From Salisapilia sapeloensis (Eukaryota; Oomycota; Peronosporomycetes; Peronosporales; Salisapiliaceae), in NCBI GenBank assembly GCA_023334545.1, contig JAADVB010000143.1, forward strand, positions 1 through 48,268: 48,268 bases of DNA, given 5' to 3'. The position numbers and the translations under genes are program-made. The notes beneath the pieces were generated by a model, which had not been told where the DNA came from, ran no database searches, and was given only the letters and a program-made list of their open reading frames with translations. Of the stretch, positions 1 through 48,268 are shown piece by piece; position 1 is the first letter of the stretch; every line of letters begins with the position of its first letter.

Positions 1-1
1 G

Positions 2-82
2 AAACCTGTCTTGGATGTCTCGATACATTCGCTAGATCGTGTGGTCACTTTCGTGTCCAGTACGAGTGCGTTTCTAAATTGA
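2..82 (+). CDS. possible 3' end of a gene cut by the window edge
   Basis: From base 2 a frame stays open for 26 codons and ends in TGA at 80-82. The peptide alternates hydrophobic and polar residues (it ends V-S-S-T-S-A-F-L-N), as the end of a folded domain might. There is no homology I recognise and the stretch is short enough to be chance. From 83 to 398 I see no gene. This stretch is the presumed promoter and 5' leader of the mannosidase that follows. Confidence 0.2.
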   Translation, partial: KPVLDVSIHSLDRVVTFVSSTSAFLN

Positions 83-398
83 ATTCAAAAGATTTTTGTG
101 ATGCTTCCGTTTCCTTTCCTCTTGTTGTTTGATGCTTGCTACTTATCTACTCTGTTGACGATACACTCACAAACTCGTATTTGGATATGAATAACTTGGC
201 AATCGTGTTGTACGTTAGTGAATGGTGGATAATCTATCTGCATCCTGCTTCGAGTTCGGTAGTGTCGAGCTTTATGCTCCAAGCAACGACAATCCGTTTT
301 CGATCCATTCTCAGATCAGCTAATTGTCAGCTTTTGTGTTCGGTCATAGCCATACTTTATTATAGTCAAAAGCCACGTACTCGAAGTACTAGAAGAGG

Positions 399-2174
399 AT
401 GGAGTCTCGCATCAGGCGATCAGCGCCTACATCGCTGCCGACCAACTATCCTGTGTCGATCATGTCCCCAAGTTCTTCTCCTCTATCCAGCTCCCCTCGT
501 TCAAAGTCGCTTAGTAAGCCGACGAGATCACGAGCTATCGTTCGCTTCTTGCAAGCGATCATGGCCTTCTCCGTTATCGTCGCCTTGTGGCAATGGTATC
601 GCCTAGAACCGATACAAAAGTCGACTCTCATGGACAAAGTCCACCTACCTCGTTTCCGAGGTCAAACTACTCCTCATCCTGTCCAAGAACAGCACTTCGA
701 AGGTGCCCATGACGGTGCTGTCCAAGAGGACATAGTTGATCAAGCACCGGAAGCTACTGCAATGGTTAATAACAAGGAGCGTTTTGATTCTGCAAAGCAT
801 AGCCCTGATCAACAGAAAGTAGTAGACATGATACGCTGGGCGTGGGATGCATATGAAAAGTATGCATACGGTCATGACTCATTAAACGTCCGTAGCTACG
901 AAGGCATGCGTGCTGAGAACGCTGATACGGCTCGTACTTTGATAGATTCGTTAGATGTTTTGTACTTGACAGGCATGTTTGACGAATTCGACCGAGCGAG
1001 TGACTGGGTTGCTGCGAATGTCGATGCTAAATTTAATCAAGTTGGCTTTGTCAACGTCTTTGAGACAACGATCAGAGCCATTGGTGGTCTATTAACGTCG
1101 TACCATCTTTCTGGAGACAAGCGAATGCTTGAGAAAGCAGATATGATCGGTGAAAAGCTATCATATGTCTTTACAGAGTACCCTGCGGGACTTCCTGCTC
1201 GAGAGTTTGACTTTTACAAGCGCAAGTCACGAGATAATCCGAATCTAGCGGAAGTAGGATCTTTGCAGCTCGAGTACAAGTACTTGGCTCGACTTACAGG
1301 GAAAAAGGAGTATTGGGACTACGTAGAACACATATCAGATCTTTTGATCGATGAAGTCAACAGCAAGTATACAAATGGATTGCTACCGAGTGCTGTGAAT
1401 ATCTATGCCGGTCGTCTCTCGAATGATAAAGTGACGATGGGTGCGCGTGGAGATAGTTACTTTGAATACCTTTTAAAACAATGGCTCTTGACGTCCAAGA
1501 CACAGAACAAGTATAAGGAACAGTATGAAATCGCTGTGCAAGGTATCTCGGACAAGATGATTGGGGAGACAGAACCGAACAAGTACAAGTTTGTGGGAGA
1601 ACTGGTGAACGGAAAGCTTGATCCGAAGATGGACCATCTTGTGTGCTTCTTCCCTGGACTCTTAGCTCTTGGCTATCATCATGGCATGCCGGAATGGCAC
1701 TTGGACTTGGCCAAAGAGCTGATGGAGACGTGCTATCAAATGTATGCGCACATGGCGACTGGGCTTGCACCGGAGATTGTCTACTTGAACACAGACGAAG
1801 GATCGGATCGGAGGGATTTGTACGTGAAGAGGAATGATGACTTTAATATTCTTCGACCAGAGACAGTAGAAAGCTTGATGGTCTTGTATCGCGTGACGAA
1901 GGACGAAAAATATCGAGAGTACGGACGAAATATCCGAAATGCGTTTGAAGATAACTGTAGATTGGACAAAGGTGGATATAGCAGTGTGCATTTCGTGAGC
2001 GAGGGGCCGGCGCAGCAGTTCTTCCGGAAAGACATGGAAAGTTTCTTCATTGCAGAGACACTCAAGTACCTGTTCCTGCTCTTTGATGACAACGACATAA
2101 TGTCTTTGGATGAATACGTTTTCAACACCGAGGCACATCCGTTTCCCATGTCTCCCTACACGTTTAACCCGTAG
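399..2174 (+). CDS. GH47 class I alpha-1,2-mannosidase, type II membrane protein
   Basis: Single-exon gene of 591 aa. Class I alpha-mannosidases (glycoside hydrolase family 47) trim alpha-1,2-linked mannose from N-glycans in the ER or Golgi, a calcium-dependent inverting reaction. A Ser/Arg-rich cytosolic tail (about 1-46) is followed by one hydrophobic signal anchor (about 47-66), a stem, and a luminal catalytic domain from about residue 140. Family signatures visible are the V-F-E-T-T-I-R-A-I-G-G-L block near 206-218, the D-H-L-V-C-F-F-P-G block, the F-N-I-L-R-P-E-T-V-E-S block, and the closing E-S-F-F-I-A-E-T-L-K-Y-L segment. The last sits before T-E-A-H-P, where the family's calcium-binding Thr lies. 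Length is normal for the family. The start is the first ATG; a downstream Met (base 462) would still leave the anchor intact. ER versus Golgi placement cannot be told from sequence. Confidence 0.93.
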   Translation: MESRIRRSAPTSLPTNYPVSIMSPSSSPLSSSPRSKSLSKPTRSRAIVRFLQAIMAFSVIVALWQWYRLEPIQKSTLMDKVHLPRFRGQTTPHPVQEQHFEGAHDGAVQEDIVDQAPEATAMVNNKERFDSAKHSPDQQKVVDMIRWAWDAYEKYAYGHDSLNVRSYEGMRAENADTARTLIDSLDVLYLTGMFDEFDRASDWVAANVDAKFNQVGFVNVFETTIRAIGGLLTSYHLSGDKRMLEKADMIGEKLSYVFTEYPAGLPAREFDFYKRKSRDNPNLAEVGSLQLEYKYLARLTGKKEYWDYVEHISDLLIDEVNSKYTNGLLPSAVNIYAGRLSNDKVTMGARGDSYFEYLLKQWLLTSKTQNKYKEQYEIAVQGISDKMIGETEPNKYKFVGELVNGKLDPKMDHLVCFFPGLLALGYHHGMPEWHLDLAKELMETCYQMYAHMATGLAPEIVYLNTDEGSDRRDLYVKRNDDFNILRPETVESLMVLYRVTKDEKYREYGRNIRNAFEDNCRLDKGGYSSVHFVSEGPAQQFFRKDMESFFIAETLKYLFLLFDDNDIMSLDEYVFNTEAHPFPMSPYTFNP

Positions 2175-3310
2175 GTTGGAGAATAAAGCGTTCAATTGTC
2201 TTTTTCGTTTCTTGTCTGCCTTCTCCATGAACATTTGAAAATGATTTGAATGATACTTTGGCTGGATAAGCTTACAGGCCACATGAGGTGCTTTTGTGTA
2301 CTGTTACTACTGGAAAAGTATCGATGTTTTGCCGTCGAAAGAAGTCCGGAGTGTGGTCATGTACGAAGTTTTTAATATCTCAATAGACAAAAGTAATTCA
2401 AAGCCTGATTTGATTTGGAATGAATGAAAGCGGATCAGACTTTCGTATCACAGATCATTTGGCTTATATGTAAATCGTAGTACATCTAAGAAAATAAACT
2501 ATGAATCGTTTCATGCTTAAAGGTAAATTTGTACATTGCCATGAATGCAGCAAAAGACACATGAGTGTAGGAATTGAAGACATATGTGTATAAGCTAGCT
2601 CATGGGCTTTGGTACTAGCGGAATAAGCTAGAAACCGAAATAATACGTGCTGACTCGTGTCCATCAGACCTTGACATAGACACAAACAATCCGCTTGAAA
2701 CTGACTCATAAATACTTTCTGTGATAGTACAAAGCTACGTCAACTTGAAGTCGTGTACAGCCGTAAAGTATTAAATTTTCTAAGAATAGACTATCGCTAG
2801 TTGAAACAGAGCTTTTTCATCTCTCACATTTTCTCACGTATGCATTTGCAAGTTGTACTTGTCCATATCGCAATGCAGTCATCCGCGAGAGCAAATTATG
2901 TTGAAAGTATCTTAGTGGAGGTATTAACATCTTCTGAAATGTTTTCGTCCCTGACCGGGGAGATTGGACACAAAAAATGGATTTTTACACTAAGGAGAAG
3001 ATTCAGAAAGCACAGTAGCCACGAGAATTTGTGGTAACATACGCTTTTATGTAGAAATGTCTTCGATGCCTGACCCAAGTAGATGGATACAAAAGATGGA
3101 TTTCAAGGTAACAACGGAGACTCATAGTTAGATCAAGTGTCTACCTATCAATTACGCTGATACATATGCCTTAGTCATCCACTAGACACATCAAGTTTTA
3201 GCTGCAAAGTCTCTCGTCTTTTCACCACATCTATCAGAATTCATTCATTTTCAATTTCTCCCGGGCATTCTCCACTACAGTCGAGTACTGAGAGCGAAAG
3301 CTACTTCCTT
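2175..3310. other. intergenic, with a weak internal direct repeat
   Basis: No convincing gene. The short open frames here have no family features. A diverged direct repeat is visible: about 50 bp at 2950-3000 recurs at 3069-3120 (shared pattern CTGACC..AGAT-GGA-ACAAAA-ATGGATTT). The rest is AT-rich and includes the promoter of the receptor kinase. Confidence 0.5.
3245..3257 (+). promoter_or_regulatory. Inr-like oomycete core promoter motif
   Basis: TCATTTTCAATTT lies 53 bp before the kinase start codon. It resembles the oomycete core promoter (an Inr like TCATTYY followed by CAWTTT), with one spacer base missing. Position relative to the ATG is right for a transcription start. This is a pattern match only. 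Confidence 0.4.
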
Positions 3311-5306
3311 ATGAGTGGACCAACTGTCCTCCTTATAATATTCATCAGCACACACTTCCTTCAAATAGTGCAGAGTGATGTTTGTACTGAGAAAGAGGAG
3401 ATAGAATCGATCGAAATGCAAGCTGAAGTAAACATATTCAAATATGACTTTAAGTGCGTGACCATGGAAACTTTGGCCTACGACTGCGCGACTGCATGCA
3501 CCCGAGCTTACCAGGAATTATATGAAAGCCTTTCTGATTGCGCTGTACCTTCCGAACCATTCGGGTACTTGAATCTAAAGGAACTTTACCATGCCTTCGA
3601 GCACTTGTGCATAGAAGACATTGGCAGTGGAAATGCTTCAAATTTTGAAGAGCTGGAAGGTAGCTATGCGTCTATATTCGTTTTGGGCTCGAACGATATA
3701 ACTGATCCGTTTATATGTATAGACGACTGGCAAGAACTAATATTCCCAACCTACGGATCCGTGCCGATCAATTTAAATGAGCATAGGCTACTCCAACTAG
3801 CTCAGGGTGCTGTATCTGCCCCTATTGACACATCGTCGGCTGTTTCCTCTTCAGGATCATCCATTTCTTCGGCTACAGCATCAACAGTTGTGTCCACTTC
3901 GGGATCGTTTTTCGGGACCGCTTTAGCATCGAATCTTCCTGTTCGTTTTCCACAAAGTGGCGTATCATCATCGATTTCTGACGTCATACAAACGTCAAGT
4001 TCTAGTACATTTGAGGATGATTCGTACTCCTTTCTACCTGGCCTTGACTATTCCTCATCGCTCTCTTCAGATGATTCTGATGGATCATCGCGACATAGCG
4101 ACAAATATCATTCGAAGAAAGACGATGGACCCGATATACTCATTATCATCATTCCAGTACTTCTCATTGGTCTCTTCCTAATTATTGGGGGCTTCTGGCT
4201 GTATGATCAGCACAAGCAAGATATGGCCAGAATATCCGCAGAGGAAGCGTACCAACGATATAATGTGAGTGAAAGGACGACAACAGCGACCGAGACAGTA
4301 TCCCCAGCTGTGCCTTCATCTCACGCTCAAAGTCCATCGAATGGTGCTAATGTCTATGATATCTGGAGCGACAGAGAGCTCGTGGAGAAAAAGCTAAACC
4401 ACGCAGAAATTCGAGACATAAAGGTTCTCGGCTCTGGTGCTTTCGGAGTCGTCTGGTTGGTTTCTTATTACGATAAACATTACGCATCAAAAAGACCAGC
4501 ACGCAACATCGTCGATCCGTCTGCTTTTGAAACCTTTGTCGATGAAGTGAAGCTGGTTGCAAGAATCGAGCATGCCAATATTATCGAATGCATTGGTGTC
4601 GCTTGGACAATGAGGTCGAACTTCCAAGCTCTCTTTACATATGCGTCGAACGGTGACTTGCGAGACTATCTACAGCGATCTACTACACCTCGTCACTGGA
4701 CCAAGGAAAAGCTTAGTATTGCTATTGATATTGCCGAAGCACTCGTGTATGTTCAGTCTTTCGAGCGTCCTATTGTCCACCGCGACCTCAAGTCCCGCAA
4801 TGTTCTATTATCAGAGGAGATGATCGCGAAAGTGAGTGATTTTGGCTCCGCTCGGCTCATGTCAGACAACAATACCATGACCACTCAAGCTGTTGGAACT
4901 GCTCGGGTACGTGTAGCAATCTTATACTTTTTCTTTATTTATATATTTACTAACGAATATTTTTTCTTTGATGTAGTGGCTTGCACCCGAAGTCGTAGCC
5001 GGGGAGTCTTATGACCATACTTGCGATTCGTACTCATTTGGAGCTATCTTGACCGAACTGGATACGAATGAGCTGCCTTTACATGATGTTACAGATCGAG
5101 AAGGCAAGATCCTTCCGGACTATGCACTCCTGCATCGTGTAGCCTGTCGCACGATCAAACCAAGGGTCTCTGAGAACTGTCCACAGGCGATGCGGGATCT
5201 TGTAGACCAGTGTTTGAATTTCGTACCGAGAGAGCGACCGACCGCAGTGCAAATCTCTTTCCAATTGCGTGAGATGATGAAAAATAGGAGTGTATTGAAT
5301 AACTAA
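3311..5306 (+). CDS. TKL receptor-like kinase with elicitin-like Cys array
   Basis: Two exons, 3311-4906 and 4977-5306. The 70-bp intron has a TACTAAC branch site and joins G-T-A-R to W-L-A-P-E in phase 0, giving 641 aa. A signal peptide (about 1-22) leads an ectodomain whose first six cysteines are C25, C49, C59, C63, C77 and C100. A Ser/Asp-rich stalk follows (about 185-270), then one transmembrane helix (about 275-298) and a TKL kinase domain (about 370-640). Kinase motifs present are the G-S-G-A-F-G-V-V loop, a lysine in Y-A-S-K-R, the H-R-D-L-K-S-R-N catalytic loop and D-F-G. All expected catalytic residues are present, so it is probably active. Transmembrane TKL kinases are common in oomycetes. 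The cysteine gaps (23, 9, 3, 13, 22) resemble the elicitin pattern (23, 23, 4, 14, 23) with a shortened second gap; calling it elicitin-like is my inference. Ligand unknown. Confidence 0.88.
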
Positions 5307-5964
5307 GTGCGTACGAAATAAAGATCTACTGACTTTTGTCTGAAATGAGCAGTCAGCAATATCTGGCCCACTGCTTCGTGCAAAATAAATGAATCCATTT
5401 ATTTACTTTCCACGCCAGTATAAATATATCCCATCCAATGTAAAGTTTTAATTACAGTGCACGTAGATATGCTCTCGATCGCTCACTGGATGCAGTATCC
5501 TGCATTCATGCAGTTTCGACGTCTATATAACTGAATATATGAGATATCTCACAGCTAGTGGGAAATTATCTACGATTGCGAGTAGCTCTAGATGCGATAG
5601 AGCGGTACAAAGCGCCTTCGATAGCGTCATCGATGATGCAGATATTTCTAATGTGCACCCACTCCACTAGTACAAACGTCGAAGTATATTGCGCTAGTAG
5701 CTTCATCTACGACTACCGTTGCGCTAAACCATGACTTTGCATACGCAGACAATTTTTTGCTTTAATCACAAGCTTATGTTAGTTTTAATACAAAGTTTGC
5801 TCACTCTGTAACATTCCACTGCAGTCGCAACACTTTTTAAAAAGCTTTGGTACCAAAAGAGCAGATATAAAGCAACGAAAAGGATAAAGCTATATTCATG
5901 TTCTTGCTCCACTTGTTAGCGGTTAAAATGGATCATCCATGATCATGGTAGCGTTTAATTGTTC
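5307..5964. other. intergenic between convergent kinase and kinase-less receptor
   Basis: No gene seen. AATAAA-like strings shortly after the kinase stop may serve polyadenylation. Nothing resembling a kinase domain is left here, although this is where one would be expected if the minus-strand receptor next door had once continued. Confidence 0.5.
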
Positions 5965-7313
5965 CTACTGCATTCGCTTCTTTCGTCGACACCAGCAGAA
6001 GATGAAAATAGCAGCTGCGACGATTGCAAGAAAAATCGGAAGCACAATTGCGACGACGGTATTGCCTGAAACTCCTTCACCTGAAACGCATACATGGTAT
6101 GAGGTGCCCTCAATAGTTTTGGTGCCGCCGGTATGGCAATCAAAATCATTGCTTTTCCAGTCTCCACCCAATGTCACATTTGCCTTGTTCAATATTGCCA
6201 ATAGTTCAGGCGTTACGCTTCGATCAGAAGCAGAACTATCTGTAATAACTCTAACATGAGCATCGTGAAAGCGCGTTAGTGTCATTTTAAAAGGAGAGTA
6301 TTCGCTACTCGTACAATGTTTCAAGCTTTTTCGCTGAAGCCAGAGCTTGCGGGATTCGACGGACCGATTTTCGTAGTACTCTGTGATATTAGAGTAACAT
6401 TAGTCGACTTTGTCAATAGTGGAGACAATCTTGCCTACACGATGCGAGCATTTTCCAAACTCAGGTTCCGAGGGATATCAAGGAGCGGATTGTAACTCAG
6501 ATCTCTGTTGTGCATAAAGGCATTTAGTTTCGTAAAAGCTTTACAGTCATTTACTTTGAAGCAGTCTTACATGCTATGAGCAGTCCTCAAGTAGTCTCCT
6601 TCTGGTAACTTTGTGGAGCCGCTATTCGCCATGACAAAAGTTTGGATGTCCTTATCAGCCAAAACTTTGTTCCAATCAGGCATGTTTTTTCGATAGTAAG
6701 GATCCTCGTGGATAAATCGAATGCCATCAAAATAGATGGTCTTCAGGTTTTTTCCGGATGCAATAGTCTCACTCGAGACATCTACTTTAATGCCTCGAGA
6801 ATAATGCTGCTTGGTACGACTAGCTATCATGCTGTAGAACACGGCATTAGTATTTTGACAGTCAAAAGATATAAATACAAAATGGAAAAGAATTTACAGC
6901 ATATCGATGTGATCAGGAATCCGAACATCTACATCCTTGATGCACTCTTCAGCGATCCATGGTGTAGATGGTGCCGTCGAATCGGTGTAGCCGTTTATAT
7001 TTACAGTCAAGTTGAATACGGCGCTGTTGTTGTCGAAGAGATGGAAGCACTGATATGCACAACCATCGTCGTCCGGGGATTCGCACTCTCCTGAACCGTA
7101 GGATATATTTCGCGATCGATCCTTTGCAGTGGGTTTTTCGCATCCGTTCTTTAGGAAGCTACTCTCTCCATCGTAAGCAACGCATGCATCGTAGCCCTCG
7201 CAGTGGCCATCGCAGTTAGACGAAAGCGTGTTTGTTTTAATGCTACAGTAGCAGGCTGCGACAGAGAGTAGGCAAATAAAACTCAAAGCAGTTAATCGTC
7301 TCTTCACGTACAT
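5965..7313 (-). CDS. LRR receptor-like membrane protein without kinase domain
   Basis: Four exons in transcription order: 7313-6898, 6831-6571, 6504-6441 and 6378-5965. Introns are 66, 66 and 62 bp and all phases fit, giving 384 aa. A signal peptide (about 1-23) precedes a Cys-rich head (N-C-D-G-H-C-E-G-Y-D-A-C). Next come degenerate leucine-rich repeats, including N-L-K-T-I-Y-F-D-G-I and I-D-L-S-Y-N-P-L-L-D-I-P across the exon 2/3 junction, then a transmembrane helix and a basic R-R-K-K-R-M-Q end. The layout is that of oomycete LRR receptor-like kinases, but the protein stops just after the membrane. It is the intact sister of the pseudogene at 8619-9732, whose reading frame continues past the equivalent point. 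A role as a decoy or co-receptor is possible but unproven. The third intron's ends (GTGTAG..AGAG) were chosen for phase. Confidence 0.75.
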
Positions 7314-8618
7314 CACGCGTATGTGGTCGCCGTCAAAATTGCAAGTGGATAAGATTTTGACACGTTCATGATCAGCTGACGAGAACAGCTTTACGTTGGT
7401 CCATATGTCAAAGTGTGTCCAACGAAGAGTAGAGAGAATCTGGTGGCATTTATGATCCCCGAATACTCGATACCGTGCATCTGAAGCCTTTGCACCTTTC
7501 TACTGTCCACACAAAGCATCGCCTACCGGCTTTTATGGACGAATCAACTTTATTTTTGTGGCCACGAAGGTCGCACATTGAGAGTTTATGTCGACTGATC
7601 TACCAGACGATCTGAGATGCTTTTGGTAAGATCGCACTCACCAAAGACTGGCTATTGCATTCAGGCCATAATATTTGTGACCTTTAGATGATGTAGAATT
7701 CTCCAAACAAAGCGTCTTTGAATATGTCTAGGTTGCATACAAAAACATGAAGACAAACAAATTTTATTTTTATCTCAAATCATAATTTAAAGGGACTAGG
7801 TTTGATACGATCCATCACGTTGGATAGACAAATTCAGTTCACAATTGTCATATCCAAATGTCCATCAAGCATGAATATCACTTCAATTAAAATATTGTAG
7901 TGCTCGCTTAGGAATTTATGGTCTCCTAAACACTATACTTTTATACGGAATTGTATGTACAACTTCTACTTCCCAATTGAGACCGTGAGGAGTGTTAAGC
8001 CTACGAAAATATTGGCTCCTTTTCGTTGATTGAGGGGTCAAAATTAGAAATTATCGCTAGGTTTTAAGCGAGCAACCGCTTAAAAAGTACGCGAAATACA
8101 GCAGAAGCAAAGCCAGAGTATAAGCTTTGTTGTGAACAACTTTAAACCTCGAAATAGTATCAATTGCACTATCTTGAGTACCGACGAGCAAGACGTCTCG
8201 GATCTTATACAGCAGAGGATGATCAAGCGTCTTTATCACCGCTTGATATCATTTGACGACTACCCTTTGAAAGGTTATTACACCATAGCATGTGTTTCCG
8301 TTTGGCACTGTAAACATAGCAGCTTTTATCATATGTTGGAGTTCTAACTAACTGCCATAACTAGGCTACTTATAGGATCAGAATGCTCTACGAGACGAAC
8401 TGAAAGTCCATCTTGAAAGCCAAAACAACAAATCTCTAAAAGTTTATATCCGCAGATAGCATGAGTTGATACGAGATAGAATTTGATATTGAGGTAGATA
8501 AGCAATCGAGGAACAAGTGAAAAAGATAGCAACTGCTTTGTGCTTTTTCTACAGGTGGTAGTGGTTCGGAAAGATTGTTGTCCACACCATTGCTGCCATC
8601 CTGACGTTGCTCCTGCAT
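7314..8618. other. spacer between the two receptor copies
   Basis: No supported gene. Homology between the two receptor copies extends about 45 bp upstream of each start (ending near ..GCAAGTGGATA) and then stops, marking the edge of the duplicated unit. The stretch also holds one copy of a diverged repeat (7694-7880). At 8436-8618 lies the in-frame continuation of the decayed copy beyond its TGA. Confidence 0.5.
7694..7880. repeat. diverged dispersed repeat, copy A
   Basis: This stretch aligns by eye with 11436-11630 in the same orientation. Anchors are AAAGCGTCTTTG, a GCATACAAA/TCATACAAA block, GGGACTAGG versus GGGTTAGGA, and CATATCCAAATGTC versus GATATCCAAACGTC, in the same order and roughly the same spacing. 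It is not coding in either copy. It may be the tail of a lost duplicate of the multi-span membrane gene, or an old transposon fragment. Confidence 0.5.
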
Positions 8619-9732
8619 TCACTTCTTTTGTCGGCGTCTATAAAAGATGAATCCAGCAATTGCAATAACGACAACACAGATCGGCACGACAATCGCTGCG
8701 ATAGTTCCGCCTGGCATGCCTTCATCTAAAACGCATACCTTGCATGACGTACCCTCAATAGTGTCGACATGACCACCATCGCAGTCAAAATCATTGGTTT
8801 CCACTCTACACCTAACGTTACATCCGCCTTGTTCAAAACATCAAGCAGGTCCGATGTCACGCTTTGGTCGTGAATTCCCTTAGGCAGCAGAATTTTATAA
8901 AGTACATTCAGATTTTGTGTTAATTCTTCCTTTGCAACGAATTTATTGAAGATACAATGTTTCAAGATGCTTTGCTGTGGCGAGAGCTTCCGGAACTTAT
9001 TGTCGGATGTTTCACTTAGTATCCTGTGGAAACATAGTCACATTACGACACACCATAACGAAAGTTTGAATATCCTTGCCGGCTAAAGCTTCATTTCAAT
9101 CCGGCATATTGCTTTGCTCATCAAAAAACACTGTATGAAGTATCACATTGTCAAAGTAAATGTTCTTGAGATTCTTTCTGGATGTGAACGTTTCGTCCGT
9201 GATGTTGAAATGAACGCCTCCTTTTCCCTGCTCAACACCAACAAATTTACTTCACAGCACAACATTAGCACAGCTTAGATATAATAGAATTGAAGTACAG
9301 AAGATGATGTACGCACAGTGTGTCAATGTGATCAGGGATTTGAATATCGACGTTGTCAATGTACCCGTTAAGCGTCCATGGTGTGTCTGGTTCCATCGAG
9401 TCGTTGTATCCTCTATTGGGGACAGTCAATTCGAAGGTTGAGTTGTTGGAATCGAAGAGATGGAAACACTGGTATACACATCCAGAATTATCCGGGAACT
9501 GACACACTCCTGAGCTTTTGGATTTATTTTGATGTTTGGAAGAGGAGTCACCAGATCCGCATGCATTGTAGTAATAGTGTCTAGTTGCATCATAAACGGT
9601 GCAGGCGTCGTAGCCATCACATTGGCCCTCGCAGTTGGATGTGAGCGTGTTGGTTTCAATATTGCACTCACAGGTTGCGACAACGACTAGACAAATGCTA
9701 ATTAAAGCAGTTAATGTTCCTTTGAACGGCAT
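8619..9732 (-). pseudogene. decayed tandem copy of the LRR receptor-like gene
   Basis: Clear paralogue of the gene at 5965-7313. The signal peptide and Cys-rich exon (start ATG at 9732) are intact and keep the N-C-E-G-Q-C-D-G-Y-D-A-C head. Downstream there are three lesions relative to the sister gene. First, an in-frame TGA at 9098-9096 replaces the Trp codon of the P-D-W motif. Second, the whole LRR exon and its flanking introns are missing: sequence runs from V-M-V straight to a remnant of the third intron near 9010-9045. Third, one base is lost at about 8796-8803 (AAA-AGC-AAT in the sister, AAA-CC-AAT here), shifting frame before the transmembrane helix. The helix and R-R-R-Q-K-K tail remain readable. 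A sequencing error could explain one lesion, not all three. Confidence 0.85.
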
Positions 9733-11760
9733 GATGCTCGTGTGGTAGTTGTCAAATTTGCAAGTGGATAGGTGCTGAAGCCCTTACATCAACTATTTGT
9801 GATATCCCTTCGTTGAATTTTGAAGTGCCCGCTGCCACAAACTTTAGGGTTGTACCTTCCGTTACTAATAGTGAGTTAGCAAAATTGACCATTTTGTGTA
9901 GTTTTGAGCGCGCAGAGCGGAGACACATCGGAGCGAAGCGAAAGTCGTGGTTGAAGTGCGAGCGCAGAGTAGGCGATTTGGGTGCGGACATCGGAGCATT
10001 GGAAAGAGACCGCGACAATTACCTGAAATAATCTTCGCTCGTGCATAAACACAGGAGGTGCTTGTTGCAGCAAGGAGTGCCTAAAATTTTCCAGCTACCT
10101 GCACTGATTGTCCACATCTACCCATACAGATGAGCCCGAGAAAATTGATCCTCTCGAACAAAATAACCTTTTGTATATAATCTCGATCTGGCCGACCGAT
10201 TTTTCTATCTTCTTTTTTGTATACCCCTTGATAAGCCTCTCTAATGTGAAACTTGGAAGTTAATAGAAATTATCTTGGTTTTTGTATGTAAGATTCTTTT
10301 TAGAGGTGTTTCAATAATTGATACTAGGTTTTTTATCGATAAGAAGAGGTCAACAGGTTTATTTTCATTGATTTTGACGCCTACAAAATCGGTCAGACTT
10401 TTCAGATTTCCACTCTGCTCAAGGAAGTAGTCATAAATGGAAGATAAAACAAGAGACAGTATGCGCTCTCGTTGGTAAATTTTGAATCAAATTTACACTT
10501 CTTTCTCTCCTCTCTTCCTTCTCTCTTCTCCTTCCTACTTCAATATTAAACTGACTAACAAGTGGAAACCTCGATCCGAGTTACGACTCCACGCTCAAAC
10601 TGAAGTCATTTTCAACAGGCTTCTTTGCTTTTTAGTCACTCCCTATCCGCGCTCTACAGTACCCCACAACCGACTTCGTACGGTTCCCAGACTTATTGCT
10701 ATCATTGTTTCTACACCCGGGTACTCCACTGTTGTGCATGGACCCCACCGTGCAGCGCTAGCCTTATATAGTGTAACTAAATGCTCATCGACCACTGCCG
10801 ATGCGTCGAAAGAGGCAAGGTATTCGCTGTCATCTTCTTCTCTTAATCATGACACCTCGGCATTGTCATATCCTTTTCTCTAACCACACATTTATAGAAA
10901 GTAATTGGAGTAACTGAACAATTAGAGTTTTAGAAGACCGATAAAGATGCACTACAGAAGATAAAGTCCTCTCCATACCGCTGACTGTGTTGTGGGAAAG
11001 CAATAGGCGACTTCCATCGTGGTAGCTTGACTTCTAGATGTCCGTAACTTTAGTATGGAACCTTAGAAATTTGATAACCCTCGGTATTTGATAGGAAATG
11101 TGTCATCCGACTAAATCGACTTTCTCAGGTTCATCTGTAGCTATCTCCAAGAGATATCACATTAAGAATGCTTTGAAGGTTACATAGCTCGACAGATTAA
11201 TGTGGATAGAATTCTCCTGAAGTGTCTATATGTATATGCTGGCCAAGCAATGGACCAAATGCTGGTACCATATGCAGAGACAAACTTTCATCTTGTGGCT
11301 AGTAAAGCCACAGTCTACTTCTCCTTATAGTTTGTCCTATCAGTCAATGTGAGATACCGTTGGATGAATCTTGTTTGCGAATAAAGGTGCATTTCTAAAG
11401 AGTGATAATATCCGCCCAGTTTAGATGGAATGGATGCCTAAATAAAGCGTCTTTGCCAATGCCTAAGTCTCATACAAAGAGAATAGAAAGTAAACCTTGA
11501 TTTTATCATGAATATAAATGCATTATTTCAGACAGGGTTAGGACCTATAGAAGCCACTACTCTTGGTGAACAAATCCAGTCCGCAACTTCGTGATATCCA
11601 AACGTCACTATAAAAGGGACCAAGCATTTGAATTGTGCTTTCTTACAGAGTATGCGCCTGCTCAAAAGAAAGACTATTTTCAAACTGACCATAAAACTAA
11701 ATGCGAGATGAGATGAAACATTAGAGTTCGACTCCATTTTTATACAAGTCGCTACAGTGT
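9733..11760. other. 2-kb gene-poor region, possible mobile-element debris
   Basis: No supported gene. Homology with the upstream of the sister receptor stops at about 9770. From about 9790 to 10030 the sequence becomes GC-richer and open on both strands, unlike its AT-rich surroundings. A long pyrimidine tract (TTCTTTCTCTCCTC and similar) lies at 10498-10545. A 133-codon open frame at 10482-10883 starts with TTG and shows no family features, so I do not call it. The mix suggests a degraded insertion, but I found no terminal repeats or target-site duplication. Confidence 0.4.
11436..11630. repeat. diverged dispersed repeat, copy B
   Basis: Second copy of the repeat at 7694-7880. It lies just downstream of the multi-span membrane gene on the minus strand, so copy A may mark where a duplicate of that gene once ended. 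Confidence 0.5.
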
Positions 11761-13704
11761 CTACTCTCCCTTGGATCCATCCATACCTAGCTGTTCGGCC
11801 CAATCGAATCTGAAAGTAAAGTCGACACCTACATAGACGATCAAAGTTAGCTCAAGCGAATGAAAGGAAGGAAATTGGAAGAGATAGCGCATACCGTAAT
11901 GTATCAAAGTGAACTGGAGAACAAACCAGATAGTTAAAGTGCTCCTCGCTACGATCTGGCGCCATTGTATTTCCAAGGAATATCCGAGCAAATGCATCGA
12001 TGAGAATTTGCACCTCTTTTTGATCATATAATGAAAGGTAAGTAGGGTCGCAGCTTCCATAAGTGCATAAAGAAGTATGTTAACAGATCCTGTTTGAAGT
12101 TCTCTATATGTCATACTGCGCAAATGAGGATAGTATACTGCATTTGGCAAGTGAAAGAGCACCCATGTATGTATGACATACACTATTGGAAGGGCAACTT
12201 CGACTAGCTCCGTCATCATACAATACTCGGCGTGATAGAGTAGTTTCAGCGCTGCATATACAAGTCTGACCTCCTCTGGTTCGCAATAGAGACGCTCTTC
12301 GAAGGCATACTTTGGATCTGTAATAGATGCTAGCGATATCTCCTTTATATTAGCATCAAAGAAGGAACTCCCGACTGTTGCTCGTCGTACTTTACCCCCA
12401 TGCATCTTCAACTGGCATGCAGGTGGTTCAGTGCCACCTTTCTTGTCATTTGGAAGCACGTCAAACGTTTTGTTTATTATTCCATCCACGCCAAACTGGC
12501 ACGCCTCAAGTGTAGCCCTAACGCGTGACAATTGGAAGCTCTCGGGCACAACAAACGCTTGTACTCTTTCTCTAGTTTCCGCTTTTCGACACAGAGCCAA
12601 ACTGCTCGACAATAAATCTCCGTTAAACGTGTTTGTTATGTGATGCTGTTTTAGTGCCTTAAGCAACGCCTTGCTACCATTTTCCATCTTTAAAACAGAG
12701 AATAAAGCTTGGATAGAATCGATTCCAATGAATATGGCGGATACCCACATTGATTTTGCTGTATGCATACAGATAGAAACGAAGAGAGCGTGGAACACCT
12801 GAAACATCATGCATGCTGGGTATCAGAAACAACTTAAGCTGTGCAATCAAAGATTCAAATATAAGCGTACCTCGACGGTAAACGTTGTAAGCTCTGGGAT
12901 GGTTTTTAGGTCGGACGACATAGCCCGAGCATATAGATTCTTAAGTCCAAACTTCAATAGCGGTAACACACCGATAAAAAGGATTTGCTCCGTTTGAGAA
13001 AGTAGTTGAAAGATACCGTTGTAGCCGTTGTAGACCACTAACACTGCTACATGAAGCGATATTACTATGCTTTGGGCCTTCAACGCACGTATCTGGTGGG
13101 GACTGCCAACGTATCCCGCTTTTTTTATAAATAGGAAGAGGAGAGCTGTGTGTGTTGTTATGAAAGGTACTGAAGTAACTACTGCAGTAAACGGAATAGG
13201 AAATCTCCAATATGCAGCAAGGATGAGGTTCGAGCAAAGCGCAGATACTCCAGTAGCAATTGCAGTAAATACAATTTTCGTAGGATGAATCTGTATATTT
13301 GGGATGAACAGCAAGACCTGGTAAGCAAATGAATAACTTATAATAGATGTCGATACAAAGTGTCGGGTCCAAAAGACAGTGTTACGAGTCCAAGGATCAA
13401 GCGGTGTCCTTAGTGGCATTAGCTCGATAAAAGTTTCTAAGACGAGACCCGGTATCGTCACAAGCAAGCAGTACCACAATATCCGCCAGCTAGAAGCTTT
13501 CGAGCAATATTGATCAAAATCGTGAAGTCGTTCAATCGAGTAAGCTCCTCGATTGTAAATCTGCATTGTAAGGTATGCATCATAAAGAGCTGCACACTTC
13601 TTTTGAAGGTTCTTCCACACTACGGTCTTCAACGAAGTAGCTGTGTCTTCATTTTTCTCTTCATGATGAGTTTCCGACAGTAGAGTGGAATCAGCTACTT
13701 TCAT
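11761..13704 (-). CDS. multi-spanning membrane protein of unknown function
   Basis: Two exons, 13704-12871 and 12798-11761. The 72-bp intron (GTACGC..TTTCAG) joins F-T-V-E to V-F-H-A in phase 0, giving 623 aa. An N-terminal charged tail (about 1-55) carries a conserved-looking Y-N-R-G motif. Roughly six hydrophobic helices follow (about 75-280), one or two more near 280-305, a soluble loop of about 150 residues rich in charged residues, and several C-terminal helices (about 470-610). It resembles the large lineage-specific polytopic protein sets annotated only as hypothetical in oomycetes; I cannot assign a transporter or enzyme family. Repeat copy B lies directly downstream. Confidence 0.75.
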
Positions 13705-14783
13705 GCTAGTAAATGTTGCCTGTCCAATATCAAGCTAAAGACAAACATAGTCTCAAAATCATGATGTGAACGCTTGACGAAACGGACTGCCCATCTTAAG
13801 TATATTAGGCTGTTCGCACACCGAGCAGTATCCGTTTTAACCGTCCATCTAATTTAAAGTCAAATGCATGCTTCAAATACGACACGCGATAAAACAGTAG
13901 TTTCGCTGTACATGACGTTATGGTCCATGACGACGAATAGAACATCGATTTCGCGTATGACGTGCTTTGTCCAGTATCACAATGTATAGTTTGGAGTATC
14001 GCTTCATAGGTGTAATGATCGCCGGATGCGAGACTGATGTATAATATTGATGTTCATAGCGGATAAGAGTGTCCTCAAATACGTTTGCTTGAGCAGGTCT
14101 ACATATCTCATAGAGATGATCTTAGCAAAAGCTGCTTTTCAGTCGAAATCAAGTATGCTATGCTCATCGTGAAAACAGTATTCGTATTACTGGCAATCAA
14201 TTCCAACGCTTGAAGGGTCTAGCCCGTCAGGTTTTCATTGAGCGGCACCTATTCGTTATATACTAGCACACAGGAAATTAGCATGCACGGCGCTCTCTAC
14301 CTCGTAACACGCCTCCACGTCTTCAGTTTGCAGGAATGAGTCATTCCTGTCGTAAGCCGAAATGAATCATTCCAGCTCTATTTTATCGACAGAACCGCTA
14401 TCGTTTGCTTACGCATGGATTTTCTATCCACCTAGCGATATCAGGCTCAATCGACACGCTTGATTGACCGTAGGACGAATGTCTAAATGTGAGTAATTCA
14501 CTCGACCGAACAGATCAGCCGAAAAGCATTTTCATCCTCCGCTAGGCATTCCATTCTATCCCCGTGGACAAGTATTTTTGTCAAAAGCCACGAGATGCAC
14601 CGATCATATAAAGTGAGTACAGACAGAATCAACCTACGATGATCCCTAGACCAAAGCATCCTCGGTTCAGTCTCGAGATAGGCGCGGCGGGTCTGCTACG
14701 GATCGATTACGCAATACATATGACTTGACTTGGGAGAGACCAGCTCATCGCTGGAGCATATCATAATTCTATCTCCTCCGACC
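13705..14783. other. long divergent intergenic region
   Basis: No gene seen on either strand. It separates two divergent genes and holds the palindromic element at 14331-14349 and a related imperfect dyad at 14359-14373. An in-frame stretch upstream of 14784 begins with TTG rather than ATG and was not used. Confidence 0.5.
14331..14349. promoter_or_regulatory. 19-bp palindrome with back-to-back Inr-like / bZIP-like core
   Basis: CAGGAATGAGTCATTCCTG is a perfect inverted repeat around one central G. It contains TCATTCC, the oomycete initiator consensus, on both strands. It also contains TGAGTCA, the AP-1/GCN4-type bZIP half-site pair. A related dyad GAAATGAATCATTCC sits at 14359-14373, its centre about 26 bp away. 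It lies between divergent genes, 626 bp from one start codon and 435 bp from the other. Function is inferred. Confidence 0.5.
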
Positions 14784-15461
14784 ATGGAGCCTCAGACGAC
14801 AAGTACGAAAGGTCCCCAAACATTCAGTGCTCGCAAGGGCAAGTCCAAGCTATCCGCTCGCTTCAGTCGTCCAAATTTTTCCAAGCGAGCGCCACAGGGG
14901 GCACTCATTCGCACGACCATCGTGGACGGCCATGCCTCTCTTCAACAAGTCGCCAGCATCGACGACGATTTCGATGACGACGACGACTCTTCCTCTCTGG
15001 ACTCGCCCGAGGAAGAGTCGAGTCCCATCGAGGATGTCCAATCGGATAAAAAGACTCGGCATCGACGGAAATTGCATATCCCACGGCCATCGCTACCGAA
15101 AGGTGGTGCAAAAGTCGATCTCATGTCGAAGATGGCACCCATCATGCGTCGAGTGCGGTCCGCAGATGCTGCATCAACCACTTCGACAGCAACATCATCC
15201 CCAGCAACATCATCCAACCTGCCACGTCATCCACTACTAGACAGTGACGATGAAGAAGGTTATGACGATGAATGTGGATGCATCGAGAATGAAAACAAAG
15301 CCAAGCTAAGTCGTACAAGGGAAGAGGACGACGACGACCATATTTTCAGTGACCCTGAGCTCGATTCCGACCGTAGCTCGATCCTCTTTCGATCAAAACG
15401 ACACTCGCGTGCTCCAAAACAAACAGACATTCCGTTAATGGCCTTGTCCTTAAGTGGATGA
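14784..15461 (+). CDS. disordered acidic/basic protein, unknown function
   Basis: Single exon of 225 aa from ATG 14784. Low-complexity throughout: a basic N-terminal third (K-S-K-L-S-A-R-F-S-R), an Asp run near 75-82, a basic R-H-R-R-K cluster, Ser/Thr/Ala-rich linkers, and more acidic patches (D-S-D-D-E-E and E-E-D-D-D-D). There are no domains, signal peptide or membrane segments. Many Ser-Pro and acidic-flanked Ser sites could be CK2-type phosphorylation sites. It converges with the Derlin gene, whose stop lies 97 bp away. Sustained codon structure supports a real gene; function unknown. Confidence 0.65.
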   Translation: MEPQTTSTKGPQTFSARKGKSKLSARFSRPNFSKRAPQGALIRTTIVDGHASLQQVASIDDDFDDDDDSSSLDSPEEESSPIEDVQSDKKTRHRRKLHIPRPSLPKGGAKVDLMSKMAPIMRRVRSADAASTTSTATSSPATSSNLPRHPLLDSDDEEGYDDECGCIENENKAKLSRTREEDDDDHIFSDPELDSDRSSILFRSKRHSRAPKQTDIPLMALSLSG

Positions 15462-15558
15462 TCTACATATCTCACGTGCTACTATGCACATCCGACGGAA
15501 AGAAATGGGTATATCAAAGTGACAATACAGTGGTTTTTCAAATTCAATCCGATCGCCT

Positions 15559-16586
15559 CTAATCGTTATGTGGATGGTTCTCGTCTACGCGGTCATACTG
15601 TCCATTGGCATCGGCGACAAAGTCGTTCACGACATTCGCATCGACGACGCGTGGCTCAAACAGCATTTTTCTAGATATAACGTAAGTACACGATGAGGCA
15701 AGCAACGGTTTTCATAGAAGATGTACATGAAACGAGGCGTGGCTAGTGGTCGCTCAGTCTTCCATCCTCGTACTCGAGCAACCGTCGGGTATACATCTAC
15801 CGTTTCACCATTAAGAGAGGTAAAATGAATGATCTAATATGTATATCCTACCTTCGAAAAAGTAATATGTGTGACCGACAAAGATGCCAATGAGGTCTGT
15901 AGTGGCGCTATTGCCAAGCACGAGAGAGAAGGAAAGGAGGACCCATGGGAGATAGGGTGCTGTAAAAGGGAAGAGACCTAGGAAACTCATGCGTACGTGC
16001 TCATTGCGACGACCCCAGAGGTAGACCATCATAAACGTAAGAGACGATCCTAGGAAGTGGATGCTGACGAACGGAGCTACGAGCTGCAGTAGACCATGGT
16101 GTTAGTGTGAGAATGCAAGTAAATGCATCTACTAGGACGTACGATCATGGCGACGGCACCCAATAGAAGCATGTAGGCAAAATCTGCTGTTCGGTTACGG
16201 AAAGATCCTTCCTCTAGAAGTCGGCAATATCGTACGCTGCGAGAATATGTCAATGATTGATCTAGATACGACAAGATGGCAATAGGAATGACGTACACAA
16301 AGTACATGTGGAACAAAAAGTCTAGACTAAAGAGTCCAAAGAAGAGGAAGTTGGTCAGCAACCGCCAGACCTATTTCGTAACCATACATAAGTGCCACGT
16401 ACACGACTAAAGATGAGATAAGTGGAGTCCAACCTGTCCTTTGAAGAAGATGAGGTTGAAATTAAAGTATAGTGAGAATGGCGACACGAGGTCCAGTGCA
16501 CAGACAGTTGTTGTCAATACTGCACCGGTCAAGTACAGTCTTGAGATAATGGGAATCTCATAGTACCATTCCAACGGATCATTCAT
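15559..16586 (-). CDS. Derlin, ER-associated degradation membrane protein
   Basis: Six exons in transcription order: 16586-16434, 16370-16297, 16236-16143, 16083-15852, 15796-15727 and 15670-15559. The five introns are 55-63 bp and every phase fits, giving 244 aa. Derlins are inactive rhomboid relatives that help move misfolded proteins out of the ER for ubiquitination by associated E3 ligases and extraction by p97. Family landmarks are an N-terminal [10 protein letters not shown], the [17 protein letters not shown] block with the WR motif, [11 protein letters not shown], and the [15 protein letters not shown] segment carrying the conserved GxxxG/H region. T-P-R-F-I-K-M-L-F sits near the C terminus. 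The soluble tail is short and acidic, without an obvious SHP box. It is divergently paired with the ZSWIM2-like ligase. Confidence 0.93.
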
Positions 16587-16726
16587 CACGCCTATAGTCG
16601 AAACGTTCGAATGTTGTCGGCTAAGGAGTGCCAAGTGGCAGCATTTACCTTTGCATTTGTATGCACATACAAATGTGAATATATATGTTGAAGTGGAGAT
16701 CTTGAACCGTTTCATAGAGAGTGGAA
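16587..16726. promoter_or_regulatory. 140-bp shared intergenic promoter, Derlin / ZSWIM2
   Basis: The Derlin start (minus) and the ZSWIM2-like start (plus) are only 140 bp apart, so both promoters must lie here or inside the neighbouring coding sequence. In-frame stop TAG at 16715-16717 fixes the ZSWIM2 start at 16727. I see no strong TATA box. Confidence 0.5.
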
Positions 16727-19008
16727 ATGAGTCGCTTGGTGACGTATCGGAGCAAGATGCCTGAGATAATCAAGCTTCGAATGGAGCAAGTGATGGGCAT
16801 CACGATGTATTTGGTGCAAACCGTAGGGCCGACGTCGTATGTGGTAAGATCTTCAATATCTTTGATCACACGAAAATAAATGTAGTAAGCGATGATCTTA
16901 GGTCCAGGAGCAGAACAACGAGCGCAAGTACAAGGTCTTGATCGGGTCACTTCAACAGTGTTCCTGTGGTGACCCGGACGTGTGCATTCATATTCTGTTT
17001 GTCTTACTTAAAGTACAGTACTGATAATTAGTCGCTATAGGTTTCTCGTATATGACTAACATTATGTGTAAAGGTCCTTCGATTGCCGTCTTCCTGCCCT
17101 ATTGTCTGGCAAAAGTCACTCGTCGATTCAGAGGTAGAAATCTATCATTGAAGCATTCTTTTGTTATTTGATGAATACTTCATCAATAGATAGAAGCCTT
17201 GCTTCGTGGTGACTACCGAGAGCAGACAAGAGCGGAGCCGAAAGAAGCCAAGTCTTTCTTAAAAAAGAAGCGAGAAGCTATGAAGAATCGATCCATCAAT
17301 GAAGAAGAAGGTAGCGAAACGGAGGTGCATCGACATGAAGTAGCTCAAGGTGAAGTTTGCGCTATATGTCAAGAAGACATGGATGACCCCGACACGCTCA
17401 CCTATTGTCGAAAGGGATGTGGCAACAACTTTCACATCGAATGCAGTACGTACCACGACTTCCATGCATAGCTATGTAAGACTTAGAGCAGCTCATTAAT
17501 CCACTTTTAGTGCGAGTGTTCGGAGAAAGCAGGAAGCAGTCAAAGGAGAATATCGTTTGCCCCTTGTGTCGTCAGGATTGGGGAACTACAGCTTTAACGG
17601 CACTAAAAAAGGAGAGCGATCACGCTAATAAAGCTCCAAATGTCCATCGAAAGGTAGCATGTCGACGATGTCGAACTACACCGATACGAAAGGAGCGCTA
17701 TCGATGCTTGCGGTGCAAAAAATTTGACCTATGTCGTCGTTGCTTTGGTGAGTAGCAAGAACTAGAAATGAAACTTAAACGCAGTGATAGCTAAGGCAAT
17801 GGAACAGATACAGGAGCACATGCAAAGCATCCATTTGTGGTGAAGTTGAATGTAGGAGATGGATGGACACCTGCGCTTCGGAATCAAGAACGCAATCCCC
17901 AAGTTGATGAGACTGCTTTTGCTGGTCTAGAAAATCGGGAGCTTACAACGAATGATTATGACTTGCTCCTGCAGCTTGATCAAGGACAAAAATATCCGTT
18001 GCATGAATACCTCATGGCGCATCTCGAGAGTGAAAAGCTGGAGCCAAGCGCGGCTAAAGAGATTTATCAGACAACGGACACGTGCGAGCTATGTCATCAA
18101 AGTCTGACTATTCAGTCAGCCGTGCATCGAATCGCTTGTGGAGTAAGCTTCTAACTTTCTCTATTATAGCCCCAAAACTTACATTCTGATAGCACTCCTT
18201 TCATGAAAGCTGTGCTTCTAGAGCACTACTTTCACAAGTCTATGCTTGTCCACATAAAGGTTGTGAACAGGTACTCTTTCCTGGTCTTCACTACTCAGCT
18301 ACTTCGGGAGGAAGCTCTGTTAAAGCCAAATTAACGTCGAAGGCACCGAAAGATAAATTTGAGTCAGCACTACCACCAATCGATCCTGTCCTTAGTATTT
18401 CTTCTGTCCAGCACGAAAGCAGCAGTATTATCTCGACACCTCGCTCCTCACATACAACTCCGTCTAGAACGCAGACCCGCGAAAAGAAGAATGTTTCTCC
18501 AGTCAACAGTTTGCCTGAACTAAGTGTTGGCAATGCTCGCGCGACTACAGTAAATGCAGTTGGTCCCAGGTTACCAGTCATGAGCAAGCGGACACTTCGA
18601 CGACCACCTCGAGTGTCTAATCAAGAAGACAGTCACGAAACTACTGAAAGTAAAGATGCTTTCTTTGCACCGGTAGATCTAGAAGGACGATTGAACGCAA
18701 GGATGGAACTAGCAGAGCAGTCACGTATATCTCGTCTAGAGGAGAAAAAGAATCGGATGAAAAAGAAAAACATGCTTCGAGTACAACGTGTTCAAGCTGC
18801 AAATGCAAACCAAAGCATTCCGTTTGAAAGCTACCTGAGTACGCAAGCGCTACCGACAATCAACTCAAACGTAAAAAGCAAACGTAATCGACAGCAGGAT
18901 GAAATTGCTTCGAGAAGACGAGCAAGAGAAGCTCAGCAACAACAAAACTTCTCGAACTTGCAGCAGAGTCAAGTGCCAGATCTGTGCATACAAAACAAAT
19001 TAAAATAA
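16727..19008 (+). CDS. ZSWIM2: ZSWIM2-type E3 ubiquitin ligase (SWIM-RING-ZZ-RING)
   Basis: Seven exons: 16727-16843, 16902-17012, 17074-17133, 17190-17445, 17511-17747, 17808-18142 and 18193-19008. Introns are 50-65 bp with consistent phases, giving 643 aa. A SWIM zinc finger comes first (C59-x-C61, C67-x-H69, after K-V-L-I-G). RING 1 follows (C-A-I-C ... C-G-N-N-F-H-I-E-C ... C-P-L-C), then a ZZ finger (C-R-R-C ... Y-R-C-L-R-C-K-K-F-D-L-C-R-R-C-F ... H-A-K-H) and RING 2 (C-E-L-C-H ... C-G-H-S-F-H-E-S-C ... C-P). The order and size match animal ZSWIM2/MEX, a self-ubiquitinating E3 ligase. The C-terminal 250 residues are disordered and end in a basic coiled stretch. The acceptor before exon 6 has an alternative 7 bp downstream of the predicted splice junction; I chose the one that gives a better ZZ finger. 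Confidence 0.92.
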
Positions 19009-19029
19009 AATGTTCAGGGCATGTATATT

Positions 19030-21759
19030 CTAGTTTTTATCACTAGCATTCTCCGATTCGGAGCTACTACTGCTTCGATCGCCTGCTCGAGACTTGGGCC
19101 TACTCGACCTCCACCTGAACAGCACAGACAAGATGATTGTGAACACCGTAACGATCGGAGCTAGGATCTTGGGCGATAGAAGCACCAATAATTTCGGTAG
19201 TACATCGTCTGTCGCACTCTTAATGTCATGCGAGAAATGACACGACGCAATGCGTTTCCTCGGATCGCCGCAGTTCTCAAGCAAGTTGCACAACGTCCCT
19301 TCGAGCATGTGGCAGGAGAGCTGCATGGACAGATTGGGCGTATCGCATGAAATCTTCTGCATCATGCCAGACTGGACGTCAATCATCGTAACAGGGTCGT
19401 ACTCTGGAATGACAGCGACACTTCGATGGTGAAGCTTGGCGCGATTCACAGCGATGGACTCTCCACCAATATCATGCACCTGCTTTCCGTAGCTTTGAAC
19501 ATGACCTGGAGGAGAGAACGTGACGGATATCTTGCCAACGATGGAAGCAACTAAGCGGGCGATGCCCCCACCCATCGAGTGCCCAGTGAGAATGACATGA
19601 CGGTCTTTAATCGATTCGACGTACTCTAGTAGTTCACTATAGTACCAAAAGTCATGTCGAAGTCCAAAGAGAGAGACGAGTTCACTGTAGAGTTCAATAA
19701 GCGTAGCAAAGGTTGTGTCCGGCCAGATGCGGACCGTTGGGAAGACAGCGCTGATCATGGCAAAAATCACAGGTTCGAAAAACATTTTCACATCCTCGAT
19801 GAAGTCAGTTGGACGCCAAATGTCCGTCCCTCGAACTGATATGACGCTGGTATTTAGGGCTGGGATATGCATTTCGAAAAAGTCAAGTTTCGATCCGGTT
19901 TTTGTGTTTGTAGGCGGCAAGTGCACGTCAATATGCCCCAAATGACCTCCTGCCAGAGACCTTACAAAGTCTTTTATGTCATCCGATAATGGATCAAAGT
20001 ACGCTGCTTCTGACAGAAGCGCCAAGTCAACGATATTGAGTCCATGCCAGCGATTTTCACAGCTCATGTATAAAGGCTCTTCCCTATACATGGGCGGATG
20101 TGTCTCATTTGCTAATCCAAGCTTGAGCTTGACGACGGCAGTGTGCTGGATGTCAATCGAGTTATCTTTGTACGAGACTGAAGTCGCGTCTGGATACCAC
20201 TTGGCACTACGCTGTAGGACGGAGAGGATGCTGAATCCACTCAGCATAGCGACATGAATGCATACAATGCACACTGCCACGATAACGAATATTTTTGCGG
20301 CACGATGACCGGGTAGACTATCCGAAGCTTGTATCTTTGTACGACGTAGCATCTCCTGCAGCGATGATGGTAGTTTGTTGACTCGGCTATGTCTAGACTT
20401 TGTGGATCCAGTCCATCGTAGCGCTCGATCAAAAAGGAAGACAAAGACGACTGCGAACGGATGTGGTCGGTCCGTCATCTTTGATCCGGTGAATATAGAT
20501 GCAGCACCGAAGAGTGCTAGTGGAAAGCTTATTAGCAGCGACTTCTTCGAGACCAGAGATATCATGCGCAGACCAATGAGCGAAATGACGTAGATGGATG
20601 GTAAGAGCAGATTGATGATCGTAAGCTCTAGTTGTGCATGCACGAATCCCATGGACGGGAGGATACAAGCACGCGTAAAGATGATCAATTGACCAACTGC
20701 AAATGATAGCTTTAGTCGTTCAAAGAAACCACTGAGCTGCTGTTGAGATGGCTCGCATTTGGCGACCGTATCATATGTAAAGCACGTGACAATGACGAAA
20801 TATACAACCCAAGCCAATAATAGGGATTGACCATAGATCTCCCACTCGTTCGATGGTAAGGAGCTGAGGAAGGTGAGCTGGTAGCGGAAATGACGCACTA
20901 GCCACTCGACGAACCAAAGGACTCCAGCAGAACTGAGCAGGAAAAGGTAGCCGCCCAAGGCAAGCGTCGATAATGTCGACATACTGCGTAGAGCTCGCCT
21001 CCAATTAGGAAGTATTTCAAGACAGAGCTGAAGGAACTGGAAGGTGGCAATGACAGTCGATAGCCGCAGACTCCTCTGAAACATCGGATGATTGTTGCTC
21101 AAGAACTTCATGTACGACTCGTGACAAAGTACTTGCGTCCAAGTATCTCTTGATGGTCCATTACCGTCACATATGAGTGGAACGGCAATGAGGGAAGGAA
21201 CAAGAAGGAAGCAGGGAAGCGCGACTGTGAGAATGACCACTTGTGGTCGGTTTTCAACAGCAATCGTACGACGGATTAATGGGAAGTTATGGACAGATTG
21301 CCAAGTAACAATCCACATCGCTCGTCCGAAGGATAGCACGATACCAATGACCGAGACGTACGTGAAGAGGACACATGCAGCTTGAGTTAGCGGCATCGTT
21401 ACCAGCGTACTAACATTTCCACCAAAGATGGCACTGATGTTTGTGAGGAACCCCCAGAGGATTGCAAGCGCCTGGTTGATACAAAAATCATTTTCTTAAA
21501 TGAAATAAAGCTCTGAAAGTATTTAAGATACCTGTAGCATGACGTAGATGAAGAAAAAGGAGATGACTTGATGCGCTCCTGGAATGTAATAAAACACTAA
21601 CTTTGGTAGCTCGACTGCGACGAGACGTAGGACCCGTTCCCATTGCATAACACCTTCGAAAGACAAGCTCCGACACATGTCAATCGCCTTGGAAGGGGCA
21701 TGACGCAGCCAAGACACTTGATCATGCTCTTCATTCGAATCCTTCGAGTCCGCCGCCAT
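19030..21759 (-). CDS. polytopic class-3 lipase (diacylglycerol lipase-like)
   Basis: Two exons, 21759-21532 and 21471-19030; the 60-bp intron is phase 0, giving 889 aa. The first 500 residues hold about ten hydrophobic helices separated by short loops. The lipase_3 domain follows (about 540-830). The nucleophile elbow G-H-S-M-G-G-G places the catalytic Ser near 708. A downstream D in E-Y-D-P-V-T-M-I-D is the likely acid, and a His in C-H-F-S-H-D may complete the triad. A last hydrophobic helix (about 840-865) precedes a basic, Ser-rich tail. Animal DAG lipases have four N-terminal helices before the lipase domain; this one has many more. Substrate is inferred as membrane diacylglycerol or another acylglycerol. 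It ends 21 bp from the ZSWIM2 stop (convergent). Confidence 0.88.
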
Positions 21760-21865
21760 CCGTCCTGCTAACTGTCAAAATTATGGAGAATGAAAGGATG
21801 CTCTCTGCCTATAAGACTAGTCGGAAGACGTTCAGTGCCCAGCTTGGATGCCAATCGAATGTTAA

Positions 21866-22129
21866 GTCGGTACTGGGCGTTTTAATACGGGTGGACGATG
21901 TGGTACACATGAGCTTACGCCGGATTACACCTTTTTACGGTATCACATGACGATGATGCTGGACTCGGATGACGTGATGACACCATGGACACAAGTGTAT
22001 CTTTAAAATGATGATGAAACGCACGTACCCAAGAAACTTCGTGGGCTGCGTGTACTTGCTGGAGATGGAGGTGGTACCGTCTCAGTGTATCATCTACCGG
22101 ATCATGACAACCATGTGACCATCAATTAA
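21866..22129 (+). pseudogene. coding-like fragment interrupted by one TAA
   Basis: One frame runs 88 codons with a single internal stop (TAA at 22004-22006). The peptides on both sides look protein-like, for example G-L-R-V-L-A-G-D-G-G-G-T-V-S-V-Y. An in-frame ATG at 21849 is followed by another TAA just before the open part. No family recognised. It could be a gene relic, or an exon of something with an unusual splice. The rest of 21760-22157 is intergenic, between the lipase and methyltransferase starts. Confidence 0.3.
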
Positions 22130-22157
22130 GTCGATTGGTCGTTCGTGGACAAGCGCC

Positions 22158-23304
22158 ATGCGTATAGATGCTGCTATTCATGTAGAAAGAGCCCAGGTCG
22201 AACGGTTTGCACTGAAGCTGCAACAGACTCGCGATGTGGTCGTGCTTGCAGTCTCTTCGCCACTTGTATTCATTGCTTATTGTGAACTGAAGCCTACATC
22301 GGAGGAGCCGCCCAACAATCAATCGTTGAAAGTGCTCCTGGATGGTGAATTGAGAAAAGGTCGATTTGCGGCACAGCGAGTCTATTCAGTACAAGACTGC
22401 TGTGGCGAGATTGAGTGGATTCCACGATCATCCATCCTGCAGGCTATAAAATGTACTTCTAGACCTGTACCAAGTACGTGCATACAAACTCATCGTGCTT
22501 ATAGACACAAGCGTATTGAAAGTTGTAGGATACCCACGTCTCCTTCAAACGAAGATGACACAAATCCTTCAAGCCGACGGTTACCATATCCATCCAAAGA
22601 AATACACGCATGAATTGCATATATTCATGGAGCCTTCGGTCTCCCCTTACTTTCACTTCGGTGTAGTCGTGACCCCAACGAACAGTCATTCAAATCCTGT
22701 ATCCAAAACGACGATGCCAAGTACTGTTCCTAGTCGAGCTTACTACAAGATGGAAGAAAGTTTACCGAGCTTATCCGTACAAGAAGGAGAATGGGCTATG
22801 GACATTGGCGCATCACCTGTAATACTAGATCAAACCACTTCTACCTAGCATAACCATTAACTTTTATACATATAGGGAGGCTGGACGCAATGTCTTGCTC
22901 TTCACGGTACCAACGTCGTTGCTATTGATCCAGGCAAATTGTACATTTCGCCAGATTTGTATCAGTCATCGGTAGTGCACTACCCAATGCTCTTCGAAGA
23001 AGCCAAAGAGCTTATCAAGTCAGACTACGGACGTCGCTTTTCACTTTGTGTATGTGACATCAACGTTCGTGTAGACATCATGGCCGATCTTATCACGCAA
23101 GCTGCACCACTCCTCCTTCCCGACGCTCGTCTCGTTCTTACTTTGAAGCTTGGTAAGAAGCCAACTTCCACTGCCATCGCACAAGCAGTCTCAAAAGTGA
23201 CATCTATCCTATCCCAAGACTTTACGTCGTTCCACACCAAGTGGCTTCACGCGAACACTCAGAACGAACGCACACTGTTTGCCTCGAAAAGACCACAACT
23301 TTGA
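22158..23304 (+). CDS. FtsJ/RlmM-like SAM-dependent RNA methyltransferase
   Basis: Three exons: 22158-22452, 22505-22818 and 22876-23304. Introns are 52 and 57 bp and phases fit, giving 345 aa. The C-terminal half is a Rossmann-fold methyltransferase of the FtsJ/RlmM type. The SAM-binding motif M-D-I-G-A-S-P-G-G-W-T spans the exon 2/3 junction, followed by V-V-A-I-D-P-G. This order matches RlmM, which 2'-O-methylates a cytidine in 23S rRNA; a mitochondrial or nucleolar rRNA target here is inference. The N-terminal part (about 1-110) has no motif I recognise and may be the RNA-binding portion. The K-L-G-K-K-P segment near the end may supply the catalytic lysine. The first ATG was used as start. 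Confidence 0.82.
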
Positions 23305-23448
23305 CTTTGAACAATCGATCATACTACGTTCCTTCCCTTCTTGCTACACTTCCACTAGCTCAAAAAGAGTCTCCTACCGCTTCAAAAGTATCCACATGAA
23401 CCTCCTTCCAATGACAGTTCCTATGTGATAAGTGCCATGACGAGCGAA

Positions 23449-25374
23449 CTAGTCCATGTACATGGCTTCAATATCCTTCGCATACATCTCCGCAATCACT
23501 GGGCGCTTTAGCTTCAGCGTCGGTGTCAGCTCCCCACCTTCTATCGAAAAATCTCGATCTAAGAGGGTAAACTTTTGCACACGCTGCGCTCTGCTCGTCG
23601 CATGTTCATTCGCACGTCGCATGCCGGCTTCAATGTACATGTGGAACTTGTTACAATGCAGCGCTTCTTGCACAGTCATCGCCTTACTACCGATATCTCG
23701 AGCGACGTCGAGTGCCGGTTGAGCCAGTCGATCCGACGGCCATCCGTCAGAATCTAAACGCACACGCAGCGTGCAGAGAAAAGTGAGGTACTTGCGGTTA
23801 TCTCCGACGACCATGACGTTCGAAAGTGCTGGCATCTCGTGCTTGATCGTGTCTTCGATCGTGGCAGGAGGAACATTTTCTCCGCCTCTGGTGACAAGAA
23901 TCTCTTTGATGCGTCCCGTGAGTGACAAGAAGCCATCATCATCAAATACACCCATGTCACCCGAGTGCAGCCATCCGTCACGTAATATCTCTCTCGTCAT
24001 CTTTTCTTCGTTCAAGTACCCCATGCACACATGCCGGCCTTTGTATTGGATCTCACCAGTCTTGTGGTCAATACGAGTACGTGTTGCTGGCATTGGGTTT
24101 CCAATACTTCCGATCTTCCACTTCCCAGGCATATTGATCGAGTGCGGACCAGTGCATTCGGACTGGCCAAAGATCTCTAGCACAGGAATGTCCAGGCTGC
24201 CAAAGAACGAGATGACATCAACTGAAATGGGCGCAGCACCGGAGAAACAAAGCTTGCAGCATTCGAGTCCAAGCTCCTCTTTCACTTTCTTCAAGACCAT
24301 GGAATTTGCGAGTAGGAAGCCTAGGCTCTTCTTCTCACCACCTCCGTACTGGAGTGACTGAGTGTGAGCACTTCCATGCGTCCTCGCCCAGGATGCGAGT
24401 GATTTCTTCAAGCCTTTTGTTTCTTGACCTACTTCATGCATACGTTCCATAATCTTTTCCCATACACGCGGGACACCAAAGAAAAAAGTGGGCTTGATCT
24501 CCTTTAAAGTGTCTACTAGAGCTCCTTTCAAAGCATCTCGACTAGCAAAGCTGACGCGAGAGCCGAGACTCATCGGTACGTGGATATCCAGGAGCTGAGC
24601 CGCGACGTGGGAGAGCGGAAGGAAACTGACGCTACGCTCTTTATTCGACGTCACATCCTTTGCTAGACCGAGGATAGAGGACGCTGTCCAGGTGAGATTG
24701 TCATGGGAGATCATCACGCCTTTCGGAGGACCTGTCGTGCCGGATGTGTAGATCAAGGTGCAGCAATGGCCTGGTAGCTGTCCTTCCATCCGCTGTTGCA
24801 AGTCAATGTCTTCAACCATCGCACCGAACTGTAAGAAGTTGTGGAGACTGTAGATAGGTACAGGACATTGGACATAATCCGGCACTTCGTCTCCCCACAT
24901 GACAATCGCTTTGAGATGCGGTAGTCGATGCGCCATTTCCAAGTACTTGTTCAATTGCGTACGATCTTCGAGGACCACGACTTTGGCTTTCGACTGATTC
25001 GAGATGTAATGGCATGCATTCGGTCCACTCGTCGTGTAGATGCCAGCGATCACAGCGCCAGCGAAGATCGTGCCGCAATTGACAAAGAACCATTCTGGAC
25101 AGTTATATCCAAGGACGTTCACAACATCAAATGGCTCGACACCGATCGATATGAGAGCTTTGGCGAATGTCCGGCACTTTTCATAGTACTGACGCCAAGA
25201 GTAGAAGCGCCAGATCAACTGCTTGTCCATGTAACACAGTGCCGGACCGTCGCCATACTTGCTGACGGTATTCTCGAAGACCTCGAGCACCGTCTTTGGC
25301 TTCCGAGCACCGACACCGTCATGCTCGACCTCGATCTCTGCCACATCGTCTATTTTCCAGCACACCGACGCCAT
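23449..25374 (-). CDS. long-chain acyl-CoA synthetase, bubblegum (ACSBG) type
   Basis: Single exon of 641 aa. Activates long-chain fatty acids to acyl-CoA via an acyl-adenylate. The AMP-binding P-loop Y-T-S-G-T-T-G-P-P-K-G is near residue 215. F-G-Q-S-E-C-T-G-P follows, then D-G-W-L-H-S-G-D and the G-R-I-K-E-I-L-V-T-R-G-G-E-N hinge/linker. The latter half keeps the ACSBG-like T-I-E-D-T-I-K pattern. There is no signal peptide; a cytosolic or ER-membrane-attached location is usual for the family. It is convergent with the methyltransferase (144 bp apart). Confidence 0.93.
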   Translation of the reverse strand: MASVCWKIDDVAEIEVEHDGVGARKPKTVLEVFENTVSKYGDGPALCYMDKQLIWRFYSWRQYYEKCRTFAKALISIGVEPFDVVNVLGYNCPEWFFVNCGTIFAGAVIAGIYTTSGPNACHYISNQSKAKVVVLEDRTQLNKYLEMAHRLPHLKAIVMWGDEVPDYVQCPVPIYSLHNFLQFGAMVEDIDLQQRMEGQLPGHCCTLIYTSGTTGPPKGVMISHDNLTWTASSILGLAKDVTSNKERSVSFLPLSHVAAQLLDIHVPMSLGSRVSFASRDALKGALVDTLKEIKPTFFFGVPRVWEKIMERMHEVGQETKGLKKSLASWARTHGSAHTQSLQYGGGEKKSLGFLLANSMVLKKVKEELGLECCKLCFSGAAPISVDVISFFGSLDIPVLEIFGQSECTGPHSINMPGKWKIGSIGNPMPATRTRIDHKTGEIQYKGRHVCMGYLNEEKMTREILRDGWLHSGDMGVFDDDGFLSLTGRIKEILVTRGGENVPPATIEDTIKHEMPALSNVMVVGDNRKYLTFLCTLRVRLDSDGWPSDRLAQPALDVARDIGSKAMTVQEALHCNKFHMYIEAGMRRANEHATSRAQRVQKFTLLDRDFSIEGGELTPTLKLKRPVIAEMYAKDIEAMYMD

Positions 25375-25721
25375 GCTTGCGAGAAATTGCGAAATGGGTC
25401 ACACGAGACGAAGTCACGTCTGGTATACAAAAACCAAGTCAAAGAGACACAGTGTAATGCCGGAGCCGGACAGCGTTGGTAATCCAGTGCAATTACGCTC
25501 CCGGTCGTACACCTTCATCAGCTCGTGACGCATTCGTCTAAACGAGGCATTCGCTAGGTACACTCCATACCCCAGAGGATCTTCCTTTGACTAGCATGTC
25601 AGACGTAACCGCCATCGCTTGAACTTCAAGGATCCGTGCCACACTTGCTTTCACTATACTTCCGACTCGATGGAGATGTGCTGTTTGCAAAGAAAAGAAT
25701 GTTCATGTTGTCTTTCTTACT
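25375..25721. other. intergenic, promoter of acyl-CoA synthetase and tail of GPI
   Basis: No gene seen. It holds the 5' leader of the acyl-CoA synthetase and the 3' end of the glucose-6-phosphate isomerase transcript, both read from the minus strand. Confidence 0.5.
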
Positions 25722-27448
25722 CTAGTTCGAGTACGCCAAATACTTGTTCAGCATGTTTGCCGTCGAGCTGTTGAAGCCCTCGACCTGCGCGTTCTGCTTA
25801 CGGCTAGATTCGAGCTGCGAGCGCACTTGCTTCGCCAAGACCTTGCCGAGCTCCACGCCCCACTGATCGAAGCTGTTGATGCCCCAAATGGCACCTTGGA
25901 CGACCGTACGGTGCTCGTACAGCGCCAACAACTGTCCAGTCGTGAACGCGTCGAGCTTGCCAAAGAGAAGGGAAAGCGACGGACGGTTGCCAGGGAACAG
26001 CTTGTGGTTGCGGAGTTCCTGCGGCACTCCTTCCTTTTCCAAATCCTCCATGCTCTTACCCGTTGCCAAGGCATCCGGCTGGGCAAAGAAGTTGCTCATG
26101 AGCTCATCGTGGTTCGCAACAGACTCACCGTCCATTGCGACAGGGTTCTGGCTCTGGCAAAAGCCGATAAAGTCACACGGGACAACACGGCCTTGATGAA
26201 TGAGCTGGTAGAAGCTGTGCTGGCCGTTCGTGCCAGGCTCACCAAAGTTGATTTCGCCAGCCTGGAACGGGAGGTCATAGCCCTCCATGCTCACACGCTT
26301 ACCGTTGCTTTCCATGTCCACTTGTTGGATGTGGGCAGAGAAACGGAGCAGAGCCTGCGAGTACGGCAGGAGCGCGCGAGTAGCATGGCCCATGAACGAC
26401 GAGTTCCACACACCGAGCAGTCCCATGATCACAGGCAAGTTCTCCTTCGTTGGGGCAGTCAAGAAGTGCGTGTCCATGTCATGCGCACCGGCAAGGAACG
26501 AGTCCGTGATCTCCGCACCGTAGTGGAGCGTCAAGGGGAGCATGCCGACGGCACTCGTGACACTGTATCGGCCACCGACCCAGTCCCAGAATCCGAACGT
26601 GTTGTTCGCTTCAATACCAAACTCCTTGACCTTATCGACAGCAGAGCTAGCGGCAACCATGTGGAGGCGAACGGCATCGCTTTCACTCACCCCCTTCTTC
26701 GTGAGGTCATCAACCAGCCACTTGCGGAGCGTACGGGCGTTGAGCATCGTTTCAGCAGTGGTGAATGTTTTGGATACAACGACAACGATCGTCTCTTCCG
26801 GGTCCAAGCCTTCGGTGGCACGGGCAACGTCGACAGGGTCAACGTTCGCGAGGAAGCGCAGGTTGCGACCAGCAGAAGCCTTCTTGGCCTCCGGCTCGAA
26901 GCGCAACGCTTCGTAGACGAACTCCGGGCCGAGGTAGCTTCCGCCAATACCAATGGAAATGACGTTTTTCAAAGTCTTGCCGGTCGATCCCTTCTTTTCA
27001 CCCGAACGGATGCTCGAGGCGAGCTCCTTGATGCGGTCAAGCACCGAGTGGACCTCCGGAACAACGTCCTTGCCATCGACCGTCATGGACTTGCCCTTGG
27101 GGGCGCGCAACGCCATGTGCATGACTGCGCGGTCCTCGGTCGCATTCACGTGGTCGCCATTCGCAATTGCGTCCTACAAAACGTTGTCACTACATGGATG
27201 CATATAGAAGTGTCAACGCATCTTACGATTTTCTGCTTGAGATTCGCAGTGTTGGCAAGATCCGTGAGGAGATCCATGGTCTGTGCCGTGGCATTTTGAC
27301 GCGAGTAGTCGAGGTAGATGCCATTTTGCTCCGTGCGCATCTGCTGACTACGCTGTTCGTCTTGCAACAGGTTGCGCAAGTGCGTCGACTGCTTAATCTC
27401 TTCGGCATGTGCCTGCAACTTTTTCCAAGCTTCCGTCTCGTTAATCAT
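25722..27448 (-). CDS. GPI: glucose-6-phosphate isomerase
   Basis: Two exons, 27448-27227 and 27173-25722; the 53-bp intron joins L-K-Q-K-I to D-A-I-A-N-G-D in phase 0, giving 557 aa. Interconverts glucose-6-phosphate and fructose-6-phosphate in glycolysis and gluconeogenesis. Signatures are [21 protein letters not shown], the W-D-W-V-G-G-R-Y-S block, and [18 protein letters not shown] with the catalytic Glu and His. The usual C-terminal Lys lies in the [13 protein letters not shown] segment. Codon use is much more C/G-ending than in neighbouring genes, typical of a highly expressed gene; it also creates a long empty frame on the other strand. The start is the first true ATG. Confidence 0.97.
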
Positions 27449-27580
27449 CTTGTAAGTGTTTCTTATGTCTTGTGCTCTACGACGCAAATTGAGAAATGAA
27501 GAGCGTCAGACGTATCTTTTAATCGTGTATACTTTAAGTCATATAAAATTTTCTACCAGCCAATCGCACAGTAATTCAGC
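27449..27580. promoter_or_regulatory. 132-bp divergent promoter, GPI / ZNRD2-like
   Basis: The two start codons face away from each other across 132 bp. A CCAAT motif lies at 27560-27564, 16 bp before the plus-strand ATG. Its use is not shown by the sequence. Confidence 0.4.
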
Positions 27581-28039
27581 ATGGCATCGAAGGCAGATTC
27601 GTCCCAAAGGATGGGGGATCTCATGCTCCGCGGATGGACTATGATGGGTGTGTCATGTCCGGCGGATGATTGTTATACGCCCTTGATGAAGAATCGAGAA
27701 GGCAAAATGTATTGCGTAAGCTGCGACCAATACGTCATCACGGAGGAAGAGGCTAAGCAAGAAGAACAGCGAAAGGCAGAAGAAGAACCTGCACAGGAGG
27801 CTCCAGAGGCCAAGGAAGAGGATGCAATCCAAGTGCCGCAACAGATAGCTCAGGATCCAGTCTCACCGATGAATAGTTCGGTGGAAGTGAATAAAGCATA
27901 TGCGCTGTCGGCGATGTACAAGAAAATCGGATCGTTGACCGAGTCGCTCTCGCACAAAGATAGTCTAGACCAGTTGCAAGCAGTGACCAAGTCCATTCGT
28001 GAACTATCCGAATCAATTCGGGCACTCACTCACACTTAA
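27581..28039 (+). CDS. ZNRD2: ZNRD2 / p27-autoantigen-like zinc protein
   Basis: Single exon of 152 aa. The N-terminal half has the Auto_anti-p27 layout: M-G-D-L-M-L-R-G-W-T-M-M, then a four-cysteine zinc site C-P-x4-C ... C-V-S-C (C51, C56, C70, C73 approximately). A Glu/Gln-rich acidic linker follows, then a C-terminal amphipathic helix region. Homologues are small zinc-ribbon proteins (SSSCA1/ZNRD2) of poorly defined role. The family match is by recognised pattern; function is not known. Confidence 0.8.
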   Translation: MASKADSSQRMGDLMLRGWTMMGVSCPADDCYTPLMKNREGKMYCVSCDQYVITEEEAKQEEQRKAEEEPAQEAPEAKEEDAIQVPQQIAQDPVSPMNSSVEVNKAYALSAMYKKIGSLTESLSHKDSLDQLQAVTKSIRELSESIRALTHT

Positions 28040-28142
28040 GCGTCGCGATCCACGGCTGCTAGACAAGCCAAAAATAAGTTTTTCGGTTCCGACATCCAAA
28101 TTTGCTTTCTTGCCTCTCCACCTTCCCATTAAACTTACGTTG

Positions 28143-30644
28143 ATGGGCCAGACGGAGCACAGTCCCGCCGAAAGCTATGTTGTGCTATCAAGTGATCGAT
28201 TATATGTGACGATCAACGGGGCATGTGCGTTTTTCACGGCACACTTATCGGTCCTACCAACGCATCCGGTGACTCTATCCTGCACTAGCACAAGTCTTGT
28301 TCTGCATGTTTCGCCACCCTCTTGGACATTTACACCTGACAACTATGCCGACGCTTACATCTTTCGTGTGGATGCTATTCCCGGTATGTCTTCTCCGACA
28401 AAGTCCACCGACGGAGAAGAAGATTCGAACAATGTACTGGACAGTACTGTCAACTCTGGGACGTCCATCCAAAGCATCGAAGTCATGGTATCGAGTGTTG
28501 ATCCTCGCTTCCATAGCAGCTACCGATCATATCAACCAACCTCGCTCATAGTTCACTTGCGGTCGAAAGATGGTAACTTTATGTTTTGTTCCGGATATGC
28601 TCAAGCGGCAGCATCATCGGACGGAAAAGACATGAAAACGCCAAAGACAGAATTTTATTCAACTTTAACACAAGTGTCTATCTTTCTACGTTCTCACCGG
28701 CGTCAGAAGTTGCTGTTACAGGATGAAATGAATCAATATACCCCATTGACGCAGAGAAATCCTCGACGTCCAACGACTAATACGACCAAGACACGAACAT
28801 CTTTGATGAAAAGCAAGAATATACGCCCATCCATGTGTCGTCCGCAACCTTCAACGCGAAAATTAAGTTTAAGTCTGCCCAGCGTTCTTCCTGTAACTCA
28901 TCCAAATAGCACGGAGATCACGAAAGTAGCATGTCAAGGAAACCGATCTGCCGTCCTTGGTCGGAACGGATACTTGATTATGCTTGGTGAGGTCCTATCG
29001 AAAACCTCCACAACAGCAAAAGTGACTCGGAACAAGAATTTTCATCGCGATGGAAAAAGCTTGGAGACAGTAGCCGACGTCCTTCGAACCTACCTGATCG
29101 TCGACGTAGATTGCAGCGAAACGCATGTTGCTGCTGTGACAGAACGCGGGAACGTCTTGACATGGGGAGACGAGAGTATGAGAGGGTTACTCGGTCACGG
29201 TCAGAATCACTCGGCACCTCTACCTCAAGTTATCGGAACGCTGATTCACAAGCGTATCCGACAAGTTGCGTGTGGTCTGCAGCACACTGTGGCGTTGTCT
29301 GAGGATGGGAGTGTGTTTACTTGGGGTGACGGTGGAATGGGCGCGCTTGGACATGGTTTAAAGACCAATGAGCAGAACTTTGACAGCAAAGCAGTACCGA
29401 CTGAAGTAATCTCTCTTCGCAGCAAGCAATATGATACAGTTCATAAAGTAGCTTGTGGCGAGATGCACACTGTTATGGTAACACAGCGTGGGCGAGTGTT
29501 GACTTGCGGGCGTGCTCAGCATGGGACGTTGGGTCGAAGACTTAATGGATACCAAGATGGATGCTCCGTTCTGACACCGATCACGCTCCCTCCCCAACAG
29601 AATAAGAGTTCAAAGCTGTCTTCACTTGCAACCTCAGTTGCTTGCGGTACTGCATTCACACTTGTGCTGACAGCATCTAATTCCATTGTTGTGTTCGGTT
29701 CAAATGATAGAGGTCAGCTTGGTCTAGGGGATCGTCGGGACCGCATGAAACCGACGCTAGTGCCCTACTTTGACACAGATCACTTGCCAGTGGTGTCTGT
29801 GGAAGCAGGAAGATGGCATTCTCTAGCTCTTGTCCAAGACGGAAGGATGTTCGCGTGGGGCAGTGATGAACTAAGCCAATGTAGCTTGAGCGATCTTGCG
29901 GAAATTTACACCGTGCCTCGATTCGTTCTATCGGCTTTTGGCTTTGGCATCACACAAATAGCTGCAGGGTCTGGGCACACGATAGTGATTACAAAAGGTT
30001 CAACCAGGTACATCGATACGAAGCAGGGAAGAACGTTGGACGTAGTGCGTGAAGCTCTCGAGGATGACAGTAAACGAAGGAAACCTATTTTGAAGAAGGC
30101 AGAAGTAAAGACCAAAGTGTTCGAGGCGTCCAAACGACAAAATTGGCCACACCCCACAGTGCGTTACTCGAGGCCACCAGAGTCTGTTGCAGAGTTAATT
30201 GCGCGACGCAAAACAAATTGCCAAGGAGAAGATATATGTATTTCGAAGAAGACAAAGCCGCAGTCGCATCTAGAGTCCCCGTCGCGCTCAGTACTTTTAT
30301 CGCATGAAAGAAAGAAAAAGAATAGACCGCGAACTGCGACTGTAGTCATTTCACCTCGAGTGAAGAAACATACGAACCCATTTGCTGCTCCAACACCACC
30401 AAAGCAATTGCTCCTGCCAGTTCCACCTTCGTTCGATAAGCTCACTGGTAGTCAGCATACTACGAAGGAACAATCTTTGGAGTGTCAAGAAACAGAGACT
30501 AATTTCCGAGGGACAAATATTTGTAAAAACGAGTTTCATGTATCGTCTGGACCGAAAGGAAATGTTTTGCAGCCAGCTAGACGACCACAATCAGCTCCAT
30601 CTAATCATAATAGAATCTCAGGATGCGTATATGATCATCTTTAA
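28143..30644 (+). CDS. RCC1-repeat (beta-propeller) protein
   Basis: Single exon of 833 aa from the first ATG, 104 bp after the ZNRD2-like stop. The N-terminal third (about 1-210) is beta-rich and of unknown fold. Residues about 255-640 hold six or seven RCC1 blades with repeats such as V-A-C-G-x-x-H-T-V, L-T-W-G-D, A-L-G-H-G and G-Q-L-G-L-G. The C-terminal 200 residues are basic and disordered. RCC1 blades occur in Ran exchange factors, E3 ligases and ciliary proteins (RPGR); the sequence does not settle which role applies, and no second catalytic domain is present. The start of the longer open frame upstream lacks an ATG. Confidence 0.85.
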   Translation: MGQTEHSPAESYVVLSSDRLYVTINGACAFFTAHLSVLPTHPVTLSCTSTSLVLHVSPPSWTFTPDNYADAYIFRVDAIPGMSSPTKSTDGEEDSNNVLDSTVNSGTSIQSIEVMVSSVDPRFHSSYRSYQPTSLIVHLRSKDGNFMFCSGYAQAAASSDGKDMKTPKTEFYSTLTQVSIFLRSHRRQKLLLQDEMNQYTPLTQRNPRRPTTNTTKTRTSLMKSKNIRPSMCRPQPSTRKLSLSLPSVLPVTHPNSTEITKVACQGNRSAVLGRNGYLIMLGEVLSKTSTTAKVTRNKNFHRDGKSLETVADVLRTYLIVDVDCSETHVAAVTERGNVLTWGDESMRGLLGHGQNHSAPLPQVIGTLIHKRIRQVACGLQHTVALSEDGSVFTWGDGGMGALGHGLKTNEQNFDSKAVPTEVISLRSKQYDTVHKVACGEMHTVMVTQRGRVLTCGRAQHGTLGRRLNGYQDGCSVLTPITLPPQQNKSSKLSSLATSVACGTAFTLVLTASNSIVVFGSNDRGQLGLGDRRDRMKPTLVPYFDTDHLPVVSVEAGRWHSLALVQDGRMFAWGSDELSQCSLSDLAEIYTVPRFVLSAFGFGITQIAAGSGHTIVITKGSTRYIDTKQGRTLDVVREALEDDSKRRKPILKKAEVKTKVFEASKRQNWPHPTVRYSRPPESVAELIARRKTNCQGEDICISKKTKPQSHLESPSRSVLLSHERKKKNRPRTATVVISPRVKKHTNPFAAPTPPKQLLLPVPPSFDKLTGSQHTTKEQSLECQETETNFRGTNICKNEFHVSSGPKGNVLQPARRPQSAPSNHNRISGCVYDHL

Positions 30645-30713
30645 CATGTACTGGTGGTTTCATAACCTGGCGTGTAGCATTTCCAGATTTCACCTTCGAT
30701 AGTCACGACTGGA

Positions 30714-31835
30714 ATGGCTTTAAACAGTCGCATTAAGCACCTGACTTCTCATGGTGCTTATCTGCACAAGCGGACCACATCAGAGCACTTGACCTTAGTA
30801 TCAGTTAAAGATGATATAAGTGAACAGCCACAAGAGCTTGTTGCAGAAGCTTTTGCCGCGGAAAACTATCCTCACTTACTGCATTTACTTCGTGAAGGCG
30901 ACGAAGTTTTGCGCAAGCGGGTGCTAATAGCAATGACTGAAGTCTTTAGGCTACCTCAAGTTATGGTCATGTGTCTCCGGCTTGGTCTGTTAGAGCTTAT
31001 AGAAAGCAACATTTTAGATAAGGATCGAGAAGTTCAGGAAGCGGCCGCTCAAGCGCTCTGTACAATAGCAAACTCTGTGTGCGGCTGCCCCGCAATCCTA
31101 AAGGGTAGAACTGTCCGACGCATTGCACCAGTCTTGTCAGAAGCTACAAATATTAAAGCTGCTTGTTTCCTGTACGATGCATTGCTCAGCATCTCGAAGC
31201 GTATAATGGGTGCACAAGAGCTTTCATCGAACGGCTACTTGGACATCGCTATAGCCCATCTCAAACGTCAATCAGCAGGCAAGTCATTGCGGCTTCGAGC
31301 TCTTAAATTGCTTAAACAAACATTAAATGATGGCGCAGACATGACTGTCCTTCGTGCCCTCGAGCTAAACTCAGTGGACTTGGTTGGGAAATTGTTGCAC
31401 AGCACAGATTGGGAACTTCGAGCTGCTGCCTGCAATGTCATCGCAACATTATGCTACTTGGATAAAGCTCGTCATATTGTTGTGGGTGCAGGATATGTTC
31501 AAGTCTTGTGCGGCCTTTTGACCGATCGCTGGTGGCAGGTCACTGCCGCAAGTGTAGGAGCCTTGATGGTGGTCGCCATGGATGACGAGGCTAAACTTGC
31601 TATCGTTGCGGCACATGGACTTGATTGCGTCAATCACCTATTGGAGTCTTCACGGGATTTGGTAAAATTGAACACGCTGAAGATGATTGCTACTGTCGCT
31701 GCTTTGCCAGGTGCACGTAAAATATTATCTGCGCTTGAGACGGTATATCTTCTCGAGGGTTTGAGCGACGGAAATGATGAATTACTGGCAAAGAGTGCCT
31801 CTAAAGCCTTGAAAGTCGTGCAGTGGAAACCTTGA
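30714..31835 (+). CDS. RSPH14: RSPH14-like radial spoke head armadillo protein
   Basis: Single exon of 373 aa, starting 69 bp after the RCC1 gene. It is built almost wholly of armadillo/HEAT helices (for example V-Q-E-A-A-A-Q-A-L-C-T-I-A-N-S near 105). The C-terminal half matches the RSPH14/RTDR1 order, K-L-N-T-L-K-M-I-A-T ... P-G-A-R-K-I-L, and the protein ends in W-K-P, like the animal protein's F-K-P. RSPH14 is a component of the axonemal radial spoke. Its presence implies motile flagella, as in zoospores. Specific assignment over other ARM proteins rests on the C-terminal pattern. Confidence 0.78.
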   Translation: MALNSRIKHLTSHGAYLHKRTTSEHLTLVSVKDDISEQPQELVAEAFAAENYPHLLHLLREGDEVLRKRVLIAMTEVFRLPQVMVMCLRLGLLELIESNILDKDREVQEAAAQALCTIANSVCGCPAILKGRTVRRIAPVLSEATNIKAACFLYDALLSISKRIMGAQELSSNGYLDIAIAHLKRQSAGKSLRLRALKLLKQTLNDGADMTVLRALELNSVDLVGKLLHSTDWELRAAACNVIATLCYLDKARHIVVGAGYVQVLCGLLTDRWWQVTAASVGALMVVAMDDEAKLAIVAAHGLDCVNHLLESSRDLVKLNTLKMIATVAALPGARKILSALETVYLLEGLSDGNDELLAKSASKALKVVQWKP

Positions 31836-32080
31836 TTACTATGTAAGATCGTTCAGTCGACTAGGAAAGACTCACATTCCGCATTTAAAAACTAAAGATG
31901 AAAATAGCATTCGTTTCGGAATTGAATTTGATAACATACTTGGTAATTTCAGCAACTAAGTGGAGTGAGGAATGCCCAAGAGGATTGAAATCAATGCTTC
32001 TAAACAGCCTCAAGCTCAACAACAAACCCACCGGTCTCCTTATGTACTTATTTAGGAACATCTCTTCGCACAATTAGCAC

Positions 32081-32329
32081 TTATCTAAACATATCGTAGG
32101 AATCTTCACAAGAGATAGTGTTTTCAGGGAAAGGATTTCCACTGCGAAAGTGTAAGAGGAGGCAGAAGTTACCATCGAAGCTGGCTTCCATTTCTTCAAA
32201 GGATAGATCATCTTCTCCGCAACATCCGAACGCTGTACACATTGAAGCCTGGGGTGACAATGCGCTATTGTTCTCTTCACCAACTTTAGTTGAAAAGAAT
32301 GGCGTGATTCCGCGGAAACCGTCTCCCAT
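32081..32329 (-). CDS. small hypothetical protein
   Basis: Single open frame of 82 aa with ATG and TAA, divergent from the LRR-IQ gene. The C-terminal half is acidic and Cys-containing (T-A-F-G-C-C-G-E-D-D-L-S-F-E-E-M-E). No signal peptide or domain recognised. The overlapping frames on both strands are less protein-like, but short length makes this a tentative call. Confidence 0.4.
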   Translation of the reverse strand: MGDGFRGITPFFSTKVGEENNSALSPQASMCTAFGCCGEDDLSFEEMEASFDGNFCLLLHFRSGNPFPENTISCEDSYDMFR

Positions 32330-32373
32330 GCTACCAAGGCATGAGTATAACTTTTCGATGAGACACAGTGGTC

Positions 32374-35300
32374 ATGTATATGCTAACAGTGTTCATGTTG
32401 CTAGATAGAAATTCGGATTTCCAAAAGCTATTCATTAAGGCTATGCAGGCTGGAGAAGGAATGGATGGATCAGCCAGTTTACAAACACCTACAGAAGTTC
32501 CTTCACACTTCGTGCATAGCGTACATGTAGATGTCAGTAAGTGGAGCATGATTGTGGGAAACCAGACGCTGTTTCATATAGCTGCAAATAATGAACGCAT
32601 TTTCAACGTTGCTCGGCAAGAGGCTGGAAATAAAAGTATTGTAGACGTACTCAAAACCGACCTGCGGACAAAAACTCTGCTATTGAATGGCGCGACTAAA
32701 ATTTCGGATAGTGGGCTTAAAGCTGTGGCACGCACAACACCAACTTTACAAGCTCTTGGAATTGCTCATGCTCGAAAGATAACGGATAAGGCACTTCGTG
32801 TCGTTGCTGAGCATTGCTCACAGCTGAAGACTCTCAATCTATCTGGATGCATCGGTATTAAAGGCACTGGACTCGAGTCAGTTGGCAAGAGATGCTATGG
32901 AATCGAAGAGTTGACGATCACAGACTGTCCTCATCTACCAAAGTGGGTTCTAACACGCTGCTTTACCGCTTTTACCCAGCTTCGAGTTCTCGATGTTTCC
33001 CGTAGTGACCAGATTGAGGACACGCTTCTCCATACTCTTTCAAATCATTGCTCGAAGCTACAGTCTTTGTATCTCACGAGTTGCTACAAAGTTACCGACA
33101 GCGGCATTACTTCCATTGCTCATGGCTGTCGAAAACTACAAGTTCTAATAGCCAATTTCAAGCCGACTGGAAGGAGCGAAGGAAACTCTATGATTACAGA
33201 TATCTCATGCGTTGCAATTGGGGAAAATTGTCATCAAGTGATTGAGCTCAACCTCACGGGGTGCCACAAAATCACGGATGTTGGTATCAAGTGGATTGCT
33301 GAAGGGTGCCCAAGGTTGATGCAACTGACGACTAACAATTTAACGGACATATCTGATGCTAGCTTGAGGAGCCTTGGTGGTCATTGCTCGAACTTGCGGT
33401 CATTTCGATTCAATAACGTCAAAAACATATCCGACGTTGGACTGCGTGTTCTATCGTCTGGGTGTCCTCGGCTCGAATGCCTGCATGCTAGTAACGTCTA
33501 CCTCATATCGGATGGTAGTCGACGGGACTTTGGACTAGAAGGACTCCAGGCAGTGACTGCCACGTGCAAAAGTAAGTCCAAGTTACTGCATTTATCATCA
33601 TTCAATTTCATTATTATCTTACTCAAACGATTTACAAATAGATCTGCAGGAAATAAACCTTAGTGGATGCTTCCAAGTCATCGAACGTGCTTTACGAGCA
33701 TTGGGTGAGAATTGTGTCCACTTGCGGAAAGTGAATCTCGCGGCTTGTCCAAACGTGACGATGGATGGTGTTCAGTACTTATTAAAAGGATGTCCTCAAC
33801 TTGCCTCGTTAAATCTATCCGGCATGACATCATGCACAAATGCGATATTCGCCACCATTTCTACATCAAATCCATGCTTGAAAAAGCTATGGCTCGCTGA
33901 CTGCGACAGAATCAGTGATCGAGGACTGCGGTGCTTAGCAACTTGTGCCGATCAATTCGAGCTCTTGGATCTCTCTCAGTGCTACCAAATCACGGACGAA
34001 GGAATGAATACTTTTGTGGATAGTCTTCGGAAACCTGCACTGGCACATCTCATCCTTGTTGGATGTAGATACATATCACTCGACTCTATTTCTAAACTAG
34101 CGCTACTGTGTCCATTCCTGTTAACATTAAGTGTCCGGGTAAGTTTACCATAGAGGCATGTAGATACCATATTAAACAATTATCGTTATATATGAACAGG
34201 GGTGCGGTATCACTGGATCGGAAGTGAAGAGTTTAAGTACTGCATGGCCATTTTCAGAGCTGCGTCTACCATCCGGAACAGGTTCATCAATACACTCCGA
34301 CATGGGTGTCTTCCCAACGCATCGTGCCAAGGAGAAGCGAGCGTTGGAAGAGTTTTGTGTCAAATGGAATGCAGTCGTTCGGATTCAAAAGCTATTTCGA
34401 AGTAAAAAAGCAAGAGGAGTCATGTATATTCGACGGACGGAAGCATACTTGGAGTACATTGTGCGAAGACTGCAAAGTATGTGGCGCGGTCGTCAAGGTC
34501 GTCGACGTGCAGTTGTCGAACGGTTCATTATGAATGGAAAAGGTAAAGCTGCCGCAGTGGTTCAGCGACGTTTCCGGGCGATGCAAGCAGCCAAGTTAGA
34601 GCTAAGGCGGAAGGAAGAGCGAAATTTGGAAATGCTTCCGTATGTGCAGTTCGTACAACGCAAGTATCGCGATAGACGTGCCATTGACGCAGCTAAAGTC
34701 ATATTGCGAGAGAAACGAAGACAACGGGCGGCAGAAATTCTCGCAGCAACAAGAATTCAGCGGCGTTACCGTGGAAATGCAGCTCGAAAGCTCTTCCTGA
34801 TGATGAAAGAAAGCGTACGTCTGCAAAAAGAAAAGGAACGTCGAGCAGCAACTTGCATCCAACGCATCTATCGCGGTCAGAATGCCAAGAAGTTATTGGA
34901 AGTCTTGAAACATGAGCATCGGCTATATCTCCGACGGTTAGAACGTCTTGCCATTCGACTGCAGACATCTTGTCGTGCGTTCTTAGCAAAGAAAGAGGTA
35001 GCTAGAATAAGACATGAGATCCAAGAGCGACAGGATGCGGCTACAAAGCTCCAGTCCATGTACAGAGCAAAGAAGCAGTATCAAGCATTTAAAGTCATGC
35101 AGCTCTTAAACTTACAACGAATGCAGAACGATGCCGCGATTTTGCTACAACGTCATTGGCGTGGACGGAAGGATCGAGTGGGGTACCAACTACTCAAGGA
35201 AGTACAACGGAAGAAGAGAGAAAGAGAGTTGGAACTTCTCATCCATCTGCAGCGTTTTACGCGCATCTTTTTAATCCGACTGCGTGCAAAGAAGGTTATG

Positions 35301-36393
35301 ATGGGGCTACTAGCAGCAAAGAGGCATGCAGAAGAGATGGAAAGGTGGGCAGTAACACTAGTGCAGTCCCATTGGCGACGTCGGCAGGCATGGAAGGAAG
35401 TGGAAACCGTACTTGCCAATCGACGTGCGAGGTGGAAGCAGCTTGTCGATTATGAAAACCACCATGGATGTGGTTACGGAGCTCCCTTCTACTATGTAAG
35501 CCTTGGACAGATATCACATGTAGACATTTATTCATCCTGCTTCATGCTATAGAACCAACTGACTGGAGAAGTTCGTTGGCGCATGCCATTAGAGTTACTA
35601 GCTTTAATCCCTCGTCCGAAGTGTGATCAATGCCGTACGTACTCTTCGCTTCATACTCTTTGTTAAGATTAACAATGCCATCTATGGTCCTAGAAACACC
35701 GGAGAGTGCAAGTGTCGAATGTAGAGTGTGTGGAGAATACTTTTGTGATAATGTACGTATATTTATAAAAGTATTTATCGACATAAATTATTATGAGAGC
35801 TCTGTACGTAGTGTGAGAATGTTATTCACGGAGGTGGAAATCGGATGGAACACCAGCGACGGTATCTCTTTGACTACTATGGTGTCCGATGTGACTATGG
35901 AGACGGAGACTTTCCATCCGAGTGGCCGTCGGAAATCCATCACGACCAAGCGCGTGGGTATGACTTTGTCAGTCAAACGCCACTGGAAAACTATCACGAT
36001 GTCGTATGGCAGATACAAAACGCCATGACGATATCAACGACCGAGCCGTCCTGTTTCCAACACTACATGCCTCAGGAGACCGAAGGCACTGTCTTGTCTT
36101 CTTATGCTGCTCAAGGAGACTACGACGAGCCAGGAAATCAGTCCTATATGACCCAGGAGACTGAAAATACTGTCTTGCCATCCTATGCTGTTCAAGAAGA
36201 TGATAGCGACGAGCAAGGGAATAGTCTATGGGAGTGCTTCTACGATGATGAGAGGCAAGAGTATCGGTACTACCATCGCATCACGAATCGAATCTACGAC
36301 GAAGGAGTCTACGACAACGATACCAACGAGACTTCTACCCCTTCTAGTCAAGTGTATCAAGAAGGGAATTACGACTACAACATTCCGCTCTAA
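32374..36393 (+). CDS. LRR-IQ-WW-B-box-like multidomain protein
   Basis: Six exons: 32374-33571, 33642-34138, 34200-35495, 35553-35634, 35694-35752 and 35812-36393. Introns are 57-70 bp and phases fit, giving about 1237 aa. AMN1/FBXL-type cysteine-containing leucine-rich repeats (about 90-580; L-N-L-S-G-C and I-T-D-x-G-x) are followed by at least eight IQ-like calmodulin-binding segments in a basic coiled region (about 615-960). Next comes a WW domain split by an intron (P-F-Y-Y-N-Q-L-T-G-E-V-R-W-R-M-P), then a B-box-like zinc site (C-D-Q-C ... C-R-V-C ... F-C-D-N-C ... H). A tail carries two tandem repeats and a second WW-like segment. There is no F-box. LRR-plus-IQ proteins occur in axonemal complexes, so a flagellar role is possible. 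The start is uncertain: an acceptor at 32404 could replace the ATG. Confidence 0.82.
36067..36231 (+). repeat. two tandem 27-28-codon repeats in the LRR-IQ gene tail
   Basis: Units 36067-36147 and 36148-36231 encode M-P-Q-E-T-E-G-T-V-L and M-T-Q-E-T-E-N-T-V-L type segments, each ending in an acidic D-E-x-G-N stretch. The nucleotide match is clear, so the duplication is fairly recent. Confidence 0.75.
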
Positions 36394-36781
36394 GAACACA
36401 CGCATGGTCACTGGCTTTTGTCACTTGCAAAGGAAACCTGCATACACATCCAAGTATTTTAACAAGGTCAACGAACGATAAGAGAGCTAGAGATTTAATA
36501 AAATGAACAAATGGGAGACGAGATACGTTAGAGGAGCCAAGCGCATGTTGAATTCCACTCCTACATGATAGCAAAAGCATTAAAGTCAGGTTAGCAAGAT
36601 CCAGTACGTCCGTTCAAATGGTTGAGGATGTATCGTCCATCACGTAGTGCGTCCTCTTGATCGAAAGAAGAACCTTGGACAAGCGATGCTTTTCACCAAA
36701 GTGTAGAAGGCTGCATGGCTTGCCACAAGCAAGATGAAAAAGAATTGGAGAAGACGATAAGAGATGGCGACGGGCGTTCGC
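36394..36781. other. convergent intergenic, LRR-IQ gene and U2AF
   Basis: No gene seen. It contains the 3' ends of two converging genes. Confidence 0.5.
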
Positions 36782-38779
36782 TTAGGCAAACTCTCCCGCC
36801 TCAAACCTGTCCACTGGGAAGTGCGTTACTTGGACAATGTTTCCACCAAACTTTCGACCGGAAAGCGTCTGTAGACACACATCAAGCGTCAGTACATCAA
36901 GACATTCCTACTATCAAGAAAAGAAACATACCTTGATAGCCTCAGCCGCTTGATTCGGCTGTGCGTACCGAACGTAGACACTTCCGACGCCAGGCACTTG
37001 CTCGCCATCCTACAATCCATTCCATCAGAGCATGCTTTAGGCATCCTGTATACATCATGTACCTTTGGACGTGGGACTTGCATGGCTACTACTTGCCCAA
37101 AGCGTTTGCACTCTTCTTCTACGTCTTCACGCAAGTCGGCGTACTCTTCATCGTCTTTCAACTCTTCCTCCGACACGATATCCGCCTACAAGAACACTTA
37201 GCTTTTATAAGACTTTCGCACCAGTTATCAAACATACCAACTTGATGACCGTATCCATCTGTGGTTTCTTTTCCTTCATCTCGCTCCCAGCCTTGGCAAT
37301 CGACAGCTCAACGCCACCGAGATCTAATCCATTTAAACCTTGCACAGCCGTTTCCGCGACACTATTATCCTCATACTCGAACAAGGCACTTGACGTCGCG
37401 CCTTCCCCACCTTGCACTAGGATAAAGCCACGCAAACCTCCAAAAGGTGTCACGAGCTCCTGCACTTGCTCTGCCGTCAACATACCAGGGATATTCGTCA
37501 TAATCAGACGATTCGGATTGTCGCTATTCACATGCTGCGGTACGCCCGTAGACTCGGAAGATACTTCTTCCATCGATGCCAACGCCGTCGGTAGTCCCAA
37601 CGTCGCTGCGTTGCCAAACTGTTGGCCGCCAAAGGAAAAGTTAGACGACGTCGAGCTCCCAGCGGCGAATAGCTGTAGGTTTGGTGTGCACCCGAGATTA
37701 GACAGCGCTGTCTGCGTTCGTGCAGATACAGCAGGCACAGGCTGTGGCGGTCCGACAAAGCTCTTAGGTCTTCCGAACTTGAGTGGACGTCCGAGGAGCG
37801 GCAGTTGGTTCATGAGCAATGCCAAGTTGGTTTCTTCTACCGACCGCATTTCACAAAAGGCAAAGTGTCCGTCGGCAGAGATCCATGTATTTAAGATTGG
37901 ATTCCCATGACTCACACTTAATCCGACCTGCTGGATGATCGTACCGAGAAACTCTTGTAATTGTGGACCAGTGATACTCGGAGGAAGGTTACCAATGTAC
38001 AATTCCCTACACGGCTTCTGCTGTGTGCCACCAACAGCTAGATTGGACGTCTGCATCTTGGAAATGATCTCTTGAAGACTTAGCGTCGGATGTTGTGCCA
38101 TCAATTGAGAGATTGAATTGGCGTCTTGACTGCCACCAGCACCAAAGGAAGAGTTGATCGCATAGTCTTGAGGCTCCGGAGAACTGTTCGCATCACGTCG
38201 TCTCGAAGCTTCTGCCAAATGCAACGGATTGACCTTCTTCGGCGTAGGAGAATTGGATTTCGATTTCGACTTGGATTTCGAAGCACTTCGACTGCGACGA
38301 GAACGACGGCGGTGACGACGGTCATGGGATCTAGAACGACGATGGCGATGGGAGGACGAGCGAGATCGATGCCGACGACTGCGACGGGACGAGCGAGACC
38401 GTGAGCGAGAGTGACGGCTGCGTCTGGACTTGCGACGTGATGCAGATCGCTTTCCATGATCGTCTTCACTTCGATCACGCTTGCGCGATCGACGCGACTC
38501 TTTTTCACCGTCGTCATCTTTCTTACTATCATTCTCATCTTTATGCCTCGAGTGACGGCTACGACGTTCTTTTGATCGAGATCGAGAGGTTGAGCGAGAA
38601 CTATGGCGCTTACGCCGTTCTTTCATGCTTTTCCGAGCGCTTTCTCGCTGCGCTTCTTCATCTGTTTCCATGGCGTTATCGTCGGTCTGCTTTCTATCTT
38701 TTCCCTCCGATTCGGACTTTTTCTTCCATCCAGCTGCACGCAGCTTGGCTCGAATGGCAGCTTCCTCCTCTTCGCTCAT
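36782..38779 (-). CDS. U2AF2: U2AF large subunit splicing factor
   Basis: Four exons in transcription order: 38779-37238, 37185-37063, 37009-36932 and 36868-36782. Introns are 52, 53 and 63 bp and all are phase 0, giving 609 aa. U2AF65 binds the polypyrimidine tract and recruits U2 snRNP. An N-terminal R-A-A-G-W-K-K segment precedes a long Arg/Ser-rich domain (about 50-185). RRM1 follows (R-E-L-Y-I-G-N-L-P), then RRM2 (N-R-L-I-M-T-N-I-P-G), and a C-terminal UHM-type RRM3 spanning exons 2-4 that ends near V-D-R-F-E-A-G-E-F-A. RRM spacing is longer than in animals, with a linker of about 90 residues between RRM1 and RRM2. ATG 38779 overlaps the stop of an upstream ORF. Confidence 0.96.
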
Positions 38780-38985
38780 GAGTGCAGGAAACAAGGAAGT
38801 ACGAGCTCGTGGCAACTTGCAAGTCGGCGGTTGGAGTTTGTGTCCAGGAGTTGGATAACATCGTTACGAACATGTTCAATACAAAAGGCAAGTCCGTTTA
38901 GGACTGTTAGGAACGGAGCTCTTATCGTCGCAGATGATTGAAAGTATCTTGGCGAGGATGTACTTGAAGAAGGATGGGTGGTCAT
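38776..38985 (-). other. 69-codon upstream ORF ending in ATGA with U2AF start
   Basis: An ATG at 38985 opens 69 codons ending in TGA whose last bases are shared with the U2AF ATG (ATGA overlap, minus-strand 38779-38776). The peptide is protein-like but matches nothing I know. If the U2AF transcript begins upstream of it, it would be a long uORF with stop-start overlap. Confidence 0.45.
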
Positions 38986-39323
38986 AGGCTATGGATACTA
39001 TCAGTACAAAGTCTATGGTACCTCTCGCTCATGCCTGGTGCTGATTTAGTTGTTGTAGACAGCATATATTGCGTGGTACTTGCATCTTACTACTAAATTG
39101 TACTCTTTATATAATAAAACGCATACTTGCACGAATCACAATTAAGCCCATACATTATGCAATATAGAGTAAAGCTTAAAGAACTGGCAAGGCGACGTTA
39201 AATCGCCCCTGTACTCGCTCCGTCGTTTACTTCACCTCGGCATCCATACATCGTACCATGGACTTCAAGGCATAAACCACGAAAAAAGAATAAAACAACC
39301 TTCTATTCTCAACGAGAAGAAAT
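38986..39323. other. intergenic, U2AF promoter side and XPG 3' end
   Basis: No gene seen. AT-rich, with AATAAA-type strings that could end the XPG transcript. Confidence 0.45.
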
Positions 39324-42300
39324 TCATTTCCTTGAAGTCTTGTTGGACTTGGTCGCTCGTCCTTCCACTGCTTCTCGTAGTCTCTTACTTTTGATCGAAG
39401 CATACTTAACCTGATCTTTATAACTGCGAAAGTAGTCCTCCATCCGTGTTTGCACCCCTCTCGAACTCTTCTCCGCCATCTCTTTCTGTTTCTTCACCAC
39501 CGGTTGCAACACCCCGTCACTCTTATCACCATCCCATCCAAACGCCTTCATCGAGTACGTCCTCAAAGCTTCGACATCCGGCAGACTCCATGAAAACCGA
39601 GCATCCGACTTATCTACTTGTGGCTGCTTATAAGCTTTTACCACATGTGTATTCGGAAACTCATCTCCGAGTTCCCACTTGCGTCGAGCCTTCGCATGAC
39701 TCTCTTCAAACTTCTCCCGCAAGCTCTTCTCTCCATCACTCTTCCTCTTCTCTTTCGTTGCTTCCTCTAGCAGATTGAACGACTGGACCCAGTCCTTAAA
39801 ATCCTTCAGACCTTCAACACCAGGGTACGCTGTCACGATCTCCGTCGCGTTTACAATCCCAACGCCTTTGACACCATCCGTATAGTCACTACCAAGCAGC
39901 AAGGCTAAGGCAATGAGCTCCTCACGTCCAAACCCGAGCTCTCGCTCGACATCTTGAGCGTCAAACGCTTCGACAAACTTTTGATGATGAAAAATATTCT
40001 TATACACTTTCTGACCGCCAAAAGGGAACACGTCACTATCATCTGTGATCACGCCGTCGACAAGACCTAGCTCTTCCAACGTCGTGCACTGCGCTTCAGC
40101 TTCCGCCGGACACACGAGGTATGGGACACCAAAGAGTTGGAGGAGATGCATCACGTCCTGTACCATCTCTTCATCAAACCCTTCGACATCTCGTTGCTGT
40201 CGATTACGTAGTTTCTTCAATTCTTCCTGCTGAGCTGCTAAGAGCACGTCGGACTCTGGTTCTGTCGTATCTGTCTGGTAGTGAAGGTATCGACCAGAGG
40301 GTCTTGCAGGAGGATCTGATAAAGATGCTTGGATAGCTTGCTCCAATTGATCATCTTCTTCACGAGAAGACACCTGAGCCTCATCCACTTTCTCTTCCAT
40401 ACCGCCTGCTTCTTCCTCTTCCTCATTCACTTGAGCGGAAGTGGTAGTCGATGTAGATTCCTCGACTGCCTTGGATTTATCCTCTGCAGTGAGATCGACA
40501 GGAGCTGTATCGTTGAATTGTGGTCTGGCAGGAGGGAGTTCAAGTTGCGGCCTGCTACCTGCATGCTGTGCTAGAGCACGACGTACAGCTCCAGCAGCCC
40601 ATTGCGTAAGGTTGGAAGCAGTTGTAATAGCAGAATTTAAAGCTTCTGAACGAAGAGCTTCCAAGTCTTTCTCTCCTTTAGCATCCTCTAGCTCATTCCT
40701 CAAGTTCATATATAATTCATCTTCGCCGTCTTTTGGATTTGTAGTAGTTTCTTCATCCTGCTCTTGTTCCAACTCTTCTTTCGTTTCTTCTCGGGTAGAA
40801 AGATGCTTATCGTCTGAAGTTTCATTTGTAAAGGTTGATCCATGTGTCTTGTTCATGTCTGTATCTACATCTTCCCACTCCACATCATCCTCTTCTTCCG
40901 TTTCTTGTTCTTCGTTTATATCGCTCTTGTCAAACATTGATGCAGGGAATAACGACATGTCTTTATCATCATTTGATACTTCATCCATTCGGAAAGAGAT
41001 AGAAATCGGTGCTGCTTCTTTTTTTACATTCGACTCTTTATCGACAGAAGACGAATGATACGAAGACACTTGATCGTCTTCTGGAACGTCCTGACCAAGA
41101 CGTTTAAGACGAGCTTTTTCAATCGCCAGCATCGGCTCTGGCTTTGCTTCCCATTTACCAAACTCCCATCCTGTTGTCGCTGGAACGTCATTAGACTTCC
41201 ACTGCTCCTTTTCTACCTGTGTAGGAAAGTAGGTAGAGGACGGAGCGTCAGCTTCCTGTACAACTGATTTGCTCTCTGGCTGCTCAAACTTCTCTCCGAT
41301 AGCATGTTGAAAACTACCATCAAACGACAGTTCTCCTATCTTTTTCTTTGGTTTACCCTCAGTCTTATCATCCCACACGACTGGCACCTCCTCTTTCTTT
41401 TCATACTCCTGTGCCTTCTTTTCATACTCCTGTGCCTTCTTTTCAGGCTCCTTTGGTTCTTTTTCATACATAAAGTAACGATCGCTCGTGGAATCAATAC
41501 GCTGTCCACTACTTGCTGTCCGTCCATCTACTCCCTTCGCATCCTCTTGATGTTTCTTGGCTTTTGCTGCACCTATACGTTTATTCAATTTGGTCGTTTT
41601 CAGAAACGATGCGATCTGAGCTCGAGAGTAGTCTTCTGGTGCTCCAGCTAGTGGTATAAATGTCTCTCGAGCTTCCTGACGTCGATCACGTCGAATGCGT
41701 TCAATCATGTCTTTCTGAAGATGCGGTGGCATGGCAAACACGGCATCAAGGTCGATCGTAGACGTAGGTCCATCACCCAATTCAATATCTTCCACCGCCA
41801 TTTCATCTGTGTCAGAAGCAACGAAATCTTCTTCTTGTATTTCTGATGGAGACACATCCGAAGACTCCACAGTTTCTACTGTATTCTCTACATGACTTTT
41901 GTCATTTTCAATCTGTTCTGCCGATGGTACGGGCTCGGATGCTTCTGTATCGTCCACTAATATATAGCCAGGATCGACTGCTGGAGCAGCTTTGCCTCCA
42001 TTACGTTTCATCTGAGCTTGATGCATCTTTATTCGATTTATCAGAATCCGCTGTGCCGTTTGTTTCAAATTGGAAGTCTATTGTCATGAAGAATGAGTAC
42101 ACAAGCACTTGGATTATCCTTTATAATGGCATGTACCTGGTCTTGCTGTCGCTTGCGTCGACGAGCCGTTGTACGCTTCTTGATCTCTGGCGTTTGTCCA
42201 TCAAAGACAAACACTGGCTTGATACCATAGAACAAGAGTTTCGCCACACGATGGAAGGTACCCAAGACATGAGCATTTCGAATCATCTTCCCTTCATCGT

Positions 42301-42430
42301 CTCGCATTGCCTTGACAAACTGTGTCAACCAGATACTAGCATCTACAGCTAGTACTTTTCCTTCTAGCGACTCGATTTCAATCTGACGTCCGACAGGAGC
42401 TAGAAGCATCCATAAGTTCTGAACACCCAT
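39324..42430 (-). CDS. ERCC5: XPG/Rad2-type structure-specific endonuclease
   Basis: Two exons, 42430-42137 and 42077-39324; the 59-bp intron is phase 0, giving 1015 aa. XPG makes the 3' incision in nucleotide excision repair. The N nuclease block (about 1-98) has V-D-A-S-I-W and F-V-F-D-G with catalytic Asp. A long acidic disordered spacer (about 100-690) includes a ubiquitin-interacting-like motif (L-E-Q-A-I-Q-A-S-L) and a short coding repeat. The I block (about 700-830) has [17 protein letters not shown] and the helix-hairpin-helix [13 protein letters not shown] basic tail may be nuclear-targeting. It diverges from the Tudor-like gene across 157 bp (42431-42587), which must hold both promoters. 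Confidence 0.95.
41398..41459 (-). repeat. 21-bp tandem repeat inside XPG spacer
   Basis: Three units of 21 bp (two exact, the third diverged) encode repeated E-K-K-A-Q-E-Y on the minus strand. It is in the spacer, so length change would not touch the nuclease domains. Confidence 0.8.
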
Positions 42431-42587
42431 TGTCTACTAGCACTCGTAGTCGAATAATCGACCTTGTCGTATTTGCATCAAGTTCTTCTGCTTTTCTGCC
42501 AATCGAAAGCTATAAGATTTATTTCATCCAATCCGATGTACTGCTGAAACGGATCTTGAAAAGGTGCACGATCGAGGTATCTCTACC

Positions 42588-44238
42588 ATGGACCTGGTGC
42601 GAGTTGGAGACCGAATTGAGTTTTCCTTTGAACCTTTTGCAAAAGATGATGAGATCTTTTGGATAGCAGGTCAAGTTGTTGAGATAGAAGAAGCAGAAAC
42701 TACAACATGCATCGTTCAAACATCTCCTTTTGAACCTTTACAAAGACTCGACTTCCAGCATATCCCGTTTAAAGTACATATATTGCGTACACATTGATCT
42801 TGTCGCGCTAAAGTTGCTATGGACGACTTATACGCTGTATTAGGTTCTGTATGAAGAAGGTGAACTGCAAGTATTATCGTCCAGAATCGAAGGGATGGAC
42901 GTCGAAGTTGTTAATGATGATGGATATTATGATCAAGCTAAAATCAAACGCGTCGACACGGAAGTGAATTGTGCATTACTAGTTTATGTATCAGGCAAGA
43001 AAGAATGGACAGATATGTCTTTACTCAGCTTTAAATTACTAGTCAGTAATGAACAATGTTCTTCTCGGATTGAACCAAGTGACCGTGCTCGAGATCAAGG
43101 TGCAGCGCTGCAAGGCGAAGACACCCATAGTCCTCTAAGCAAAGCAGATCTTCAAACGCTATCTCAAGGCACAGAAGTCGATTCAGCTCACTCCAAGCTA
43201 CAATATGATCAAGATAAAATGCTTACTAGTAAAATTCCCTTCCTCAAACTGACCAATGTTGGTACTGCCAGCTTACCTAGCCATGGATACTCACTGAACC
43301 AAGCTAGCCTTGACAAATCAAGGGGCTCATGCTCACCAGACAAGAAGCCACAAGATACTGAGAATCGTTTCCCGACAAACTCAGTACGCTTAACAGAAGC
43401 GCTCGTTAGCATTAATGACGTCAAGAGGCAAAACACGACACCTCGTGGTCCTAAAGTCAACCGAATACCACAACTTATTCGTTCACCACCACCTGATTTC
43501 AATTGGTATAGCGAAGGGATGCATGTAGAAGTCTGTAAAGACAATGGTGATTTTATTGAAGGTGCGGTGCTTTGTCAGGCGATTACAGATTCCATTGTAC
43601 ATCTCTACAACGAAGAGCATCAATTCTTCGAACTATATGTTGGTTCACAGCTATTAAAAGTAATTGTTCATGGTATGAATACGTTGACGATGATTCCTGC
43701 AGACCAAGAAGTCGAGGTGTATTCTCCAATGAAAGGAATGTTTCGACCAGGAGTTCTCATTAAAAAAGTACTACGAGGCACCTTGGCCCCCGTGAAATTT
43801 AATGACAATTGCGTAGAGTGGTTTGACTTGTCTTGTCAAACATTTAAACTCATTTTTAAAGCTGCTAGTAATACTAGCAGAACACAGCAACAGGACATAA
43901 CAGCAAAGCTAAACGCTGAATCAAGGCCAAATGCACATAAGAGTTCAAAGTCCGCGTCTTTTAACTTGAACGGTATATCTCCAGTACCAATAGATACCAC
44001 CGTGGATGCAGAAGCTAGTGTCCTAAGGCCGATAGCACACACAGTACAGAATCAAACGCTTTCCAATTCGAATGCACACGCAAACCGTATTGAAACTAGT
44101 GGTGACGTCCATGCAATTCTGAGGAGCATCATCCGAACGATAGAACTACAACAGGAGAGGGCAATTCGATATAAGGATCAATATCCAGTCGGTGCACTAG
44201 AAGCTGTCCGTATTTCTGGTAATCGCTCCTCTATCTGA
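42588..44238 (+). CDS. Tudor/Agenet-like repeat protein
   Basis: Two exons, 42588-42773 and 42844-44238; the 70-bp intron is phase 0, giving 526 aa. Four small beta-barrel-like modules can be read. One is at 1-50 (V-G-D-R-I-E-F-S-F) and one near 75-130 (M-D-V-E-V-V-N-D-D-G-Y-Y-D-Q-A-K-I). Two adjacent ones are near 280-390 (G-M-H-V-E-V-C-K-D-N-G and Q-E-V-E-V-Y-S-P). Disordered linkers separate them. Tudor-like folds often bind methylated histone or protein tails, but these modules are diverged and ligand aromatic residues cannot be assigned safely. Chromatin or RNP reader is a guess. The short upstream frame from GTG 42564 was not used. Confidence 0.65.
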
Positions 44239-44351
44239 AGAGCATGCTACTCGCGCTGATTCGATAAAATTCTACAATCTTTCTTCCAATTGGTGTAAAT
44301 TCGATGACAACATAACTTGACAGCAAAAATCCTTTTGGTGGAAGAAGGAAG

Positions 44352-45376
44352 ATGACAGCAGGAAAAAGCCAATTGCTGCGTGGGAAAAAGGCTTTGGTTG
44401 TGGGCTTACTCAATAAGCACTCTATTGCTGCTCAAATTACCAATGCACTTGTGAAAAATGGTGCAGAAGTCGTGGTGTCGTCTAGTAAGGAGCTGAAACC
44501 AGGTCAAGCTCATCAAATGTGTGGTTTGGTCGATAATGTGGATGCTTTACACGCAGCAACATGCGACGTCGAAAGTGATGCAAGCATTGAACATTTAATG
44601 GAAACTTTTGGCAGTATTACGAATGGAAAGTTGGACATTCTCGTCCATTCTGTTGCTTTTGCCCCTCGACCTACGTTTCGCAATGACGGTTTCCTCAATG
44701 CTTCCAGAGACGACTGGAATCAAGCAATGAATGTCAGTGCTTACTCGCTCATCGCTTTAACAAGAGCTGCACTTCCACTACTACAGAATACACCTCAGGA
44801 ACAAGAGGAGAAGACGAAAAGTATTATGGCACTAACGTATGCTGGATCAACAAAGGTTCTTACTCATTTTCATACGCATTTTCTGCTTGTTTCATATCTA
44901 TATGTTAGATCATGCCTGGATACAATGTTATGGGGCCTGCAAAGGCAGCATTGGAAGCAACTTCTCGACAGCTTGCTTATGACCTCGGACCGAAAGGAAT
45001 TCGTGTTAATTGTTTGAGTCCTGGGCCCATGAATACAGTGTCTGCTCGTGGTGTTCCTGGCATATCGGTAGCTTATCAATTTATGAACGCCAAATCTAGT
45101 GCAAACCAGTTTCTAAAGCTCCTTTTTACATTAGCAAATGCGGAAGTTTGCGGAGCAGAACACCCCATTGCGTCGAAATTCATCCGGTGAGGACATTGGA
45201 AATTTAGCAGCATTTCTCGCTAGCGACATGTCGAGCTCCATCACAGGACAAACATTATACGGTAGTACCCTTTTTATGGCCTGTACTCTTTAGTCTATCT
45301 AACTAACATGTCTGGAACAGTGGATGGTGGACTGAGCTCGTTGCTTCCTTTTCAAAGCACAGGCTCTACAGAATGA
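44352..45376 (+). CDS. fabI: FabI-type enoyl-ACP reductase (NADH)
   Basis: Four exons: 44352-44855, 44909-45067, 45135-45261 and 45321-45376. Introns are 53, 67 and 59 bp with consistent phases, giving 281 aa. Reduces trans-2-enoyl-ACP in type II fatty acid synthesis. SDR-type features of FabI are the V-V-G-L-L-N-K-H-S-I-A nucleotide site, H-S-V-A-F-A-P, T-Y-A-G with the outer Tyr, and the catalytic Y-N-V-M-G-P-A-K (Tyr-x6-Lys). The end is G-Q-T-L-Y-V-D-G-G. Length is normal for FabI. The protein begins almost directly at the Rossmann fold, with no visible transit peptide. The first intron donor is GTTCTT, weaker than the others. Confidence 0.88.
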
Positions 45377-45501
45377 AAGAGAACTTACCATAGCTAACGT
45401 GAAAGAAACATGTATTGACGGTGAAACGCTTATTTGGTCTCAGTTTTGTCCACATCCTCGCATTCATGCGGCAAACTGGTGTCTTCTGTCTTTAATTATC
45501 T

Positions 45502-46522
45502 TCAGCATCCTTCGCTACCGGCAAATTGGTCGAGTCTTCGCAGTAAAGGTGTGCCATTTCTGTGATCGCATGGACGCTTACTCTCCAATACAAGTGCTGG
45601 AGTGCGGAGTGCAAATGAGGGATACAGTGGCATTTCCATGCTCACAATGCAAGGACAAAGTGAAATTTGTGGGGGATAAACTGGACAATAGGACGGAAAC
45701 ACAGGGGCAATTGGGTAAAAAACACCCTTCGTGCCACCATGTATGAATCCATGTTCGTATGATGTGTCCTTTTGTCGAGTAGGAGACGGAGTAGGTGTAT
45801 CCTCTCTATCTTCCTCTGTTGATCCACTTTGACTTCCAGTAGTAATTGGCACGCAGTGCTCTAAAATTTTGACATAAAAAACCATGATGATAGCTGAGGG
45901 TACTACACGTAAACGTACTATAGGCAAGCCACTTTGGTTCGTCCAGCACTAACCAGTAGAAAGTAAGGATGCATGATCCATGACAGCTATCATACTTTAT
46001 CGGGACCCGAACGACGTCATTGCCGCCATACGTCTGTACACAGTTTCTAGCATCAACCACTCGCACGTCGTCAATCCAGACTTCACATGGTCCCTATCGA
46101 ATGTATCGTTTAGCAATTCTTTACAACATTTACAGATCATATCATGTAGGTCGTACATAGTGGTTTCTTTGCTGCCACCCATCATCACTCTCGAGACGTA
46201 ATTCATTGGCATTATCAACGTTTATAGGCGAGAAATCGATTCTTGTCGTACTGCAAGAGGGGACAAACGCGTCCACGATTTGACGCAAAGACTGGTACCC
46301 AGCTTGACGAAAGTGAGATTGAAAGCAGCGATTGTTGTCACTGCCTTTGCTATCCCAGACACCAGGCTGAAATGCCGGAAGAGTACTACCTCGGATGACC
46401 GCATTGGGAGCATATGCGGCCTTTTCATCCGCATATTGTGCACGTGGAAACTCAATCCGAATCCCACAGTTAACGCGATGGATAAGAAATGACAGCAAGA
46501 TCATAATAATCTTCATGTCCAT
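45502..46522 (-). CDS. AA17-like secreted protein lacking the N-terminal His
   Basis: Three exons in transcription order: 46522-46157, 46093-45919 and 45860-45502. Introns are 63 and 58 bp, giving 299 aa. It is a paralogue of the AA17 gene just upstream, sharing the G-P-C-E-V-W-I-D-D block, F-Y-W-L and the H-C-V-P-I near the end of the domain. A signal peptide-like start is present, but at the position of the copper-ligating first residue the alignment shows Cys (N-C-G-I-R) instead of His-Gly. The second likely ligand, His before G-P-C-E-V-W, is kept. The gene has one intron more than its neighbour and a long C-terminal extension rich in Pro and Cys. It is probably not a working monooxygenase; a binding or other role is possible. 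Confidence 0.72.
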
Positions 46523-46678
46523 GATTTTGTCGCTATGTAAAAGTACTTTATCAAGAAGTTTAGAGTTCTGGAGAAATAAAGCATCAAAGCAAAAGATTAA
46601 ACACAAGGCAACAAACTCAAATGTTATCCATTCATGTTAATGACTAAAGTTGCTTTGTTGTCATAACGTACAAACAAG

Positions 46679-47467
46679 TTACGCTTCATGTGTGTTGGCT
46701 TTGAGGCGACGTTTCGGCTGGCAGTTGGCGTGTGTGGGCTCCATGACTGGAGTTGTTTCCTCCGGAGATGGCGTGTTGTCAGTTGTAGTCTCAAAGTCCA
46801 TCGCATCATCCTGAGCGGCATGATCTCCGTTTCCGTTGACAATCGGAACACAGTTTTCTATGAATATGCACATGGGTTAGTACTCGTAACTACGTTACAA
46901 TAAGTGCACGGAAGACTTACTGTAGACTTGCCAATTGGCCTCGTGCAACGCAAGCCAGTAGAACTTTAGTTCACATTGTCCTGAGCATACCGAGTAGTCG
47001 ACTGGGATAGTAGCCGGGAACCCAGCGTACGCTGTCCGGCAGTCGTCATTTTGCGCCACCCTGGTATCGTCGATCCAGACTTCACATGGCCCTGAGTGAG
47101 AAGTGATGAAACCAGTTCTCTCTTGATCGTTTTGCCATGTCATGGTCGACATACCACTGACATCCACGGGCATACTGGTGTCCACTGTGTGACCACATCC
47201 TGGGACGACCGAGTCAATCAATGCTCGAAGAGAGTCATACTTGCAGCCCGTGAAAGCTTGAGCAAAATTCGCTTGATTATTTTCCGGAGAGCCATCGAAC
47301 TTAAGGCCAGCAAAAGAAGGGTCGATAGATGCGTCAACCGTCGTAATGAAGCTGGTGTCAATATGATTGTTGACAAAGGTTGCCAATGGGCTTGACACAT
47401 ATCCATGTCCATCCACGAGGTTGGCACCAAGGCCCGCAATTGTGATGAGGGATGTGTAGACTTTCAT
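46679..47467 (-). CDS. AA17-type secreted lytic polysaccharide monooxygenase
   Basis: Two exons, 47467-46921 and 46857-46679; the 63-bp intron is in the conserved W-Q-V-Y/K-N-C-V-P-I junction, giving 241 aa. AA17 enzymes are copper monooxygenases of plant-pathogenic oomycetes that act on pectin. The signal peptide (1-20) is followed exactly by His21 (H-G-Y-V-S-S), the expected mature N-terminal ligand of the histidine brace. His124 in S-H-S-G-P-C-E-V-W is the probable second. Cysteines (C75, C91, C128, C143, C161, C165) support disulfides. After the domain a short Thr/Pro/Glu-rich tail ends in a basic C-Q-P-K-R-R-L motif. It sits in a same-strand series with the neighbours on both sides. The specific copper ligands are inferred from family pattern. 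Confidence 0.88.
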
Positions 47468-48064
47468 TTGAGTTGGCTGGTGTTCTTGCTTGGTGGTTAA
47501 GTTGATTAATGAAGAGAAATGGAAGCTTACTTGTCCAGATTTTATGCATCATGATGTGCATCTTCCCTCGAGGATGACCAAAGCTGGTCGCAGTCGAATG
47601 CGTCTAGTTCATAGCTTCTAAACCACCGAATGACGTGCCTATCCCATGATCAGACAAGATCCAAGGGACTATGATAGCATACATCCGCCAAAGCACTTCG
47701 ACATGTGTACTCGATGACCAGACGGACAAGAATAACTGTTTCAGATCAGGCAGTCTGGTACATCTTACTGGTCGATTCGTACAGGACCTGACGAACATTG
47801 CTAACATAGGCTAGAGAGAGTATTGGGAGAGACATCCACCAGATCAATAGAATGGAAACTTCGATCGGAATACACAAGCCCATGCGTTGAAAAAACGAAT
47901 TGAATTTCTTTCTCGTTACAACTTGGATTGAAGCAAAAGGTGTGCTCAATGGAGCTCCGCAATAAGAGAAAAAAGCGAAAAAGGGAATCGATCAAAAAGT
48001 TCCTGCTACACATCACACATTCAGGTCGCGCATGCACATTGAACCATCAATTGCAATGTGACAC
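47468..48064. other. intergenic, promoter of the AA17 gene
   Basis: No gene seen; the upstream region of the AA17-type gene and the 3' end of the cut gene at the window edge. Confidence 0.5.
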
Positions 48065-48268
48065 CTAGGCGCGAAGGCGACGGGTCTTCGCGGCGCAACC
48101 GGTGACCGGGGCCTCGGCCTGGCCGTCATTGCCAGCGGGCGGAGCCTCGTATTGGTCTTCACCGGTAGTCGGTGGCATTTCGTAGTCACCTCCGATGTTG
48201 CCACCGTTCTGACCTTGGTTCTGGCCTTGGTTGCCACCGTTCTGGCCTTGGTTCTGGTCCTGGTTGCC
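48065..48268 (-). CDS. 3' end of a secreted Gln/Asn/Gly-rich protein (cut by edge)
   Basis: The frame is open from the window edge to TAG at 48067-48065, 67 codons. The peptide has short N-Q-G-Q-N-G-G repeats, then a Pro/Glu-rich part, and ends T-G-C-A-A-K-T-R-R-L-R-A. The terminal basic C-x3-(T/K)-R-R-L motif matches the end of the AA17-type protein at 46679. So this is probably the tail of a third AA17 family member, although only the tail is visible. Its codon use is GC-rich, as in highly expressed genes. No start is in the window. Confidence 0.6.
   Translation of the reverse strand, partial: GNQDQNQGQNGGNQGQNQGQNGGNIGGDYEMPPTTGEDQYEAPPAGNDGQAEAPVTGCAAKTRRLRA

What the first reader, a model, noticed from the sequence alone, without database searches (positions are those of the whole stretch)
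3311..5306. Receptor-like TKL kinase whose ectodomain has an elicitin-like cysteine array
The first six cysteines fall at 25, 49, 59, 63, 77 and 100. Elicitins, which bind sterols, have six at gaps 23-23-4-14-23. Here the gaps are 23-9-3-13-22, so four of five match within one residue and only the second is short. A membrane kinase with such a head would be a candidate sterol or lipid sensor in an organism group where elicitins are prominent.
Basis: partly seen in the sequence, partly recalled or inferred. Interest (0 to 1): 0.75.

Follow-up and report, generated by a model that had tools for sequence, protein, structure and literature searches.

The report
Receptor kinase with elicitin-like head
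This gene encodes a cell-surface kinase receptor of an oomycete-type organism whose outer head looks like a shortened relative of the sterol-carrying elicitin proteins, hinting that a lipid or sterol sensor may be built directly into a signalling receptor.

Summary
The cysteine array is real; the gene model gains one intron. Exons 3311-3659, 3723-4906 and 4977-5306 give 620 aa. Layout: signal peptide, six-Cys head, Ser-rich stalk, one transmembrane helix, TKL kinase with intact catalytic motifs.

The head belongs to a family of 15 loci in this genome: 7 lie just upstream of a kinase, 1 is cut by a contig end, 7 have no such kinase. All keep six cysteines. The family profile aligns C1-C6 in register with this genome's own elicitins (E about 1e-4); 0 of 200 cysteine-preserving shuffles scored as high. 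But Pfam Elicitin does not match, the C2-C3 gap is 9 rather than 22-25, and the fold test is inconclusive. So: elicitin-like, probably a remote relative, not a member by definition.

Genuine elicitin-kinase proteins exist: two Pythium insidiosum proteins pass Pfam Elicitin and carry a related kinase. The window's sister kinases have LRR-type heads where examined, suggesting a head swap. In P. sojae, sterol sensing pairs a receptor kinase (SSRK1) with separate elicitins; here such a head and kinase are one protein. Sterol binding is untested.

The parts
3311..3659 (+). Exon 1: signal peptide, six-cysteine head and its tail
   Evidence: splice donor shared with four paralogues
3311..3376 (+). 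Likely signal peptide (residues 1-22)
   Evidence: Hydrophobic stretch; cleavage site judged by eye, no predictor run
3377..3610 (+). Six-cysteine elicitin-like head (residues 23-100; Cys 25, 49, 59, 63, 77, 100)
3660..3722 (+).
   Evidence: paralogues C338, C23, C427, C57 need an intron here
3723..4906 (+). Exon 2: IFPTY segment, Ser-rich stalk, transmembrane helix, juxtamembrane, kinase N-lobe and part of C-lobe
4136..4201 (+). Transmembrane helix (residues 255-276 of the 620-aa protein)
   Evidence: Hydropathy maximum 3.12, position
4415..4906 (+). Kinase domain, first part (Gly loop GSGAFGVV, ASK lysine, HRDLK, DFG)
   Evidence: PF07714 E 8.8e-27; motifs
4907..4976 (+).
   Evidence: same break in paralogues
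4977..5306 (+). Exon 3: kinase domain, second part (WLAPE to stop)
   Evidence: PF00069 E 4.5e-13

Best explanation
A single-pass receptor kinase of an oomycete-specific TKL lineage. SHOWN by sequence: hydrophobic leader, six-cysteine head conserved in 15 loci of this genome, Ser-rich stalk, one transmembrane helix, kinase with all catalytic motifs, kinase clade sister to kinases of the same genome with LRR-type heads. INFERRED: the head is a remote, shortened relative of the elicitin domain (three disulfides C1-C5, C2-C4, C3-C6, without most of the stretch between C2 and C3 that holds the omega loop in elicitins) which replaced the LRR head of an oomycete LRR receptor kinase. INFERRED further: the head binds an extracellular ligand - a sterol, another lipid, or a loaded elicitin/GPI-type member of the same head family - and ligand-driven clustering lets the kinase domains phosphorylate each other and downstream targets, as the P. 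sojae pair SSRK1 plus elicitin does with two separate proteins. The heads differ far more between paralogues (22-64% identity to the window head) than their kinases do (71-90%), as expected of receptors that share one output but sense different things.
For: Gene and domains. Family with invariant six Cys. Seven of 15 heads lie 489-750 bp upstream of a same-strand kinase hit; none of the 18 own elicitins has one closer than 6.7 kb. Profile match to own elicitins: prob 46-55, E 1e-4 to 2e-4, score 26.2 against 9.7+-1.6, maximum 18.1 in 200 Cys-kept shuffles; reciprocal shuffles 0 of 100; all six Cys pair off in order. Shared residues beyond Cys: the site 11 before C6, where elicitins have pocket residue V84 (PMC12662980 passages; site numbering recalled), is hydrophobic in 14 of 14, preceded by N in 11 of 14; sylvaticin of the PDB has LNVKKL there, the window YLNLKEL. 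Precedent: P0052 and P0059 of Pythium insidiosum have Pfam Elicitin (31.2 and 31.9 bits, cut-off 25) plus kinase in one protein. Kinase tree. Head identity; kinase identity.
Against: Pfam Elicitin fails for the whole family. Singly, only 3 of 15 members beat all 300 Cys-kept shuffles against the elicitin model; the window head was reached by 6 of 300, and C23 and C114 show no signal. With Cys masked on both sides the profile score falls to 16.0. Profile match to the two P. insidiosum heads alone is nil (score 11.8) and to Saprolegniales heads nil (11.0, 13 of 100 shuffles as high). PDB sequence searches with the family and with two members found nothing. Fold evidence weak and from one of two low-confidence models. 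No orthologue of this head outside the genome. Pocket residues in the missing C2-C3 stretch would be lost (recalled map), so sterol binding may not survive.
Confidence: 0.6

Rival explanations
1. The head is a six-cysteine helical mini-domain of its own, not related to elicitins; similar spacing of C3-C6 is convergence, and the ligand is unknown, perhaps a peptide or wall sugar.
Against: Score 26.2 with all six Cys in register, 0 of 200 and 0 of 100 shuffles in both directions; masking Cys on both sides still leaves E 0.014; five elicitin entries among 33 rows in the second-look list for one model; kinases with true elicitin heads exist in the same kinase group.
Confidence: 0.28
2. Elicitin-related head that has lost lipid binding and serves as a protein docking or dimerisation module, for instance pairing with GPI-type or secreted members of the same head family or with true elicitins that deliver the sterol.
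For: The C2-C3 stretch, which in elicitins holds the omega loop and part of the pocket (recalled), is about 14 residues shorter; elicitin-like proteins of other oomycetes are thought not to bind sterols (PMC3090399 passages); SSRK1 works by docking loaded elicitins (PMC12662980 passages); the genome has both kinase-free heads and 18 elicitin hits.
Against: The V84-like site stays hydrophobic in 14 of 14, as a pocket would need; no interaction data.
Confidence: 0.4
3. Ordinary lineage-specific receptor expansion without a lipid role: fast-changing heads on a stock kinase, some decaying.
For: Heads 22-64% identical while kinases are 71-90%; large TKL receptor expansions are usual in oomycetes (PMC3019232 and PMC3681718 passages).
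Against: Six Cys invariant in 14 of 14 aligned members; open kinase with all motifs; says nothing on why the head is elicitin-like.
Confidence: 0.2

Closest known systems
Pythium insidiosum proteins P0052 (PINS_up023530) and P0059 (P43SY_004336): Pfam Elicitin + transmembrane + TKL kinase
   Same: One polypeptide with six-Cys head, transmembrane helix and a kinase of the same oomycete LRR-RK group (48% and 40% identity in the best local alignment to the window)
   Different: Their head passes Pfam Elicitin and has the long C2-C3 stretch (22 residues); separate kinase clade, though one common clade is not rejected (p-AU 0.10)
SSRK1-elicitin sterol-sensing complex of Phytophthora sojae (Pei et al. 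2024, not held; seen through passages of PMC12662980 and PMC12223298)
   Same: An oomycete receptor-like kinase whose input involves an elicitin domain
   Different: There kinase and elicitins are separate proteins, and a P. parasitica SSRK1 homologue is listed with LRR ectodomain; the window protein carries its own head and no LRR
Oomycete transmembrane TKL kinases, including LRR-RKs (PMC3019232, PMC3268121 passages)
   Same: Signal peptide, transmembrane helix, cytoplasmic TKL kinase; sister kinases in this genome are of LRR type where examined
   Different: Head is a six-Cys mini-domain; the word elicitin does not occur in the main text of the P. infestans kinome paper
Elicitins and elicitin-like proteins (PF00964)
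   Same: Six Cys in the same order with near-equal C3-C6 spacing, profile similarity, GPI-type or secreted relatives of the head
   Different: C2-C3 gap 9 instead of 22-25; no Pfam match; attached to a kinase
Saprolegniales receptor kinases with six-Cys heads (P0094, P0103, P0096, P0114, P0115)
   Same: Six-Cys head + transmembrane + TKL kinase; head profile resembles own elicitins (score 21.9, 0 of 100 shuffles)
   Different: Distant kinase clade, long C2-C3 (19-21), no detectable similarity to the window head; Pfam Elicitin only faint in P0115 (11.0 bits, cut-off 25)

Membership tests
Elicitin (PF00964) | Pfam gathering score (25 bits) | tested here: not met
   No Elicitin match for the window protein or 14 family members at E up to 10
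Elicitin (PF00964) | Six cysteines in the elicitin order | tested here: met
   All six pair off in order in the profile alignment; invariant in 14 of 14
Elicitin (PF00964) | Elicitin spacing, above all C2-C3 of about 22-25 residues | tested here: not met
   C2-C3 is 8-9 in 14 members and 11 in C15; C3-C4, C4-C5, C5-C6 within one or two residues of own elicitins
Elicitin (PF00964) | Sequence relation beyond the cysteines | tested here: met
   Family level: 26.2 against at most 18.1 in 200 Cys-kept shuffles, 0 of 100 reciprocal. Single-sequence level weak: window 6 of 300 shuffles as high
Elicitin (PF00964) | Elicitin fold | tested here: inconclusive
Elicitin (PF00964) | Disulfides C1-C5, C2-C4, C3-C6 | not testable with these tools
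   Pattern as given for ELI025 in PMC4368664 passages
Elicitin (PF00964) | Sterol binding | not testable with these tools
   V84-like site hydrophobic in 14 of 14 is compatible, no more
Oomycete transmembrane TKL receptor-like kinase | Leader, single transmembrane helix, TKL-type kinase placed among oomycete TKLs | tested here: met
   98/88-supported clade with four own kinases inside a larger clade that holds oomycete LRR-RKs such as P0041 of P. sojae
Oomycete LRR receptor kinase (SSRK1/PsRLK type) | LRR ectodomain | tested here: not met
   No LRR match in the window protein at E up to 10; 15 LRR-type heads gave one 34-aa match at E 0.005 to the window ectodomain region

The most novel reading that the evidence does not exclude
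A built-in version of the two-protein SSRK1-elicitin sterol sensor: oomycete LRR receptor kinases have had their LRR head replaced by an elicitin-type lipid-binding module, in at least three lineages (this genome's short-head family, Pythium insidiosum, Saprolegniales), each then free to diversify its head while keeping the kinase; in the window's family the module works without the omega loop.
Probability: 0.3. Interest if true: 0.85.

Novelty: new variant of a known kind. Interest (0 to 1): 0.6.

Why it matters
How sterol-dependent oomycetes sense sterols is an open question that has only lately been given a receptor (SSRK1) and its soluble partners (elicitins). Proteins that carry an elicitin or elicitin-like head and the kinase on one chain would be natural fusions of that pair: they would support the pathway independently, allow ligand tests on a single protein, and show that an elicitin head alone can drive a receptor. 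They would also show that elicitins, known mainly as plant-defence elicitors, gave rise to signalling modules of the organism itself. In my ten searches of openly licensed papers no listed title, abstract or passage that I saw describes an elicitin head on a kinase; subscription papers were not covered.

Tried and rejected
Direct Pfam recognition of the head: none. PDB sequence searches with the family profile, member C188 and the window head: none at E 10. Search of the head among 5.8 billion proteins: window residues 1-260, 3075 candidates, none at E 1; family alignment, 144 candidates, none. The family model against the 120 listed kinase homologues (of 170 found): best 3.8 bits.

Considered and set aside: that the seventh cysteine belongs to the head (intron-encoded); that the array is chance (conservation); that the three lineages of elicitin-type heads on kinases share one origin: holding the window family and the P. 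insidiosum/P. oligandrum clade together is not rejected (p-AU 0.102), so separate origins are not shown.

Rows dropped: 4 of 18 own elicitin hits (L022, L024, L025, L026, partial or lacking a Cys in the matched stretch) were left out of the elicitin profile; locus C15 was found later and is not in the 14-row family profile; 65 of 127 kinase domains entered the tree, near-duplicates above 72% identity being left out except named ones. Saprolegniales heads were picked by eye after weak model scores, so they are not an unbiased sample; for P0096 only the best 25 of 52 Pfam rows were shown.

Full report
WHAT IS THERE. Comparison with paralogues changes the gene model. In C338, C23, C427 and C57 the head exon ends at an AG|GT donor at the same codon, and the next coding block begins after an AG about 60-70 nt on, in another frame or after stops. 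The window has the same donor and acceptor, 63 nt apart, so that reading through happens to stay in frame. Aligned with C338 and C23 that stretch has length differences of one and two bases. The likely protein is 620 aa: leader, six-Cys head (25, 49, 59, 63, 77, 100), Ser-rich stalk, transmembrane helix 255-276, kinase with GSGAFGVV, ASK, HRDLK, DFG and APE.

THE HEAD IS A FAMILY. Searching the own genome with the window head and three divergent members gives 15 loci; the weakest from the window alone (E 0.001-0.08) are joined by the reciprocal searches and by the cysteines. Gaps are 23-26, 8-9, 3, 13, 21-22 in 14, 26-11-3-13-22 in C15. Seven sit 489-750 bp upstream of a kinase hit (C50, C338, C23, C427, C57, C423, C114), one (C202) meets the contig end, seven have no such kinase (the kinase list is a lower bound). 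C174 and C334 end in a Ser-rich stalk and a hydrophobic tail that looks like a GPI signal (read by eye).

IS IT ELICITIN? The genome has 18 elicitin hits over Pfam's cut-off, none of them this gene, and none with a same-strand kinase closer than 6.7 kb downstream. Pfam does not see the head as elicitin. Profile against profile, the family (14 rows) aligns with 14 own elicitins over the whole head, all six Cys in register, prob 46-55, E 1e-4 to 2e-4. Controls: non-Cys columns of the family shuffled with Cys kept, 0 of 200 reach 26.2 (mean 9.7, maximum 18.1); elicitin columns shuffled likewise, 0 of 100 (maximum 18.2); all columns shuffled, maximum 18.7 of 100; reversed elicitins 9.8; Cys replaced by X on both sides 16.0, E 0.014; Cys to Ser in the family alone 8.7. 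A real Cys-rich oomycete domain, the LRR-RK cap, gave 17.2 over 15 columns. One by one, C188, C35 and C423 beat all 300 Cys-kept shuffles under the elicitin model, the window head was reached by 6 of 300, and C23 (150) and C114 (260) show nothing. The family thus carries a real but weak elicitin signal beyond its cysteines. The C5-C6 segment is most alike: YLNLKELYHAFEHLC in the window, RLNVKKLVTEFEPSC in the solved elicitin sylvaticin. The second residue after that N-containing pair's first position, 11 before C6, corresponds to V84, the core of the elicitin pocket (PMC12662980 passages; numbering recalled), and is L, I, V, M or A in 14 of 14, with N just before it in 11 of 14. What is missing is most of the C2-C3 stretch, which in elicitins holds the omega loop and pocket residues (recalled).

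KINASES WITH ELICITIN HEADS ELSEWHERE. A search with the 532-aa first part of the protein found 170 kinases, 120 listed; named sources are oomycetes. Two of the 120, both Pythium insidiosum, bear Pfam Elicitin, confirmed at 31.2 and 31.9 bits (cut-off 25). Five Saprolegniales proteins have six-Cys heads with long C2-C3; as a set they resemble own elicitins (21.9, 0 of 100 shuffles) but not the window family (11.0, 13 of 100), and the window family does not match the two P. insidiosum heads alone (11.8). In a tree of 65 kinase domains the six window-type kinases form one clade (100/100) sister to own kinases C260, C42, C290, C429 (98/88); the P. insidiosum pair with two P. oligandrum proteins is another clade (100/97) and the Saprolegniales group lies far off. 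One clade for the window family plus the Pythium group is not rejected (p-AU 0.102). The sister kinases have LRR-type heads as far as examined: C42 and C260 match LRR-RK ectodomains (E 4e-4 to 3e-7 in a small database), with sub-threshold LRR_4 for C42 and C290; C290 also shares its membrane-proximal end with the window's LRR-type neighbour; C429 was not examined. The simplest story is a head swap on an LRR receptor kinase.

HOW IT MAY WORK. In P. sojae the receptor kinase SSRK1 senses sterol together with elicitins: sterol-loaded elicitins promote higher-order SSRK1-elicitin complexes, calcium influx and MAPK activation (PMC12662980 and PMC12223298, passages only; the original paper is not held). 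The window protein has an elicitin-like head on the receptor itself. I infer that the head binds a lipid or a loaded partner and clusters the kinases. Heads differ much more than kinases between paralogues: C114 has 83% kinase and 22% head identity to the window, C338 90% and 64%. Whether the ligand is a sterol is open; elicitin-like proteins of other oomycetes are thought not to bind sterols (PMC3090399 passages).

NOVELTY. The P. infestans kinome paper describes 99 kinases with transmembrane domains, all TKL, and its main text does not use the word elicitin (PMC3019232 passages); the S. parasitica genome paper counts 131 transmembrane kinases and 29 elicitin-like proteins, and the passages I saw do not connect them (PMC3681718). 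Ten searches of openly licensed papers showed me no description of an elicitin head on a kinase. I file it as a new variant of a known kind: an oomycete TKL receptor kinase with an elicitin-like head, not a Pfam elicitin.

Noticed in passing
window 5966-7313 (-) and about 8619-9732 (-): Two tandem neighbours (52% identical over the first 139 aa) look like LRR receptor ectodomains with a transmembrane end and a very short tail, but no kinase follows; N-terminal caps match oomycete LRR-RKs and C-terminal parts match own LRR-type kinases. They would be receptor-like proteins beside a receptor kinase.
   Followed up: partly
window 399-2174 (+): Glycosyl hydrolase family 47 gene (Pfam E 2.8e-139), in one uninterrupted frame.
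   Followed up: yes
L039, L040, L042, L034 (C174, C334, C413, C452) and L017, L018, L019: Kinase-free members of the head family and some own elicitins share Ser-rich stalks and similar hydrophobic tails (SDGAA-I type in C334 and in elicitins C52, C35), as if both were GPI-anchored by like signals; read by eye.
   Followed up: no
P0036, P0055 (Pythium oligandrum): Kinases that group with the P. insidiosum elicitin-kinases (100/97) but whose models start just before the transmembrane helix; an elicitin exon may have been missed in annotation.
   Followed up: no
P0094, P0103, P0096, P0114, P0115 (Saprolegniales): Receptor kinases with six-Cys heads faintly like elicitins, a distant kinase clade.
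   Followed up: partly
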